This document shows positions 1-64,000 of a DNA stretch of 64,000 nt, piece after piece. The position numbers were made by a program, and so were the translations under genes. The stretch is from Paraglaciecola arctica BSs20135 (lineage in GTDB: Bacteria > Pseudomonadota > Gammaproteobacteria > Enterobacterales > Alteromonadaceae), in assembly GCF_000314995.1 (NCBI RefSeq), contig NZ_BAEO01000025.1, positions 1-64,000 of the forward strand, written 5' to 3'. How positions within the stretch are numbered: the first letter of the stretch is position 1; the number at the start of each line of letters is the position of its first letter. The notes under the pieces are model-generated. The model had not been told where the DNA came from. It saw only the letters and a program-made list of their open reading frames with translations, and searched no databases.

Positions 1-33
1 CTCTGTGGTGAATATTATTTTATCTTTACGCAT

Positions 34-63
34 AAAAAAACGGCCTCAAAAGAGGCCATTTTT
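34..63 (-). terminator. Rho-independent terminator, DUF3718 gene
   Basis: A perfect 6-bp stem (GGCCTC/GAGGCC) with a 4-nt loop is flanked by A-runs on one side and T-runs on the other, so it could work in both directions. It lies about 80 bp past the stop of the minus-strand DUF3718 gene. What lies to its left is outside the window. Confidence 0.85.
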
Positions 64-145
64 AAAAGGTGAGCAGGATAAGCTACTCACCTACCATGTT
101 GAACTTTTAGTTCGTTCGCGAACAATTCTTTACGAAGCTCGAAGC

Positions 146-541
146 TTATATTCTGTCGTTAAGTGCAGCAACTATTGGTGATGCATCTAAACCATTCTCA
201 GAAGCCCAAGCTAATACTGTTTTGCCGTCACTTTCTGGTGAGCTTAAGTCACCTTTAGGCATTTTCTTGACCATCAAGGTACCTGTTTCAACTGCGCCGT
301 TAAGCATAGCTGTACGAATAAGGCTGTTACCACCACAAGAAACACCTGTGTAGTAATCTTTAAGTTTAAGTCTAAAGTCAGACTGAACACGTTTCATTTT
401 TTTACGCAGTTCGCCTTTGTCATCTGCTTTAACAATAGTACAGATGTTTTGTAATGCTTCGCCTACATCAGCTTGAGCATTGCCCGCTGTTAATAAAGAG
501 ATAGTAGCGATAGCGATAGAAGTTTTAACTATTTTCAACAT
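146..541 (-). CDS. DUF3718 family exported protein
   Basis: This 131-residue protein has a clear Sec signal peptide (KIVK, then a hydrophobic stretch, with probable cleavage after NAQA near residue 24). The mature part carries the ICTIVKADDKGELRKK and SCGGNSLIRTAM segments that mark the DUF3718 family, which is common in Alteromonadales and has no known function. Two cysteines (in ICTIV and SCGG) could form a periplasmic disulfide; that is inference. The gene stands alone, with a strong terminator downstream and about 290 bp upstream without a gene in which no promoter was assigned. Confidence 0.75.
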   Translation of the reverse strand: MLKIVKTSIAIATISLLTAGNAQADVGEALQNICTIVKADDKGELRKKMKRVQSDFRLKLKDYYTGVSCGGNSLIRTAMLNGAVETGTLMVKKMPKGDLSSPESDGKTVLAWASENGLDASPIVAALNDRI

Positions 542-827
542 GGTTAAGTTCCTCGGTTGTTATTGTTTTTTGCAGCCGTTGCTGCGTTTTGATGTAGCTA
601 TTAAAAACTATTTGAATTGATTAAAAAATCTGCAAGGTGATACTTAGGTATGGAAAGTGATAACTTTGTGGTTGTTATTCACAGTATTTAGAGGTTAAGC
701 ATTTGAATTTAATGTGTTTTTATCATCTCCCATCCTGGTTTTTAAAATGAAATCCCTAGGGAAAAAATGGAGAAATAGCCCAAACTTTATTGCTTATAAA
801 AACCTGAGCTAGGTATATGGAGTCAGT

Positions 828-1376
828 TTAGCTACATTTCCTAACCGGTGCGGTTTTATCAAAAAAGATTGATATCTCGGCTACAGTGACCCCGAATTTT
901 TTCATATAAGAGCGATTCATCATGCGGTTTTTGTCCATTAGAAACATCCAGTCGTCGACAAACAGGTCATATTCTGTGTCATCAACCGGCACGCGCAAGG
1001 TGTATTGCCAGTTAAAGGCAGTACCTTGTGAGCCGCCTTTAGCTTGCCCGATAACATCTGCTGCTCCACCTGTAACACTGCCATCGTCGGCAATTTGTAA
1101 ATCCCAGATACGGATTTGTTGTTCACCATCATGGTAATAAAAAGTTTCGTGTAATTGACCTTGATTGCCTTGCCAGGTACCTACTATATCTACGCAAAAG
1201 CGTCTAGTTAGTTTGTTTGAGTAGTCTTGTACTATGCCCCATGCAGTAACTTCTCCATCAAAATAGCGGGGTAAATCGAATTCAGGTGTGGTGTTTTCAT
1301 AGTCATCTAGCGAACTGCTACATGACAAAATAAAAGGGGTCATCAGCACTAAGAGCCAATATTTAATTATCGTCAT
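828..1376 (-). CDS. DUF3833 family lipoprotein
   Basis: The frame is open upstream, but the start chosen is the ATG at 1376 (MTIIKYWLL). It overlaps the previous gene's stop as ATGA, and it places a signal sequence ending in the lipobox ILSC at the N-terminus, followed by a serine-rich linker. The remaining roughly 160 residues (FDGEVTAWGIVQD, DWMFLMD, NRSYMKKFGV) match DUF3833. The family is found beside Cfa-type methyltransferases and DUF1365 proteins in ECF sigma/ChrR clusters, as here. It is the last gene of a five-gene minus-strand operon and probably a membrane-anchored periplasmic protein. A role in lipid binding or modification is inferred from the operon only. Confidence 0.8.
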   Translation of the reverse strand: MTIIKYWLLVLMTPFILSCSSSLDDYENTTPEFDLPRYFDGEVTAWGIVQDYSNKLTRRFCVDIVGTWQGNQGQLHETFYYHDGEQQIRIWDLQIADDGSVTGGAADVIGQAKGGSQGTAFNWQYTLRVPVDDTEYDLFVDDWMFLMDKNRMMNRSYMKKFGVTVAEISIFFDKTAPVRKCS

Positions 1377-1900
1377 TTGTTTAATCCTATGAGTTTGTTG
1401 CGCACTTTGGGATAACTGGCCTTTTCGTCTAACCAAATGCGTAAAAAGCTTGAGCCAAAATTTTTGTCAGTAATTTTGCCTATTGTTTTGCCATTAAAGA
1501 AAAATTCGCTGTGTTGGTTTTTACTAACATTTAGTAGAAGGGAATCGCCTTTTTTGATATTTGGGAATATCTCTGTCAGTAGGGGGATCCATGGGGTCCA
1601 TGTTTCTTGTTTAATGCCTAATTTTTGCCACTCTTCTAAGGTTCTTGCAATTAAATCTTCTGAATCAATATCTCTTAAGTAATCGATTCTTAACACTTGT
1701 GGAAATAGCTCCGCTTGGTACTCGCCTGTTTGGTTATATAAACTGGCGTTGTAGATATCCCAAAACACAACTTGTAGTTTGGCTTCACCTACTTTTTTTA
1801 ACTCAAAAAGTGGATTGGCCATGGCAACCCCTGAAAAAGCTACAGTGTTTAATACAACTAAAAGCCAAAAAATGTTGGATTTAGGAGATAGATATTGCAT
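1373..1900 (-). CDS. Chalcone isomerase-like exported protein
   Basis: This 175-residue protein has a signal peptide (hydrophobic residues 10-28, cleavage near VAMA-NPL). The rest matches the bacterial chalcone-isomerase-like family: VGEAKLQVVFWDIYNASLY near the start, the YLRDIDSEDLIARTLEEW helix, and FFNGKTIGKITD followed by FLRIWLDE. The fold binds fatty acids in plant relatives, which fits a place between a fatty-acyl methyltransferase and a lipoprotein, but no reaction is established for the bacterial members. It lies 14 bp after the cfa-like gene and overlaps the DUF3833 gene by 4 bp, so the genes are probably translationally coupled. Confidence 0.8.
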   Translation of the reverse strand: MQYLSPKSNIFWLLVVLNTVAFSGVAMANPLFELKKVGEAKLQVVFWDIYNASLYNQTGEYQAELFPQVLRIDYLRDIDSEDLIARTLEEWQKLGIKQETWTPWIPLLTEIFPNIKKGDSLLLNVSKNQHSEFFFNGKTIGKITDKNFGSSFLRIWLDEKASYPKVRNKLIGLNK

Positions 1901-1914
1901 GTTATTCCCAATCT

Positions 1915-3168
1915 CTAACGACTAATATTGTTTGTGAATGCAGGTTTGCTGATCACCAATTGCACAGTGCTGATGGTGCGCTCTAAAAAGCCGCCTTCGC
2001 AGTAACTAAAGTAATAACGCCACATATTCATAAAACGATCGTCGTAACCGTCTTTAGCCAAGGGCTCTTTATTTTCGAGTAGTTTGTGATGCCAATCTTT
2101 TAGTGTACGAGCGTAATCAAGCCCGATATCGTGAAGATCGCGGATCATCAAGTCTGTATGTTTTCTCAAATGTTGATTAATTAACAGCTGTGAAGGTAAG
2201 AAACCACCAGGAAAAATATGCTTCTGAATGAAGTCGACACTTTTACTGTAGCTGTCTAAACGGTGGTCGCTGATAGTGATCGCTTGCAATACCATCAAAC
2301 CTTGGTCTTTTAACAGGCTCGAACATTTTTTAAAGAAAGTAGGTAGGTACTCTTTACCTACGGCTTCAATCATTTCAATAGACACTAACTTGTCATACTT
2401 TCCTTCGAGTAATCTGTAGTCTTCTTTCAACAGAGTGATCCTGTCTTGTAAACCTTCTTTATTGATTAAATTTTCAGTGTATTGATGTTGTTCTTCTGAA
2501 ATGGTTGTGGTGGTGACTTTACAGCCATAATTTTTAGCTGCAAATATGGCCAAACCGCCCCAGCCAGTGCCTATTTCGATTAAATGGTCTTCAGGGACCA
2601 ATTGCAACTTGTCACAAATTGCCCGTAGTTTTGTGGTCTGAGCTTGAGCCAGAGTGCTGTCTTGTGATGGGTAGATAGCCGCAGAATACATCATGCTGTC
2701 ATCAAGAAATCGGCTATAGAGTTTGTTGCCTAAGTCGTAATGGGCAGCAATGTTTTTCTTTGAACCTGTTGTCGAGTTTTTGTTAGCAAGGTGGCTAATT
2801 TTACGAATTGGGAAAGATAACCACTGCATTTTGGCCTCCCAACTATCGAGCAAAGGTAAGTTGCGCGCGAAAACTCGAATGACGTTGGTTAAATTTGGAG
2901 TAGTCCATAGGCCTTCTGAAAATGTTTCGCCCGAGGCTATGCTGCCACCAAACAATAAACTTTGGTAAACACTTAAACATTGGATATCAATTTCAGCATG
3001 TAAGTCAGAGTCTTTTTGGCCAAAGGTATCCACCAAAACGCCTTGTTCTTTAATCACCATCTGACCTTGTGGCAAGCTGGCAAACACTTTGAGCATAATG
3101 GTTCTGCACAGCTTGTGCTGCCACGATAAGCTTGAAGACTCAACTAATATTTGTTCTACGTTTGGCAT
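1915..3168 (-). CDS. Cyclopropane-fatty-acyl-phospholipid synthase family methyltransferase
   Basis: This 417-residue SAM-dependent methyltransferase acts on unsaturated acyl chains of membrane phospholipids. Visible are the Cfa signature IAAHYDLGNKLYSRFLD (about 138-155), YSAAIYP, the SAM-binding loop EIGTGWGGLAIFAAK (about 196-210), the SIEMIEAVG segment and the HIFPGG turn. E. coli Cfa is 382 residues long. ECF-linked paralogues of this type often make products other than simple cyclopropanes: in Rhodobacter sphaeroides, genes under sigma-E/ChrR control are needed for methylated and furan fatty acids. Which product is made here is not known. It is the third gene of the FAD oxidoreductase-DUF1365-cfa operon and starts 2 bp after DUF1365 ends. 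Confidence 0.9.
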   Translation of the reverse strand: MPNVEQILVESSSLSWQHKLCRTIMLKVFASLPQGQMVIKEQGVLVDTFGQKDSDLHAEIDIQCLSVYQSLLFGGSIASGETFSEGLWTTPNLTNVIRVFARNLPLLDSWEAKMQWLSFPIRKISHLANKNSTTGSKKNIAAHYDLGNKLYSRFLDDSMMYSAAIYPSQDSTLAQAQTTKLRAICDKLQLVPEDHLIEIGTGWGGLAIFAAKNYGCKVTTTTISEEQHQYTENLINKEGLQDRITLLKEDYRLLEGKYDKLVSIEMIEAVGKEYLPTFFKKCSSLLKDQGLMVLQAITISDHRLDSYSKSVDFIQKHIFPGGFLPSQLLINQHLRKHTDLMIRDLHDIGLDYARTLKDWHHKLLENKEPLAKDGYDDRFMNMWRYYFSYCEGGFLERTISTVQLVISKPAFTNNISR

Positions 3169-3170
3169 AG

Positions 3171-3899
3171 TTATTTTTTACCTTGTACTGAGTGGGAATA
3201 AAAAGGCACGCCTTTTATAAATAATTTGAGGGCTTGCCAATAAATACCAAAGACGGTTTTTAACGTCATGCTAGGAATACTAAGTAATACGTTAAAAAGG
3301 CTTTTTGAGTTCAGTTCAACTCGTGACAAATTAAGACTAGCAACAAAATGTTTGACGTCTTTGTGGCAAGAAAGAGTGAGTTTTAGTGAGTCATCTGGTT
3401 GTGAAATTTTCCACTTATACTGCATATCCATTGGATTAAACGGTGATACATGTAAGGCTTTCGCAGAATCATCTTGTTTGGCTAAATCAACCAAATAACA
3501 ATGCCTTTCATTCCAAGGTGTATTGCTCACTTCAGCTAATAAGTGACTAAAAGTACCATCATCTTGCTGTAAATAATAAAAATTGACTGGACTAAAGTAC
3601 AAACCAAAAGTCCGTGTTTGTCCGAGTAAATAAACGCTACCTGTGAGTGGCTCTTGTGCCAGTTCTGACATTTTATGGAGTACTGATTGTTTCAAAGGTA
3701 TAGCGGCATTACCTAAGTAATCGCTGCGTTTAAAGCGTATTGGCGCCCATGATTTAGATGAAAATCCTTTAACTTGGGTTTCAATTAAATCTATTTCATC
3801 AAGGTTTAACCAGAGTAAAAATATCTGATAACTAAAGGCATGTTTTTTAGGTACCAATCGACTGTGAAATACACTTCCTTTATATATAGCGCTTAACAT
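3171..3899 (-). CDS. DUF1365 family protein
   Basis: This 242-residue protein matches DUF1365. Conserved features are SAIYKGSVFHSRLVPKKHAFSY at the N-terminus (H12, R14, H20), the FGLYFSPVNFYY motif, EVSNTPWNERHCYLV, and HVSPFNPMDMQYKW. DUF1365 proteins almost always sit between an FAD amine oxidase and a Cfa-like methyltransferase, and no biochemical function is established. No signal peptide is seen. Its ATG overlaps the stop of the FAD gene (TAATG), and the cfa-like gene follows after 2 bp, so the three are probably made together. Confidence 0.88.
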   Translation of the reverse strand: MLSAIYKGSVFHSRLVPKKHAFSYQIFLLWLNLDEIDLIETQVKGFSSKSWAPIRFKRSDYLGNAAIPLKQSVLHKMSELAQEPLTGSVYLLGQTRTFGLYFSPVNFYYLQQDDGTFSHLLAEVSNTPWNERHCYLVDLAKQDDSAKALHVSPFNPMDMQYKWKISQPDDSLKLTLSCHKDVKHFVASLNLSRVELNSKSLFNVLLSIPSMTLKTVFGIYWQALKLFIKGVPFYSHSVQGKK

Positions 3900-5164
3900 T
3901 AGAGCTGCTCGCCAAATGACTTACACACATCTAAAGCACTGCGAACGCCATCTTCGTGGAAACCGTTGTACCAATATGCGCCGCAAAAATGCATCCCTTG
4001 TTTGCCTGATATTTCTGCCCATCTTGCTTGGGCTGCAATAGTCTGATGATTAAACTGTGGGTGCGCATATTGGTAGCTGCCGAGTATTTTTGCTGGATCA
4101 ATATCTTTAGTGTTGTTTAAGGTCACGCAGAAGGTTGTTGTAGATTCTATGTTTTGCAGAATGTTCATGTTGTAGGTTAATACTGCTGGAGCTTGAGATT
4201 CACCTTCATGGCCTTTTATCAGATAATTCCAACTTGCCCAGGCCAGTTTTCTGACAGGTAAAACGCTGTCATCAGTATGCAGAACCACTTCATTTTTAGC
4301 ATAAGGCATGTCCCCTAAAATTTCTGACTGGCTTGAGCTTGGTGTGGCAAGTAAGGCTAAGGCTTGGTTACTATGACAAGCAAAAATAACCTCATCGAAC
4401 AGATACTCGGTTCCGTCTTGTAAAAGAACTAACTTCTGCTTATCGCTTTCTATTACTGATTTTACTGGGCTATTAAGCTTTATATTATTTTCAAAACCAG
4501 CAATAAGAGGTTTAATGTATTCTCTAGAACCACCAATAATGGAGCGCCACTGGGGCCTGTCTGTGATATTAAGTAGTCCATGATTATTGAAAAAGCGCAG
4601 AAAAAATGTAAAAGGAAAGGCTTTGATATCCTCTAAACTAGTCGACCAAATAGCGGCACACATGGGCAAAATATAGTTGTAGGTGAAGTCGTCACTGAAT
4701 TGATGTTGAATTAGAAACTCATGTAATGTTTTTTTGCCATAATCAGTTTTCTCAGTTGCTGCTTTTTTACATATTTTATTAAATTTCAGAATGTCTCTTA
4801 CTATTCGCCAAAATTTTGGACGAAATACATTTCGCCTTTGAGCAAATAGGCTATTAAGTGTATTACCGTTGTATTCTAGGTTTTGTGAAAGGTTTTTAAC
4901 GCTAAAGCTCATTTCGGTAGCTTGAGATGGCACCCCAATTTTGTTCATTAATTTAATAAAGTTTGGATAGGTCCAATCATTAAAAACAATAAAGCCCGTG
5001 TCTATTGCATAGTGTTTGCCGCTCACTTCCACATCTTTAGTAGCGGTATGGCCACCAATATAGTTATTTGCTTCAAAAATAGTCAGGTCATGATGCTGGT
5101 GGAGTAGATGTCCACAAGTAAGCCCTGAAATTCCTGAACCTATTATTGCAATCTTTTTACCCAT
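3899..5164 (-). CDS. FAD-dependent amine oxidase/desaturase-like protein (NAD(P)-binding Rossmann)
   Basis: The protein opens with the dinucleotide-binding motif IAIIGSGISGLTCG and an acidic second strand (LTIFEANNYIGGHTAT). Its C-terminus holds the FAD contact GKQGMHFCGAYWYNGFHEDG. It belongs to the amine-oxidase-like flavoprotein family that includes phytoene desaturase relatives. The open frame extends to 5197, but the ATG at 5164 (MGKKIAIIGSG) is preferred: AGGA lies 6 nt upstream, and the Rossmann motif then starts at residue 5 as is usual. First gene of the five-gene operon, 80 nt after the -10 of an ECF-type promoter. A role in oxidising an acyl chain made by the Cfa-like enzyme is inferred from context. 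Confidence 0.87.
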   Translation of the reverse strand: MGKKIAIIGSGISGLTCGHLLHQHHDLTIFEANNYIGGHTATKDVEVSGKHYAIDTGFIVFNDWTYPNFIKLMNKIGVPSQATEMSFSVKNLSQNLEYNGNTLNSLFAQRRNVFRPKFWRIVRDILKFNKICKKAATEKTDYGKKTLHEFLIQHQFSDDFTYNYILPMCAAIWSTSLEDIKAFPFTFFLRFFNNHGLLNITDRPQWRSIIGGSREYIKPLIAGFENNIKLNSPVKSVIESDKQKLVLLQDGTEYLFDEVIFACHSNQALALLATPSSSQSEILGDMPYAKNEVVLHTDDSVLPVRKLAWASWNYLIKGHEGESQAPAVLTYNMNILQNIESTTTFCVTLNNTKDIDPAKILGSYQYAHPQFNHQTIAAQARWAEISGKQGMHFCGAYWYNGFHEDGVRSALDVCKSFGEQL

Positions 5165-5244
5165 GTTTGTCCTGTAATTTATTCTGTAGTGGGTCAACGC
5201 ATTTTAAATACGCTGCGCAATGACGACTCATTTTCTGATGATAA

Positions 5245-5274
5245 TAGATACCTAAATTAGCAAACTAGAGATCA
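5245..5274 (-). promoter_or_regulatory. ECF-sigma (ChrR-linked) type promoter for the FAD/DUF1365/cfa operon
   Basis: On the minus strand, TGATCT (-35, complement of 5269-5274) is followed by exactly 18 nt and TATCTA (-10, complement of 5245-5250). Transcription would start near 5238 and leave a leader of about 74 nt. The -35 and the 18-nt spacer match two other sites, ahead of the LON gene and the sigma gene. The -35 also resembles the TGATCC element known for the sigma-E/ChrR pair of Rhodobacter. Confidence 0.6.
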
Positions 5275-5303
5275 CTTAATAGCTGAATTTTATTTTTTAT
5301 TTT

Positions 5304-5333
5304 CGATCTAAAACTGATAATCAGAAGTATTAA
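5304..5333 (+). promoter_or_regulatory. ECF-sigma type promoter for the LON-domain gene
   Basis: CGATCT (5304-5309), an 18-nt spacer and TATTAA (5328-5333) repeat the pattern of the divergent promoter 30 bp away. The expected start near 5339 leaves a 35-nt leader before the ATG at 5374. The -35 begins with C rather than T, so it may be weaker. Confidence 0.5.
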
Positions 5334-5373
5334 CAACCATTGAACACACAGAACACACAAAGTTAGCCTTTAT

Positions 5374-5952
5374 ATGAACTCTTATTTCGAGACCCCTTTA
5401 TTTCCGCTGTCGGCACATTTATTGCCAGGTGGAAGAATGTTATTGAGAATATTCGAACCTAGATACGTGCGTATGGTGAAAGAAGCATGTGCGGCTGAAA
5501 CGGGGTTTGGGATGTGTATGTTGAATGCCCAAGGAGACAAAGAGCAAAACCAGCATATATATTCTATAGGCACTTACGTAAAGGTAATAGATTTTGATTT
5601 GTTGGATGATGGCTTCTTAGGCGTCATTGTTGAGGGACAAAAATGTTTTGAAATTATGTCTATAACCACCGAAACTGATGAGTTAAGGATAGGTAAATGT
5701 ATTTGGTTAGCAGAATGGTCTACGCAGTCTACAGAGCAATCCATTGCGCCAATTGATGAAAGGTTAATGGATGTTTTTGATAAGTATCCAGAACTACAAA
5801 GCTTATACCAAAATCCCAAATTTAATGATCCCATATGGGTGATTTATCGCTGGTTGGAATTATTACCAGTTGATGCTGAGAAAAAACAACAATTTTTGCA
5901 ACAAAAAGACTGTGTGAAAGCTTTAGATTTTCTGACACAATTGGTTGAGTGA
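5374..5952 (+). CDS. LON peptidase N-terminal (substrate-binding) domain protein
   Basis: This 192-residue protein consists only of a Lon N-terminal-like domain: ETPLFPLSAHLLPGG, LRIFEPRYVRMV, GFGMCML, GTYVKVIDFDLLDDGFLGVIVEG. There is no AAA+ or protease domain, so it is not a protease by itself. Stand-alone LON-domain proteins are known, but their targets mostly are not. It is divergent from the lipid-modification operon, and its TGA stop is also the first three bases of the sigma gene's -35 element, so the LON and sigma genes are closely tied. A role in presenting oxidised or damaged proteins to a protease is a guess. Little Shine-Dalgarno sequence is visible before the ATG. Confidence 0.85.
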   Translation: MNSYFETPLFPLSAHLLPGGRMLLRIFEPRYVRMVKEACAAETGFGMCMLNAQGDKEQNQHIYSIGTYVKVIDFDLLDDGFLGVIVEGQKCFEIMSITTETDELRIGKCIWLAEWSTQSTEQSIAPIDERLMDVFDKYPELQSLYQNPKFNDPIWVIYRWLELLPVDAEKKQQFLQQKDCVKALDFLTQLVE

Positions 5953-5979
5953 TCCTTTAACCAATCAAACTAGTATTAC
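5950..5979 (+). promoter_or_regulatory. Autoregulatory ECF promoter of the sigma factor gene
   Basis: TGATCC (5950-5955), an 18-nt spacer and TATTAC (5974-5979) form the best -35 of the three sites in this locus. The -35 overlaps the TGA stop of the LON gene. The start of transcription would fall at about 5985, which favours the ATG at 6013 over the in-frame TTG at 5986 as the sigma gene's start. Confidence 0.6.
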
Positions 5980-6012
5980 TTACTATTGTCAATTTTTCGA
6001 TGGTGTAAGCAA

Positions 6013-6627
6013 ATGTTAGTTGGAATATCTCTGGAAACGAAGCAAATTAATTCCATTAAACCAATAGAATGTGCTGAAGAAATGTCTGGATATTTACGTA
6101 TAGTAGCGAGTGATCGTTGTAAGCTGTCGTTTTCCAAGATCTTTAGTTACTTTGCACCCCGTTTACGTTCATATGCGCTAAAACAAATGGGTAACGAAGC
6201 CCTTGCAATGGAGCTAGTGCAAGACACTATGTCTAATGTATGGCAAAAATCTCATCTGTTTAACTCTGAAAAAGGCTCGCCTTCTACTTGGATTTTCACT
6301 ATCGCAAGAAATCTTCGATTCGATATGCTCAGGAAGCAGAGAAATCGCAAGGAAGATGTGTGCTCAGATGACCTTTGGCCTATTTTGTGTGAACAAACGC
6401 CAGACGCAAATGAGGTATCTTTAGATCATCAAGTGACTATGGATGAGATTGGGGTATTACTTGATACCTTGCCTGAAAAACAAAAGTTGGTGATTGAAGC
6501 GATTTATATAGACGGTAAATCCCAGCAAGAAGTTGCGGACGAATTCGATATTCCACTAGGAACAGTAAAATCTAGAACCAGACTTGCATTACAACGTTTA
6601 AAAGAGATGTTAAAAGACGATGATTAG
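6013..6627 (+). CDS. ECF RNA polymerase sigma factor (RpoE/ChrR-partner type)
   Basis: This is a group 4 sigma-70 factor. Region 2 is visible from LSFSKIFSYFAPRLRSYALKQ through LVQDTMSNVWQKSHLF and STWIFTIARNLRFDMLRK. Region 4 ends in the helix-turn-helix QQEVADEFDIPLGTVKSRTRLALQRLK. The frame opens at a TTG at 5986, which would lie at the predicted transcription start, so the ATG at 6013 is chosen. The ATG at 6082, just before region 2, is also possible. The gene overlaps the anti-sigma gene by 8 bp, the usual arrangement for a sigma factor held inactive by its partner. Rhodobacter homologues respond to singlet oxygen and organic hydroperoxides; here the signal is inferred to be photo-oxidative stress. 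Confidence 0.88.
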   Translation: MLVGISLETKQINSIKPIECAEEMSGYLRIVASDRCKLSFSKIFSYFAPRLRSYALKQMGNEALAMELVQDTMSNVWQKSHLFNSEKGSPSTWIFTIARNLRFDMLRKQRNRKEDVCSDDLWPILCEQTPDANEVSLDHQVTMDEIGVLLDTLPEKQKLVIEAIYIDGKSQQEVADEFDIPLGTVKSRTRLALQRLKEMLKDDD

Positions 6628-7291
6628 TTTTCACCCCAAATACACAGATTTACAAGCATTTTCGGCAGGTAACTGTAATACCGCCATGGCTTTGATGATT
6701 TCTGCCCACCTTGATATGTGCCAGCAATGTCATCATGACTGTATTGATATTCAATCTGAATTAGCAGCTGATTTATTTTCTTTGTCGACACCCACTGCTC
6801 CTTTAGATAGCCAATATCTTGCTATGATGTCAAATATTACAGATTTACCTGTTGCTAAGTCTATAGTAAATGAGGCCATTAATACCTCGATTGAACTTGA
6901 TGGCAAGTATTTTGAATTGCCTAGAGTTTTAAGACGGCATGTTAAAAATACTGGTAATTGGTCACGCTTGCTCGGTAAAGTGTGGCAAGCGCCGGTGGAA
7001 TTAGGCGATATTGGTAAAGCTAATTTTATCTATATGGAAAAGGGTGGTCGTGTACCAGAGCATACCCATAGAGGTTCTGAGATGACTTTAGTGGTTGATG
7101 GTCAATACAACGATGGTATTGCAGAATACGACTGTGGTGATTTCACTATTATGAATAACCAACATAAACATTTACCTCACTCTGAGGCAGACGATGGTTG
7201 TTTAGTTTTTACTATAGTTGATCAACCGCTACATTTTACCGCGGGAATTGCTCGATTGTTAAATCCCTTTAGCCATTTATTTTTTAAGTAA
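6620..7291 (+). CDS. chrR: ChrR-like zinc-binding anti-sigma factor with cupin domain
   Basis: The N-terminal anti-sigma domain carries the zinc ligands of the ZAS family: H5, H30, C34 and C37 (HLDMCQQC), matching the H/H-C-C set of Rhodobacter ChrR. The C-terminal half is a cupin with EHTHRGSEMTLVVDG and NQHKHLPHSEADDG, supplying the His/Glu metal set. The domain order and the 223-residue length match ChrR (213 residues in Rhodobacter). It is co-transcribed with the sigma gene through an ATGATTAG overlap and is followed by a strong terminator. By family knowledge the zinc domain binds the sigma factor and the cupin is needed to release it on stress; the sensing chemistry has not been shown for this protein. 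Confidence 0.9.
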   Translation: MISFHPKYTDLQAFSAGNCNTAMALMISAHLDMCQQCHHDCIDIQSELAADLFSLSTPTAPLDSQYLAMMSNITDLPVAKSIVNEAINTSIELDGKYFELPRVLRRHVKNTGNWSRLLGKVWQAPVELGDIGKANFIYMEKGGRVPEHTHRGSEMTLVVDGQYNDGIAEYDCGDFTIMNNQHKHLPHSEADDGCLVFTIVDQPLHFTAGIARLLNPFSHLFFK

Positions 7292-7306
7292 AGTTATTTC
7301 AATCCA

Positions 7307-7338
7307 AAAAAAAAACGCGCTGAAAGCGCGTTTTTTTA
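7307..7338. terminator. Bidirectional terminator between chrR and bamD
   Basis: A 6-bp stem (ACGCGC/GCGCGT) with a TGAAA loop is bounded by an A-run on the left and a T-run on the right. It sits between two convergent genes, so it can end transcription from both. Confidence 0.9.
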
Positions 7339-7351
7339 TGTTTTGAGCTTA

Positions 7352-8125
7352 TTAACTAATAAAACTGCTTTCTGGATAATTCAGTTTAAGAGTTCTCATT
7401 GCATTGTTTTTTAAGTCATCTAGCTTAAGTTGATCGTAACATTCAACCATAATTTCTAGCGCTTCTTGCACATGGCTAGTATCCGGATAATGCTCAATCA
7501 CAAACCTGCCACGATTAGCTGCTGCGACATAAGCATCGCGTCGCATATAATAACGGGCAATGGAAATTTCGTATTTCGCTAATCGACTTTTGATATGCAA
7601 CATACGCTTTTGCGCATCTGCTGCGTATTTGCTATTTGGGTATTTCTCAATCAAACGCCTAAAATCGTTAAATGCTTGACGAGAGTTAGTAGGATCTCGG
7701 TCAGACCTGTCAATACCTACTAATTCTTGGAACAGGTTACTATCCACTTCCATATTAGTGAGACCACGCATATATATTGCGTAGTCAACATCTGAGTGGT
7801 TAGGATTGAGTCGAGTGAATCGGTCAATAGTGGCCAAAGCCTGATCTGTTTTACCCGTTTTATAATAACCGTATATAAGGTCTAATTGGACTTGATTTGA
7901 CAAAGGTCCAAACGGATAACGTGAATCCAATGCACTTAAGGTTTCAGTTGCTGCGTTAAAGTTTCCAAGACGCATTTTTTCTTTTGCGTCGTCATATAGA
8001 CTTTGGGCACTTCTGTTGCGTAGGACTAAATCGACATCTTCGTCCTCTGGGGCTGATGAACATCCAGCCACAACAACTAAAACACTGCTTAATATAATAT
8101 TTCTAAGGTTGATTTTACTGATCAT
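7352..8125 (-). CDS. bamD: Outer membrane assembly lipoprotein BamD
   Basis: BamD is the essential lipoprotein of the BAM complex that inserts beta-barrel proteins into the outer membrane. The N-terminus is a lipoprotein signal ending in VAGC (Cys near residue 22). The rest is TPR-like repeats: AQSLYDDAKEKMRLGNFNAA, SRYPFGPLSNQVQLDLIYGYYKTG, and SKYAADAQKRMLHIKSRLAKYE. The 257-residue length fits (E. coli 245). It is divergent from rluD, the same arrangement as in many gammaproteobacteria. Confidence 0.95.
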   Translation of the reverse strand: MISKINLRNIILSSVLVVVAGCSSAPEDEDVDLVLRNRSAQSLYDDAKEKMRLGNFNAATETLSALDSRYPFGPLSNQVQLDLIYGYYKTGKTDQALATIDRFTRLNPNHSDVDYAIYMRGLTNMEVDSNLFQELVGIDRSDRDPTNSRQAFNDFRRLIEKYPNSKYAADAQKRMLHIKSRLAKYEISIARYYMRRDAYVAAANRGRFVIEHYPDTSHVQEALEIMVECYDQLKLDDLKNNAMRTLKLNYPESSFIS

Positions 8126-8296
8126 ATGCTCTTATTTACTCTCATTTCTAATTCGATTGATGATGCATGATTCATTAGGGGTAAAAATCCGTTAGAATAG
8201 TGTTTTACCAAATCGATAACTGCAGCGCATTCTACCCTAGCAAATTGGGCTATGCACATATAAATCGTTACGAAACACATTCAGGATGTTTAATGC

Positions 8297-9280
8297 ATGT
8301 CTACCGCACATGAAAAAATACAATTACAGGCAAATGTGCCTGAAAACTTATTTGGCAAACGATTGGATCAAGCTTTGGCCGAAATGTTCCCTGATTATTC
8401 AAGATCACGCATAAAAGAATGGATTTTGGCTGATTATGTCAAAGTAGATGGGCAAATTTTAAACAGACCTAGAGAAAAGCTGCTAGGTGAAGAGCTTATT
8501 GAGATTGATGCTCAAATTGAAATGCAAGTTCAACATAAAGGCCAAGATATTGATTTAAACATTGTGTTTGAAGATGAACATATCTTGGTGATTAACAAAC
8601 CCATGAATTTAGTGGTGCATCCTGGAGCTGGCAACAGCGACGGTACTGTTTTGAATGCTTTACTCAATCATGCACCGGAAATTGTTAACGTACCACGTGC
8701 TGGCATAGTTCATAGACTGGATAAAGATACGACTGGCTTAATGGTGGTCGCGAAAACAATTCCTGCACAAACCCATTTAGTCGAACAACTGCAGGCCAGA
8801 GAAATTAGCAGAGAATATGAGGCCGTGGTTGTAGGTACTATGGTAGCGGGTGGCACGGTTGATGAACCTATTGGCCGTCATCCTACCAAACGCACTAGTA
8901 TGGCCGTGCGTGAGTCAGGCAAACCTGCCATGACTCATTATCGGGTAAAAGAAAAGTTTCGTGCTCACACCTATATTAGATTAAAGCTGGAATCTGGGCG
9001 TACTCATCAAATTCGCGTACATATGTCGCATCTGCGTTATCCATTAGTGGGTGATCAGGCTTATGGCGGGCGCCCAAGACCACCAAAAGCTTGTAATGAA
9101 AATATGGTGAACATGTTAAGAATGTTCCGCCGCCAAGCTCTGCATGCTATCCAACTTGAATTGACTCACCCTGTGACGGGAGAATGGTTAAGCTGGCAGG
9201 CGCCTCTACCGAAAGATTTTGTGGAACTTTTAGAAGTATTGAGAGAAGACAAATCTGAGCACGGCAGCGGAGAAGTGTAA
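8297..9280 (+). CDS. rluD: 23S rRNA pseudouridine(1911/1915/1917) synthase RluD
   Basis: This enzyme makes three pseudouridines in helix 69 of 23S rRNA, needed for normal ribosome assembly and release. An S4 RNA-binding domain is at the N-terminus (GKRLDQALAEMFPDYSRSRIKEWI). The catalytic motif is GIVHRLDKDTTGLMVVAKT, with its aspartate in HRLDKDTTG, and the C-terminal signature is SGRTHQIRVHMSHL. The 327-residue length matches E. coli RluD (326). The pgeF gene follows after 2 bp, as in many relatives. Confidence 0.95.
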   Translation: MSTAHEKIQLQANVPENLFGKRLDQALAEMFPDYSRSRIKEWILADYVKVDGQILNRPREKLLGEELIEIDAQIEMQVQHKGQDIDLNIVFEDEHILVINKPMNLVVHPGAGNSDGTVLNALLNHAPEIVNVPRAGIVHRLDKDTTGLMVVAKTIPAQTHLVEQLQAREISREYEAVVVGTMVAGGTVDEPIGRHPTKRTSMAVRESGKPAMTHYRVKEKFRAHTYIRLKLESGRTHQIRVHMSHLRYPLVGDQAYGGRPRPPKACNENMVNMLRMFRRQALHAIQLELTHPVTGEWLSWQAPLPKDFVELLEVLREDKSEHGSGEV

Positions 9281-9282
9281 AC

Positions 9283-10050
9283 TTGCTGCAGCAGAATTAT
9301 ATTCAAGCTGCTTGGCCAGCACCTAAAAATGTCAAAGCCTTTACTAGTTGCAGAAGTGGAGGTTTTAGTCAGCCACCCTACGAATCGTTTAATTTGGCAC
9401 AACACGTTGGCGACGATCAAGATTTAGTTAATAAAAATCGTCAACTGTTGCCTAATTATCAGAACTTTACCTGGTTAAATCAAACCCACAGTAATATCTG
9501 TGTAGATTTAGGACAGAGCGGCAAAGTTACGGATGGGGCACTTCAAGGTGATGCTTGTTTTTCTTCCATAAAAAATCAAGTTTGTGCTGTCATGACTGCA
9601 GATTGTTTGCCGATTTTGTTTTGCGATCAGCAAGGTACTTGTGTTGCGGCAGTGCATGCTGGTTGGCGTGGATTAGCGAACGGCGTGATAGAAAATACCG
9701 TGTCGAATATGCCGGTTAATTCAAAGTCGCTTATGGCTTGGATGGGGCCGGCTATTAGCCAAAGACATTTTGAAGTCGGAAAAGAGATAAAAGAAACCTT
9801 TATTGATTACCCACAAGCTTTTAGTCGCAATAACAAAATGCCTGAAAACAAATATTTTGCTGACCTGTATGCCATAGCTAAGCAGAAAATGATGACTTTA
9901 GGGATCTCTCAGGTTTTTGGTGGCGACTATTGTACTTATCAACAGTCTGAGTTGTTTTTCTCCCATCGCCGAGCCACACATCAATCCTCATCAGAGGCAA
10001 ATCATATAGCCACAACGGGCAGAATAGTCAGTGCTATTTATCTTGTTTGA
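9283..10050 (+). CDS. pgeF: Purine nucleoside phosphorylase/laccase-domain protein PgeF (YfiH)
   Basis: This 255-residue protein belongs to the YfiH/PgeF family. Family markers are SCRSGGFSQPPYESFNLAQHVGDD near the start, TADCLPILFCD, the metal-binding AAVHAGWRGLANGVIENT, and FFSHRRATHQSS at the end. The conserved Cys/His set of the family is present (TADCLP, HAGW, DYCTYQ). In E. coli the protein is linked to editing of peptidoglycan precursors, while purified homologues cleave purine nucleosides. The start is a TTG 2 bp after the rluD stop, so it is probably translationally coupled. Confidence 0.88.
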   Translation: MLQQNYIQAAWPAPKNVKAFTSCRSGGFSQPPYESFNLAQHVGDDQDLVNKNRQLLPNYQNFTWLNQTHSNICVDLGQSGKVTDGALQGDACFSSIKNQVCAVMTADCLPILFCDQQGTCVAAVHAGWRGLANGVIENTVSNMPVNSKSLMAWMGPAISQRHFEVGKEIKETFIDYPQAFSRNNKMPENKYFADLYAIAKQKMMTLGISQVFGGDYCTYQQSELFFSHRRATHQSSSEANHIATTGRIVSAIYLV

Positions 10051-10194
10051 TATTTGTCACTTAAATTTGATCTTCATCATTAAATTTCATTAGTCATCAG
10101 TTATTAATACTAATCATTAACTTTTGGTTTATATACGGGGTTTAGTTTGCTTGAGATTATATCCATACAAAATGTAATGTCTTTCTTCAGCAGA

Positions 10195-10224
10195 CTTGAT
10201 TAGTACGTAAATTGTACCCATAAC
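10195..10224 (+). promoter_or_regulatory. Sigma-32-like heat-shock promoter of clpB
   Basis: CTTGATT (10195-10201), a 15-nt spacer and CCCATAAC (10217-10224) fit the sigma-32 pattern CTTGAAA-N13-17-CCCCATNT with a few mismatches. The start would be near 10230, about 26 nt before the clpB ATG, which has TGGAG as ribosome-binding site. Confidence 0.6.
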
Positions 10225-10255
10225 CAAACTATCAAAACCTCAGTGGAGTAATTTT

Positions 10256-12826
10256 ATGCGCTTAGATAGTTTTACCAGTAAATTTCAGACGGCTCTGTCC
10301 GAAGCCCAATCTTTGGCATTGGGACGTGACCATCAATACATAGAACCTGTACATGTAATGACAGCCTTGCTTAATCAGCAAGGCGGCTCAGTTCGCCCGT
10401 TATTTGATAATGCCAATATCAACGTTAATAGTTTACGTTCTGCCTTGTCAAACGCTGTGGACAAACTGCCTCGGGTTGAAGGGACAGGTGGAGATGTGCA
10501 ACTGGGGAAAAGTACCGTTGTATTGCTTAATTTATGCGACAAAATTGCACAAAAGCGTAAAGATGATTACATCACTTCAGAAATATTTGTTTTGGCAGCT
10601 TTACAAGATAAAGGCAGTTTAGGAGAGTTACTTAAGCTATCCGGTGCTAATCAAGAAAATATTGAAAAAGCCATTGAGAAAATGCGTGGTGGTCAAAAAG
10701 TCACGGATCCTAATGCAGAAGATGTGCGTCAAGCACTCGACAAATTCACAACTGACTTAACTGAGCGAGCCGAGCAAGGAAAGTTAGATCCTGTTATTGG
10801 TAGAGACGATGAAATACGTCGTACTATTCAAGTATTACAGCGTCGCACTAAAAATAACCCAGTACTCATTGGTGAGCCAGGCGTAGGTAAAACGGCTATT
10901 GCTGAAGGCTTAGCTCAGCGCATTATAAACGGCGAAGTGCCTGAAGGATTAAAAAATAAGCGTGTGTTGTCCCTTGATATGGGCTCATTGATAGCAGGTG
11001 CAAAATTTCGTGGTGAGTTTGAAGAACGTTTAAAAGCCGTGCTAAATGAACTCAGCAAGGAAGAAGGTCGAGTCATTTTATTCATCGATGAATTGCACAC
11101 TATGGTTGGTGCTGGCAAAGGTGAGGGGGCTATGGATGCAGGCAACATGCTTAAGCCGGCCTTGGCTAGAGGAGAGTTACATTGTGTAGGTGCGACCACC
11201 TTAAATGAATATCGCCAGTATATTGAGAAAGATGCAGCACTGGAGCGTCGCTTTCAAAAAGTATTAGTAGAAGAACCTAGTGTGGAAGATACCATTGCCA
11301 TATTACGGGGTTTAAAAGAACGCTATGAATTACATCACTCAGTTGAGATCACCGATCCGGCAATTGTAGCCGCGGCATCTTTATCCCACAGATATATTAG
11401 TGATAGGCAACTACCTGATAAAGCTATTGATCTTATTGACGAAGCGGCATCGAGTATTCGATTGCAAATGGACTCAAAACCTGAAGATATGGATAAGCTT
11501 GAACGGCGGATCATTCAGCTTAAACTCGAAGAGCAAGCTCTCGCTAAAGAAAAGGATGAGGCGAGTCACAAACGTTTGGAAATCATCGAATTAGAGCGTG
11601 AGCAAGCTGAACATAAATTTTCAGAGTTTGAAAAAATCTGGGTAGCAGAAAAGCAAGCTATGCAAGGAACACAGACAATTCGTTCTGAACTCGAACAAGC
11701 TAAATTAGATTTGGAAATTGCCCGAAGAGCCTCTGATTTAAGCCGCATGTCTGAATTACAATATGGCAGAATTCCTGAGCTTGAGGCTAAATTAGAATTA
11801 GCTACTGAGTCTGAAACTCAAGAAACTACCTTACTGAAAAATAAGGTGACCGAGAGTGAGATTGCCGATGTTCTGTCTCGCTGGACAGGTATACCTGTAT
11901 CCAAAATGCTTGAAGGCGAAAAAGCGAAATTACTATCAATGGAAAAGGCTTTGCATAAGCGTGTAGTCGGGCAGAGTGAAGCGGTCACTGCAGTATCCAA
12001 TGCTATTCGTCGCTCACGAGCTGGTCTATCAGATCCTAACCGTCCTATTGGTTCTTTTTTATTTTTAGGTCCAACAGGTGTCGGTAAAACAGAGCTTTGC
12101 AAAACCTTGGCTGGATTCTTGTTTGATACTGAAGATGCCATGATCCGTATCGATATGTCGGAATTTATGGAAAAACACTCAGTGGCTCGTATGGTTGGAG
12201 CGCCTCCTGGGTATGTGGGTTATGAAGAAGGTGGGTATTTAACCGAAGCTGTTAGACGTAAACCTTATTCAGTCATTTTGCTCGATGAGGTTGAAAAAGC
12301 TCATCCAGACGTTTTTAATGTTTTACTGCAGGTTCTCGATGACGGCAGGTTAACTGATGGTCAAGGTCGCACTGTCGACTTTAAGAATACAGTGATCATT
12401 ATGACCTCAAACCTTGGTTCAGATATTATCCAAGAGGTCAGCGGTGAAAGTAATTATCAACAAATGAAAAGTTTAGTGATGACAGCTGTCAATGACCATT
12501 TCAGACCTGAATTTCTTAATCGAGTGGATGATATTGTTGTTTTCCATCCTCTTGGTAAAGAACAGATCACTGCTATAGCTAAGATCCAGCTAAGATCTTT
12601 GAAAGAACGCTTGGCAGACAAAGGTTATAAATTGGAATTGAGTCCTGCTGCCTTGGAAAAAATCGCAGATGCAGGTTTTGATCCTGTTTACGGTGCAAGA
12701 CCCTTAAAACGGGCTATTCAAACAGAAATTGAAAACCCATTAGCTCAAAAAATACTATCTGGGGATCTGGCAAAAGATGGAACAATAAAGATTGATCTGA
12801 ATAACGATGTGCTGACTATTCAATAA
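10256..12826 (+). CDS. clpB: ATP-dependent disaggregase ClpB
   Basis: ClpB works with DnaK to extract polypeptides from aggregates. At 856 residues it matches E. coli ClpB (857). Visible in order are the N-terminal Clp repeats ([22 protein letters not shown]), AAA-1 with Walker [14 protein letters not shown] and Walker [16 protein letters not shown], the coiled-coil middle domain (about residues 400-530, from [20 protein letters not shown] onward), AAA-2 with [15 protein letters not shown] and [15 protein letters not shown], and the C-terminal [10 protein letters not shown] segment. The pore motif is in [13 protein letters not shown] heat-shock promoter lies upstream and no convincing terminator downstream. 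Confidence 0.97.
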
Positions 12827-12835
12827 AAAACACTT

Positions 12836-13006
12836 TTAAAGTTTCACTTCAATTAACATTGGATAATGATCTGAAGGTAAGCGACCGTTTAACGAGTCGC
12901 TTACCACTCCAAGTCTCTTTACTTAGAATTCGTGGCTAACAAAATATAATCAATAGGATATTGGGCATTGATATCAAAAGCTGTAAAGGTGAATGCTAGC
13001 CTTTAG
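12836..13006 (-). pseudogene. Decayed 3' end of an endonuclease/exonuclease/phosphatase family gene
   Basis: On the minus strand, about 13006-12925 reads AFTFTAFDINAQYPIDYI and then meets a stop. After a frame change near 12920, 12914-12836 reads RLGVVSDSLNGR and then LPSDHYPMLIEVKL with a proper TAA stop. SDHYPM is the catalytic Asp-His end of the EEP (exo/endonuclease/phosphatase) fold, and YPIDYI is the strand before it. Only about the last 55 codons remain and they are split by a frameshift; no matching N-terminal part lies upstream, where the mutarotase gene ends at 13034. This is an eroded gene relic, too broken for an intact open frame. Confidence 0.7.
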
Positions 13007-13033
13007 TTACCCACTAGTTACCCCGAGATCTGG

Positions 13034-13873
13034 TTATTTAATTACTTGTTCAAGTGTATGCGTGGCTTGCGGCGCGACTTCTTGCCACTGAGTCACGGCT
13101 GTTTCCACACATAACATCGTCAGGTAGCTGTCATCTGCCATATCGTCCATGCTGCTGGATTTATCTTGCCAAGGGTTCCATACCACTATGCTGTCATGAC
13201 CTGAAGATAGTATCCTAGTTTTAATCTGCTTATCGATGATGCTGAGGGTTTTAGGCTGCTCAATATGTACTCTGTCTGTTTCTTCGCTGAAGCAATATGG
13301 TTGCGGGGTATCAAACATTTGCAGACTACGAGTTTTATCAGAATATTGCTTAGACAAACCTAACAATTCGCAGTGTTTGATATCAGCAATGGCAAAATAA
13401 CTATGTAACGCGCAATTAAAAGTGAAAGGTGTATTGCCAAGGTTACTGGTAAGTAATTGAATTCTTAACTGCTGTCCAACATGTACCACTAAAGTAAGTT
13501 GTGCGTTACCTTCAAATCCTTCACCTGCAGTTGTTTGCGGTTTGAGGGTTATGGTGGTGCCTGTATCTGATTCTTCGGTATTGAGGATATCCCAGTTTTG
13601 TGCACGCACGTAGCCGTGAGCTGGTAAGTCAGTATTGCCTGAATGGCCGCCAAACCAAGGCCAGCAGATAGGTATGCCTCCTCGAATTGGCTTTTTTCCA
13701 TCGAATAAAGCGTTTTGACTTACCCATAAGCGTTCTCTACCATCATATTTGGGCTTGAAGCTTAAAATATGCCCTCCAAATAAAGATATTTCAGCGCTGG
13801 CAAAGGCATTATCAATGTGCAATAGCTGGATATTATCTCGTGTAATAATCTTTGTTGAATCAGTCAGTAACAT
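13034..13873 (-). CDS. D-hexose-6-phosphate mutarotase (YeaD family)
   Basis: This aldose-1-epimerase-like enzyme interconverts the anomers of hexose-6-phosphates. Family markers are GGHILSFKP, IRGGIPICWPWFGGH, LPAHGYVRAQNWDI, HSYFAIADI and VVWNPWQDKS, with the catalytic His in AHGYVR and Glu in CVETAV. The frame opens at 13936, but those first residues would be encoded inside the gapA terminator, so the ATG at 13873 (MLLTDSTKI) is the likely start, with AAGAG upstream. The position directly behind gapA on the same strand fits a glycolysis housekeeping role. It may be expressed from gapA read-through or its own weak promoter. Confidence 0.87.
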   Translation of the reverse strand: MLLTDSTKIITRDNIQLLHIDNAFASAEISLFGGHILSFKPKYDGRERLWVSQNALFDGKKPIRGGIPICWPWFGGHSGNTDLPAHGYVRAQNWDILNTEESDTGTTITLKPQTTAGEGFEGNAQLTLVVHVGQQLRIQLLTSNLGNTPFTFNCALHSYFAIADIKHCELLGLSKQYSDKTRSLQMFDTPQPYCFSEETDRVHIEQPKTLSIIDKQIKTRILSSGHDSIVVWNPWQDKSSSMDDMADDSYLTMLCVETAVTQWQEVAPQATHTLEQVIK

Positions 13874-13901
13874 GTGAACTCTTAATAAGGGCGATAGATC
13901 A

Positions 13902-13931
13902 AAAAAAGGCGACTTAGATAGTCGCCTTTTT
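13902..13931 (-). terminator. gapA terminator
   Basis: The stem GGCGAC/GTCGCC (13908-13913 with 13921-13926), loop TTAGATA, has an A-run on the left that is the T-tract on the minus strand. It lies 60 bp past the gapA stop and overlaps the over-long reading frame of the mutarotase gene. Confidence 0.85.
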
Positions 13932-13986
13932 AACATATTTTAGTAGTCAAATTACATCTCTAATGAATGTAAATTAGCTAGAATAT

Positions 13987-14985
<999 letters not shown>

Positions 14986-15071
14986 TTAATCCCCTATGCT
15001 TTTTTTAAACCAATTATTCAAATAAGTTTATTACGAAAGGTGATAACACCCTTCTGAAATATAATTACAAA

Positions 15072-15100
15072 ATTATGGACTAAATCGCCGAATAAGGCAA
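15072..15100 (-). promoter_or_regulatory. Sigma-70 promoter of gapA
   Basis: On the minus strand TTGCCT (-35, complement of 15095-15100) and CATAAT (-10, complement of 15072-15077) are separated by 17 nt. The start would be near 15065, giving a leader of about 80 nt before the gapA ATG. Confidence 0.5.
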
Positions 15101-15116
15101 AATATTCACGGAAATA

Positions 15117-15131
15117 TGTTATTTAATTACA
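15117..15131. promoter_or_regulatory. Candidate HexR operator in the gapA/malQ divergent region
   Basis: TGTTATTTAATTACA matches 13 of 15 positions of the palindrome TGTAATTAAATTACA reported for HexR in gammaproteobacteria, a regulator of glycolytic genes including GAPDH. It lies just upstream of the gapA -35. The rest of the 329-bp gap between gapA and malQ (14983-15311) holds the gapA promoter and the AGGA site of malQ; no malQ promoter was assigned. Confidence 0.4.
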
Positions 15132-15311
15132 ATATGGTCATTGCAAACGTATTCATAGCCACCAATGATAGGTTTTCGCTGATAATGAATTGTAGGTCAA
15201 TACGTTCTAGTAAGGCGATATACCATTGTTAAATATCACTCCTTAATTCAAGGTAAACATAAAAGGCCAATGGGCCCTAGTCAAATAGCACAGCACAGGA
15301 ATTAAATTTTA

Positions 15312-17507
15312 ATGACAACTTCGTTACTCGAGCAGTTAGTGGAATATCGTGGTATTGAATCTAACTACAACGATGCTTGGGGCCACCCAACAACCATTGA
15401 TCCTGCAACAAAAAGTAAATTGTTGGCAGCTATGGGTTATCAGGTTAATGATCCCGATTTGTTACTGCAACAAGTTCAGGAGCAGAGTAACAAGACTTGG
15501 TTATCGGTGTTAAATCCTGTGCAGGTTTTACGTATTAAAGAGCAGTCGCAAATTACGGTTCGTCTTCCCATTGAGCTTGTGACAGATGAGTATGTAGCTA
15601 AGATTGATACTGAGCTAGGAGAAGCACTAGAGCATCGTTTTGTACCTATAGATGGTCAATTGATTAATGTAGTGCATATTGAAGATATTGAGTTTCAAGA
15701 ATATCTAATCGATATTCCCCTTGAGTTGCCTTTGGGATATCACACTTTATCTTTGGTGATAGATGACGATGTGTTGGGCAGTATGCGGCTGATTATCGCG
15801 CCTACTTCTTGCTTCAACCCTAAGGCACTGACTGAAGGTCAAAAAGTGTGGGGATTAAGTGTTCAGCTATATTGTTTACGTAGTGACAATAATTGGGGAG
15901 TAGGGGATTTTACAGACTTATCATTTCTTGTGGAAAAGTTGGCGAAACAAGGGGCGCAATTTGTTGGCCTAAATCCAATTCATGCTCTGTACCCAGCTAA
16001 CGCCAATTCCTGTAGTCCATATGGACCATCGTCTCGTCGCTGGTTAAACTTTATTTATATCGATGTCACTGCCCTTGATGGCTATCAACAAGCAAGCACC
16101 CAAGCTGTGGTCAAAGATGTCGAGTTTCAGCAAAAATTACAGCGGGCTAGGGCCACAGATTTAGTCGATTATGAGCTTGTGACTGAATTAAAGTTACGAG
16201 CGTTAGAAGAAGTTTTTGAATATCAAAATAGCCAATATCTAACTAAAAATACTAAATTGAACAAAGCTTTTAAGGCCTTTGTCGCTGAAGGTGGTGATAG
16301 TTTGCAGACTTTGGCTGTATACGATGCATTGCAAGAGAGCTTAGCCGCACAAGGAAAAGACTCTTGGGGTTGGCCTGTGTTTCCGCCGGAATTATCAGAC
16401 TTTCATAATCCAGCAGTCAAAATATTTACAAAAAAACATGCCAAACGAGTGAAGTTTTTCTTATGGCTGCAATGGCATGCAGCGTTACAGCTTGAATTGG
16501 CGAATCAAGTCGCACAAAAAAATGAGATGTTAATTGGTTTGTACCGCGACCTTGCCGTCGGAGTCAGTGAAGGTAGTGCGGAAATTTGGGGCAATAAAGA
16601 CTTATATTGTACTGACGCTAGTGTAGGCGCACCCCCAGATATTTTAGGGCCGTTAGGGCAAAATTGGGGATTGCCCCCTATGGATCCAGAAAAACTTTAT
16701 GAACAACAATATCAACCTATTATTGAATTGTTCGATGCCAATATGCGAGCCACTGGTGCGCTGCGTATTGATCATGTTATGGCGTTATTGAGATTGTGGT
16801 GGGTGGCAAAGGGTGACGATGCTAAAGAAGGTGGATACGTATATTATCCGGTAGATGATTTATTAGCCATTTTGGCTTTGGAAAGTCATAGGCATCAAAG
16901 TTTGGTCATTGGTGAAGACTTAGGTACTGTACCCGATGAGATCAGAATTAAATTAGCAGACAATGGCGTGTATTCTTATCGGGTGTTCTTTTTTGAACAG
17001 GCAAAAGATGGTGGGTTTTTCTCACCAGCCCATTACCCTGAACAATCTATGTCTACCCTTACCACTCACGACATGCCTACTTTGACCGGTTATTGGCATT
17101 GCGATGATTTAGCTTTAGGTAAAGAATTAGGGGTGTATCCTACTGAAGAAATTTTAAGTACTTTATATACCAGTAGACATGAGAATAAGCAGGCGATTTT
17201 AGATACTTTACATGGTCATCATTCGGTCAATGACGAAGTTGGCCGTGATGTGCATAATGTGGCTATGAGCAAAGCGTTAAATTTTGGCATGCAGCTACAT
17301 ATGGCTGGTGGTTCAAGTGCATTGCTCAGTTTACAATTAGAAGATTGGTTAGAAATGGATAAACCAGTTAATATTCCAGGTACGTTTAATGAATACCCCA
17401 ATTGGCGACGCAAATTAACGCGCAATTTACAGGATATTTTTGATGACAATTCATTAAATCATCTTGCGGCTAATTTAACAGAGGCACGAAAACACGCCTC
17501 GAAGTAA
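15312..17507 (+). CDS. malQ: 4-alpha-glucanotransferase (amylomaltase)
   Basis: MalQ transfers segments of alpha-1,4-glucan between chains in maltodextrin use. At 731 residues it is of the long proteobacterial type (E. coli 694), with an N-terminal extension of about 150 residues before the GH77 barrel. GH77 motifs are LYCLRSDNNWGVGDFTDL, SPYGPSSRRWLNF, GAPPDILGPLGQNWGLPP, the nucleophile segment ALRIDHVMALLRLWW, the acid/base segment VIGEDLGTVPDE, and TLTTHDMPTLTGYW. First gene of the malQ-glgB-glgX group; glgB follows after 49 bp that carry a hairpin. Confidence 0.94.
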   Translation: MTTSLLEQLVEYRGIESNYNDAWGHPTTIDPATKSKLLAAMGYQVNDPDLLLQQVQEQSNKTWLSVLNPVQVLRIKEQSQITVRLPIELVTDEYVAKIDTELGEALEHRFVPIDGQLINVVHIEDIEFQEYLIDIPLELPLGYHTLSLVIDDDVLGSMRLIIAPTSCFNPKALTEGQKVWGLSVQLYCLRSDNNWGVGDFTDLSFLVEKLAKQGAQFVGLNPIHALYPANANSCSPYGPSSRRWLNFIYIDVTALDGYQQASTQAVVKDVEFQQKLQRARATDLVDYELVTELKLRALEEVFEYQNSQYLTKNTKLNKAFKAFVAEGGDSLQTLAVYDALQESLAAQGKDSWGWPVFPPELSDFHNPAVKIFTKKHAKRVKFFLWLQWHAALQLELANQVAQKNEMLIGLYRDLAVGVSEGSAEIWGNKDLYCTDASVGAPPDILGPLGQNWGLPPMDPEKLYEQQYQPIIELFDANMRATGALRIDHVMALLRLWWVAKGDDAKEGGYVYYPVDDLLAILALESHRHQSLVIGEDLGTVPDEIRIKLADNGVYSYRVFFFEQAKDGGFFSPAHYPEQSMSTLTTHDMPTLTGYWHCDDLALGKELGVYPTEEILSTLYTSRHENKQAILDTLHGHHSVNDEVGRDVHNVAMSKALNFGMQLHMAGGSSALLSLQLEDWLEMDKPVNIPGTFNEYPNWRRKLTRNLQDIFDDNSLNHLAANLTEARKHASK

Positions 17508-17517
17508 AATAGACAGT

Positions 17518-17538
17518 GGCTCACTTATTCAGTGAGCC
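17518..17538 (+). other. Hairpin between malQ and glgB
   Basis: A perfect 7-bp stem (GGCTCAC/GTGAGCC) with a 7-nt loop lies in the short gap between malQ and glgB. It lacks a T-tract, so it is more likely an mRNA-stability or attenuation element than a full terminator. Confidence 0.45.
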
Positions 17539-17556
17539 CCCTACTAAGGCGAAAAA

Positions 17557-19749
17557 ATGCAGCTCGAACAAACACTAAAACAAGCTAAATGTACTTTTCC
17601 TTTTGCTCATCTGGGCGCGCAATTTCAGCTCTCAAACTCTATTCTTACTGTTACAACTTGGTTGCCTAATGCTGATAAAGTCAAAGTAATTGACTTAGCA
17701 TCGGGAAAGCCAATTGGCAGTTTAAAAAAAGTAGCTGACAGTCATTTATTTCGCGGTGAGTTTAAAGTTAAACAAGCACCGCTAGTTTATGCCTTTGAAG
17801 TGGGCAATAAACAGGGGCAATATCAAGTTATTGACCCTTATCAGTTTCAAGATCAGGCTTATCACGCGGTGCATTTTATTGATCACAGTGCGCAAAATGT
17901 TTATCAACAACTCGGTGCACAACTAGTTGATCTCGATCTGGGTTTAGATGCACCTATTCAAGCTACACGTTTTGCAGTGTTTGCCCCCAATGCCAGTGCC
18001 GTTTCCTTAATTGGTGAGTTTAATTACTGGGATGGTTCGTGTTTACCCATGCAAAAAACCGATATAGGTTATTGGGTATTAGTTGTACCTGGTATTGAAG
18101 CTGGGGCTAAATACAAATACCAAATTAAAGATGCGGCAGGTAATGAGTTACCTCACAAGGCAGACCCTGTGGGCTTCTACGCTGAGCAATATCCTTCACA
18201 CACTTCTGTGGTGTACGATCACGAACAATATCAATGGCAAGATAAAACATGGCTTAAAAAAGCCAATAAAGATAAATACCATCAGCCCATGAGTATTTAT
18301 GAATTGCACTTAGGTTCATGGAAACGCCCAAGTCATGAATCAGGTGACAGGTACTTAAGTTACCGAGAGTTAGCCGAGAGTTTAATTCCATATATTAAAG
18401 ACATGGGTTATACCCATATTGAACTGTTACCTGTTTCTGAATTTCCTTTTGATGGCTCCTGGGGTTATCAGCCAGTGGGATTGTTTGCACCTACTAGTCG
18501 TTTTGGTTCGCCAGATGATTTTAAGTTTTTTGTCGATCAGTGTCATCAGAATGATATAGCCGTCATCATTGACTGGGTGCCTGCGCATTTCCCCGAAGAC
18601 GGCCACGGTTTGGCTAGGTTTGACGGCACTCACGTTTACGAATACGAAGATCCGCGCAAAGGTTGGCATCCAGATTGGAATTCGTGCATTTACGATTTCG
18701 GCAAGGATACTGTGCGGCAGTTTTTGGTCGCCAATGCGTTATTTTGGGTCGATAAATACCATATTGATGGTTTACGAGTCGATGCTGTGGCATCCATGTT
18801 GTATTTGGATTATTCCCGAGAAGAAGGCGAGTGGATCCCTAATGTAGATGGCGGTAATCACAATTACGAAGCTATAAGTTTGCTGCAATGGATGAACACA
18901 GAAGTATACCAAAAATTCCCCTATGCAATGACAATAGCTGAAGAGTCTACTTCGTTCCCTAAAGTTTCCCGTCCCGTGTCTGAAGGTGGTTTGGGCTTTG
19001 GCTTTAAATGGAACATGGGTTGGATGCACGACTCGTTGCATTATATTGCTAAAGATCCGTCTTATCGTCGTTATCACCATAATGAAATTACCTTTTCTAT
19101 GGTATATGCCTTTGACGAAAATTTTGTGTTGCCTATTTCCCATGACGAAGTGGTGCACGGCAAAGGTTCGTTGCTTCGCAAAATGCCAGGGGATGAATGG
19201 CAACAAGCGGCTAACCTTCGGGCTTATGCTGGTTTTATGTATGCCCATCCGGGTAAAAAACTTAATTTTATGGGTAATGAAATTGGTCAAGCGGCAGAAT
19301 GGAATCATGACAGCTCGATTAATTGGCATTTGCTTGAGTACCCAAAACATCAAGGTATTCAAAACCTATTTCGTGACCTAAATAAGGCATATAGCAAATA
19401 TCCGGCGTTATATGAATTAGATCACAGTCATGAAGGGTTTGAATGGATTGACCATGGCAATGCCGAACAAAGTATTTTGTCGGTGTTGCGCAAGTCCAGT
19501 GGTGCAAAACAGAAAATTTATGTGCTGATTAATTTTACACCTGTGCCTTATGAAAACTTCAAGTTAGGGGTACAGGATGAAGGTGCTTATCAGCTGATTT
19601 TGAACTCAGACGATAAAAAGTATTGGGGTAGCGGCTACAAAACCAATAAAAAGATGCTAGCAGTCTCAGAGCCTTGGAATGAGCAGCCATATTCTGTCAC
19701 CGTTAATCTGCCTCCATTGGCAAGTTTATTTATTTTATTTAAAGGCTGA
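17557..19749 (+). CDS. glgB: 1,4-alpha-glucan branching enzyme
   Basis: GlgB makes the alpha-1,6 branches of glycogen. It is 730 residues long, matching the long form with an N-terminal N1 domain followed by CBM48 (TRFAVFAPNASAVSLIGEFNYWDG). GH13 motifs are IELLPVSEFPFDGSWGYQ, VIIDWVPAHFP, the nucleophile region HIDGLRVDAVASMLYLDY, the acid/base region TIAEESTSFP, and LPISHDEVVHGKGSLL. It ends 3 bp before glgX. No glgC, glgA or glgP lies in the window, so synthesis of ADP-glucose and chain extension must be encoded elsewhere. Confidence 0.96.
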   Translation: MQLEQTLKQAKCTFPFAHLGAQFQLSNSILTVTTWLPNADKVKVIDLASGKPIGSLKKVADSHLFRGEFKVKQAPLVYAFEVGNKQGQYQVIDPYQFQDQAYHAVHFIDHSAQNVYQQLGAQLVDLDLGLDAPIQATRFAVFAPNASAVSLIGEFNYWDGSCLPMQKTDIGYWVLVVPGIEAGAKYKYQIKDAAGNELPHKADPVGFYAEQYPSHTSVVYDHEQYQWQDKTWLKKANKDKYHQPMSIYELHLGSWKRPSHESGDRYLSYRELAESLIPYIKDMGYTHIELLPVSEFPFDGSWGYQPVGLFAPTSRFGSPDDFKFFVDQCHQNDIAVIIDWVPAHFPEDGHGLARFDGTHVYEYEDPRKGWHPDWNSCIYDFGKDTVRQFLVANALFWVDKYHIDGLRVDAVASMLYLDYSREEGEWIPNVDGGNHNYEAISLLQWMNTEVYQKFPYAMTIAEESTSFPKVSRPVSEGGLGFGFKWNMGWMHDSLHYIAKDPSYRRYHHNEITFSMVYAFDENFVLPISHDEVVHGKGSLLRKMPGDEWQQAANLRAYAGFMYAHPGKKLNFMGNEIGQAAEWNHDSSINWHLLEYPKHQGIQNLFRDLNKAYSKYPALYELDHSHEGFEWIDHGNAEQSILSVLRKSSGAKQKIYVLINFTPVPYENFKLGVQDEGAYQLILNSDDKKYWGSGYKTNKKMLAVSEPWNEQPYSVTVNLPPLASLFILFKG

Positions 19750-19752
19750 AAG

Positions 19753-21831
19753 ATGTCCAATTTTCAAGTTTCAGCAGGGCAACCACATCCACTAGGTGCC
19801 ACTATGGGGGACAATACATGTAATTTTGCGGTGCATTGTCCTAGTGCCGATGGTGTTGAATTATGTTTATTTGATAAAAACACAGAAGAACAGCTGGAAG
19901 TCATTTTGATGCCAGCAAAAACAGGAAAAATTTGGCATTGCCAGCTTGATAATATTCAGGCTGGGCAGTTGTATGGGTACAGAGTGATTGGAGAAAACCA
20001 TGCTCATATGGGGCTGAAATTTGATCACCAAAAGTTACTTATCGATCCCTATGCAAAAGCGTTGAGTAGGCCCGCTGTGTGGAATAAAACACAGTACCAA
20101 GGTGATAGCCAATTTATGATCCCTAAGGGCATAGTTCAAAATCCTAAATCTAATATACAACAAAGCGAAAAACCGCAAACGCCTCTTGATCAAACTGTCA
20201 TTTACGAAGCCCATGTTAAAGGCTTAACGCAACTGCACCCTGATGTACCGGAACAATACAAAGGCAAATTTTTAGGTGTTTGCCAACCAGCCATTGTGAA
20301 CCATTTAAAAGCTTTAGGTATCAGCGCTATTCAGCTAATGCCTGTGGCTGCCTTTATGCCAGAACCTTATATTACCAATAAAGGACTGACAAATTATTGG
20401 GGTTACAATCCGATTAATTACTTTTGTCCAGATCCTAGATATGTAGTTGACGATGCAGTAACTGAATTTAAAACTATGGTAAATACTTTGCATAAAGCCG
20501 GTATTGAAGTGATTTTGGACGTGGTATTTAATCATACCGCGGAAGGAGGAAGTGACGGTCAAACTCTATCATTTAAGGGCTTTGATAATTCTTCCTGTTA
20601 TTTGTTTGATCGCAATGAATATGGTGCAGTTGATTATAATAAATATGTGAATAATTCCGGCTGTGGCAATAGTGTCAATACTGCTTTTCCTTATGTGCTG
20701 AAAATGGTCATGGATGCATTGCGTTATTGGACAACAGAAATGGGCGTGGATGGTTTTCGTTTTGACCTAGCAGCCAGTTTAGGTCGTGACCCTTATGAGT
20801 TTTCATCATTGTCTGGATTTTTCCGAACTATTCGTCAAGATCCCGTGTTGATCAAGACCAAATTAATTGCTGAACCTTGGGACATAGGTCATGGTGGTTA
20901 TCGACTTGGGCAATTTCCATCAAATTGGTTAGAGTGCAATGATAAATATCGAGACACTGTACGCGCATATTGGCGTGGCGATAAAGGTCTTGTCAGTGAT
21001 TTTGCGACTCGGTTATTAGGTTCACGTGATGTGTTCCCTAAAGAGGATCGTTCTATTCTCACTTCAGTCAATAATATCAGTTATCACGACGGTTTTACCT
21101 TACACGATCTTGTCAGTTACGCTGAAAAGCATAACGAAGCGAATGGTGAACAAAACCGCGATGGTCATGGGCATAATTTGTCGGCGAATTATGGTGTTGA
21201 AGGCGTGACCAAAGATGTAAAGATACTCGCCATGCGAGAACGCCAAAAACGCAATCTTTTTGCCACTTTAATGTTGTCCCAAGGGATCCCTCATGTGCTT
21301 GGTGGCGATGAGCTCAGTCGCACTCAACAGGGCAACAACAATGCTTATTGTCAAGACAATGAAATAAACTGGCTTGATTGGACATTAAACCAACCTAAAC
21401 AAGACTTCTTAACGTTTTGCCAACATGCGATCGCACTGCGTAAAAGTAGTGAAATTCTCAATCATCTTAATTTAAAAGATGACAACTATTCGTTAGGCCA
21501 CAATGTTGAAAAAATTAATTGGTACCGACCAGATGGCGAGCGCAAGCTAGAAGACGATTGGCAAAATCACAATAATCAATCTTTTGCTGTGGAATTATGC
21601 GGGCCAATTAACGAAAGTAAATCACACCACGAACATTGGTTGTTGGTATTTAATGCCAGCAAACAGGATGTACGTTTTCATTTACCCGACTTAGGAGTTA
21701 ACACGGGCTGGCAAATCATGCTGGATACACGGTATGCGCGATGGGCTGATCAACCTGATGTGACCATCAAACACGTGCATATGCAGGCATTTAGCAGTAT
21801 CTGCGTGTTTAAGTGCTCGGTTGATGATTGA
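19753..21831 (+). CDS. glgX: Glycogen debranching enzyme
   Basis: GlgX hydrolyses alpha-1,6 branches of limit dextrins. The 692-residue protein has an N-terminal CBM48-like part (HPLGATMGDNTCNFAVHCPSADGVELCLFD) and a GH13 barrel with EVILDVVFNHTAEG, the nucleophile segment GVDGFRFDLAASLGRDP, the acid/base segment LIAEPWDIGHGGYRLGQFP and NNISYHDGFTLHDLVSY. GGDELSRTQQGNNNAYCQDN is typical of GlgX/isoamylase. It starts 3 bp after glgB and so is almost certainly co-transcribed with it. Confidence 0.95.
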   Translation: MSNFQVSAGQPHPLGATMGDNTCNFAVHCPSADGVELCLFDKNTEEQLEVILMPAKTGKIWHCQLDNIQAGQLYGYRVIGENHAHMGLKFDHQKLLIDPYAKALSRPAVWNKTQYQGDSQFMIPKGIVQNPKSNIQQSEKPQTPLDQTVIYEAHVKGLTQLHPDVPEQYKGKFLGVCQPAIVNHLKALGISAIQLMPVAAFMPEPYITNKGLTNYWGYNPINYFCPDPRYVVDDAVTEFKTMVNTLHKAGIEVILDVVFNHTAEGGSDGQTLSFKGFDNSSCYLFDRNEYGAVDYNKYVNNSGCGNSVNTAFPYVLKMVMDALRYWTTEMGVDGFRFDLAASLGRDPYEFSSLSGFFRTIRQDPVLIKTKLIAEPWDIGHGGYRLGQFPSNWLECNDKYRDTVRAYWRGDKGLVSDFATRLLGSRDVFPKEDRSILTSVNNISYHDGFTLHDLVSYAEKHNEANGEQNRDGHGHNLSANYGVEGVTKDVKILAMRERQKRNLFATLMLSQGIPHVLGGDELSRTQQGNNNAYCQDNEINWLDWTLNQPKQDFLTFCQHAIALRKSSEILNHLNLKDDNYSLGHNVEKINWYRPDGERKLEDDWQNHNNQSFAVELCGPINESKSHHEHWLLVFNASKQDVRFHLPDLGVNTGWQIMLDTRYARWADQPDVTIKHVHMQAFSSICVFKCSVDD

Positions 21832-22325
21832 TAAAGAATAAATAACATTAAACATTTGCAGGGACATGGAGAATATGTCGCTTTCAACAACATCTGTTTG
21901 TTCGTCCAGCTCACCAATAATTATGTACTCAGACTATTGATTAATACAAATAGCATGCAATAAGTTTGGAAATAGTATGGAAAACTTACTTTTGGTTGGG
22001 GTGGATTAAATGCTATTACTCAGTGGTTTTCAAAATTGATGCTGATAAATGCTAGTTTTGGCAATTATTGATGTTTTTTAAGTGAAAGTTAATTTCATGA
22101 TTACACTAGAAAAAGTCCTAGTTTCTAGTTAAAAACGCAAATTTTTAAAATTAAGCGTCTCCCTCCTAGATTTATTCTCAATAATGAAGATTAATTACCT
22201 AAAAATGGAGCCTTTAGTGACTATTTTTAGGTAATTGGTAATTTTTCAACAATTTGGTTCTTTGTCATTCCTTGATTAGAATGCCCGCGAATTTGGTATG
22301 ACTATCGGGAATTAGGCAACAGTTT
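21832..22325. other. 494-bp gap after glgX with a 13-bp perfect inverted repeat
   Basis: No gene was recognised. A well-spaced ATG near 21873 opens only 21 codons with no recognisable similarity. The notable structure is a perfect 13-bp inverted repeat, ATTACCTAAAAAT (22194-22206) and its complement (22223-22235), separated by 16 nt and about 90 bp upstream of the second GAPDH gene. It lacks a following T-tract, so it looks more like a paired operator or RNA stem than a terminator. Confidence 0.5.
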
Positions 22326-23789
22326 ATGAATCAGCAGTTAGAGCAAGAACTCAGTAGTAGTTGGCAAGAAAGGCAAGAGTACGCGGAACAAATGCAGCCG
22401 GTATTGGGCAAACTTTATCGTAACCGTGCCATTGAAATTTCGGTTTATGGTCGACCTCTACTCGGGGCCAGTGCCATTGAAATCATTAAAGCTCATCGTA
22501 CTGTTAGGTTAAAAGAACAAAGCAAACTTAGATTAAGAGAGAGCTGGCCGTTGTTACAAGTTCTCAACGAAATGGAGTTGGCTCCAGCCCAAATTGATTT
22601 GGGAAAATTGGCTTACGCTTATCACTATGACCCTTCGTTTAAAACACAAACAATTGAAGATTATTTATCTGAGCAACTCAAAAGTATTGTTAATGTTAAA
22701 GATCATCAGGCGCCACAAGATGTGGTGTTATATGGTTTTGGGCGTATCGGTAGACTGTTAGCTAGGCTGTTGATAGAAAGACAAGGTACCAATAACAAAT
22801 TACGCTTAAAAGCGATAGTCGTGCGCGGTGGTAAAGAAGGTGATTTAGAAAAACGTGCCAGTTTATTAAGGCGTGATTCGGTGCATGGACCATTTAATGG
22901 CAGCATAACCATAGACTTAGAAAAAAATGCTATCAAGGCTAATGGCTCTTATATCCAAGTTATTTATGCCAATAGTCCAGCTGAGGTAGATTACAGCCAA
23001 TATGGGATTGAACAGGCAATAGTAGTAGACAACACTGGAATGTGGCGTGATGAAGCAGGGCTTGGCCAACATTTACAGTCTAAAGGTGTTAAAAAGGTAT
23101 TGTTAACTGCACCTGGAAAAGGCGATATTAAGAATATTGTATACGGGGTAAATGACAATGACATATTGTCGTCAGATTTGATCTTGTCTGCGGCCAGTTG
23201 TACCACTAACGCCATCACACCTGTTCTCAAAGCGCTAGATGAAAAATATGTGATTGAAAGTGGCCATGTTGAAACCGTGCACTCCTATACCAATGATCAA
23301 AACTTGATTGATAATTTTCATAAGGGTGATCGTAGAGGGCGCAGTGCCCCGTTAAATATGGTGATTACAGAAACAGGCGCTGCTACCGCAGTGGCTAAAG
23401 CTTATCCAAAATTAGAGGGTAAATTAACTGGTAGCTCTATTCGAGTGCCAACACCCAACGTTTCTTTAGCCATATTAAACTTACATTTAGGTGAGTCCAC
23501 AGATAAAATAGCGCTCAATGAATATTTACGGGATATTGCTTTATTTTCGCCGCTGCAACATCAAATTAATTTCACTGCTTCAAAAGAAATTGTATCTACT
23601 GACTTAGTGGGGACTCGTGCACCTTCGGTTGTTGATTCCCAAGCGACAATAGTGGCAGGGAAGAGAGCTACTTTATATGTTTGGTATGACAATGAATTTG
23701 GCTACAGTTGTCAGGTGATGAAAGTGCTGCAACATATGGCAGGTTTAGTGTATCCCACCTTGCCAGAGTCTTTGCCAAGCAAAATATAA
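22326..23789 (+). CDS. Glyceraldehyde-3-phosphate dehydrogenase, long form
   Basis: This second GAPDH is 487 residues long, about 155 more than GapA, because of an N-terminal extension of about 130 residues before the NAD motif VLYGFGRIGRLLARLL. The catalytic cysteine is in LSAASCTTNAITPVLKAL (about residue 293) and the histidine in VETVHSYTNDQNLIDNFHKGDRRG split over two turns. The C-terminal YVWYDNEFGYSCQVMKV is intact, so it should be active. Long GAPDHs of this kind occur beside the normal GapA in Vibrio, Shewanella and Alteromonas; a gluconeogenic role is suggested by family context, not shown. It is monocistronic with a strong terminator. Confidence 0.9.
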   Translation: MNQQLEQELSSSWQERQEYAEQMQPVLGKLYRNRAIEISVYGRPLLGASAIEIIKAHRTVRLKEQSKLRLRESWPLLQVLNEMELAPAQIDLGKLAYAYHYDPSFKTQTIEDYLSEQLKSIVNVKDHQAPQDVVLYGFGRIGRLLARLLIERQGTNNKLRLKAIVVRGGKEGDLEKRASLLRRDSVHGPFNGSITIDLEKNAIKANGSYIQVIYANSPAEVDYSQYGIEQAIVVDNTGMWRDEAGLGQHLQSKGVKKVLLTAPGKGDIKNIVYGVNDNDILSSDLILSAASCTTNAITPVLKALDEKYVIESGHVETVHSYTNDQNLIDNFHKGDRRGRSAPLNMVITETGAATAVAKAYPKLEGKLTGSSIRVPTPNVSLAILNLHLGESTDKIALNEYLRDIALFSPLQHQINFTASKEIVSTDLVGTRAPSVVDSQATIVAGKRATLYVWYDNEFGYSCQVMKVLQHMAGLVYPTLPESLPSKI

Positions 23790-23826
23790 TGTTTGTGCAA
23801 TTATTTGAAAATTAATGTAATACAAT

Positions 23827-23846
23827 CCCGCTTCGGCGGGTTTTTA
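23827..23846 (+). terminator. Terminator of the long GAPDH gene
   Basis: CCCGC-TTCG-GCGGG followed by TTTTTA, a compact UUCG tetraloop hairpin with a U-tract, lies about 35 bp after the stop codon. Confidence 0.92.
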
Positions 23847-23898
23847 TTACCAAGCACAAAAAGATGTTAATAAGTGTCGTTATTAAGAGTACTTATAT

Positions 23899-24420
23899 TT
23901 GAATAAATTACTTAACAAAGTTAAACAAATCAAATGGCATATTTGGCTAAGAGATCTTGGCATACTAGGTGCGATATTTGTTGCAATAAGTGTCTGGCAA
24001 TCACGTGATATGCTCGATATTGATAGCCATCTGCTGCTCAAAGATCAATTACTGGTGAGTATGGATGGGCAGACTAATACAATATTAAAAGCTGACAAAC
24101 CTACTCTGATTTATTTTTTTGCTCCTTGGTGCAAAATTTGTTCTCTTAGTATCGGTAATCTTGAGTATCTAGATACCAACAAATTAAATATTGTAAGAAT
24201 TGCATTAGATTATACAAATGTAGAAGAAGTCCAAGATTTTGCTGATAAACACAATATTTCAAGTCAAATATTGTTGGGTCACAAAGGAATAAAACAACAA
24301 TTTAAAATTCAAGGTTACCCGACCTACTATATTCTGGATCAACAGCAAAAAGTGCTGGCAAAGTCATATGGCTATTCAACTGCGTTAGGCCTAAAACTAA
24401 GGCAGGTTTTTTCAGGATAA
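23899..24420 (+). CDS. Membrane-anchored thioredoxin-like protein
   Basis: This 173-residue protein has one N-terminal transmembrane segment (about residues 15-32, LRDLGILGAIFVAISVW) and a periplasmic thioredoxin fold of the TlpA/ResA/ScsD kind. The active site is FFAPWCKICSLS, with the CxxC pair near residues 78 and 81. The cis-proline segment is IQGYPTYYILD. The start is TTG, with AAGAG upstream. It probably transfers thiol electrons in the periplasm; the partner cannot be told from the neighbours. It appears to be transcribed alone between a terminator and a GTG-started peptidase gene. Confidence 0.82.
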   Translation: MNKLLNKVKQIKWHIWLRDLGILGAIFVAISVWQSRDMLDIDSHLLLKDQLLVSMDGQTNTILKADKPTLIYFFAPWCKICSLSIGNLEYLDTNKLNIVRIALDYTNVEEVQDFADKHNISSQILLGHKGIKQQFKIQGYPTYYILDQQQKVLAKSYGYSTALGLKLRQVFSG

Positions 24421-24493
24421 ACCTTTATCTCTAGTCCTTTTTTGATAGTGATTGTGATAAATTACTGCAGTAAAATTTCCATGGGAACAAAAC

Positions 24494-25621
24494 GTGAGAA
24501 TCAGTAGCAATTTTGATAGCGGAAATATCCAAATTATCCGTGCAGACGATCCATTAAATATTCAACTTAGTATCCGTAAAGATAACCAATCTGATTTTTA
24601 TCAGTGGTTTCACTTTAAACTTGAAACTCAAAGTTTTGTTTCTCATCAAATAGCTATCACCGATCTTGAAAAATCTGCTTATCCTGGTGGATGGCAGAAC
24701 TATGGAGCTGTTGCATCATATGACAGACAAGAGTGGTTTCGAGTAGATTGCGAATTTGATGGTGATACCTTAACCATTCAGCATACGCCTGAATTTGAAA
24801 ATATCTATTACGCCTATTTTGCTCCATATAGTTATGAACGGCATTTAGACTTACTCAGTTGGGCGCAAAATTCCTCTGCTTGTCGTCAGGAGTATTTAGG
24901 AGAAACCTTAGACGGACGGGATATGTCTTTGCTGGTTGTGGGTGAACCCGAAGAAGGCAAAAAAGTGATTTGGGTAACCGCTCGCCAACATCCCGGCGAA
25001 ACTATGGCCGAGTGGCTCATTGAAGGATTTTTGGAGCGTCTATTAGACGAAGACGATGGATTATCCAGACAATTATTAGATAAAGTCGTTTTTTACATTG
25101 TACCCAACATGAATCCAGATGGTTCGGTGCGAGGACATTTACGTACTAATGCCAAAGGTGTGAACTTAAACCGCGAATGGCAAGCCCCCAGTATGGAAAA
25201 CAGCCCTGAAGTGTATTTAGTAAAACAAAAAATGTTAGACACAGGTGTAGACATGTTTTTGGATGTACATGGGGATGAGGCATTACCTTATAATTTTGTT
25301 GCTGGCTGCGAAGGTAATCCTAATTACAATCAACGTTTAAAAGAACTTGAAGATAAGTTCAAAGCTGCATTTATGGTAGCCACTCCAGAATTTCAAGACG
25401 AATATGGTTACGATAAAGATGAGCCAGGTAAGAGTAATTTAACAGTTGCAACCAATGCGGTAGGGCATCAATTTGATTGTTTGGCTTACACCTTGGAAAT
25501 GCCATTTAAAGATAATATTGATTTACCAGACTCTGTTTATGGATGGTCACCAGCTCGCTGTAAGCAACTGGGTGATGATGTATTGATTGCCATGCGCGCA
25601 GTAGTTGATATTCTTCGCTAG
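24494..25621 (+). CDS. M14-family zinc carboxypeptidase (cytosolic type)
   Basis: This 375-residue protein matches bacterial members of the cytosolic carboxypeptidase (CCP-like) branch of M14. A beta-rich N-terminal domain of about 125 residues precedes the catalytic domain. The zinc site is ARQHPGETMAEW (His and Glu near 165) plus the later His of FLDVHGDEALPYNF. The arginine/asparagine substrate site is in LRTNAKGVNLNREW, and the catalytic Glu is in YTLEMPFKDN. No signal peptide is present, so it should act in the cytoplasm. It starts at GTG; the ATG codons downstream would cut the first domain. The natural substrate is unknown. Confidence 0.87.
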   Translation: MRISSNFDSGNIQIIRADDPLNIQLSIRKDNQSDFYQWFHFKLETQSFVSHQIAITDLEKSAYPGGWQNYGAVASYDRQEWFRVDCEFDGDTLTIQHTPEFENIYYAYFAPYSYERHLDLLSWAQNSSACRQEYLGETLDGRDMSLLVVGEPEEGKKVIWVTARQHPGETMAEWLIEGFLERLLDEDDGLSRQLLDKVVFYIVPNMNPDGSVRGHLRTNAKGVNLNREWQAPSMENSPEVYLVKQKMLDTGVDMFLDVHGDEALPYNFVAGCEGNPNYNQRLKELEDKFKAAFMVATPEFQDEYGYDKDEPGKSNLTVATNAVGHQFDCLAYTLEMPFKDNIDLPDSVYGWSPARCKQLGDDVLIAMRAVVDILR

Positions 25622-25681
25622 TAAAAAAAATGTATAAAAAAATAATTATAATAAAACAACTAAAAATTAAGGGGAAAACCG

Positions 25682-27352
25682 TTGGAAGCTTTTCATAATT
25701 TACTGAAATCTATGGATGGCATGTTGGGGGGCGCTTGGTGGTTCCCATACGTGTTATTGGGTACAGGCTTATTTTTTACAATCTACTTAAAATTTCCTCA
25801 AGTGCGTTATTTCAAACACGCTTGGAAGGTAGTGACAGGTAAATATGATAAAGCCGACGCACCTGGTGATACCTCACATTTTAGAGCCTTAACTACTGCG
25901 CTTTCAGGCACTGTTGGTACAGGTAATATTGGTGGCGTAGCCTTTGCTCTGTTTTTAGGCGGGCCTGCAGCTTTGTTTTGGATGTGGGCAACGGCATTTT
26001 TTGGTATGACAACTAAGTTTGTTGAGGTGACGCTGTCACACAAATACCGTGATAAAACCCCAGATGGCACTATGGCTGGTGGCCCCATGTATTACATGGA
26101 CAAACGTTTGAATATGAAATGGTTAGCCGTTGCTTTTGCGGTTGCCACTGTTATTAGTTCTTTTGGAACAGGTAACCTTCCACAAAGTAATAGTATTGCT
26201 ACGAGTATTGAATCTACCTTTGGTTTTGATCCTCTAGTCGTAGGTAGTATTCTTGGAATACTTTTGGCATTGGTTATCTTAGGTGGTATCACACGTATTG
26301 CGGCTGTTACGTCAAAAATAGTGCCGCTAATGGCCTTAATCTATATTGTTGGTGCCTTTACTGTCATATTTGCCAATTTGGAAAACGTTGGGCCCGCTTT
26401 TGTTTCAGTGTTTGCTGATGTGTTTACTGGTTCAGCTGCTACTGGTGGATTTTTAGGTGCAACTATCGCTTACGCCTTTAACCGCGGTGTTAACAGAGGC
26501 CTGTTTTCAAACGAAGCCGGGCAGGGTTCTGCCCCTATCGCTCACGCTGCTGCTAAAACTGATGAGCCTGTCGCTGAGGGCATGGTGTCTATTCTTGAGC
26601 CGTTCATCGATACCATTCTTATTTGTACTGTCACTGGTTTGGTTATCCTTTCTTCTGGTGTCTGGAAAGAAAAACATCTTAATACCTTCGATCGTACTGA
26701 TATGTACATATTAGCGGGTGATTATGTTGAATCTGACCCTGCAGATAAACAAACTCTTTTTGCCTATATTAATGGTATTGAAGGTCATGGCGTCAGTGAT
26801 TTTAATGGTGAGATACAAGTCGTTAATGGCAAGGCTGTGAGTAAAGGTTTTACGATTTTTAATGCGCGCTCCTTTGCAGATAATGTGGTTTTCTCACTAG
26901 GGGAACCAGAGGACAACTACACAGGTACATTAAAAGTGGTAGATGGTAACCTACTCAAAGATAGCATTATCGTAAGAGGTGAGTCGTTAATTCATTCCGC
27001 GAGTCTTACCGCCCTAGCTTTCACTAAAGGTTTCTTAGGGGAATCCGGCAAATATATAGTATCCATAGGATTATTATTGTTCGCGTTTTCTACTGCGATC
27101 GCATGGTCGTATTATGGTGATAGAGCCATGACATATTTGTTTGGTCCGCGCTCAGTAATGCCTTATCGCGTAGTTTACGTTGCTGGCTTTGTATGGGCCG
27201 CAGTATCAGATACCACACTTGTATGGACCTTGTCTGCGGTGGCTATAGTGGTGATGACCTTGCCTAACTTGTTTGGTATTTTCTTACTACGTAAAGAAAT
27301 GAAAGATTCAGTTGCAGAATACTGGACCAAGTTTAATAAAGAAAACAAATAA
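25682..27352 (+). CDS. Alanine/glycine:cation symporter (AGCS family) with a large loop insert
   Basis: This is a sodium- or proton-coupled small amino acid importer. Family motifs are [18 protein letters not shown], the [17 protein letters not shown] unwound-helix motif, [46 protein letters not shown] and [13 protein letters not shown]. Most members have about 450-490 residues; this one has 556. The extra length is mainly a hydrophilic segment of about 100 residues at about 330-434, between two membrane helices. The start is a TTG with AGGGG 7 nt upstream. A strong terminator follows, so the gene stands alone. Confidence 0.92.
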
Positions 27353-27372
27353 CCTTTGATGGTTTGTGACAG

Positions 27373-27400
27373 GCGCGGCTAGTAGCCGCGCTTTTCTATT
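27373..27400 (+). terminator. Terminator after the AGCS symporter gene
   Basis: GCGCGGCT/AGCCGCGC, an 8-bp perfect stem with an AGT loop, is followed by TTTTCTATTTT. It lies about 20 bp after the stop. Confidence 0.9.
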
Positions 27401-27439
27401 TTGTCCCTATGTTGGATATCAAAGATTGGAGAAAAATAT

Positions 27440-27766
27440 ATGGCATTGATAGATTGCCCTAGCTGTAATAAAAAAATATCGGATAAAGCTCAAAGTTGTC
27501 AGCACTGCGGTTTTGCCTTAGGCGAAGCTGATGCTGAAGACATCGCCCGTAAACTAAGCTTAAATAAGTATTTGAAAAACCAAAGGATCCAAACCCAATC
27601 CATGGTCGCTATGTTGTTATTTGTAGCGGGTTTTGGTTTTATGTATTGGGGTGGGGCAACACCAGGCGATTTACAACATAATCTTGCTATAGGTTTGGCG
27701 ATAGTTGGCTTTGTTTGGTACATAGTGAACCGTGTGCGTTTGATACTTTTAAAAAGGTCTGATTAA
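27440..27766 (+). CDS. Zinc-ribbon membrane protein
   Basis: This 108-residue protein (start at the ATG at 27440, with GGAG 9 nt upstream; the frame is open from 27401) begins with a zinc ribbon, CPSCNKKISDKAQSCQHCG, whose four cysteines would hold one zinc. Two transmembrane helices follow (about 55-73 and 79-97 of the mature count), ending in a basic tail. Such zinc-ribbon/two-helix proteins are common and uncharacterised. It is the first of a tight group (zinc ribbon, YeaC, DUF349, RluF) with gaps of 3 bp or overlaps. Confidence 0.78.
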   Translation: MALIDCPSCNKKISDKAQSCQHCGFALGEADAEDIARKLSLNKYLKNQRIQTQSMVAMLLFVAGFGFMYWGGATPGDLQHNLAIGLAIVGFVWYIVNRVRLILLKRSD

Positions 27767-27769
27767 AAA

Positions 27770-28063
27770 ATGGATAGTACTGCGTTATTAACCTCGATGT
27801 CTGAGCCCGTTTATCAGAAATTGCTACAAGCAGTAGAAACAGGTAAATGGTTAGACGGTTCGCCGCTAACAGAACAGCAACGAGAAACGTCTATGCAAGC
27901 GGTGATGTATTATCAAGCCAAAGTATTAAAGTCTGACCAACACATGACAGTCGGTGCTGACGGTGAAATTGTAGAAAGAAGCCGAGAGTCATTGCAGCAA
28001 GAGCTGAAACAAAATTCTAATAACATTCAAACAATAGCGCGGTTTAAACAGGATGATCTTTAA
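27770..28063 (+). CDS. YeaC-like DUF1315 family protein
   Basis: This 97-residue protein matches YeaC/DUF1315: MSEPVYQKLLQAVETGKWLDG, LTEQQRETSMQAVMYYQAK, then a hydrophilic tail. The function is unknown. It begins 3 bp after the zinc-ribbon gene, and its last 11 bp overlap the DUF349 gene, so it is in the same transcript and probably coupled. Confidence 0.8.
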   Translation: MDSTALLTSMSEPVYQKLLQAVETGKWLDGSPLTEQQRETSMQAVMYYQAKVLKSDQHMTVGADGEIVERSRESLQQELKQNSNNIQTIARFKQDDL

Positions 28064-30863
28064 GCACCTTTTTCGTTCCAAACATCAAAATCCTGATCCT
28101 CAGGTACGTATTCAAGCAATAGAAAACCTGAATCACCAAGATCCACAACAAAAATCTGTTTTGCATGAACTGGCTTTTAACGACTCCGATGTGGGCGTTA
28201 GTTTGGCTGCCTTGCAGAAACTCGACAGTTTTGTGCTTTGGTACAAAATGTCTGAGATTGCAAAAAACGATAGAGTGCAGAAAAAATCACAACAATTTGT
28301 TGAAAACACTTTGTTAGATGAGCAAAACCCAGCGTTAACTGTGCAAGAAAAACGTAAGTTTATTCTTGAAACTCGTGACATACGCTTAATCGAAAAACTG
28401 CTTGGGCAGCAATGGATACAAAAAGACACCGAACTTGCGATGATGTTGCTGCAAAAAGCTGACAAGCCGCAATTACAAGAAAAACTCTTGATTGATACCC
28501 AAAATGAAAGTCTTCAGACTGCCATTTTGCAAACCCTAACAGATACTGCTGCGACCCGTAAATTACTTAATAAAATACAAAAAAAGACATCTTCAAGTGG
28601 TTTGAAAGACTTAGCTAGTGAAACGCTTCAAGGCTGGTTGACGGCGGAACAAGCGCCAATTGAAGTTGAACAACAAGTAAAAATGGTGTTGTCTCGCATG
28701 TTGGCTCTGAAAGATCAAAGCGATTTATTACGTATTCAACAACAGCAAAAAGAATTAATACTTCAGTACAATCAAATTGCAGAGCGCTTTGTTTGTTTGC
28801 CTGAACTTAAACGCATCGAAATTGAACAAAAATATAGCGATATTTGCGTACGTGTTGAACGCACTATCGCGTTATTAACACCACAATGGCAAGCGCAGCA
28901 AGCCGAATTGGCGTTAAGCCAAAATATGCAAACCTTGCTGCTTGAGGTTGAGCAAAGCTTGGCTGAATTATCTATACAACTAAGCACACGCATCAGTGAA
29001 ATTAGTTCATCAGAGGTGGAAACTTTTGTTATCAGGATCAATCAGCACATTGAGAACTTGCAAAGTCTGACCAACCAATTACCCGCCTCTAACCAAACTG
29101 CCCACAGACGTTTAGAACAAACAAATAATCAGTTGTTGTCTAGTTTAAATACTTTAACAAACCTTCCAGAATTCCAACAAGCCATTCAACTTGGACAGGC
29201 ATTGTTAGAAAAATTTGCTAGTTTGGCACTACCAGATGATGCTAGCCAAATTGAAGCCGCAGAAGAGTATCTCAGGGAACAAAAACAACTATGGCGAAAT
29301 ACAGTTGCCAGCTATCAGGCGCATATCCCAGCTACCTTGTCACAGCAGTGGAATGAACGTTTAAAAGGTTGGCATCAGGCAATAAAAGTTTTAAAAAACC
29401 AATTAGATGCTGAGCTTTCTCGTTGTAGAAACAAGTTAAAGGCCGTTGAAAGCCTGATTAACCAAGGTAAGTTTAAAGCGGCAATGATGTTGTATCAAAA
29501 GGTACAAAAATGGTTCGATGTATTACCTGAGAAACAACAAGGGCAATTAGAACGCACTTTTGTTTCCGTAAAAGAACAAATTGAAAACCTAAAAGACTGG
29601 CAAGATTACATTGCAGCTCCTCGTAAACCGGCGCTGCTAAACGAAGTAGAGGCGTTAATCGCTCAGCCTTTAGAAATTGAAGCTCAATCTACAGCTATTA
29701 AGTCTTTGCGTTATCAATGGAATAGTTTGGGTAAAATAGACTCTGAGTCTGACCAAGCCTTAAATGAAGCCTTTGAAATAGCCATAGAAAAAGCCTTTGC
29801 GCCATGCCGTGAATTTTACGATCAACAACAACAGCAACGTGAACAAAACATGTTGGCTAAGCAACAACTTTTGGCTGAAATTCAAACCTTAGGTGAACAA
29901 CAAGTAGGTGTTACCGAGCTCGCTAAAGCCTTAAGAAGTGTGCAGCAAAAATGGAAAAATATTGGTGAAGTCGACTTTAAGCAGCGCAATGCGTTATACG
30001 ATAGTTATCAAAAATTGCTTAATCCACTTAGAGACAAAATATCAGCGTTTTATCAAGACAATGCTGAGCAAAAGCAGGCACTGCTAACAAAAGCGGAAAA
30101 ACTCTCAGAGTTAGAGTCTGTGGATGAGGCCATAGAACAAGCTAAGAAACTACAGCAGACCTGGAAAACTATCGAGCATGCTGGCAAAAAAGCTGAAGCA
30201 AAATTATGGCCAGCATTCAGAAAGGCCAATGATAGTCTGTTTGCCAAAAAATCTGCGGTAAATCAACAACAGATATCCGAACTTAAAGAACAAGTCGCAT
30301 TAGTCAAAGAACAAGTGACACAGTTCGAAACTTCATTTAATAATGTCGATGATAAAGCTAACCTGCAAAGTGTTATGCAAGATAAACAAGGTGTTATAGA
30401 TGCAATTAATACTTTGCCTACTCGCGAACGTAGGGCGCTAGAACAAAGAGTACAAAGTGTTGTTGAACAACAGCAAATAAAGTTGGGCGAACTTGCAAAA
30501 GCAGCTAAAAGTCAAACCTACTTAGATTTGTTCAGTGCCTTAAAAGAGTGGCAAACGGATAACGAAATACCCGCAAGTGCGACTAGTTTAAACAAACAAT
30601 GGCAACAATGTTTTCGTGAGTTAGTTGCAGATACCGACCGCCATGATTTAACCATTAAGATGGAAATAGTGGCGCAACAAGATTCTCCTAAAAAAGACTC
30701 AGCAAAACGTCAATCTATTCAAATGCAATTGATGGCGCAGAAGTTACAATCTGGAGACAGTCTAGACTTACTGACTTTGCTTAAAGATTGGATTAGAGCA
30801 GGTGCCTTAAGTAAAAGCGACATTACTTTGCTGAAGCGAATTGAACCACTGTTTGTGGGTTGA
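28053..30863 (+). CDS. DUF349 repeat protein
   Basis: This large soluble protein (936 residues, Gln- and Lys-rich, mostly coiled coil) opens with HEAT-like repeats (DPQVRIQAIENLNHQDPQ, NDSDVGVSLAALQKL). Several DUF349 units then follow, each with a pattern such as LRYQWNSLGKIDSESDQALNEAF, LRSVQQKWKNIGEVDFKQRN and AKKLQQTWKTIEHAGKKAE. No membrane segment or signal is present. DUF349 proteins are widespread, and no mechanism is established. Linkage to a ribosome-modifying enzyme (RluF) and YeaC hints at an RNA- or translation-related role, which is inference only. Translation starts inside yeaC and ends 3 bp before the pseudouridine synthase. Confidence 0.85.
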   Translation: MIFKHLFRSKHQNPDPQVRIQAIENLNHQDPQQKSVLHELAFNDSDVGVSLAALQKLDSFVLWYKMSEIAKNDRVQKKSQQFVENTLLDEQNPALTVQEKRKFILETRDIRLIEKLLGQQWIQKDTELAMMLLQKADKPQLQEKLLIDTQNESLQTAILQTLTDTAATRKLLNKIQKKTSSSGLKDLASETLQGWLTAEQAPIEVEQQVKMVLSRMLALKDQSDLLRIQQQQKELILQYNQIAERFVCLPELKRIEIEQKYSDICVRVERTIALLTPQWQAQQAELALSQNMQTLLLEVEQSLAELSIQLSTRISEISSSEVETFVIRINQHIENLQSLTNQLPASNQTAHRRLEQTNNQLLSSLNTLTNLPEFQQAIQLGQALLEKFASLALPDDASQIEAAEEYLREQKQLWRNTVASYQAHIPATLSQQWNERLKGWHQAIKVLKNQLDAELSRCRNKLKAVESLINQGKFKAAMMLYQKVQKWFDVLPEKQQGQLERTFVSVKEQIENLKDWQDYIAAPRKPALLNEVEALIAQPLEIEAQSTAIKSLRYQWNSLGKIDSESDQALNEAFEIAIEKAFAPCREFYDQQQQQREQNMLAKQQLLAEIQTLGEQQVGVTELAKALRSVQQKWKNIGEVDFKQRNALYDSYQKLLNPLRDKISAFYQDNAEQKQALLTKAEKLSELESVDEAIEQAKKLQQTWKTIEHAGKKAEAKLWPAFRKANDSLFAKKSAVNQQQISELKEQVALVKEQVTQFETSFNNVDDKANLQSVMQDKQGVIDAINTLPTRERRALEQRVQSVVEQQQIKLGELAKAAKSQTYLDLFSALKEWQTDNEIPASATSLNKQWQQCFRELVADTDRHDLTIKMEIVAQQDSPKKDSAKRQSIQMQLMAQKLQSGDSLDLLTLLKDWIRAGALSKSDITLLKRIEPLFVG

Positions 30864-30866
30864 GTT

Positions 30867-31610
30867 ATGAAAGATAAAAGTACATTAATACGCCTAAATA
30901 AATTTATCAGCGACTCAGGTTTTAGCTCGCGCCGAGAAGCTGACAAATTAATAGAGCAACAAAGAGTTAGGATCAACGACAGTATCCCAGAATTAGGTAC
31001 TAAGGTGGCGCCTGGTGATGTGGTGACCGTTGATGGCCAGCTTATTCAAGCCAGTGCAACGGATAAAGCAGATAGGGTGTATATCGCTTATCACAAGCCC
31101 GTAGGTATCACTTGTACCACTGAGTTACATATCAAAGGCAATATTGTTGATGCCATAGGCCATAAAGAAAGAATTTTCCCAATAGGTCGTTTAGATAAAC
31201 CTTCTGAAGGTTTGATTTTTTTGACCAGTGATGGCGATATAGTTAACAAAATTCTAAGGGCTGAAAACGCCCACGATAAAGAGTATGTAGTGACAGTAGA
31301 TAGGCCGCTAACGGAGCGTTTTATCCAAAAAATGGGCAATGGTGTGCCTATTTTAAACACTGTCACTAAAGCTTGTGAAGTGACCATGCAAAGTAAAATG
31401 GTGTTTCGTATAGTGTTGACCCAAGGCTTAAACCGCCAAATCCGCCGGATGTGTGAATATTTAGGCTATGAGGTAGTCAAGCTTAAACGTACTCGCATTA
31501 TGTCGGTGCGTTTGGCTGGATTGAAAGTAGGGCAGTGGCGAGATTTAACTGCTGCTGAGATGGATGAGATTAATGGGGCGGTAGAAGGGTCTTCTAAAAC
31601 GGATATTTAA
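30867..31610 (+). CDS. rluF: RluF-type 23S rRNA pseudouridine synthase
   Basis: This 247-residue enzyme belongs to the RsuA/RluB/E/F family: an N-terminal S4 domain ([22 protein letters not shown]), then the catalytic motif [19 protein letters not shown] with its aspartate, and [22 protein letters not shown] near the end. Overall pattern and length (E. coli RluF 290) suit RluF, which modifies U2604 of 23S rRNA. Its last 21 codons and about 120 bp of downstream DNA recur in diverged form near 38.9 kb. No T-tract terminator follows; a dyad with CCGACATCCATGTCGG is at 31669-31684. Confidence 0.85.
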
Positions 31611-31731
31611 TTTTACTGCACTGGCGCTTATTGCCATCTCGATAACAGCTCCTGCGTTATTCTACCTTCCGACATCCATGTCGGTCGCAGGCAGGTTTCT
31701 CACAGAATCCCTGGGTTACGACTTACTTTTT
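31527..31731. repeat. rluF tail plus downstream DNA, first copy of a diverged duplication
   Basis: This segment, from codon GTA of VGQWRDL to the ACTTACTTTTT run, is homologous to 38865-39028. It is the copy with the intact rluF end. The downstream part contains a palindrome at 31669-31684 (CCGACATCCATGTCGG) that is missing from the other copy. Confidence 0.7.
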
Positions 31732-31779
31732 GTCAAAGTCGGCAAAAATCATTAATAAATAATAGTTGCAGTATTTTCT

Positions 31780-32397
31780 TTAGAAAGGCATTAAAAGTGT
31801 TCGTAGTGCTGGTTTCAGCGCCAACAAAATAGTGTCTTTTTGAAGTTCGGGGTATAAAGTCGTTCGTAGCAATAAGCCGCCGAACATTGCAAAAAGAACA
31901 TTGATACGGCCATCTAATTCTTTATCAGTTACATCTTTAATTAAGCTGCGTTCGCCAGTTAATAGTCGGCGCATTTTATCTCTGGCATGGGTATCTGATT
32001 GTTGCAATAAAAAGGCAACTTTTGGGTTGCGGGCTGCTTCGGCCAACATCTCTAGTTGTAGTGCTCCTTGTTCTTTGTCCATACTGTGTTCCACACCTTC
32101 ATCGGCGCCTTCGGTCATCACGGACACCAAATCATCAGGGTGATCTTCAAATTGTTGAAATATCGAAAACATTTCTTCCATATCGCGCTCAATAATAGCT
32201 TCGATTATGGCTTCTTTGCTGGCGAAGTAATTGTAGATATGACCTGCGCTCATTTCTGCGGTTTTTGAAATCTCTGCCATTCCGGCGCCATGATACCCTT
32301 TACGGCGAAAGCAATCGGCGGCAGCAATCAGAATTTGTCCTCGTCTTGCCTCTGCTAACGCTGGATCAGCATGCCGTTTGGTTATTTTTTCTGCCAT
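31780..32397 (-). CDS. TetR/AcrR-family transcriptional regulator
   Basis: This 205-residue regulator has an N-terminal TetR helix-turn-helix: RGQILIAAADCFRRKGYHGAGM then AEISKTAEMSAGHIYNYFASKEAIIEAII. The C-terminal ligand domain includes DTHARDKMRRLL. It lies last in the RND efflux operon, 37 bp after the outer-membrane factor gene. It therefore most likely represses that operon and itself through the dyad GAATGA-ACGA-TCATTC at 38178-38193. The inducer is unknown. Confidence 0.87.
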   Translation of the reverse strand: MAEKITKRHADPALAEARRGQILIAAADCFRRKGYHGAGMAEISKTAEMSAGHIYNYFASKEAIIEAIIERDMEEMFSIFQQFEDHPDDLVSVMTEGADEGVEHSMDKEQGALQLEMLAEAARNPKVAFLLQQSDTHARDKMRRLLTGERSLIKDVTDKELDGRINVLFAMFGGLLLRTTLYPELQKDTILLALKPALRTLLMPF

Positions 32398-32434
32398 TTG
32401 ATACTCCTTCTCTATAAATTCAGACTGTTGGACT

Positions 32435-33856
32435 CTATTCAGCTGGGTTTATAGAGTTCTGCCAACCGCCGCCGAGTACTTTATACAAACTAATTTTGCT
32501 AGCAAGTACTAATTTCTGACCATTAATGAGTTGCTGCTGCGCAGTATAGGAGTTTCGTTGGGCATCCAATACCTGTAAAAAACTGTCAGCTCCCTGTTTA
32601 AAGCGTTGTTCCGATAAATAGAAACTCTGCTGGTTACTGTCGACCAATTCATGTTGTGCCAGTAATTGATTAACATAACCTTGGCGATCGGCCAGACTAT
32701 CCGATACTTCGCGGAAAGCTTGTTGGATTTTTTGTTGATAACTTGCCAAGGCCATTTGTTGTTGGGCATTAGCAACATCCACGTTGGCCTGTGTGCGGCC
32801 CATATTAAAAATGGGTAGGTAAATGGACGGCATTAAGCTCCAACTGCCTGAACCACCTTTAAATAAATTATCTAGTTCAGAGGATGCTGTGCCTGCATTG
32901 GCGGTTAAACTGATGCTTGGGAAATATGCAGCTTTGGCAATGCCAATGTTAGCATTAGCCCCTAACAAGTCATGCTCAGCAGCTTTGATATCTGGCCTTT
33001 GCTGTAACAAATCAGATGGCAAGCCAACGGGGACTTCAGGTAAATTCAACAACGTTTCTATTGGCTGGTCGGGCAACAAGTCTGCAGAAACCGGCATTCC
33101 AACCAGTAAATCTAAGGCATTTTTATCCCGTTGCAACACACGGTTATACCTAGCAACATCAATCTTAGCGGAAGCTACCGTACTCTTAAGTTGCTGCAAG
33201 GTTAACGCTGAGGCAGCACCTAAGTTATAGCTCTGTTCAATTAAGGATAAGCTTTGACGCTGGCTGTGTAGCGTATCCTTGGCTAGTGCAAGTAATTGCT
33301 GATCGGCAGCATAGGCCAACCAAGCATTGGCTAGCTCAGCTACCAAGCTTATCTGGCTACTACGCTGTGCTTGTTCCGTTGAAAAAAGCTGTTGTAGGGC
33401 CTGTTCAGACTGGTTACTTACTTTGCTCCATAAATCCAGTTCGTAGGAGGTGATCCCAACAGTTGCGCTGTATTGCTGATTAATTTGTACATTGCCTGAG
33501 CCACTTAAGTCAGCGGGCAAACGTTGTCTACTACCAGCAGCATTTAGTGCAAGTTCTGGGTACAAGCCTGAATCTTCAATTTGGTATAAAGCTCGCACCC
33601 GTTGCACGTTAAGTGCCGCAATTTGCATGTCCTTATTGTGTTCCAAACTTTGCTGGATCAATTGTATTAGTTTGTTGTTGGCGAAAAACTGCTGCCAAGG
33701 CAATTCTGCGGCGCTACTTTGAGTATTTTCCGATAGGGATGATTGAGTATAAGTATCGGGTACAGGTAGTTCAATCGTCTGTTGTTGTGGTGCTAATTGG
33801 CAACCACTTAAGGTTATAGCCGTCATACAGCTCAGAGTGATAGTTATCTGTTTCAT
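32435..33856 (-). CDS. RND efflux outer-membrane factor (NodT/OprM family lipoprotein)
   Basis: This 473-residue outer-membrane channel opens with a lipoprotein signal ending in TLSGC (Cys near residue 19). Two repeats of the outer-membrane efflux domain follow, seen in [20 protein letters not shown] and the second-half counterpart [34 protein letters not shown] split around its [12 protein letters not shown] signature. It would link the AcrA-like adaptor and the AcrB-like pump to the exterior. Its ATG overlaps the stop of the pump gene by 4 bp. Confidence 0.92.
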
Positions 33857-36800
33857 TGGGCATTCTCCCCAGTGGTACCTGGTTTAGTCGGGAAAACGCG
33901 TTTTACTAATACAAAAAATAAGGGGACAAATAGTATCGCTAAAATAGAGGAGGCTAGCGTTCCACCAATCACTGCGATACCTAAGGCATTCTGGGCACCA
34001 GAACCTGCACTAGAAGCAAGAGCCAGTGGTAATACCCCACAAATAAAGGCCATGGATGTCATTAAAATAGGACGTAAACGTAAACGAACCGCTTCAATAG
34101 TGGCATCGACTAACTCCACTCCTTGTTCCATTCTGTTGATGGCAAATTCAACCAACAAAATAGAGTTTTTCGAGGCTAAACCTATGGTGGTGAGCAAAGC
34201 AACCTGCAGATAAATATCATTAGATAAATTAGCAAACCATGCAGCCATGACGGCACCGACTACCCCTAAAGGCACAATTAGCATAACCGCTGTTGGCACC
34301 GACCAGCTTTCATACAAGGCTGCCAAACACAGAAAAACCACCAATAGAGATAAGGAATAGAGTAATGGTGCCTGACCACCGCTGGCGCGTTCCTGGTAGG
34401 ATAGGCCTGTCCATTCGAAGGCAACTCCCGCTGGTAATTGTTTAACTAAACGTTCCATTTCGTCCATGGCTTGGCCAGTACTGTATCCTGGTGCAGATGA
34501 GCCTTGAATTTCCATAGAAGAAAATCCGTTATAACGTTCTAGTCGAGGTGAACCATAAACCCAGTGTGAGCTGGCAAAGGCTGCAAATGGCACCATTTCA
34601 CCATTGCTGTTACGCACATACCACTTGTTTAAGTCTTCCGGCACCATGCGGCTACTAGCAATGCCTTGCATGTAGACTTTTTTCACACGGCCACGATCAA
34701 TAAAGTCATTGACGTAACTGCTTCCCCAAGCGGTAGACAAAGTGTTGTTAATGTCAGCCTGACTGACGCCAAATGCAGCAGCTTTAGCCAAGTCAATATC
34801 CAAGGATAATTCTGGCATATCATCTTGTCCATTGGGGCGTACACCGGCCAATATTGGACTTGCTCCGGCAAGGCCTAAAAGCATATTTCGCGCTTGCCCC
34901 AATTGTTCATGACCCAGGCCAGCTCTGTCTTGCAGGAACATGGTAAAACCATTGGCTACGCCTAACTCAGATACTGCTGGTGGTGCAAAGGCAAAAACAA
35001 AGGCTTCTTTGATCGTGGAGAAAAAGCCCATGGACTTGTTCGCGACGGCAACTACTGATAAATCTTCACTTTGGCGAAGATCCCAATGTTTTAAGCTTAC
35101 AAATCCTAATGCAGCATTTTGTCCAGAACCGGCAAAACTGAAACCAGTGACGGTAAAGATAGAATTAACCGCTTCAGATTGGTCTTGTAAATAATGGTTT
35201 TCCATTTTTTTCACAACTTCTAGTGTTTCCCCAGTCGTTGAACCGGCTGGCAAAATCACTTGATTAAGCAAGATACCTTGATCTTCATCTGGTAAAAAAG
35301 CCGAGGGCAATTGGCTAAAAATAAACACCATGCCAGCAATCACTAGGACGTAACACAACAAATAACGTTTACTTTGTTTGATCATTCGGCTTGCAAAGCT
35401 TTGTGTTCCTTTGTTGGTACGCTCAAAACCACGGTTAAAACCAGAAAAGAACTTACCTATTAAAGAAGTATTGTTATGCACATGACTGGGTTTTAATAAG
35501 GTGGCACATAGTGCTGGAGTCAAAATCAAAGCAACTAATACAGATAATCCCATTGCCGAAACCAAGGTAACTGAGAACTGTTGATATATGACGCCGGTTG
35601 AGCCTCCAAGGAAAGCCATAGGTACAAATACGGCCGATAACACCATGGCAATACCCACCAAAGCACCTTTGATTTGATCCATTGATTTTCGGGTTGCTTC
35701 AAGAGGAGATAATTTTTCTTCGGTCATCACCCGTTCAACGTTCTCAACCACCACTATCGCATCATCTACCAACAAACCTATGGCCAATACCATGGCAAAC
35801 ATTGTTAAAGTGTTAATGGAATAACCAAAGGCCGACAATATTGCAAAGGTTCCTAGTAATACTACTGGCACGGCAATAGTAGGTATTAAAGTAGCGCGGA
35901 AGTTCTGTAAAAATAAATACATGACTAGAAATACCAAACCGACAGCTTCAATTAGGGTACTGACCACTTTTTCAATCGACAGTTTCACAAAGGGAGTGGT
36001 GTCATAAGGCACTACCGATTTTAATCCTTCAGGGAAGAGCGGTTCTAAGTCGGCTAAGGCTTTTTTTACACCGGCGGCAGTGTCTAGAGCATTAGCACCA
36101 CTGGCCAGTTTTACCGCCAGGCCCGAGGCGGGCTTGCCGTTAAAGCGAGCAACTACGCCATAGTTTTCACCGCCAAGTTCAACCTTAGCGACATCCTCTA
36201 AACGTACAACTGAACCATTTATATTGGTTTTAACCAGAATGGCACGAAACTGCTCGGCAGTTTGTAAACGACTTTGGGCTGTAATAGTAGCGTTTAATTG
36301 CTGACCCTCTAAGGCTGGCATGCCACCCAATTGACCGGCCGATACTTGGGCATTTTGAGCGGTAATGGCCGCGCTGATGTCAGAGGGCATCAAATTGTAG
36401 TTCTGCAACTTTGCTGGGTCGAGCCAAATACGCATGGCATATTGGGAACCAAACAACTGCACTTCACCCACACCATTGACGCGAGACACATTGTCTACAA
36501 CGCTAGATGCAACATAGTCACCGATATCGATGTCATTCATGCTGCCGTCTTCAGAAACAAAACCAACAACTAACAAAAAATTGTTAGAAGATTTAGCTAC
36601 TGATACTCCCAGACGTTGTACTTCTTGTGGTAATAATGGCGTTGCAGATGCTAGTTTATTTTGCACCTGAACCTGAGCTATATCAGGGTTGGTGTCAGCA
36701 CTGAAGGTTAAAGTAAGCAGCATTGCTCCATTTGATTCGGATGTGGATGACATATAAATCAGGCCATCTAAACCTTTCATTTTTTGTTCAATAACTTGGG

Positions 36801-36984
36801 TAACAGTATCCTCCAACGTGCGGGCTGATGCACCCGGATAGTTAGCACTGACACTAATAGCAGGTGGCGCAATAGAAGGGTACTGAGCTACGGGCAAGCT
36901 GTTAATCGCCAATACACCGGCTAGCATAACTACAATGGCCAGCACCCAGGCAAAAATGGGGCGATCAATAAAATATCGTGACAT
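33853..36984 (-). CDS. RND multidrug efflux pump, HAE1 (AcrB/MexB) family
   Basis: This 1043-residue inner-membrane proton/drug antiporter matches AcrB in length (1049). It begins [23 protein letters not shown]. The proton-relay region [18 protein letters not shown] contains the paired aspartates, and the C-terminal half has [14 protein letters not shown]. Porter-domain segments ([40 protein letters not shown] cut into parts) are typical of HAE1. It is second in the operon MFP-pump-OMF-TetR, 23 bp after the adaptor gene. Substrates cannot be read from the sequence. Confidence 0.95.
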
Positions 36985-37007
36985 GAGAATTCTCCGTTTG
37001 GTGGCTG

Positions 37008-38159
37008 TTAGTAGGCTTTAGCAGTAGCTGATTCTGCAGGTACTGCTTGAACTGACGCACCAGGATGTATTTTTTGTAAACCTTCGATTATCACTTGGTC
37101 TCCATGAGACAAGCCTTTTTCAACTAACCAGTTGGCACCAATGGTGCGTTCGGCCTGTAAAATCCGAGTTTCGACTTTGCCATCTTTGTTGACAACCATA
37201 GTAGTTGCTTGGCCTTTATTATTATGACTAACACCACGCTGTGGCGCTAAAATAGCATCGGTTTTTACCCCTTCTACTATGACTGCTCGAACATACATGC
37301 CCGGCAACAATAATTTTTCAGGATTAGCAAATTGCGCCCTTAACGTTACCGAACCAGTACCGGGTTCAACTGTCACTTCAGAGAATTGCAATGTGCCTTT
37401 ATGTGAATATACCGAACCGTTTTCTAATTTTAATTCAACTTCCGTTTGAACACTTTCATCTGAGCTAATAGCACCTGATTTCAGGGCTAATTTTAATGCC
37501 AACAACTCTGAACTGGATTGCACTAAGTCAACATAGATAGGATCCAATTGAGTCACAGTTGCAAGTGGAGTGGTTTGATTGGCGCCCACTAACGCGCCTA
37601 CTGTCACGCTAGACTTGCTGATCTGACCATTAATCGGTGCTGACACTTTGCTGTAATTCAGATTTATCTGCGCTGTTTTCAACTGTGCTTTGGCAGTTAA
37701 TAAGTCTGCTTGTGCTTCTTTAAAAGATGCTGCGGCTTCATCAAAATCTTGTTGGCTCACAGCGTTAATCTTTAACAGCTCTGTATAACGAGTGTTTTTG
37801 GCATTTTTGCTAGCAATGCTGGCGTGGGCTTTAGCTACCGCTGCTTCAGCACTGGCAACATTTGCTTCAAAGGTAGCGGGATCGATTTGATATAACGTCT
37901 GACCAGCTTTTACTTCACTGCCTTCAACAAATAGACGTGACTGAATAATCCCGCTGACTTGTGGCCGGATTTCAGCGATTTGTGATGCAGCTATACGGCC
38001 AGGTAATTCTTTGGTCAAGGTCACAGTTTGTTCTTTCATAGTGACAACACCCACTGGCATGGCCTGTGTAGTAGGAGCAGCACTTTGTTGAGGCTCCCCA
38101 CAACCTGATAAAGCGACTGAAACTGCCAAAGCAGAAAATATGATACTGAAACGTGACAT
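37008..38159 (-). CDS. RND efflux periplasmic adaptor (AcrA/MexA family lipoprotein)
   Basis: This 383-residue membrane-fusion protein has a lipoprotein signal ending in ALSGC (Cys near residue 20). The lipoyl halves are [19 protein letters not shown] and [19 protein letters not shown], with a coiled-coil hairpin (about residues 100-150, [20 protein letters not shown]) between them. VQAVPAES is near the C-terminus. It is the first gene of the efflux operon, directly after a promoter whose -10 overlaps a TetR-type dyad. Confidence 0.93.
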
Positions 38160-38177
38160 TGATGTACTCTTTATTTG

Positions 38178-38217
38178 GAATGAACGATCATTCTAAACTA
38201 AATTTTTGGTTGTTCAA
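38178..38217 (-). promoter_or_regulatory. Promoter and TetR-type operator of the efflux operon
   Basis: On the minus strand TTGAAC (-35, complement of 38212-38217) and TAGAAT (-10, complement of 38190-38195) are 16 nt apart. The perfect dyad GAATGA-ACGA-TCATTC (38178-38193) covers part of the -10 and the start site. Binding there would block transcription, fitting the TetR regulator encoded at the end of the operon. Confidence 0.6.
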
Positions 38218-38495
38218 TAATTATTTTTATCAATCTAGTTTGATGTTACAGGGATGTTGCGCTTTTATTAATGGCCTGTGAGGGAGATGATGGAAATGAG
38301 TTGTTGATAAATAACATAAAGTACTGCTGGGTTTAGTTGTGAGCGAACGTTCTATTTTCGTGCTGTTGGTGATCCATCTGAACGCTAGTTGTTTTTATAT
38401 TCTGCAATGAGGGAATAGTAGATGTTGGTTTAGTTGGAAGGGAAAGTTAACCCGCTCTGATAAAAGTAGCGCAAGGCTATTTTAAGGTGATTGTT

Positions 38496-38759
38496 ATACC
38501 AATCCGCATAAATAAGTGACCTCTCAGCGAGATTTTAAAAGGGCTTAATCAAGGCGCTTGAATGAAGTAATAGTTATTCTATTGCGAATTCGAGCAACGC
38601 AGAGTAAGCCCTTTTAAAACTCGCCCTAAAGGGAAAGCACCAGCCATTCTTGCACTTCGTTCTCACTATTTGAAAGGGCTTGCCATTCCTGCATAGTGAC
38701 GCCTTGTGCAAAAATGGCTGGTGATTTCTGAGTGGGCACTTCTTTATACGGAATGGTAT
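38496..38759. repeat. MITE-like structured repeat, copy 1 (264 bp)
   Basis: The element is bounded by imperfect terminal inverted repeats, ATACCAATCCGCATAAA on the left and the complement of TTTATACGGAATGGTAT on the right. Inside are two long stems, 38527-38547 with 38605-38624 (about 20 bp, one bulge) and 38638-38655 with 38706-38723 (17 of 18 paired). A smaller stem at 38663-38669/38693-38699 lies in the second. A second copy lies at 62595-62854. It encodes no protein; the short open frames in it are incidental. Confidence 0.75.
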
Positions 38760-39611
38760 TGTTGATGAATGTGAATAATAAGGTGATGGAGGGTGTGCTA
38801 ACTCAAGAATACAAATATTAAGCACCTATAGTGTCTTTGAAATACTTGTTTTGCGGGGTTAAACGTTGGGCCGTGGCGGGATTTAACTGCTGCGGAAATG
38901 GATGAGACTAATGGGGCGGTAGAGGGGCTGGTAAAACGGCGGTTTAGGCGCTCTTCTATAATGCGCTGGCGCTTACTGCCATCCGTGGCAGGTTTCTCTC
39001 AGAGTCCCTTCTGTGCGACTTACTTTTTTTATTAAATGCATCCTTGCACTTAACCTTTCAGGCCAGCTAAAGCTGTTCCATATTTATCCCAAAATATGGT
39101 CAGCAGGCAAAAAAAATAAGCATAAAATTGTCGGGAATCATTTTGAACATCCGAGGGATGGCCCGTAGGGTAAAATACAAGGACGTATTTCATAAAAAAG
39201 CCCGCTCGCCAAATTATGTTCTTCATCCAATTATTTTTAATATTTAGCATTCTTTCGAAACCAGTTTCATACACTTTAAGTTAGTCAATTACACGTCCAT
39301 GATGATCATCACCCAATCTCGACTTCCATGTCGAGCTGTTCAACTGGGCGAAGCTGTGCTTCTAAAAATTCCAGTTTCACCCTACTAAATACCAAAAATA
39401 ATTGGCGAACATACATGAGAGGGTAGAGTAAAAGACAAAAGCATAGGCTACGTCTATTTTAATCTTTAGCGGCTTCGCTACTGCTTTCTTAAATACCCTA
39501 TGTATTGTAATAACTTAACCTCTATGCCTAAATAGGCTTGAATTTATACACGACAAAACCCAGAGTTTATACAGGTGCTTTTGAGTCTAATTAACATTGC
39601 TATATTTTTAA
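38760..39611. other. Gene-free stretch with relics
   Basis: No convincing gene was found. The stretch holds the rluF-tail relic (38865-39028) and a dyad CTCGAC-TTCCAT-GTCGAG (39318-39335) that shares its GACnTCCATGTC core with the dyad after rluF. A 74-codon frame on the minus strand (39050-39274) lacks a ribosome site and a recognisable domain. With 38160-38495, also without genes, this makes about 1.45 kb of non-coding, probably decaying DNA. Confidence 0.6.
38865..39028 (+). pseudogene. Diverged relic of an rluF 3' end and its downstream DNA
   Basis: Reading from 38865 in frame gives [21 protein letters not shown], nearly the same as the last residues of the intact enzyme at 30.9-31.6 kb. 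Over these 63 bases there are 7 differences, 5 of them silent third-position changes and 2 amino-acid changes (Q to P, I to T). The similarity continues past the gene end (CTGGCGCTTACTGCCATC and GCAGGTTTCTC...GACTTACTTTTT) with an internal deletion of about 40 bp. No upstream part of the gene is present. Confidence 0.7.
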
Positions 39612-39887
39612 ATGGAATTTATGAAATCTGATAAACCTGTAGATCAAAAAATTAGTGAACCGTGGTATTTTATGGGAGTTACGTTAATCTCCGGTTTTTG
39701 TTTATATCTAGCATTTAAATCAATTTCCTCCGGAGAAATGTTTTTAAGGTACTGGGGGGACATTACTAGTGAAAGCCATCCAGCCCTATTTTATTTAGGT
39801 ATAATATTTGAATTATCTCTATCTTTGTTTTTAATTCGGGGATATGTAAAGTCAAAATATAATAAGCATTTCAAGCAGGACTGCTAA
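39612..39887 (+). CDS. Small two-helix membrane protein
   Basis: This 91-residue protein has two predicted membrane helices (about residues 20-37 and 58-75) and a basic C-terminal tail, RGYVKSKYNKHFKQ. The ATG at 39621 is equally possible and has a better-spaced TGGA upstream. No family was recognised. It is isolated between the gene-free stretch and the LysR gene, so expression is uncertain; the hydrophobic pattern argues that it is real. Confidence 0.5.
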   Translation: MEFMKSDKPVDQKISEPWYFMGVTLISGFCLYLAFKSISSGEMFLRYWGDITSESHPALFYLGIIFELSLSLFLIRGYVKSKYNKHFKQDC

Positions 39888-39978
39888 CAGTTTTCTCGGT
39901 TCCACTAAACGCTTACAAAGGTTAAAAGATACAAGGTATTGGATTGGCTGATTATTAGACATTTTCTTTTTGGCTGAA

Positions 39979-40869
39979 TTACCGTCCAGAACCCAAATAC
40001 TGCCCAGCAAATGCCATGAACTTCTTCACTGCCGGTCGGCTATAGCTTTCTTTCGAAGCAACTAACCAGAGTTTATGCTTAAGCTTTTCATGTCTAAAGC
40101 ATTCCACAAGATCAGGTGTGGCATCGCCCGTTGCGCATGGCAGTAAACCAAGTGCATCTCCTGACTGCAGTGCCGCCGCCATGCTAGGAACCGCATTCAC
40201 ATAATAAAGCACCTTAGACTTATCAAGTTTTTCGTTTAACCAGCGAACTGCCTTCATAACTTGAGCTATGTCATCTGAGTACGCAAGAAAATTATGGCCA
40301 TTTGCCTCGCTTAGACTACCCGGTTTACCATATTTGAGGACGTAGGCCTCGCTACAATAAACAGCAAGGGGAATTTGCGCTATTCGCTTTGTCACAAGTG
40401 TATCGCCACTGATTTCATCTAACGGGCGCAGAGCAAGATCAGAATTACCAATTTCAAGTAGTGGCTGGTTCTTGCTCCAAGCGATGTCTATTTGTAGTTC
40501 AAAATGTACATTGGGGTTGAGTTCTCGAAATGCGGACACCAGTTTTACTCCAAAATGGTGCATTGCCACAGCATTACCGGAGAAACGGATCACACCTTGG
40601 TCGTTACGGGTTAATTGCTGAGCAGAGTTGAGAACGTTTACCGCAGCGTTTTGCATTTGTTTCATTTCTTCAAGCAGAGCAATACCGCTAAAAGTTAATT
40701 TATATCCTCGGTTGCTACGTTCGAATAATTCTAACTTCAAAACATGCTCGAGGGCTTCTATTCGCCTGGCAACAGTCGTTTGATTGATCCCAATAACATT
40801 TGCTGCAGCTAGCGTAGAGCCTTCTTCTGCAACGGCTAGAAAGACACGAATATCATTCCAATTGAACAT
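39979..40869 (-). CDS. LysR-family transcriptional regulator
   Basis: This LysR regulator has its winged helix-turn-helix at the N-terminus: MFNWNDIRVFLAVAEEG, TLAAANVIGINQTTVARRIEALE, FERSNRGYKLT. The substrate-binding domain is typical (VIRFSGNAVAMHHFGVKLVSAF, SDLALRPLDEISGDTLVTKRI). The frame opens at 40914, but LysR proteins start just before this helix, so the ATG at 40869 is chosen. It is divergent from the sulfotransferase gene with about 120 bp between, the usual layout for a LysR regulator and its target. Confidence 0.87.
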   Translation of the reverse strand: MFNWNDIRVFLAVAEEGSTLAAANVIGINQTTVARRIEALEHVLKLELFERSNRGYKLTFSGIALLEEMKQMQNAAVNVLNSAQQLTRNDQGVIRFSGNAVAMHHFGVKLVSAFRELNPNVHFELQIDIAWSKNQPLLEIGNSDLALRPLDEISGDTLVTKRIAQIPLAVYCSEAYVLKYGKPGSLSEANGHNFLAYSDDIAQVMKAVRWLNEKLDKSKVLYYVNAVPSMAAALQSGDALGLLPCATGDATPDLVECFRHEKLKHKLWLVASKESYSRPAVKKFMAFAGQYLGSGR

Positions 40870-40988
40870 GTTTATGTCGCCAAATTCACTCTGCATAATT
40901 GCAGAGTGATGCATTATATTTAATCATTTTCACCTAATATGCAATCAGCTAACCTAGATTTCTAATTGCAAAAAAAGGAAACTGACTG

Positions 40989-41882
40989 ATGAGTTTTTTA
41001 CCTCAAAAAATACGTGATATTCAAAATCATCATCTCGACAGTACAATTTGGGACGAGTTTGAGTTTCGCGATGACGACATCATCATCGCAACTTACGCTA
41101 AATCCGGAACAACCTGGATGCAGCAAATAGTAAGTCAGTTAATCTTCAATGGTGAAGAAGGCTTACCCGTTTCAGAAATGAGTCCTTGGGTCGACTTGCG
41201 GATCCCACCTAAGGAAGTAAAGCTTCCAATAATTGAGCAACAAACACATCGCAGATTTCTCAAAACACATCTGCCAATAGATGCCCTTGTGTTCTCGGAA
41301 AAAGCAAAATATATCTACGTAGTTCGCGATGGTCGTGATGTTGTTTGGTCACTTTACAATCACCACACCAATGCCAACAACGTTTGGTACGATGCGCTAA
41401 ACAACACGCCGGGGCGAGTTGGGCCAGAAATTGGTCAACCAGATAGTGATCCATTGGTGTATTTTGAGAATTGGCTAGTTAACGATGGAGCACCATTTTG
41501 GTCCTACTGGGAAAATGTCCGAACATGGTGGGAAGCAAGAAATTTACCAAACGTAATGCTGATGCACTTCGCTGATCTCAAAGCCGATATTGAAGGCCAA
41601 ATTCGTAAAATAGCTGACTTTTTGGATATTCAAATCAATGAAGACACAATCGGCGATATAGTGAAACATTGTTCCTTTGATTATATGAAGGCCCATGCAG
41701 ACCAATCCGCACCGCTGGGCGGGGCTTTTTGGGACGGCGGCGCTAAGACCTTTATCCACAAAGGACTAAACGGACGATGGAAAAAAGATATGCCAAAACA
41801 TTTGAGTGAGCAGTACGAACAGGCCGCGTTATCGCAACTTGGTAGTGGTTGTTCTACTTGGCTAAAAACTGGAAGTTTATGA
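40989..41882 (+). CDS. PAPS-dependent sulfotransferase
   Basis: This 297-residue protein matches the cytosolic-type sulfotransferase family (sulfotransfer_1). The 5'-phosphosulfate loop is TYAKSGTTWMQQ (residues 35-46), and the 3'-phosphate motif is VVRDGRDVVWSLYNHH (about 109-124). The C-terminal part has KTFIHKGLNGRWKKDM, the family's usual GxxGxWK end. It would move a sulfo group from PAPS to a hydroxyl or amine of an unknown acceptor. PAPS can be made by the CysD/CysN/CysC enzymes encoded near 60 kb. AGGA precedes the ATG. It is convergent with the M24 peptidase gene and divergent from a LysR gene. Confidence 0.88.
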   Translation: MSFLPQKIRDIQNHHLDSTIWDEFEFRDDDIIIATYAKSGTTWMQQIVSQLIFNGEEGLPVSEMSPWVDLRIPPKEVKLPIIEQQTHRRFLKTHLPIDALVFSEKAKYIYVVRDGRDVVWSLYNHHTNANNVWYDALNNTPGRVGPEIGQPDSDPLVYFENWLVNDGAPFWSYWENVRTWWEARNLPNVMLMHFADLKADIEGQIRKIADFLDIQINEDTIGDIVKHCSFDYMKAHADQSAPLGGAFWDGGAKTFIHKGLNGRWKKDMPKHLSEQYEQAALSQLGSGCSTWLKTGSL

Positions 41883-41926
41883 CTACAAGGAGGATTACCA
41901 GATTTAAAACCGCCAAAAGTTGCTTT

Positions 41927-41952
41927 GCCTAGACTGTAGTGAAAGTCTAGGC
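41927..41952. terminator. Hairpin between sulfotransferase and M24 peptidase genes
   Basis: GCCTAGACT pairs perfectly with AGTCTAGGC across an 8-nt loop, with TTTTTG 10 nt further on. It stands between two convergent genes and probably ends transcription from the left; from the right it lacks a strong T-tract. Confidence 0.6.
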
Positions 41953-41986
41953 TAATGCAGTTTTTGTATCCTGCGTCACTCAATAA

Positions 41987-43198
41987 TTAACCAAATGGAT
42001 TGTCAATGTTATGACTAGGTTGGGTAAACCATCGCGGACCTTGCTCTGTTATATAAAAGTGATCTTCCAGTCTTACCCCAAATTCTCCAGGTATGCAGAT
42101 CATGGGTTCATTGCTAAAGCACATACCTGCTTCTAAGGGCTGTAAATTTCCGCCTACTAAATATGGCCACTCATGGATGTCCATGCCGATACCATGCCCT
42201 GTTCTGTGGGGTAGGCCGGGAATGGCATAACCAGGGCCGAGGCCATTAGCTTCGAGAGATTGGCGAGCTGCGTTGTCCACGTCCTCACAAGTCACTCCTA
42301 ACTGTGCTGCGTTAAACGCTGCAGCTTGTGCTTGTTTCTCATATTGCCAAACTTCACGTTGACGTTGACTTGCTTGGCCGTAAACATAAGTACGAGTAAT
42401 GTCTGAAGTGTAGCCTTGTAGTTTACAGCCAGTGTCTACCAGTACCATGTCGCCGTCTTGCAGCAGTTGAGGATTTTTAACTCCGTGTGGGTAAGCGGTA
42501 GCTTCGCCAAACAGTACTATGCAGAAGTACGAGCCGGATGCGCCAACTTTTTGATGGGCTTGGTTGATAAATTGTGCAACTTCTAGCGTGCTTATTCCAG
42601 CATATAGGATGCTAGCAACAGCTTTATGCACCTCCAATGTCATGTCCATAGCGCGCTGGATCAGTGTCAACTCATGAGGCGATTTAGTCATGCGGCAATG
42701 GGCTGTGACGGCTTTGCCGTTTACTATGGTATGGCCACTTTGCAGTTGATTAATACCGTCAAAGATAAAAAATGGCGAGCTTTCATCCATGGCAATTTTC
42801 GCGTGAGTTGTTATTTGTAGCTGTGCTAAAACCTTAATGAACAATTCATAGGGGCATTCATGCTCATGCCAACCATGTACGGGCCCAGTAACTGACATAT
42901 ACTCTTGTAAAGTGGCAATTTCAAATATTGGTACTAAGTATTGCACCTCTCCATAAGCGGGTAATATCGCGCCTACTAATCTTTCGCTGGCGCCCCAATG
43001 GGTGCCCGTAAAATATGCCAAATTAGTGCCTGCGTTTAGGTAGATTGCGGCAATTTCATGCTGCTGCATATAGGTTTGTGCCTTGACTAACCTAGCGCGG
43101 TATTCTGCTTCTTCAATGGCTGACACATCAGCAGTCATATTGTGTAATGAGTCCAGAGCTTGTTGCGGTGTTTTACCACCTATAACGTGAGTATTCAT
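41987..43198 (-). CDS. M24-family metallopeptidase (Xaa-Pro aminopeptidase/prolidase type)
   Basis: This 403-residue protein has a creatinase-like N-terminal domain (residues 30-180, IYLNAGTNLAYFTGTHW) and an M24 catalytic domain. The five metal ligands are visible: two Asp in LVDTGCKLQGYTSDITRTY, His in HRTGHGIGMDIHEW, Glu in FSNEPMICIPG and Glu in GVRLEDHFYI. M24 enzymes of this type cleave bonds next to proline or hydroxyproline. Directly downstream of the D-amino-acid dehydrogenase start region and in the same direction, it likely frees hydroxyproline from peptides; the exact specificity is inferred. Confidence 0.88.
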   Translation of the reverse strand: MNTHVIGGKTPQQALDSLHNMTADVSAIEEAEYRARLVKAQTYMQQHEIAAIYLNAGTNLAYFTGTHWGASERLVGAILPAYGEVQYLVPIFEIATLQEYMSVTGPVHGWHEHECPYELFIKVLAQLQITTHAKIAMDESSPFFIFDGINQLQSGHTIVNGKAVTAHCRMTKSPHELTLIQRAMDMTLEVHKAVASILYAGISTLEVAQFINQAHQKVGASGSYFCIVLFGEATAYPHGVKNPQLLQDGDMVLVDTGCKLQGYTSDITRTYVYGQASQRQREVWQYEKQAQAAAFNAAQLGVTCEDVDNAARQSLEANGLGPGYAIPGLPHRTGHGIGMDIHEWPYLVGGNLQPLEAGMCFSNEPMICIPGEFGVRLEDHFYITEQGPRWFTQPSHNIDNPFG

Positions 43199-43233
43199 AT
43201 TTTATTACCTTGAAATGTAAGTAGTACCTGTGC

Positions 43234-44496
43234 CTAATTAAAACGGCTGATACTAAAGGGACTTAAGTCGATGCTAGTGGACTCGCCTGCTAATTGCTGG
43301 GCGATCAACTTGCCAGTGATTGCCGCTTGGGTCAGGCCTAGGTGTTGATGGCCAAAGGCAAAATACAGATGTTTATGCCGTGGAGCTTCGCCTAAAACAG
43401 GCAGAGAATCAGGCAGAGAAGGGCGACAACCCATCCACCGTATTGGATCCTTGCCCACGCTTAAACCACTGTCTGGCAGTAATTTTTGAGCCTGGGCGAG
43501 CAAGGAGTCGGCTCGGCGAGGATCCATTGGCGCATCTAGGCCGGCAAATTCCACCGTACCGGCCAAGCGCAAACCACTTTGCATTGGGGTCATAATAAAC
43601 TTTCGTTCCGCCGAGGCTACGGGGCGGCTAAGAGTATCTAGATTGCTTAGCATCAAATGGTAGCCGCGCTCTGTGTCTAAGGGCAGCTTATATTTCAGGG
43701 GCGTGAGTAGTGCCTTGGACCAGGCGCCAGTGGCGATTATGACTTTGGCATAGTTGTAACAACCTCGCCGTTGTTGTAATTCCACCCCACTAACATGAGG
43801 ATTAATGAGCTCAACCTGGTCCTTTACTAAAGTGCCGCCTCGCATAAAAAAGTACTCGGCAAGGCGCTGGCAAAATTGCTCTGGATCGATAGTGTGAGCT
43901 ACATCCTCAAAGTAAAAAGATGAGCTCACCTGTTTACATAATTTTGGTTCAAGAGCCAAGGTTTGTTGGTTATCCAACCACTGAAGGTTGACCCCTTCAG
44001 CCTTAAAGGCTTCATATTGTTGTTGGATCTGTTTTCGCTTTGTGCGTTCAAAGGTTAATAAGCTGCCATGTTTGAGCAGCATATTTTGCAAACCAGCTGC
44101 CTTTAAAAGTGGATGGTAGGCGTCAAGAGCCGCGGCATTTAATAGTTTTAAGGCGGCTTTGTGGGCATCGAATTTACCGTTACGCATGTTTAATACAAAA
44201 CGACTGAACCAGGGCAGGGCTTTGATTAAATAAGTTGGGCGGATCTTAAAGGGGCCGCTTGGATCCAGTAACATCTTCGGCAGTTGCGGCAACAGGTTTT
44301 TATCGGCCAAAGGAAAGATCTGCTCGGTGGCAAAGTGTCCGGCATTGCCTTTGGAACACTGCTGAGCCACGCCATTAGGGTCAATAAGCTCAACATTATA
44401 ACCCTTTCGCTGCAAATATAAGGCACAACACACCCCCACAATGCCGGCCCCGATAACCGCAATTTTTTGTCCTGTATTTATCTGTGACAATGTCAT
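43234..44496 (-). CDS. D-hydroxyproline dehydrogenase (FAD D-amino-acid dehydrogenase family)
   Basis: This 420-residue flavoprotein begins MTLSQINTGQKIAVIGAGIVG, with the FAD motif IAVIGAGIVGVCCALYL and the acidic NVELIDPNG that follows. It is of the DadA type: TIDPEQFCQRLAEYFFMRGG, VIIATGAWSKALL, GYHLMLSNLDTLSRPV, and GHQHLGLTQAAITGKLIAQ near the end. In the hydroxyproline route it oxidises cis-4-hydroxy-D-proline to a pyrroline carboxylate. The ATG at 44496, not the frame start at 44559, matches family length and has AGGG upstream. It is divergent from the deaminase and co-directional with the M24 gene, 35 bp apart. Confidence 0.85.
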   Translation of the reverse strand: MTLSQINTGQKIAVIGAGIVGVCCALYLQRKGYNVELIDPNGVAQQCSKGNAGHFATEQIFPLADKNLLPQLPKMLLDPSGPFKIRPTYLIKALPWFSRFVLNMRNGKFDAHKAALKLLNAAALDAYHPLLKAAGLQNMLLKHGSLLTFERTKRKQIQQQYEAFKAEGVNLQWLDNQQTLALEPKLCKQVSSSFYFEDVAHTIDPEQFCQRLAEYFFMRGGTLVKDQVELINPHVSGVELQQRRGCYNYAKVIIATGAWSKALLTPLKYKLPLDTERGYHLMLSNLDTLSRPVASAERKFIMTPMQSGLRLAGTVEFAGLDAPMDPRRADSLLAQAQKLLPDSGLSVGKDPIRWMGCRPSLPDSLPVLGEAPRHKHLYFAFGHQHLGLTQAAITGKLIAQQLAGESTSIDLSPFSISRFN

Positions 44497-44513
44497 AACC
44501 CTAAAATAATATA

Positions 44514-44547
44514 TTGAATATTGTATACAATAACTGTTAGGATGCAA
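44514..44547. promoter_or_regulatory. Divergent promoters and GntR-type operator of the hydroxyproline genes
   Basis: TATTGTATACAATA (44519-44532) is a perfect 14-bp palindrome of the kind FadR/GntR proteins bind (TTGTnnACAA). It covers the -10 (TACAAT, complement of 44520-44525) of a minus-strand promoter whose -35 is TTGCAT (complement of 44542-44547, 16-nt spacer). It also sits in the spacer of a plus-strand promoter TTGAAT (44514-44519)-N18-TAGGAT (44538-44543). One bound dimer would close both directions. The ATTGTATACAAT core is present again before the TonB receptor gene. Confidence 0.65.
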
Positions 44548-44585
44548 ACATACAGTCACAATAATTTAACAAAAGAAGAACAACC

Positions 44586-45500
44586 ATGACGATCAATTGG
44601 AAAGGGGTTTATCCCGCGGTTACCACCCAGTTTAACCCCGACGATTCTATAGACTTCGAATCAACCCAGCGTATGTTGGATAGTCTTATTCAAGAGGGAG
44701 TACATGGCATCATAGTCAACGGTACTGTAGGTGAAAATTGCTCCCTAACACAACACGAAAAACGGGCGGTGATGCAGTCAGCTAAAGACGTGGTAAATGG
44801 CCGTGTGCCATTACTAAGTGGAGTTGCTGAGACCAGCACAGCTATGGCCATTGAATACTGTAGAGATGCCGAGAAGCAAGGTATAGATGGACTAATGGTG
44901 CTGCCGGGTATGGTATATCGTTCAACCGAGCGCGAGGCTATTAACCATTATCAATTGGTTGCCAGAAGCACCTCATTACCAATCATGATCTACAATAATC
45001 CGGTAACTTATGGTGTAGATGTGTCTATTGAGGCCATGGGGCAACTGGCCAATGAAAAGAATATTGTGGCGATAAAAGAGTCCACCACCGACACTCGTCG
45101 CATTACTGAATTACATAACGCCTTTGAAGAACGTTTTGCAGTGTTTTGTGGGGTGGATGACATCGCTCTGGAGAGCCTTATGTTGGGAGCAATTGGGTGG
45201 ATTTCGGGGTTAACCAACGTTTTCCCTCGTGAGTCAGTCGCTATATATAATTTAGCTAAGCAAGGTCGTTATCAAGAAGCATTGCAAATCTGGCGTTGGT
45301 TTTTACCGCTGTTACGTCTGGATACCATCCCTACACTAGTGCAATGTATTAAGTATGCCGAGCAATTATCTGGTCGTGGCAGTGAGAAAGTACGTGCACC
45401 TAGAATGATGTTAACTGACGCAGAAAAGCAAGGGGTACGCAGCTTATACGAGCAGGCATGTGCTACTCGAATCGATCTCAACAAATATAATCTGGATTGA
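44586..45500 (+). CDS. Pyrroline-4-hydroxy-2-carboxylate deaminase (DapA family)
   Basis: This 304-residue class I aldolase belongs to the dihydrodipicolinate synthase family: GVYPAVTTQFNPDDSIDFEST, IIVNGTVGENCSLTQHE, LPIMIYNNPVTYGVDVS with the catalytic Tyr (near 137), and the Schiff-base Lys in IVAIKESTTDTRRI (near 162). In the hydroxyproline operon the DapA-family enzyme removes ammonia from the pyrroline intermediate to yield 2-oxoglutarate semialdehyde. The assignment rests on the neighbours; other DapA members include aldolases and lyases. It starts the plus-strand operon with the epimerase and the aldehyde dehydrogenase. Confidence 0.85.
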   Translation: MTINWKGVYPAVTTQFNPDDSIDFESTQRMLDSLIQEGVHGIIVNGTVGENCSLTQHEKRAVMQSAKDVVNGRVPLLSGVAETSTAMAIEYCRDAEKQGIDGLMVLPGMVYRSTEREAINHYQLVARSTSLPIMIYNNPVTYGVDVSIEAMGQLANEKNIVAIKESTTDTRRITELHNAFEERFAVFCGVDDIALESLMLGAIGWISGLTNVFPRESVAIYNLAKQGRYQEALQIWRWFLPLLRLDTIPTLVQCIKYAEQLSGRGSEKVRAPRMMLTDAEKQGVRSLYEQACATRIDLNKYNLD

Positions 45501-45504
45501 AGCC

Positions 45505-46506
45505 ATGCTCAGAGGCACTTTTTTTTGCATTGATGCCCACACTTGTGGCAATCCCGTCAGGCTGATAACTAGTGGACACCCTGTACTGCAGGGCAATAAC
45601 ATGAGTGAAAAACGTCAGGATTTTTTGCTACATCATGATTGGATCCGCAAAGCCTTGATGTTTGAACCTCGTGGCCATGACATGATGTCGGGGGCGTTTT
45701 TATACCCACCCATTGATGCAGCGGCTGACGGGGCAATATTGTTTGTAGAAACCTCAGGTTGTTTACCCATGTGTGGTCACGGCACTATTGGTGTTGTTAC
45801 AGCGGCTTTGGAAGCGGGGTTTATACACCCCAAACGTCCTGGCTCTCTATTGTTGGACGTGCCTGCTGGGCAAATTAAAATCGACTATGTTATGGAGCAG
45901 GGCAAGGTGTTGTGGGTGAAAATCTATAACGTGGCTTCCTATCTGGCATATGAAGATATTATCGTAACTGTACCAGGCTTAGGTGAACTACAAGTGGATA
46001 TTGCCTATGGCGGCAATTTTTACATTATTGTTGAGCCCCAGATCAACTTCCCTGGAATACAGCACTGGTCTGCAGCGCAAATACTTCATTACAGCCCCCT
46101 GGTTCGCTCCTTGATTAATGAGAAAGTTGAGCCTATTCATCCGCAAGATCCTACCGTCAGGGGGGCTTCTCATTTGTTATGGACGGGCAGTGCTAAAAAT
46201 GCGGATTCAGATGGGGCCAACGCCGTATTTTATGGTGACAAAGCAATAGACCGTTCACCTTGCGGTACCGGCACCAGTGCCAGAATGGCGCAATTGTTTG
46301 CCAAAGGGCAGTTGGCTTTACAACAAGACTTTGTCAATGAGAGTTACATAGGCAGTCAGTTTGTTGGACGAGCCGAGTCGGTCTGTCAAGTGGGCAATAT
46401 AAGCGGTATTTTACCCAGCATTAAAGGTTGGGCCAGAGTAACCGGGCAAAACTGCATAAGGGTCGATGATGACGACCCTTATGCTTTCGGATTTCAAGTG
46501 ATATAG
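45505..46506 (+). CDS. 4-hydroxyproline 2-epimerase (proline racemase family)
   Basis: The protein has 333 residues when started at the ATG at 45505 (MLRGTFFCIDAHTCGNPVRL), 4 bp after the deaminase stop; the frame is open from 45460 inside the previous gene. Both catalytic cysteines of the family are present: C90 in LPMCGHGTIG and the second in DRSPCGTGTSARMA. Dehydratases of the same family replace the second one with threonine, so racemisation/epimerisation is expected. It turns trans-4-hydroxy-L-proline into cis-4-hydroxy-D-proline, the substrate of the flavoprotein encoded on the other strand. Confidence 0.9.
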   Translation: MLRGTFFCIDAHTCGNPVRLITSGHPVLQGNNMSEKRQDFLLHHDWIRKALMFEPRGHDMMSGAFLYPPIDAAADGAILFVETSGCLPMCGHGTIGVVTAALEAGFIHPKRPGSLLLDVPAGQIKIDYVMEQGKVLWVKIYNVASYLAYEDIIVTVPGLGELQVDIAYGGNFYIIVEPQINFPGIQHWSAAQILHYSPLVRSLINEKVEPIHPQDPTVRGASHLLWTGSAKNADSDGANAVFYGDKAIDRSPCGTGTSARMAQLFAKGQLALQQDFVNESYIGSQFVGRAESVCQVGNISGILPSIKGWARVTGQNCIRVDDDDPYAFGFQVI

Positions 46507-46514
46507 GATACTTT

Positions 46515-48023
46515 ATGCATAATTCAGGTAAAAGTTTGGTCGCAGGACAGTGGCTTGGTGGTGACGAACAAGGGTGTTTCTATAGTTTTTTTCCTGCTTC
46601 AAATGGGTTAGGGGACCAGCCTATATACGCGGTTACACCGGCACAAGTGACCGCGGCAGGCGAGGCTGCAGACGAGGCCTTTAAACAGTATCGGCAAACC
46701 AGCGCCAAACAGCGGGCTGAGTTTCTCGTATGTATCGGCGAACAAATAATGGAGCTGGGTGATGAGTTATTAAATGTTACTCACCTAGAGACAGGTTTGC
46801 CAATGGCGCGTTTACAAGGGGAAAGAAGCCGTACCGTAAACCAGTTAAAAGCTTTCGCCGATGGTCTATTGAAACCTTTATATGAGCCAATTGAAGAGTC
46901 TGCGCAGCCAGAGCGTTTACCCCTGCCTAAACCGGCAACTCGTTTGAGTTCTCTACCTCTTGGACCTGTTGCGGTGTTTGGTGCATCCAATTTTCCCTAT
47001 GCCTTTTCAACACTAGGAGGGGATACCGCCTCAGCTCTGTCAGCTGGTTGTCCGGTGATTGTCAAAGGCCATCCAGCCCACCCACTTACCAGTGAGATGA
47101 TGGCTATGGCCATGGAAAAGGCGATTAAACTCTGTCACATGCCAGTTGCTGTGTTTTCCTTGTTGCAAAGTAACAATCCCTCTATAAGCCATGCGTTAGT
47201 TGGCCATCCACTCGTAAAGGCCGTAGGTTTTACCGGCTCTTATCAAGTGGCCTCACAACTACAACAGACCATCTATCAGCGCGAAGAAGTGATCCCTTTT
47301 TATGGGGAGTTAGGCAGTATAAACCCACAAATTGTGCTGCCAGAAAAGGTTCAACAAGATGGGCCTGAACTGGCACAGCAATTATGTCAGGCTCTATTAA
47401 TGGGCAATGGACAGTTTTGTACCAGTCCGGGCCTGTGGATAGTACCTTCTCCTGGCACTGAGTTTGTTCATAGCGCACGGGACTTTTTACAACAACAAGG
47501 TTCAGATTCAGTGTTAACTCCAGGCATAGCTAATAGTTATGTCTGCGCCGTGGAGGCTTTGGCGATCAATTCACACCTTAAAGATTTGGCCAGCAGCAAG
47601 GTGCAACAGGACTTCCATGTACCGGCCCGGCTGTTTCAGCTTAATGCTGCAGATTTTATTAAAAATAAGCAGTTGCATCAGGAAATTTTTGGACCTTGTG
47701 CTCTGATTGTCACCTATGATGATCAAAACGAACTGCTAAGTTTGGTGAATTCCTTAAGTGGTCAGCTTACCGCCAGTATTCATGGCACAAACTCTGAGTT
47801 GGCAAGCGCTGCAGAATTGGTCGAGAATTTACGATATAAAGTGGGCCGTTTGATTTTTAATCAGATGCCAACGGGTGTTGAGGTGTGTGCCTCAATGAAT
47901 CACGGTGGGCCTTATCCTGCATCGACAGATGTACGTTCCACTTCTGTAGGTCTGATGGCCATGCAACGTTTCCTTCGACCTATTTGTTATCAAAATTTGC
48001 CCGTAGAGCTGTCTGATATTTAA
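46515..48023 (+). CDS. Alpha-ketoglutarate semialdehyde dehydrogenase
   Basis: This 502-residue aldehyde dehydrogenase matches the 2,5-dioxovalerate dehydrogenase group: LPLGPVAVFGASNFPYAFS, AGCPVIVKGHPAHPLTSEM, VGFTGSYQVASQLQ, the catalytic Glu in YGELGSINPQIVLP (about 264), and the catalytic Cys in GNGQFCTSPGLW (about 302). It oxidises 2-oxoglutarate semialdehyde to 2-oxoglutarate, which enters the TCA cycle, the last step of hydroxyproline use. It follows the epimerase gene after 8 bp and ends the operon, with a 10-bp perfect stem-loop at 48068-48094. Confidence 0.9.
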   Translation: MHNSGKSLVAGQWLGGDEQGCFYSFFPASNGLGDQPIYAVTPAQVTAAGEAADEAFKQYRQTSAKQRAEFLVCIGEQIMELGDELLNVTHLETGLPMARLQGERSRTVNQLKAFADGLLKPLYEPIEESAQPERLPLPKPATRLSSLPLGPVAVFGASNFPYAFSTLGGDTASALSAGCPVIVKGHPAHPLTSEMMAMAMEKAIKLCHMPVAVFSLLQSNNPSISHALVGHPLVKAVGFTGSYQVASQLQQTIYQREEVIPFYGELGSINPQIVLPEKVQQDGPELAQQLCQALLMGNGQFCTSPGLWIVPSPGTEFVHSARDFLQQQGSDSVLTPGIANSYVCAVEALAINSHLKDLASSKVQQDFHVPARLFQLNAADFIKNKQLHQEIFGPCALIVTYDDQNELLSLVNSLSGQLTASIHGTNSELASAAELVENLRYKVGRLIFNQMPTGVEVCASMNHGGPYPASTDVRSTSVGLMAMQRFLRPICYQNLPVELSDI

Positions 48024-48067
48024 GAAAAAGAATAGAGAAGCTTCTTAGTCATTAATCCCTAGTTGAT

Positions 48068-48094
48068 ACTGCTTATTATTGATAAATAAGCAGT
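48068..48094 (+). terminator. Stem-loop after the aldehyde dehydrogenase gene
   Basis: ACTGCTTATT and AATAAGCAGT form a perfect 10-bp stem with a 7-nt loop, 45 bp after the stop. The T-run after it is short (GTTTAC), so it is a weak or non-classical terminator. Confidence 0.45.
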
Positions 48095-48157
48095 GTTTAC
48101 CGAATTCGCTAAATAGACCTAGTCTCAATTAGGGCTAGAGTTGTGCTTGGATAAAGA

Positions 48158-48177
48158 TATAATGCATACAAAATGCA
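48158..48177 (+). promoter_or_regulatory. Promoter -10 and possible operator of the GntR gene
   Basis: A consensus TATAAT (48158-48163) is followed directly by the dyad TGCAT-ACAAA-ATGCA (48163-48177), which would cover the start of transcription. The dyad includes the TGnATACA half seen in the ATTGTATACAAT sites, so weak autoregulation is possible. No good -35 was found. Confidence 0.4.
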
Positions 48178-48218
48178 ATTTTATAATCAAGAGCACAGCT
48201 TTAAATAGGAACGTTTGA

Positions 48219-48896
48219 ATGGCGATAGTACATAAGACCCGCACCCAATTAGTAGTAGAAGCAATACGTGAAAAAATACTTAGTGGAGAAATAAAAGCGG
48301 GTGAAGCGCTGCGACAAGCGGCTTTGGCAGAAGACTTAAATGTCAGTCGCATCCCAGTGCGCGAAGCCTTGTTACAATTAGAAGCAGAAGGTTTAGTGAA
48401 TTTTGAGGCTCATAAAGGAGCAACTGCATCTGAAGTTTCTTCCAAACAAGTAGATGAAGTGTTTGAATTGCGCGCTCTATTGGAAGCGGAGTTGTTAAAG
48501 TATTCTATGAATAACTTAAGCGACGCTGATTTTGCAAGGGCTGAGGAAGTGTTGCTCAAACTCAATGCTGCTGTGGAAGCCGGTGATTCAATGGCCACTA
48601 CTGGCGAGCTCAATACTCAGTTCCATAATATGCTCTACTGCCGTGCTAATCGGCCGCACACAGCTGACCTAGTTTCTACCCTGAATAAAGTCTCCAATCG
48701 TTATGTACGGATGCACATTATGTTAAGCAGCGGCTTTAAAAGAGCACCTTTTGAGCATGGTGAACTGCTGACCTTGTGTCGGCAGGGAAAAATAAAGCCA
48801 GCCTGTGATTTTTTGAAAAAACACATACTTGGCGCTAAAGATGATGTGAAAAACTTGTTAATTAAAATGGAAAACGAACAAGCGTTAATCGACTGA
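48219..48896 (+). CDS. GntR/FadR-family transcriptional regulator
   Basis: This 225-residue regulator has an N-terminal winged helix of the GntR type (VVEAIREKILSGEIKAGEALR, AEDLNVSRIPVREALLQLEAEG) and a C-terminal all-helical FCD domain (VFELRALLEAELLKY, LNTQFHNMLYCRA, EHGELLTLCRQGK). FCD-type GntR proteins sense organic acids. It lies between the hydroxyproline operon and the TonB receptor gene, both of which carry the same palindrome, so it is the obvious regulator of the island. AGGA precedes the ATG. Confidence 0.88.
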   Translation: MAIVHKTRTQLVVEAIREKILSGEIKAGEALRQAALAEDLNVSRIPVREALLQLEAEGLVNFEAHKGATASEVSSKQVDEVFELRALLEAELLKYSMNNLSDADFARAEEVLLKLNAAVEAGDSMATTGELNTQFHNMLYCRANRPHTADLVSTLNKVSNRYVRMHIMLSSGFKRAPFEHGELLTLCRQGKIKPACDFLKKHILGAKDDVKNLLIKMENEQALID

Positions 48897-48979
48897 TATC
48901 CTCATTTTCATCTGCTAGCTTCTGTGCTGGCAGATGCCAAAACACCTGCTTTGCCTATTTTTACTAACATTTAAAAATG

Positions 48980-49023
48980 CATTTTCCTATTAGGCCCCCT
49001 ACATTTTCCTATTAGGTCCCCTA
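48980..49023. repeat. 22-bp tandem direct repeat upstream of the TonB receptor gene
   Basis: Two adjacent 22-bp units (48980-49001 and 49002-49023) read CATTTTCCTATTAGG followed by YCCCCTA-like ends and differ at one base. Each contains the odd dyad CCTATTAGG, and CCTATAGG follows at 49020-49027. They lie in the 345-bp gap between the GntR gene and the receptor gene, 100 bp before the palindromic operator. Confidence 0.75.
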
Positions 49024-49122
49024 TAGGAGAAATTGTTTCCTTATACGCATAGAGTCAGGAGCGATAGCATATCTTTTGGTAAAACCTTTCCTTTTTCTAC
49101 GTAGTAAAAACTAACTTATGTT

Positions 49123-49157
49123 AATATATTGTATACAATATATTGCATATATTATAT
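49123..49157 (+). promoter_or_regulatory. GntR-type operator and promoter of the TonB receptor gene
   Basis: The 22 bp from 49123 to 49144 form a perfect palindrome centred on GTATAC, with the core ATTGTATACAAT identical to that in the catabolic divergent promoter. It overlaps a possible -35 TTGTAT (49129-49134), which is 17 nt before TTATAT (49152-49157). The leader to the ATG at 49242 would be about 80 nt. Confidence 0.6.
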
Positions 49158-49241
49158 TTCATGTTCTATTATCTTCATGTGTCGTACAAACAACTAACTA
49201 TTAATTCTAATTACGGCACTAAAACGGGGAAATAAAGAACA

Positions 49242-52205
49242 ATGAAAAATAATAATTTTAAAAAGACACTGATCGCTGGCTCCTTGCTAGCGGCATTATA
49301 TGTAACGCCCACTCTGGCAGCTGACAACTTTAGCGGGTCTATCAAAGGGCATGTAATAGCCGGAGCGAATGCCACAGTCACTATTAAACATAATGAGAAA
49401 GGTATTGTCCGTACTGTAACTGCAGATGACAAAGGGGAGTATTCTCTACGCAAACTGCCAGTAGGTGAATATACCCTGACCATTAGTAAGCTTGGTTTTG
49501 AACCTGAGATAATTGAAAATTTATTGGTGACTTTGGGCGGTCAAGAATTATCAAGTCAATTACGTACTGGTTCAGATGTGGAAGTCATTTCAGTAACTGG
49601 AACTAGGCAAGCTCTAGTCGACATGTCAACGTCTACTTCTGGCATCGTAATTACGGCGCAAGATATGGCTCGTCTTCCTATTGATACAAGTTTTAATAGC
49701 GTTGTTTTACTGGCTCCAAGTGCCAATGCAACCTCTGGTAGTAACTTTGGCCGTTCGCCAAATATTGGCGGCTCTTCGTCAGCAGAAAATGGTTATTACC
49801 TTAACGGTGTTAACATTACCAATATTAGAACCGGCCTTGGTGTAGTTGATATACCTTTTGCAGCGGTTAACCAGACGGCAGTACTAACAGGAGGTATTGC
49901 ACCTGAATTTGGTAATGCATTGGGTGGTATTGTAAATGCAGTAACAAAATCGGGTACCAATGAATTTGAGTTTGGTGTGTTGTTGCGCCACGACAATGAA
50001 AGTTTGCGCTCTCGCCACAATGATATATTGAACCGTGACGGTAGTGTTAGTAATAACTTATCGGGTGATAAAAGTGATTTTACGCGTGTGTCACTCACCG
50101 CAAGCGGCCCCATTATTAAAGATACTTTATTTTTCTATGCCATGTATGCACCACAAGAAGACAGTTATTGGAATGCGGGAACATCAACCGTTAGTGTGGG
50201 TAAAGAAACGTCTGACCGTTATATGGGAAAGGTAGACTGGTACATTAACGACGAACATTCATTAGAATTTACTTATATTAACTTTGAAAATGAAGACGAG
50301 TGGGATACCCACGCCTATGATATAGATAAACATCAAAAACTTGCTCAAACAGGTAAAGGTAAAGCAACAGATGGTGGTTCAGTTGCGGGTATTAAATATA
50401 CAGGGCTATTGTCTGATAATGTGTCACTGGACGTTATAGCTGGACGCGTTACCGAAATAGATGAGAGCGATGCCGATAACGATTTACCAGGTGTATGGAG
50501 TCGTTGGGGCAGCAAAACAGGTCAGTCTATTAGCCAACATAGCTCTAGTACCGTTACCGACAGTGAGTTTACCCGCGACCAGTTACGTGCTGACCTAATG
50601 TGGGACCTAGATGAACACCAACTTAAATTCGGTTTTGACTTTTATGATACTCATGTGGACTACACCAGCATTCAAAATGGTACTGGCGAAGGAGGCACTG
50701 GATCAAGAGGTTGGTGGGATTTACTGGTCGCTACAGAGGGGAACGCTGCAGTAGTAGGCGTGGACGCAGGTGAAAATTATATTAAACAACGTATCCGTAA
50801 CGATTTTTCTGATTCTCATGTTAAGTCTCAGGCGTTTTATGTGCAAGATAGTTGGCAGGCAACTGATAACTTGGTGCTAAATCTGGGCGTAAGGCTTGAA
50901 AACTTTTCTAATGAACTTTCAACTGGCTCAGCTTACGCCGAAGTGAAAAATCAAATTGCTCCTCGATTACAGGCTATGTATGATTTGACAGGCGATGGTT
51001 CAAGCAAAGTATTTGCTACATTTGGACGTTATTTTCAACCGATTTCAGCTAACATGAATATCACTCAGGGTGGCTCACGTCACGATGAACACTGGTATTT
51101 TGCTGCAGATCAAGTCGATGCTGATGGTCAGGCGGTTTTAGGTGCTGATGGTTCGCCAAGTCGAGGTGCACAAACAGGATATTTGTTGGCCCAAGACAGT
51201 GCTTTAGTTTCCCCCACTTCTGTTGCTCATAACGATCTAGACGCGATGTATAGTGATGAAATTACTTTAGGATTTGAAACTGAAGTTTTCGATGGTGATA
51301 TGAAAGCCAGTGTACGTTTGATCCACCGTGAGCTTAAAAGCTCTATTGAGGATGCAGATTTAGGTCAGGTAATAGGCGACTGGTACGAAGCTCAGGGCTT
51401 GTCTAGAGGTGGTTCATGGGTTGTCTTTAATCCAGGTGAGGGGTTAAATGTCAAAGGTGACTTTAACAGCGATGGAAATGTTGATCATATTGTTTTGTCA
51501 GCCGAAGAAATGGGAATGCCTGAACCAAAACGTGAATATGCAGCGATGGAATTTACCCTTAAAGGTAAGGCTACAGAAGATCTGTTTATTGACGCTACTT
51601 ATACCTGGTCTCATTTATGGGGAAATACCGCAGGTTTGGTTAATCAAAATGATAACCAAGCTGATCCTGGTTGGACAGTGTCTTATGACTATGCGGGATT
51701 ACAAGATCATGCAACAGGAAATCTGCCAAGTGATCGCCGTCATGTATTTAAGTTAAATGGCTATTATAACCTTACAGATGATCTAGTCTTGGGCTTAGTA
51801 TCATCTATGTCAACGGGTACACCAATTAACTATATGGGAATTCATCCTGGAGGTGTAGATTCTTGTGCGCCAGGTAAACCTTGGGCCGATTGCCCAAGCC
51901 GCACAGAAAGAGGAAATGGTAGTGCTTTCTACGATGAAGATGGCAATCCAAGACCTCGTGGTAGTGCAGGAACAACCGAGTTCTTTACCAATATGGATAT
52001 GTCACTTACCTACACCATGGAAATGAACGGTAATCCTTTGCAGTTCAAAGGCATTGTTTATAATCTTTTCAATAGTGACACAGCAGTGGGCGTAAACCAC
52101 ACCGGAACTATAGGTGACGGCACAGTCCACAATCCAAATTGGAGACGTGCTACTTCACTTCAGTCACATCGTTACGTGTCTTTAAGTGTTTCTTATCAGT
52201 TTTAA
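49242..52205 (+). CDS. TonB-dependent receptor with carboxypeptidase regulatory-like domain (Oar type)
   Basis: This outer-membrane importer has 987 residues. A signal peptide (cleaved near TLAA-DNF, residue 26) is followed by a CarboxypepD_reg-like beta-sandwich (about 30-105, TADDKGEYSLRKLPVGEYTL). Then come a plug (EVISVTGTRQALVDMSTSTS, GTNEFEFGVLL) and a long beta-barrel ending in VSLSVSYQF with the C-terminal Phe. The Oar-type architecture is frequent in marine bacteria that take up peptides or glycans. Adjacent GntR and hydroxyproline genes with the shared operator suggest hydroxyproline-rich peptides, such as collagen fragments, as substrate; this is inferred. A strong terminator follows. 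Confidence 0.9.
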   Translation: MKNNNFKKTLIAGSLLAALYVTPTLAADNFSGSIKGHVIAGANATVTIKHNEKGIVRTVTADDKGEYSLRKLPVGEYTLTISKLGFEPEIIENLLVTLGGQELSSQLRTGSDVEVISVTGTRQALVDMSTSTSGIVITAQDMARLPIDTSFNSVVLLAPSANATSGSNFGRSPNIGGSSSAENGYYLNGVNITNIRTGLGVVDIPFAAVNQTAVLTGGIAPEFGNALGGIVNAVTKSGTNEFEFGVLLRHDNESLRSRHNDILNRDGSVSNNLSGDKSDFTRVSLTASGPIIKDTLFFYAMYAPQEDSYWNAGTSTVSVGKETSDRYMGKVDWYINDEHSLEFTYINFENEDEWDTHAYDIDKHQKLAQTGKGKATDGGSVAGIKYTGLLSDNVSLDVIAGRVTEIDESDADNDLPGVWSRWGSKTGQSISQHSSSTVTDSEFTRDQLRADLMWDLDEHQLKFGFDFYDTHVDYTSIQNGTGEGGTGSRGWWDLLVATEGNAAVVGVDAGENYIKQRIRNDFSDSHVKSQAFYVQDSWQATDNLVLNLGVRLENFSNELSTGSAYAEVKNQIAPRLQAMYDLTGDGSSKVFATFGRYFQPISANMNITQGGSRHDEHWYFAADQVDADGQAVLGADGSPSRGAQTGYLLAQDSALVSPTSVAHNDLDAMYSDEITLGFETEVFDGDMKASVRLIHRELKSSIEDADLGQVIGDWYEAQGLSRGGSWVVFNPGEGLNVKGDFNSDGNVDHIVLSAEEMGMPEPKREYAAMEFTLKGKATEDLFIDATYTWSHLWGNTAGLVNQNDNQADPGWTVSYDYAGLQDHATGNLPSDRRHVFKLNGYYNLTDDLVLGLVSSMSTGTPINYMGIHPGGVDSCAPGKPWADCPSRTERGNGSAFYDEDGNPRPRGSAGTTEFFTNMDMSLTYTMEMNGNPLQFKGIVYNLFNSDTAVGVNHTGTIGDGTVHNPNWRRATSLQSHRYVSLSVSYQF

Positions 52206-52332
52206 GTCTCTACAGTTTAAGAGGGTAAACAGAATAATGTTAAAAGTGACTTGTTAGGGATAATACCGCTTAGTTAAGCTGTCATATTGGAAATACGCTA
52301 AGTGGCATTTGACAGGCCTTTACAATCTCATA

Positions 52333-52366
52333 AAATCCGATGATCTAGGTTATCGGATTTTTTTTT
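52333..52366 (+). terminator. TonB receptor gene terminator
   Basis: AAATCCGAT and ATCGGATTT form a 9-bp stem with a 10-nt loop, followed by six more T. It lies 128 bp after the receptor stop and before a convergent gene. Confidence 0.88.
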
Positions 52367-52396
52367 GTAACTTTCAAAGCTTGGAAAGTTGAGTGT

Positions 52397-53158
52397 TTAT
52401 AAAATTAGTGTCTCCTCGATTAATTTGACATAACATTTTATTGGAATGTTCATTTTCTCTTGCAACCATTCACTTTTAGCCTGCATATCGGCACTATTTA
52501 TCAAGGGTATGCCGTCTTTAAATGCGAGTACTATGGTATTTCCACTTTCGACTTTGAAACTCAGAAGTTGCTTTTCAAATTCGAATTCGAGTAATTCATT
52601 TATTTCTGCAGTTGAGTTAATGACCGAATTCCAGATGTTGAGAACGAGGATCCCCTGTTTGTTGAGTGCATTTTTACAGTTACGCAAGTAGGATGATGTG
52701 ACTTGTTTGGGTTCCATGCCTTGTGAGTTGTATAGATCTGAAAAGATAATATCGCTTTTTATTTTGGTTTTTTTTATATAGTTAGCTGCATCGTCTATAT
52801 GAATAAATAAGTGGTCAGTGTCGGGTAGGTAAAAATGTTCTTTGGCAACATTTGTCACAGCTTCGCGGTATTCAATTGCATGTACGTCCAACTCAGGAAA
52901 ACTACTGAGCAGGTTCTTGACCATCGAACCTGCACCAAGTCCCATTATGGTTGCAGTGTTAATCTGTGGGATAAAAAGTAAAGCTGTCATCATGGCCTGG
53001 GTGTATCCAAGATGTAATCCATTAATGTCATTTAGTTTCATGCTACTTTGATAAATTTTTCCATCAAAGCTAAGGATCCGGCTGGTTCTTGTTTGGTAAA
53101 CATATATTGGGCCGTGTTCATCTTTCGTTGATGAGATACAACTTCCTTTGATATCCAT
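52397..53158 (-). CDS. Spermidine synthase-like class I methyltransferase
   Basis: This 253-residue protein has the Rossmann core of the spermine/spermidine synthase family: MGLGAGSMVKNLLSSFPELDVHAIEYREAV broken into motif I and the acidic motif II, DDAANYIKK, and DIIFSDLYNSQGM. It lacks a typical N-terminal strand domain with a putrescine site, and no speD homologue lies near, so aminopropyl transfer is not assured. It may be a methyltransferase with another substrate. It is convergent with the receptor gene and has no obvious partner genes. Confidence 0.7.
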   Translation of the reverse strand: MDIKGSCISSTKDEHGPIYVYQTRTSRILSFDGKIYQSSMKLNDINGLHLGYTQAMMTALLFIPQINTATIMGLGAGSMVKNLLSSFPELDVHAIEYREAVTNVAKEHFYLPDTDHLFIHIDDAANYIKKTKIKSDIIFSDLYNSQGMEPKQVTSSYLRNCKNALNKQGILVLNIWNSVINSTAEINELLEFEFEKQLLSFKVESGNTIVLAFKDGIPLINSADMQAKSEWLQEKMNIPIKCYVKLIEETLIL

Positions 53159-53560
53159 GTTATTTTAAATCCTCCAAATAAGTACATCTAACATGCAGTG
53201 CATCATAACAGTAGAAAATGATCAGCTGAGAGATTGTTATGATTAATTGATTTTTATCTGCACTTTGATCTTTCCTCTGTGTTCTCCGTGATCTCTGTGG
53301 TTCAAAATCTTTTTCTTTTAGCTTTTCACTATTTACTGCCTTATTTTGTATATACCAAAACAGCCATTGTAATTGTCGTAATAGAAAGTGAAAAAAGATT
53401 GGTGAAAACTGCAATTTTTTGGCGAAAATACCTGACTTAAAATTACACTGCTTACACTATCTATTTGAAATAATTGAATTTTAATTCTGGAACAGTCTTT
53501 GCTGTATATGTTTATTCCAACTAGATTTTAACTAAAGTTGGTATCAATTGAGTATTAATT
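53159..53560. other. 402-bp gap with a 9-nt periodic CTCTGTG repeat
   Basis: Three near-identical 9-nt units with CTCTGTG, CTCCGTG and CTCTGTG cores lie at 53275-53301. Their read-through on the other strand produces an 84-codon frame (53160-53414) with no recognised domain, judged to be non-coding. No promoter was assigned for the 53561 gene. Confidence 0.55.
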
Positions 53561-53752
53561 ATGTTTGCTTTCTTATGTGGTTTAGTGGTTTTTTTCTTCT
53601 GGATAATTCCCATTTTGGCTATTGGTGTTTCTGATCGCACTAGTGGTGGTGAAAAATTAGCATGGCTGCTAGCCGTCATCTTTGTGTCTTGGTTTGCATG
53701 GGTTTTTTACTTGCTTTTAGCACCTTTGAAATCCCGCCGTTATAGTGCTTAG
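53561..53752 (+). CDS. Small membrane protein, two helices
   Basis: This 63-residue protein consists of two membrane helices (about residues 4-22 and 32-52) joined by VSDRTSGGEKLAW, with a basic end LKSRRYSA. The GGEKLAWLLAVIFVSWFAWVFYLLL part resembles small phospholipase-D-leader/superinfection-immunity-like membrane proteins, but the match is not precise. It is short and without a known function; the hydrophobic design argues that it is real. Confidence 0.6.
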   Translation: MFAFLCGLVVFFFWIIPILAIGVSDRTSGGEKLAWLLAVIFVSWFAWVFYLLLAPLKSRRYSA

Positions 53753-53833
53753 TTAATAATCAATCGCGTAAAATTTGTGGGGCGATTTATCAAACAAATA
53801 TGTTTGTTAGTACAAGGTAGGAATAGATTCGTT

Positions 53834-54295
53834 ATGAAAAATTTAACAATGTTTGTATCAGTATTTTTATCAATGTCATCACTCGCTAATGAAATACCTT
53901 TGGTGGAAAAAATGACAGCGCTTGATACAGTGCTTTTTGAAACATTTAATCATTGCCAAGACCCCAAAGAATTGGAAAAACATGCCAGCTATTTTTCTGC
54001 TGATGTGGAGTTTTACCATGATAGTGGCGGTGTAACCTGGGATCGTGAGGCTATGATCTCCAATACTCAAAAAAATGTATGTGGTAACTATACTCGTAAA
54101 CTTGTTGCAGGCTCCTTAAAAGTCCACCCGATTAAAGACTTTGGAGCAATCACTGAAGGGGTACATATTTTTTGCCAGAATAAATCCCAAATATGCGAAG
54201 GCAAAGCTGATTTTGTCATGGTGTGGCGTAATACAGATAATAAATGGGAAATTACTCGAGTATTAAGTTACGGACATCGTGAAAATAATGAGTAA
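53834..54295 (+). CDS. Exported SnoaL/DUF4440-like protein (NTF2 fold)
   Basis: The start chosen is the ATG at 53834, which gives a signal peptide MKNLTMFVSVFLSMSSLANE with cleavage near residue 17; the frame is open from a GTG at 53777. The mature part of about 135 residues has the SnoaL/NTF2-like pattern: HASYFSADVEFYHDSGGVTWDREAMI, YTRKLVAGSLKVHPI, FGAITEGVHIFC, and FVMVWRNTDNKWEITRVLSYGH. Two Cys (HCQDP, FCQNKSQIC) may pair in the periplasm. Such proteins are often small-molecule enzymes or binders; the target here is unknown. Confidence 0.75.
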   Translation: MKNLTMFVSVFLSMSSLANEIPLVEKMTALDTVLFETFNHCQDPKELEKHASYFSADVEFYHDSGGVTWDREAMISNTQKNVCGNYTRKLVAGSLKVHPIKDFGAITEGVHIFCQNKSQICEGKADFVMVWRNTDNKWEITRVLSYGHRENNE

Positions 54296-54334
54296 GATAT
54301 AAGATTACAACTCAGTTAAAACTTGGGATACCTC

Positions 54335-54571
54335 ATGGATATAGACGAAGAAAAAATTGATGACGCTGCTTTAGCGATACTTTCAATTAGCATGGATAAA
54401 AACCGTAGTGCTTGGAAGCAGGTAGATTGGAGCATTACAAATAGACTTTACGAAAAAGGTTTTATTCATAACCCAGTAGGCACCACTAAATCTATTACTT
54501 TTACACAAGAAGGCGAAGCAAAAGCAGCAGAACTGTTTAAAACTCTTTTTTGTAAAAGCAGCCAAAGTTAA
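54335..54571 (+). CDS. DUF6429 family protein
   Basis: This 78-residue protein (start at the ATG at 54335) shows the DUF6429 layout: IDEEKIDDAALAILSIS, SAWKQVDWSITNRLYEKGFI, KSITFTQEGEAKAAELF. It reads as a small winged-helix-like domain with the KGFIHNP turn. The function is unknown. It lies between the SnoaL-like gene and the beta-lactamase gene on the same strand with short gaps, so the three may be co-transcribed. Confidence 0.65.
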   Translation: MDIDEEKIDDAALAILSISMDKNRSAWKQVDWSITNRLYEKGFIHNPVGTTKSITFTQEGEAKAAELFKTLFCKSSQS

Positions 54572-54617
54572 AGATAATCTAATCAAACATCACTCTGGGT
54601 ACAAAGGAATTAAATTT

Positions 54618-55493
54618 ATGGGTTATCTGGTACTTTTCCCCTTTTTGTTTTTTACCTTCACAGTATACGCAATGGAAGGTGAGGAGCTGACAGCAGAATT
54701 TACTTCTAAGATTTCAGCTTTAGAAAATAACAGTGGTGGACGGCTTGGTGTCTCGGTTATTTCCGCTAATGGAAGCGCACTTTATACATATCGAGAAAAT
54801 GAGCGATTTGCGATGTGTAGTACCTTTAAAGCTTTATTAGGGGCTGCTATTTTGTCAAAAGTGGATAGCAATCTTGAGTCACTAGATAGAGCAATACCAT
54901 ATACAACAAAAGATATACTGGACTATGCCCCTATAACAAAACGTAATCTAAGTGTAGGGCGTATGACGGTATCCGAATTGAGCGCTGCATCTATACAGTA
55001 CAGCGATAATACAGCGGCTAACTTACTACTTGATGCAATAGGTGGCCCGCAAGCACTTACAAGCTATCTACGTTCCATTGGCGATAACCAAACTCGCCTA
55101 GATCGAAACGAACCATCATTGAATACTAATATAACGGGGGATTTACGTGATACCAGTACTCCAAATGCTATGGCTGAAACCCTCCATAAAGTTATGTTCG
55201 GTGATGATCTTTCGCCCGCCTCTAAAGAACAACTCAAGGCATGGATGTTTGGCAATACAACAGGGGCCAATAAACTAAAAGCAGGTTTTAATAAATTTTG
55301 GATCGTTGGTGATAAGACAGGAAGTTGTGGAAATGGCGCCAGCAATGACGTTGCTATTGTATATCCAAGAGGAACCGAAGCATTCATTATTAGCGTGTTT
55401 TATACAGGTTCCAGCGCTTCTAATGATATAAAAAATGCTGTTATTGCTGACGTTGCTCAAATTACTTCGAGTGCATTATTAAATAATCACTGA
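54618..55493 (+). CDS. Class A beta-lactamase
   Basis: This 291-residue serine beta-lactamase has a signal peptide (cleavage near VYA-MEG, residue 19). Motifs in order: the S-x-x-K motif in FAMCSTFKALL (Ser near 67, Ambler 70), YSDNTAAN (SDN loop), the omega-loop Glu and Asn in LDRNEPSLN (Ambler 166 and 170), and DKTGSCGNG (KTG, Ambler 234-236). Cysteines at Ambler 69 (MCS) and 238 (SCG) match the pair that forms a disulfide in carbapenem-hydrolysing subgroups such as GES, KPC and NMC-A, and RFAMCSTFK is shared with GES. Activity spectrum is not shown. No LysR regulator lies beside it. Confidence 0.9.
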   Translation: MGYLVLFPFLFFTFTVYAMEGEELTAEFTSKISALENNSGGRLGVSVISANGSALYTYRENERFAMCSTFKALLGAAILSKVDSNLESLDRAIPYTTKDILDYAPITKRNLSVGRMTVSELSAASIQYSDNTAANLLLDAIGGPQALTSYLRSIGDNQTRLDRNEPSLNTNITGDLRDTSTPNAMAETLHKVMFGDDLSPASKEQLKAWMFGNTTGANKLKAGFNKFWIVGDKTGSCGNGASNDVAIVYPRGTEAFIISVFYTGSSASNDIKNAVIADVAQITSSALLNNH

Positions 55494-55602
55494 GTGCTCA
55501 CTTATCAATACTGATTAGCCTGATGGTTAAGACGTGCCGCTTTCCTTACAATAATAGCGGTGCTGGACGGTGTGGCTTATCCGGAGCTCAGGTTGAATAG
55601 TA

Positions 55603-56358
55603 TTAAATCTTCACACAGGCAAAAATTGCGTTACCTGAGTTGTTCTCATAAGGCATGATCCTTTCATAGTCATGTTCAAAAATATGTATTTCAAAGTATG
55701 GTTTTAATATTTCTATTAAATGATTAAAACTGAACGCCACCATTGCATGTTCGTCATGCCATATTTGGGTTTCTTCAGAGCTATCTTCTGTAGTTCTTTT
55801 TTCGATACTGAGTTTCAGAGACTGTTTATCGCCATTGCCAGAGTAATGCCAGCCAGAACTGAAAGTGAACAAATTATCTTGTTGTTTAGCTGTGTGTTTT
55901 ACAAATAGTGCGTTGCTGATTTTTGTTTTGTCGACCACGTTAAAGCAGAACATTCCATTGGTATTTAATGCACTATGAACGCTAGATATACAGCTTTTGA
56001 GTTTTTCAATACCATCGTTGTAATGTATGGAATACAAGAAACAAGTGATTAAATCTACTGGCTCAGTTAGGCTGAATTCACTCATGTTTGCCAAAGAAAA
56101 TTGCGCTTCTGGACAACGTGCTTTGGCTATGTCGAGCATGGGCTGATTAATATCAAGTCCATTACTGAGGAAGCCAAAGTCGATAAAATGGCGAACATGT
56201 GGACCCGTTCCACAAGCAACATCAAGATGGGTATTTCCATGGTTACCAAAAATCTGCTGCAGCCGTCGAATGTGCTGGCTTTGAGCGTGGTAGTCGATAT
56301 CCACACACATTAAGTCGTAATAGCCTGAAAGGTCTTTATATAGTGCGTTTGTAGACAT
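55603..56358 (-). CDS. Class I SAM-dependent methyltransferase
   Basis: This 251-residue protein has the methyltransferase core: the SAM motif THLDVACGTGPHVRHFIDFG with the later acidic GLDINQPMLDIAKARCP, and EPVDLITCFLYSIHYN. After it come CFNVVDKT and a beta-rich lid. No signal is present. The substrate cannot be told. It stands alone between the beta-lactamase and OsmC genes, on the opposite strand. Confidence 0.8.
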   Translation of the reverse strand: MSTNALYKDLSGYYDLMCVDIDYHAQSQHIRRLQQIFGNHGNTHLDVACGTGPHVRHFIDFGFLSNGLDINQPMLDIAKARCPEAQFSLANMSEFSLTEPVDLITCFLYSIHYNDGIEKLKSCISSVHSALNTNGMFCFNVVDKTKISNALFVKHTAKQQDNLFTFSSGWHYSGNGDKQSLKLSIEKRTTEDSSEETQIWHDEHAMVAFSFNHLIEILKPYFEIHIFEHDYERIMPYENNSGNAIFACVKI

Positions 56359-56536
56359 GTTTGCCTAGTTGTTTAGGTGAACTATTTTGGGAGGCGCATC
56401 ATAAACTAAGCAGTAGATCTAGCAATCTATTTTCTATCTAAACGTTTAATGAATATATTCTTGACGTATGACTCTGTTGCTTCCAGTATCATTCACAATC
56501 TAACATTAGTTTTAAATCACTCAATAGGTATTAGAT

Positions 56537-56929
56537 ATGAATATAGAAATTAGTCTACTTGATGGACAGAAACTACAAGCAAACCTTGGCCAGCATCAGA
56601 TCATCAGTGATCAGAGCATCTCAGCGGGAGGTGAAGAGTCATACCCAGAACCTTTTGATTATTTTCTGGCAAGTATGCCCTTGTGTGCAGGTTTTTATAT
56701 TCGTAAGTTTTGTGATTCCAGAGGTATCAGTACTGAAGGTATAAAGCTTACTCAAGAACATGCCACTATAGGCGAGGATAAATATCACAAACGTTTCTCT
56801 ATTTCAGTGACATTGCCACAGGGATTTCCTGACAAGTATAAAAAAGCATTACTGGCTGCTGCCAATACTTGTACTGTCAAAAAAGTGATCCAAGCCATGC
56901 CTGAATTTGATATTCAAATTGCTGACTAG
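56537..56929 (+). CDS. OsmC-family protein
   Basis: This 130-residue protein fits the OsmC/Ohr superfamily, which reduces organic hydroperoxides through two cysteines. Visible are EPFDYFLASMPLCAGFYIRKFCDSRG (split here), with C50 and C59, and the second redox cysteine C112 in NTCTVKKVI. The segment DYFLASMPLCAG matches the usual helix after the beta region. Whether C50 and C112 act as the peroxidatic pair is inferred. It stands alone. Confidence 0.8.
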   Translation: MNIEISLLDGQKLQANLGQHQIISDQSISAGGEESYPEPFDYFLASMPLCAGFYIRKFCDSRGISTEGIKLTQEHATIGEDKYHKRFSISVTLPQGFPDKYKKALLAAANTCTVKKVIQAMPEFDIQIAD

Positions 56930-57008
56930 TTTGCTGAACGATTAAGATTTTTCCTAGGTAAATTGGATTGCTAATCTAATGTACTTAGGATACTTAAAAC
57001 TTGTAGCT

Positions 57009-58736
57009 TTAAAGCCCGTAAGAATACTTCAGTAAGCTTAATACAATAGTCGAATAACACAGCGATATGGGTAAACCAAACTTGATAAAGTGTTTAAATC
57101 TATAGTTGCTGGCACTGAATACTAATAGATTGGTTTGGTAGCCATAAGGTGAGATAAAGCTGGCGCTGGCGGCGAAGGCAACCGCTAATGCGAAAGGCAT
57201 AATTGGAACGCCTAGGGTTTGCACCAGTCCATAGGCTAATGGGAACATTAACGCAGCTGCAGCGTTATTAGTGACTAGCTCGGTGAGTATTAAAGTTAGA
57301 ACATAGACCAATACTAGTGCCCATATGGGGCTGACACTACTGGCCCATGGGCCAATCAATTGCATAATCTGGGTTATTACTCCTGACTTTTCAAGGGCGG
57401 TAGCTAGGCTTAGAGCGCCGACTATCACCACTATTAGATTAATCGGGATATTGCGCTTAATTTCGTTGTTTGAAGTCACCCCACCTATAACCAGTATGGC
57501 CATAAAAAACAGTAAACCCGTGGTAAGGTTTAAAACTGAAGTTGCAGCTAAGGCTATTGTGAGTAAAAATCCACCTAGTGTGAGCCATTCTTGAAGACGA
57601 CTCAGTTTTGTTTCCACCTTTTTTTCCGACAGAATAAAAAAGTTTTTGGTGAGGTTATGCCTCTGCATAAAGTCTGGGCCAGTAGCCAGTAATAAAAAAT
57701 CCCCTGACTGCAGCTTTATTTCGCCTAGTTTGCCAGATAATGATTCTCCGTCGCGTCTTATGGCCACTACAGCGGCATCAAATAGCGCTCTAAAGCCTAG
57801 GGCTTTGAGGGATTTTCCGATGATTTGTGCACGATTTGAAATAATCACTTCAGTAAGGTTTTCGCGCAACAGACCATTGGACTCAGCAAAGAGTTTTAAA
57901 CCTTTAATATGGCTTAAGTTGCCAACATGTTGAATATTGCCAGAAAATATTAATTTATCGCCAGATTGAATAACTACTTCGGGGGTAACTGGGGTGATAA
58001 GTTTTCCGTCACGAGCGATTTCAATTAAAAATAATTCAGGTAAATTTCTGAGATGATTTTCTTCGACACTTTTACCAATTAACTCACAGTCTTGTTCCAC
58101 GTCAGCTTCGATAAAGTAGCTTTTATATTCAGTGTTTTTATTGGCAATTGCTGGCAATAAAGGGGTCATCAAAAACATCAATAAACCACAACTTAAACCA
58201 GCCACTAGGCCGTAGAGTGTAAAATCCCAAAAATTGAAACCCGGATGACCATGTTCAATTAAAAAGCTATCAACAATTAAGTTGGTTGACGTACCGATTA
58301 AGGTAACTGTGCCGCCTAAAATCGCTGAATATGACAAGGGGATCAGTAATCGCGAGGCATGGTGATATTGATTTTGTTTCACCGGACCAATCAAACTTGC
58401 CACTACTGCTGTGTTATTCAAAAGCGCAGAAGAGAAAAAAGTTAAACCAAATAACCGCCAATAACTAGCGTTAAAACTTGCGGTGACTAATGTTCTGCCT
58501 AAACGTTTGATTAATGCAGTTTTATCTACGGCTGAACTAACTAACAGTAGTAATACAAGAGTGATTAAACCTTGGTTGGTGAAGTTGTTAAAAACGTCAC
58601 CAATCACCAGCTGCTGGCTAGCGATCAAGGCTAAAAGAGAGCTTGAAAAAATGAAAGACGGGCGCTTGTCAGTGACAACAAGCGCCAAAATAGTACCGGC
58701 AAAAATAGCTAAAACCAGATACTGATTAATGTCCAT
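57009..58736 (-). CDS. SLC13-family permease with two RCK_C domains (probable sulfate transporter)
   Basis: This 575-residue membrane protein has about 10-12 helices. Anion permease motifs are LLNNTAVVASLIGPVK, SYSAILGGTVTLIGTSTNLIVDSF and VTNNAAAALMFPLAYG. The middle holds two soluble TrkA_C/RCK_C domains (about residues 205-275 and 290-365: LIGKSVEENHLRNLP, IIGKSLKALGFRALF). SLC13 members with this pair are found with sulfur-assimilation genes. It is the last gene of the cysD-cysC-cysQ-cysN run, 24 bp after cysN, so sulfate import is the likely role; the substrate is inferred from context. Confidence 0.85.
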   Translation of the reverse strand: MDINQYLVLAIFAGTILALVVTDKRPSFIFSSSLLALIASQQLVIGDVFNNFTNQGLITLVLLLLVSSAVDKTALIKRLGRTLVTASFNASYWRLFGLTFFSSALLNNTAVVASLIGPVKQNQYHHASRLLIPLSYSAILGGTVTLIGTSTNLIVDSFLIEHGHPGFNFWDFTLYGLVAGLSCGLLMFLMTPLLPAIANKNTEYKSYFIEADVEQDCELIGKSVEENHLRNLPELFLIEIARDGKLITPVTPEVVIQSGDKLIFSGNIQHVGNLSHIKGLKLFAESNGLLRENLTEVIISNRAQIIGKSLKALGFRALFDAAVVAIRRDGESLSGKLGEIKLQSGDFLLLATGPDFMQRHNLTKNFFILSEKKVETKLSRLQEWLTLGGFLLTIALAATSVLNLTTGLLFFMAILVIGGVTSNNEIKRNIPINLIVVIVGALSLATALEKSGVITQIMQLIGPWASSVSPIWALVLVYVLTLILTELVTNNAAAALMFPLAYGLVQTLGVPIMPFALAVAFAASASFISPYGYQTNLLVFSASNYRFKHFIKFGLPISLCYSTIVLSLLKYSYGL

Positions 58737-58759
58737 ATTTTGTTATTCTTTCTAGTTGA

Positions 58760-60166
58760 TTACAGTTTACGAATATCAGTGGCATTCCAATGAGGGAAAT
58801 GTTTTCTAACTAAGTCATTAAACTCTAATTCAAATTCAGAAAATTTGCCTGCACCAGTATCTTCAGCTACGTCTATGATCATGCCAGCACCCACAGTCCC
58901 ATTAGTAACCCTATCAATGATGATAAAGGCACCTGTGGCACGGTTTTTCTTGTAGGGGTCGCAAGCAACTGGTTGAGTTAACTTGATTTTGCCTACAGCG
59001 ATTTCATTTAGCGCCAGACGTACAGTATCTTTATGTTCTAAAGAGTTCACATCAATTTGATATTCCACATCTGTGATACTACCTGGGACAAATTTAGTCG
59101 CAAACTTAAAACCATATTGCTTATTAGGCATCATTGGCTCTTCATCCATCCACACTAAATTTGTTCTATAAGTGTTGCTATGCAAAGGTAGGTTGTCACT
59201 TTTAACTATCATGTCGCCACGAGAAATATCAATTTCATCTTCTAATGTGATAGTGGTAGTAAGAGGTGCAAAGGCAATCTCTTGCTCACCCTCAAAATTA
59301 ACTAAGGCTTTAACTCTAGACTGCTTACCCGAGGGTAGGGCAGTAATCTTATCGCCTGGCTTTATCTGACCAGATACCACTGTACCTGCAAAACCTCGGA
59401 AGTTTAGATTGGGTCGGGTGACGTATTGCACTGGGAAACGGAAATCGTCTGCGTTGATATCATCATTAATTTCTACGTTTTCTAGCATAGTCATCAAAGT
59501 TTCACCCTTATACCAAGGTGTGTTTTCGCTAACGTTGACGACATTGTCACCATCTAAGGCCGACAAGGGGATAAACTGAATATCTGGAATTTCTAATTGT
59601 TTAGAAAATTCTAAATATTCTGCTTTTATTTCTTCGTAAACTGTTTCGCTATAGTCTTTTAAGTCCATTTTGTTAACCGCAACTATCACGTGTTTGATGC
59701 CTAACAAAGACACTAAAAATGAATGACGACGGGTTTGGGTCTTGACCCCCGCGCGAGCATCAATAAGTATGATGGCTACATCACAATTAGACGCACCTGT
59801 CACCATATTGCGGGTGTATTGCTCGTGTCCGGGAGTATCAGCGATGATAAATTTACGTTTGTCTGTGGAGTAATAACGGTAGGCCACATCGATTGTGATG
59901 CCTTGCTCTCGTTCAGATTGTAAACCATCTACTAATAATGCCAAATCCACTTTGTCGCCAGTAGTACCGCTTTTTTTACTGTCTTTGGTGATAGCGGCAA
60001 GTTGATCTTCAAAAATCATTTTTGAGTCGTGTAACAAACGGCCTATTAAGGTGCTTTTACCGTCATCAACGCTGCCACAGGTTAAAAATCGCAACATGTC
60101 TTTCTTTTCATGTTGATCTAGATAGCCCAAAATATCGGACTGTAATAATGTATTTTCGCTATTCAT
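58760..60166 (-). CDS. cysN: Sulfate adenylyltransferase subunit 1 (GTPase)
   Basis: CysN is the EF-Tu-like GTPase that drives ATP sulfurylase. GTPase motifs are [16 protein letters not shown] (P-loop), [20 protein letters not shown] and NKMDLKDY; the C-terminal half is the elongation-factor beta-barrel part. Starting at the ATG at 60166 (MNSENTLL), 2 bp past the cysQ stop, gives 468 residues, near the E. coli value of 475. The upstream TTG at 60175 is less likely. It lacks a fused CysC domain; the kinase is a separate gene two genes upstream. Confidence 0.95.
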
Positions 60167-60168
60167 AA

Positions 60169-60957
60169 TTAGCAACTCACCAAAAAATAAGGATTTAAAA
60201 CGGATTCTTTTTGATTGTATCTAAGAGGTGCAGCATCTGCTTTTAGCGCATCAGTTGCATCTTCAATGATTGTTACCTTGCCGCCCGCGGCTTCTACGAC
60301 AGCTTGCGCAGCGCCGGTATCCCATTCACATGTTGGGCCTAAGCGTGGATAAAGATGCGCGGCACCTTCTGCGACTAGACATAACTTAAGTGAGCTACCC
60401 ATAGCAACCAACTCAGTTTCGCCTTCTAAGGAGTCAAGTAAGGCTTGTATCTCCGGGCTTTGATGGGAGCGGCTACCCACTATTTTCCAGGTTTCGCCTT
60501 TTATCCTAGCTTTGGGAGTGATATCTGCTTTTTTACCTGCAGTGATCTTAAACGCCCCTTTACCTAAAACGCCTACATAGGTTTGTGCTAAAACGGGGGC
60601 ATACACCACACCAAAAACTGGTACGCCGTCTTTAATTAGTGCGATATTTACTGTGAATTCACCGTTTTTCTTAATGAATTCTTTGGTACCGTCAAGGGGG
60701 TCAACTAACCAATAGGTATCCCAGCTGTTACGTTCTTGCCATGAAATATCTGCGGACTCTTCAGACAAAATAGGAAAATCAGACACTTTGCTTAAGCCAT
60801 CTACAATACAATTGTGGGCAGCTAAATCGGCTTCAGTTAGAGGGCTTGCATCTGACTTTTCATAGATAGCAAAATCCTTCTGATAGATATCCATGATTTT
60901 ATCACCCGCTAGGTGACTGATATCGATGATACTTTGAATAAGTTGTTCGGTTAACAT
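60169..60957 (-). CDS. cysQ: 3'(2'),5'-bisphosphate nucleotidase CysQ
   Basis: CysQ removes 3'-phosphate from PAP (and PAPS), preventing inhibition of sulfate metabolism. The 262-residue protein has the inositol-monophosphatase-like metal site [12 protein letters not shown] and [20 protein letters not shown], and the C-terminal [17 protein letters not shown]. Its start overlaps the cysC stop by 1 bp (TAATG). Location inside the sulfate-activation operon fits its role. Confidence 0.95.
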
Positions 60958-61553
60958 TAAGCCACAATTCCTTTTTGTTTTAATAAATCAAAAAGGTGTT
61001 CTGCAGACTGTTCAGCCGTTTGCCCTGAAAATGCTAAAGTGATTTCTGCATTTTCTGGTGCTTCGTAAGGTGAATCTATACCAGTAAAGTCTTTAATGTC
61101 GCCTTGCCTGGCTTTTTGATATAGCCCTTTAGGATCTCGTTTTTCACATTCTTCTATAGGTGTATCAACAAATATTTCGACAAATTCGCCATCTGCTAAT
61201 AAATTACGGCAAAAGTCTCTTTCAGTTTTAAAAGGTGAGATAAAAGCTGTTAGCACTATTATGCCTGCATCAACAAAGAGTTTAGATACTTCACCAATAC
61301 GTCTGATGTTTTCGACTCTGTCTTTATCACTAAAGGTTAAATCACCACATAAGCCATGACGCACGTTATCGCCATCTAACAAATAAGTATGTTTGCCGTG
61401 CTCAGCTAATTTTTTTTCTAACAAATTCGCAATAGTAGATTTACCTGAACCGCTCAAGCCGGTTAGCCATAACACACAAGATTTCTGCTTTTTTGCTTCA
61501 GCCCTGCGAGCTTTATCCACATCATGCTGATGCCACACTATATTAGTCGCCAT
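60957..61553 (-). CDS. cysC: Adenylylsulfate kinase
   Basis: CysC phosphorylates APS to PAPS. The 198-residue protein has the Walker A motif GLSGSGKST (residues 32-40), [40 protein letters not shown] and [16 protein letters not shown], all family signatures. Its start overlaps the cysD stop by 1 bp (TAATG). In most relatives cysC follows cysN; here it lies between cysD and cysQ. Confidence 0.96.
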
Positions 61554-62467
61554 TAGAAATACCCCTCCATTTTTTTCTTCTCCATTGAGCCTGAAGAATC
61601 ATGGTCAATGACTCTGCCTTGGCGCTCTGAAGTTTTGGTCAATAACATTTCTTGAATAACTTCTGGCAAAGTAGCGGCTGTTGACTCTACTGCGCCGGTT
61701 AGTGGGTAACACCCTAAGGTTCTAAAACGCACTGAACGCATTTCAGGTGTTTCGCCTTCTTCCAATGGCATACGGTCATCGTCGACCATAAAGAACACGC
61801 CGTCGCGTTTAACCACAGGGCGGGGTTTGGCTAAATACAGTGATGGAATTTCGATGTTTTCCATATAAATATATTGCCAAATATCTAGCTCAGTCCAGTT
61901 GGACATTGGGAATACACGAATACTCTCGCCTTTATTAATTTGTGCGTTGTAGACGTTCCATAATTCAGGACGTTGATTTTTAGGATCCCATCTGTGATTT
62001 TCGTCACGGAAAGAATAAACCCGTTCTTTGGCCCGAGATTTTTCTTCGTCACGCCTTGCTCCACCAAAAGCTGCATCGAATTTATAGTGATTCAGTGCTT
62101 GTTTTAAGCCTTGGGTTTTCATGATGTCTGTATGTTTAGAGCTACCATGACTGAATGGCCCAACATTCATTTTTAAACCTTCAGGGTTAATATGTACCAG
62201 CAGATTAAGATCATGTTTTTTGGCCATCTCATCCCGAAATGTAATCATTTCATGGAATTTCCAAGTGGTATCTACGTGTAACAATGGAAAAGGAATTTTA
62301 CCTGGAGCAAAGGCTTTACGTGCTAGATGTAATAACACTGAAGAATCTTTACCGACAGAATACAGCATCACTGGGTTGTCGAATTCAGCCGCCACTTCAC
62401 GGAAAATATGAATGCTTTCCGCTTCAAGTTGTTTTAAGTGGGACACAGTAGGGATCGAGTTAGACAT
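61553..62467 (-). CDS. cysD: Sulfate adenylyltransferase subunit 2
   Basis: CysD is the adenylyl-transfer subunit of ATP sulfurylase and pairs with CysN. The 304-residue protein has the PP-loop [20 protein letters not shown] near residue 42, [36 protein letters not shown] and GRVIDHD near the end. The frame is open from 62482, but the ATG at 62467 ([10 protein letters not shown]) has GAGAAAG just upstream and matches the family start. It leads the operon cysD-cysC-cysQ-cysN-SLC13. Confidence 0.95.
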
Positions 62468-62494
62468 GGCTTTCTCACGCAAAGTTGGTTGTTT

Positions 62495-62522
62495 ATATTA
62501 AATAGTTCTATACCTAGAACAA
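62495..62522 (-). promoter_or_regulatory. Promoter and dyad upstream of cysD
   Basis: On the minus strand TTGTTC (complement of 62517-62522) and TAATAT (complement of 62495-62500) are 16 nt apart, with about 30 nt to the cysD ATG. The dyad GTTCTA-TACC-TAGAAC (62505-62520) is perfect and overlaps the -35, which would suit a repressor. Neither has been tied to a known regulator. Confidence 0.45.
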
Positions 62523-62594
62523 TAACAAAAATCGACTGTGAGCTGTATTCTTATTTGTGCTATCACAGTCTTAAATGACCTGAAGAAACACATA

Positions 62595-62854
62595 ATATCA
62601 TTAAGCATCAATATTCGTCCTCTCAGCGAGATTTATAGATGCGTAATCTTGGCATTTGAATGCGCTAATATGGTTCTATTTCAAATTCACGCAACGCAGA
62701 GTGGGTTTCTTTAAACCTCGTCCTTTGGAAAAGTTGCAACCGATTGTGTACTGCGCTGTCGCTACTTGAAAGGGGAATGCCATTCAAGTAACGACGCCTA
62801 GTCCAAATCCGCTTAGGACTTTCTGAGTGCGCTATTATTTATGCTGATTGGTAT
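62595..62854. repeat. MITE-like structured repeat, copy 2 (260 bp)
   Basis: This is homologous to 38496-38759. It shares the CCTCTCAGCGAGATTT left part, AACGCAGAGT in the middle, and the right end (CTGAGTG...TTTATGCTGATTGGTAT), while much of the interior has diverged. It keeps a stem at the same relative place, 62758-62770 with 62783-62795 (12 of 13 pairs). It lies 7 bp after the putP stop and upstream of cysD; no gene is inside. With the short promoter stretch it fills the 62468-62860 gap. Confidence 0.72.
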
Positions 62855-62860
62855 AGGCAA

Positions 62861-64000
62861 CTAATCAAGTTGCTTTAATGAAAGTTGCACTCTGTCGAAT
62901 GTGTCTGTTACTAGTTTATCATCTTGGGTACCCAATAAACTGACAACAATAATGGTAATGCTAGAAACCAAGAAGCCCGGGACAATTTCGTAAATCCAAA
63001 CATTCAACAATTGGCCGTTTATGGTGATAGGGGCGTAAATCCAAACTAATACCGTAATTGCCCCTGACAACATGCCTAATATTGCAGCTAATTTTGTCAT
63101 TTTTTTCCAGACTAAGCTGATCAGCACCAAAGGACCAAAAGCAGCGCCAAATCCAGCCCAAGCATTACTCACTAAGTCAAGAATAGTGCTTTCACGATCA
63201 TAGGCTAAGTAAATGGCGACTAACGCCACTAATACCACTGATACTCTTCCAGCTGTGACTAATTCTTTCTGACTGGCATCCTTACGTAAAAATGCTTGAT
63301 AAAAATCACCTGTCAAAGAGCTTGAAGTGACCAAAAGTTGTGAAGAAATAGTACTCATAATTGCCGCTAAAATAGCACCCAATAAAAAACCACTAATTAA
63401 AGGATGAAAAAGTATTTGTGACAGGTAAATAAAGATGGTTTCTGGATCTTGCATATTACCTTGGTTTTTTGTCACGTAGGCAAGACCCAATATTCCGGTG
63501 GCAAGAGCACCAGTAATAGAGACCAACATCCAACTAATACCTATTCTGCGAGCCATTTTGATATCTTTTACTGAACGGATCGCCATAAAACGTACAATGA
63601 TATGGGGTTGACCAAAATAACCTAAGCCCCAAGACAATAACGATATTATGCCAATAACCGACATGGTTTCCCCAGTGGAAGCGTTAACAAAAAAATCTAG
63701 ATAATCCCCATCATAGGTCGCCAGTTGCGTAGCCGCACCGCTGAAGCCACCTAGGTCAAATAACACCACTACTGGCACTAGTATCAAAGATACAAACATA
63801 ATACAGCCTTGCACAAAGTCAGTAATACTGACCGCCATAAAGCCACCTAGTAGGGTATAGGCGACTACCACTCCAGCTGTAACATACAAGCCCATTTCAT
63901 AACTTAAGCCAAATGAAGATTCAAATAATTTACCACCGGCTACTACGCCAGACGAAGTATACAAGGTGAAAAAAATCACAATCACAACAGAAGAAATCAG
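62861..64000 (-). CDS. putP: Sodium/proline symporter PutP, 3' part (cut by window edge)
   Basis: The frame is open to the right edge (LISSV precedes the GTG often read as a start near 63985), so only about the last 379 residues of a roughly 500-residue SSS-family transporter are visible. Motifs include FFTLYTSSGVVAGGKLFE, GLYVTAGVVVAYTLLGGF, SLLSWGLGYFGQPHIIVRFMAI (in parts), GAILAAIMSTISSQLLVTSSSLT, and the C-terminal VSNAWAGFGAAFGPLVL. It imports proline with sodium. It ends 7 bp before MITE copy 2. Confidence 0.9.
   Translation of the reverse strand: MISSVVIVIFFTLYTSSGVVAGGKLFESSFGLSYEMGLYVTAGVVVAYTLLGGFMAVSITDFVQGCIMFVSLILVPVVVLFDLGGFSGAATQLATYDGDYLDFFVNASTGETMSVIGIISLLSWGLGYFGQPHIIVRFMAIRSVKDIKMARRIGISWMLVSITGALATGILGLAYVTKNQGNMQDPETIFIYLSQILFHPLISGFLLGAILAAIMSTISSQLLVTSSSLTGDFYQAFLRKDASQKELVTAGRVSVVLVALVAIYLAYDRESTILDLVSNAWAGFGAAFGPLVLISLVWKKMTKLAAILGMLSGAITVLVWIYAPITINGQLLNVWIYEIVPGFLVSSITIIVVSLLGTQDDKLVTDTFDRVQLSLKQLD

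Follow-up and report, generated by a model that had tools for sequence, protein, structure and literature searches.

Three predicted ECF11-type promoters form the probable core of a sigma/ChrR stress regulon in a Paraglaciecola-like bacterium

Described RpoE/ChrR systems and the genes of the locus

In Shewanella oneidensis, the RpoE2-ChrR system comprises a sigma/anti-sigma pair like the one found in the stretch of 64,000 nucleotides analyzed here (the window), and its predicted regulon contains cfa and photolyase (PMC4336711). Table 1 of that paper gives TGATCC-N16-CGTATT before rpoE2 and TGATCA-N16-CGTAAT before a Lon-domain gene, and transcription starts were mapped there for rpoE2 and pgpD. 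Two features differ from the window, as cfa belongs to the photolyase operon SO_3386-SO_3374, whereas the FAD/DUF1365/cfa operon of the window is divergent from the LON gene, and the -10 begins with C, whereas the window sites have G or A (PMC4336711). Similarly, PSPTO_1043/1042 of Pseudomonas syringae is associated with TGATCC-N16-CGTA promoters, and the photolyase, FAD, DUF1365-type (ortholog of RSP_1090) and cfa genes share one locus, although the gene order is another one and CGTA is present in 18/18 promoter rows among those listed (PMC5507510). The ChrR/sigma-E response of Vibrio cholerae, in which blue light acts through ChrR, has the motif TGATC-N16-18-CGTAW, but a larger gene set is reported, with 159 ChrR-dependent genes (PMC5241685). 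Finally, RpoE/ChrR of Rhodobacter sphaeroides (PDB 2q1z, 2z2s) is homologous to the sigma factor and ChrR of the window, with aligned zinc-ligand residues, although it comes from an alpha-proteobacterial phototroph; its core regulon includes rpoE-chrR and furan-fatty-acid genes (review PMC6852236). A literature search aimed at Alteromonas and Paraglaciecola gave no paper on an ECF11 regulon there among the matches listed, and no ECF11 promoter letters were found in the accessible parts of PMC3817407 and PMC10880074.

The three sites described below belong to this already described bacterial light and oxidative-stress regulon. As the Shewanella paper already lists sigma and Lon promoters of such form (PMC4336711), the cluster of the window is a further example of a known system. 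Very probably, this cluster forms the core of a stress regulon governed by an ECF11 (R. sphaeroides RpoE-type) sigma factor and ChrR, and its host is a Paraglaciecola-like bacterium. Judging from sequence comparison, the three sites are almost certainly promoters that belong to the adjacent ECF11 sigma factor of the RpoE/ChrR type. Comparison with relatives supports the predicted promoters, the sigma/ChrR assignment, the putative regulon members including photolyase, and the proposed sigma start at ATG 6013.

The sigma protein reached 339 bits against NF008890 (cutoff 284), with a match running from ATG 6013 at profile position 2, and among ECF sigmas of known structure its best match was PDB 2q1z_A (E 5.4e-32), followed by SigL (E 2.8e-15). 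R. sphaeroides RpoE thus outranks the other solved ECF sigmas and a ChrR gene lies alongside, the two features by which ECF11 membership was judged. The ChrR protein reached 159.6 bits against TIGR02451 (cutoff 124.5) and matched PDB 2z2s_B with E 2.6e-17. Its 8/8 zinc ligands (H5, H30, C34, C37, H148, H150, E154 and H184) align with the same residue of R. sphaeroides ChrR, where the ligands are H6/H31/C35/C38 and H141/H143/E147/H177 (PMC6852236). These profile and structure matches bear out the sigma/ChrR assignment made in an earlier note on this DNA from the sequence alone. The same note had preferred the downstream ATG at 6013 as sigma start, in agreement with the beginning of the NF008890 match and with 57/80 named loci (the second set below) having no alternative upstream in-frame start. 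The TTG at 5986 was ruled out as start, because the profile match starts at ATG 6013 and the predicted transcription start would lie about 4 nt before this TTG.

Table 1. Genes and predicted signals of the sigma/ChrR locus (positions in the window)
Feature	Position	Strand	Details
DUF3833 protein, overlaps chalcone-isomerase-like gene	828..1436	-	Pfam PF12915
Chalcone-isomerase-like protein, 14-nt gap after cfa	1373..1900	-	Pfam PF16036
Cyclopropane-fatty-acid-synthase-type methyltransferase (UfaM/cfa-like)	1915..3168	-	Pfam PF02353, E 5.7e-82
DUF1365 protein (UfaO-like)	3171..3899	-	Pfam PF07103, E 9.2e-77
FAD amine-oxidase-like protein (UfaD-like), first gene of the operon	3899..5164	-	Pfam PF01593, E 5.5e-22; putative UfaD ortholog
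FAD/DUF1365/cfa operon promoter, ECF11-type, predicted	5248..5274	-	-35 TGATCT 5274-5269, N16, -10 GGTAT 5252-5248
LON-domain gene promoter, ECF11-type, predicted	5304..5330	+	-35 CGATCT 5304-5309, N16, -10 AGTAT 5326-5330
Stand-alone LON substrate-binding-domain protein, 192 aa	5374..5952	+	Pfam PF02190, E 2.2e-24
sigma-chrR promoter, ECF11-type, predicted	5950..5976	+	-35 TGATCC 5950-5955, N16, -10 AGTAT 5972-5976
ECF sigma factor, R. sphaeroides RpoE/ECF11 type, 204 aa, start ATG 6013	6013..6627	+	NF008890, PDB 2q1z_A
ChrR-family zinc anti-sigma factor, 223 aa	6620..7291	+	TIGR02451, PDB 2z2s_B; overlaps sigma gene
Likely terminator after chrR, palindromic, called on both strands	7309..7337	+	13-pair stem and T tract

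Letters and register of the three sites

The sites had been written as TGATCT-N18-TATCTA (5274-5245, minus strand), CGATCT-N18-TATTAA (5304-5333) and TGATCC-N18-TATTAC (5950-5979), and all of them are present in the sequence; the overlap claimed for the third is also there, its -35 starting at the TGA that ends the LON gene (5950-5952). As promoters the three sites stood up to comparison, while the placement of the -10 as TAT behind an 18-nt spacer did not, since in relatives the conserved core is GTA and a two-base shift to NGTA(T/A), with a 16-nt spacer, is needed. The N18/TAT and N16/xGTAT readings are the same letters counted with an offset of two bases. From this comparison, the general form of the three predicted promoters is (T/C)GATC(C/T)-N16-(C/A/G)GTA(T/A). 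The transcription starts predicted from them lie close to 5241 on the minus strand and to 5337 and 5982 on the plus strand. GATC and GTA blocks conserved at 16-nt spacing correspond to the ECF11 promoter (TGATC -35, 16-nt spacer, CGTA -10), with the departures that the leading C of CGTA is G or A at all three window sites and that one -35 starts with C. A -10 of the form TATNA at 18 nt was ruled out, as relatives keep GTA at 16 nt and not all three sites fit the pattern. Indeed, the scan pattern suggested in the earlier note, YGATCY-N18-TATNA, finds 2/3 sites and misses the first (TATCT); run over the genome, it gave 62 matches vs 46 in a reversed control.

We also asked how often such sites are expected. 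In the window, YGATCY-N18-TAT occurs 9 times vs 1.60 expected and YGATCY-N17-GTAT 5 times vs 0.32 expected (of these five, three are the sites and two fall within ORFs), both enrichments being partly circular as the patterns were taken from the sites themselves. An independent matrix was built from 15 published promoters, namely 5/5 Shewanella RpoE2 rows and 10/18 P. syringae rows, the 8 weaker rows being dropped. Scored with it, the three sites take the 3rd, 11th and 38th places within the window, the site of the sigma gene being the top scorer among them, and matches scoring at least as high number 4, 12 and 38 vs means of 1.55, 5.4 and 23.85 in 20 dinucleotide shuffles. Genome-wide, YGATCY-N16-NGTA showed no enrichment, with 115 matches vs 172 in the reversed control. 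Sequence alone therefore separates the sites from chance weakly, and singly none is significant against the published matrix. The unusual feature is their arrangement, with three sites within 0.7 kb, on the correct strand, each preceding one of three transcription units.

Conservation in relatives and the divergent operon

As sequence alone is weak, conservation in relatives is decisive for the sites. We searched 60 genomes (the window's own and 59 relatives) with the sigma protein, which had matches at E up to 0.001 in 57/60 of them, orthologs only in part, and kept the best 30 loci, window included, as a first set. In each locus, the scan covered 120 nt ahead of LON and as much ahead of sigma, as well as 260 nt on the divergent strand. 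The LON gene was found beside sigma in 25/30 loci and was not found there in the remaining 5/30. Results showed the two-block pattern before LON in 22/25, before sigma in 24/30 and on the divergent strand in 14/25, which makes 60/80 positions, while 143 letter-permuted patterns gave a mean of 0.97 and a maximum of 14 over 80 positions. When the window was set aside together with the five relatives closest to it, 16/19, 18/24 and 8/19 remained, respectively. A second set was made of the best 80 of 118 related stretches in named genomes, which are close relatives by construction and may repeat a few genomes of the first set. There the pattern was found before LON in 61/80, before sigma in 46/80 and on the divergent strand in 74/80 (181/240 in all), against a mean of 2.6 for permuted patterns, among which the highest count, 50, came from a pattern that equals the LON site on the opposite strand. 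Matrix ranks and genome-wide counts below the reversed control are what one would expect if the sites were chance matches in AT-rich sequence, but conservation at this level in both sets leaves that explanation with hardly any credit. The conservation check proposed in the earlier note therefore came out in favor of the sites.

In aligned relatives, the GATC and GTA blocks are kept amid mostly diverged sequence, and the spacer of the matches in both sets is mostly 16, with a minority of 15. In 19/25 first-set and 23/80 second-set loci, LON ends on the TGA with which TGATC begins, and conservation of the -35 at this stop codon is partly coding constraint, while conservation of the -10 is not. 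The first base of the -10 has different counts at each promoter of the named loci, with C 58 and A 3 in the 61 matched LON sites, C 33, A 10 and T 3 in the 46 sigma sites, and G 31, T 30, A 9 and C 4 in the 74 divergent sites; the promoters thus favor different bases at this position, a preference that may tune their strength.

The ChrR gene is present in 80/80 named loci, and the LON gene lies beside sigma-chrR in all 80 as well, so that a LON-domain gene is a frequent partner of the pair. The Pfam scan of the 192-aa LON protein found PF02190 as sole family and no protease domain. On the divergent side, the Pfam families of the window genes fit the furan-fatty-acid gene set (FAD desaturase, DUF1365 oxygenase, cfa-type methylase), and UfaD, UfaO (which carries DUF1365) and UfaM have been assigned to furan-fatty-acid synthesis (J Biol Chem, PMC7380195). 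The cfa-type protein does not reach the cutoff of any NCBIfam equivalog listed. The FAD/DUF1365/cfa operon is probably a furan-fatty-acid pathway, with a furan fatty acid as its presumed lipid product, and on spacing the chalcone-isomerase-like and DUF3833 genes may be further members.

The head of this operon varies. A FAD gene was found in 27 of 28 relatives searched, as first gene in 6, behind one 240-aa ORF in 1 and behind two ORFs in 20; the two ORFs are SnoaL-like and short-chain dehydrogenase by Pfam in L134 only and were recognized elsewhere by length. The laxer pattern NGATCN-N15-17-NGTA precedes the head in 6/6 FAD-first, 1/1 one-ORF and 11/20 two-ORF loci, and hence the new head gene in 12/21 loci with one or two extra genes. 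The other 9/20 two-extra-gene loci fail the divergent pattern, 8/9 keeping TGATC without a matching -10 (by eye); no TGATC was seen by eye before the operon head of L142. TGATC is present in the divergent region of 80/80 named loci, and TGATCY-N16-GGTA in 7/7 loci (window counted) in which the FAD gene adjoins LON.

These comparisons fix the promoter register of the ECF11 regulon for Alteromonadaceae. Beyond the register, the LON partnership and the variable autoregulation, they confirm a known system.

Autoregulation and distant members

We infer that the neighbouring sigma factor reads the three sites as follows. ChrR would keep the sigma factor inactive, and a photo-oxidative signal would remove ChrR, upon which sigma-RNA polymerase would bind the three promoters. 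It would then transcribe the sigma-chrR pair, in a positive feedback, as well as the LON-domain gene, the divergent FAD/DUF1365/cfa operon and the photolyase gene elsewhere in the genome.

A sigma site that would permit the autoregulation proposed in the earlier note is regular in Paraglaciecola but not universal in the family. Paraglaciecola-titled loci have the sigma site in 10/10 and the LON site in 10/10, and their divergent site passes the pattern in 6/10. By contrast, no own site of the sigma gene could be found in 34/80 named loci, corresponding to 24/35 Alteromonas, 4/13 Glaciecola and 6 others. The autoregulatory site is therefore a property of lineage. Among these 34 loci, 27 keep both the LON and divergent sites and the other 7 the divergent site alone, and any TGATC within 120 nt before sigma occurs in only 1. 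Moreover, CGTAGAAT precedes the sigma gene, within 90 nt of its start, in 10 of the 34, and in Alteromonas LON and sigma lie 85-169 nt apart in the 24 loci without sigma site vs 53-143 nt (median 69) in the 11 that have one. Together, CGTAGAAT and the longer gap in Alteromonas without own site (among L194-L247) suggest a replaced promoter. This site can be absent where other regulon sites are kept, so that the autoregulatory loop can be studied as a trait that varies in evolution.

Two other readings of the sites have to be weighed here. The first is that they serve another factor, be it a repressor, a different ECF sigma or the housekeeping sigma-70. A search of the genome with the sigma protein gives 11 matches at E up to 0.001, one of them the protein itself, and CGTAGAAT in the 10 Alteromonas loci could be a sigma-70-like -10. 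However, a consensus scan found no sigma-70-type promoter at the three sites, the motif fits published ECF11 promoters (PMC5507510, PMC4336711), and in relatives the sites stay with the sigma-chrR cluster, so that we consider another factor very unlikely. The second reading is that LON, sigma and chrR are transcribed together from the LON promoter, with a minor part for the site in front of sigma. LON and sigma run in one direction, 60 nt apart, and LON sites persist in most loci that lack the sigma site, as counted above; the constancy of the sigma site in Paraglaciecola and its best score among the three of the window speak against it, and we regard such an arrangement as unlikely, while giving it some weight. 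As a further reading, the LON-domain protein could be a dedicated part of the switch, for example an adaptor speeding the loss of ChrR, that with the furan-fatty-acid genes closes a second positive feedback loop; this could let some Alteromonas dispense with the ECF11 promoter of sigma while keeping those of LON and the operon. We put this forward as a speculation that is rather improbable.

The earlier note had also guessed photolyase as a member of the regulon, and the gene of this genome indeed carries a site. Ahead of its one PF00875 photolyase stands AGATCT-N16-AGTAT, 55 nt from the first residue of the ORF, the true start being uncertain as the GTG is not kept in relatives. In 5/5 close relatives (82-85% identity), [A/C]GATCT-N16-AGTA was found at 52-54 nt. 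The other 24 photolyase loci among the matches listed have TGATC-N16-CGTA at 46-81 nt in 11 cases, a weaker, differently spaced or farther match in 8, and no site within 400 nt, even by a laxer pattern, in 5.

Candidate members were also looked for with TGATCY-N16-VGTAW, which gave 34 matches genome-wide vs 44 in the reversed control. Two of the 30 loci listed are the window's own sites and 23/30 overlap an ORF of at least 80 aa; candidates free of such an ORF are L063, L069, L075, L076, L079 and L089. A TGATCC-N16-CGTAA at 1501-1527 of L072 (G000:C24:7277), flanked by a minus-strand ORF and by a gene that looks metK-like by eye, recurs in 4/4 other genomes searched; as it lies directly against the start of that ORF, its membership in the regulon is doubtful. 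We also noticed that the photolyase of the relative G001 (L152, L174) contains in-frame stops and was matched in two pieces, with its promoter site present.
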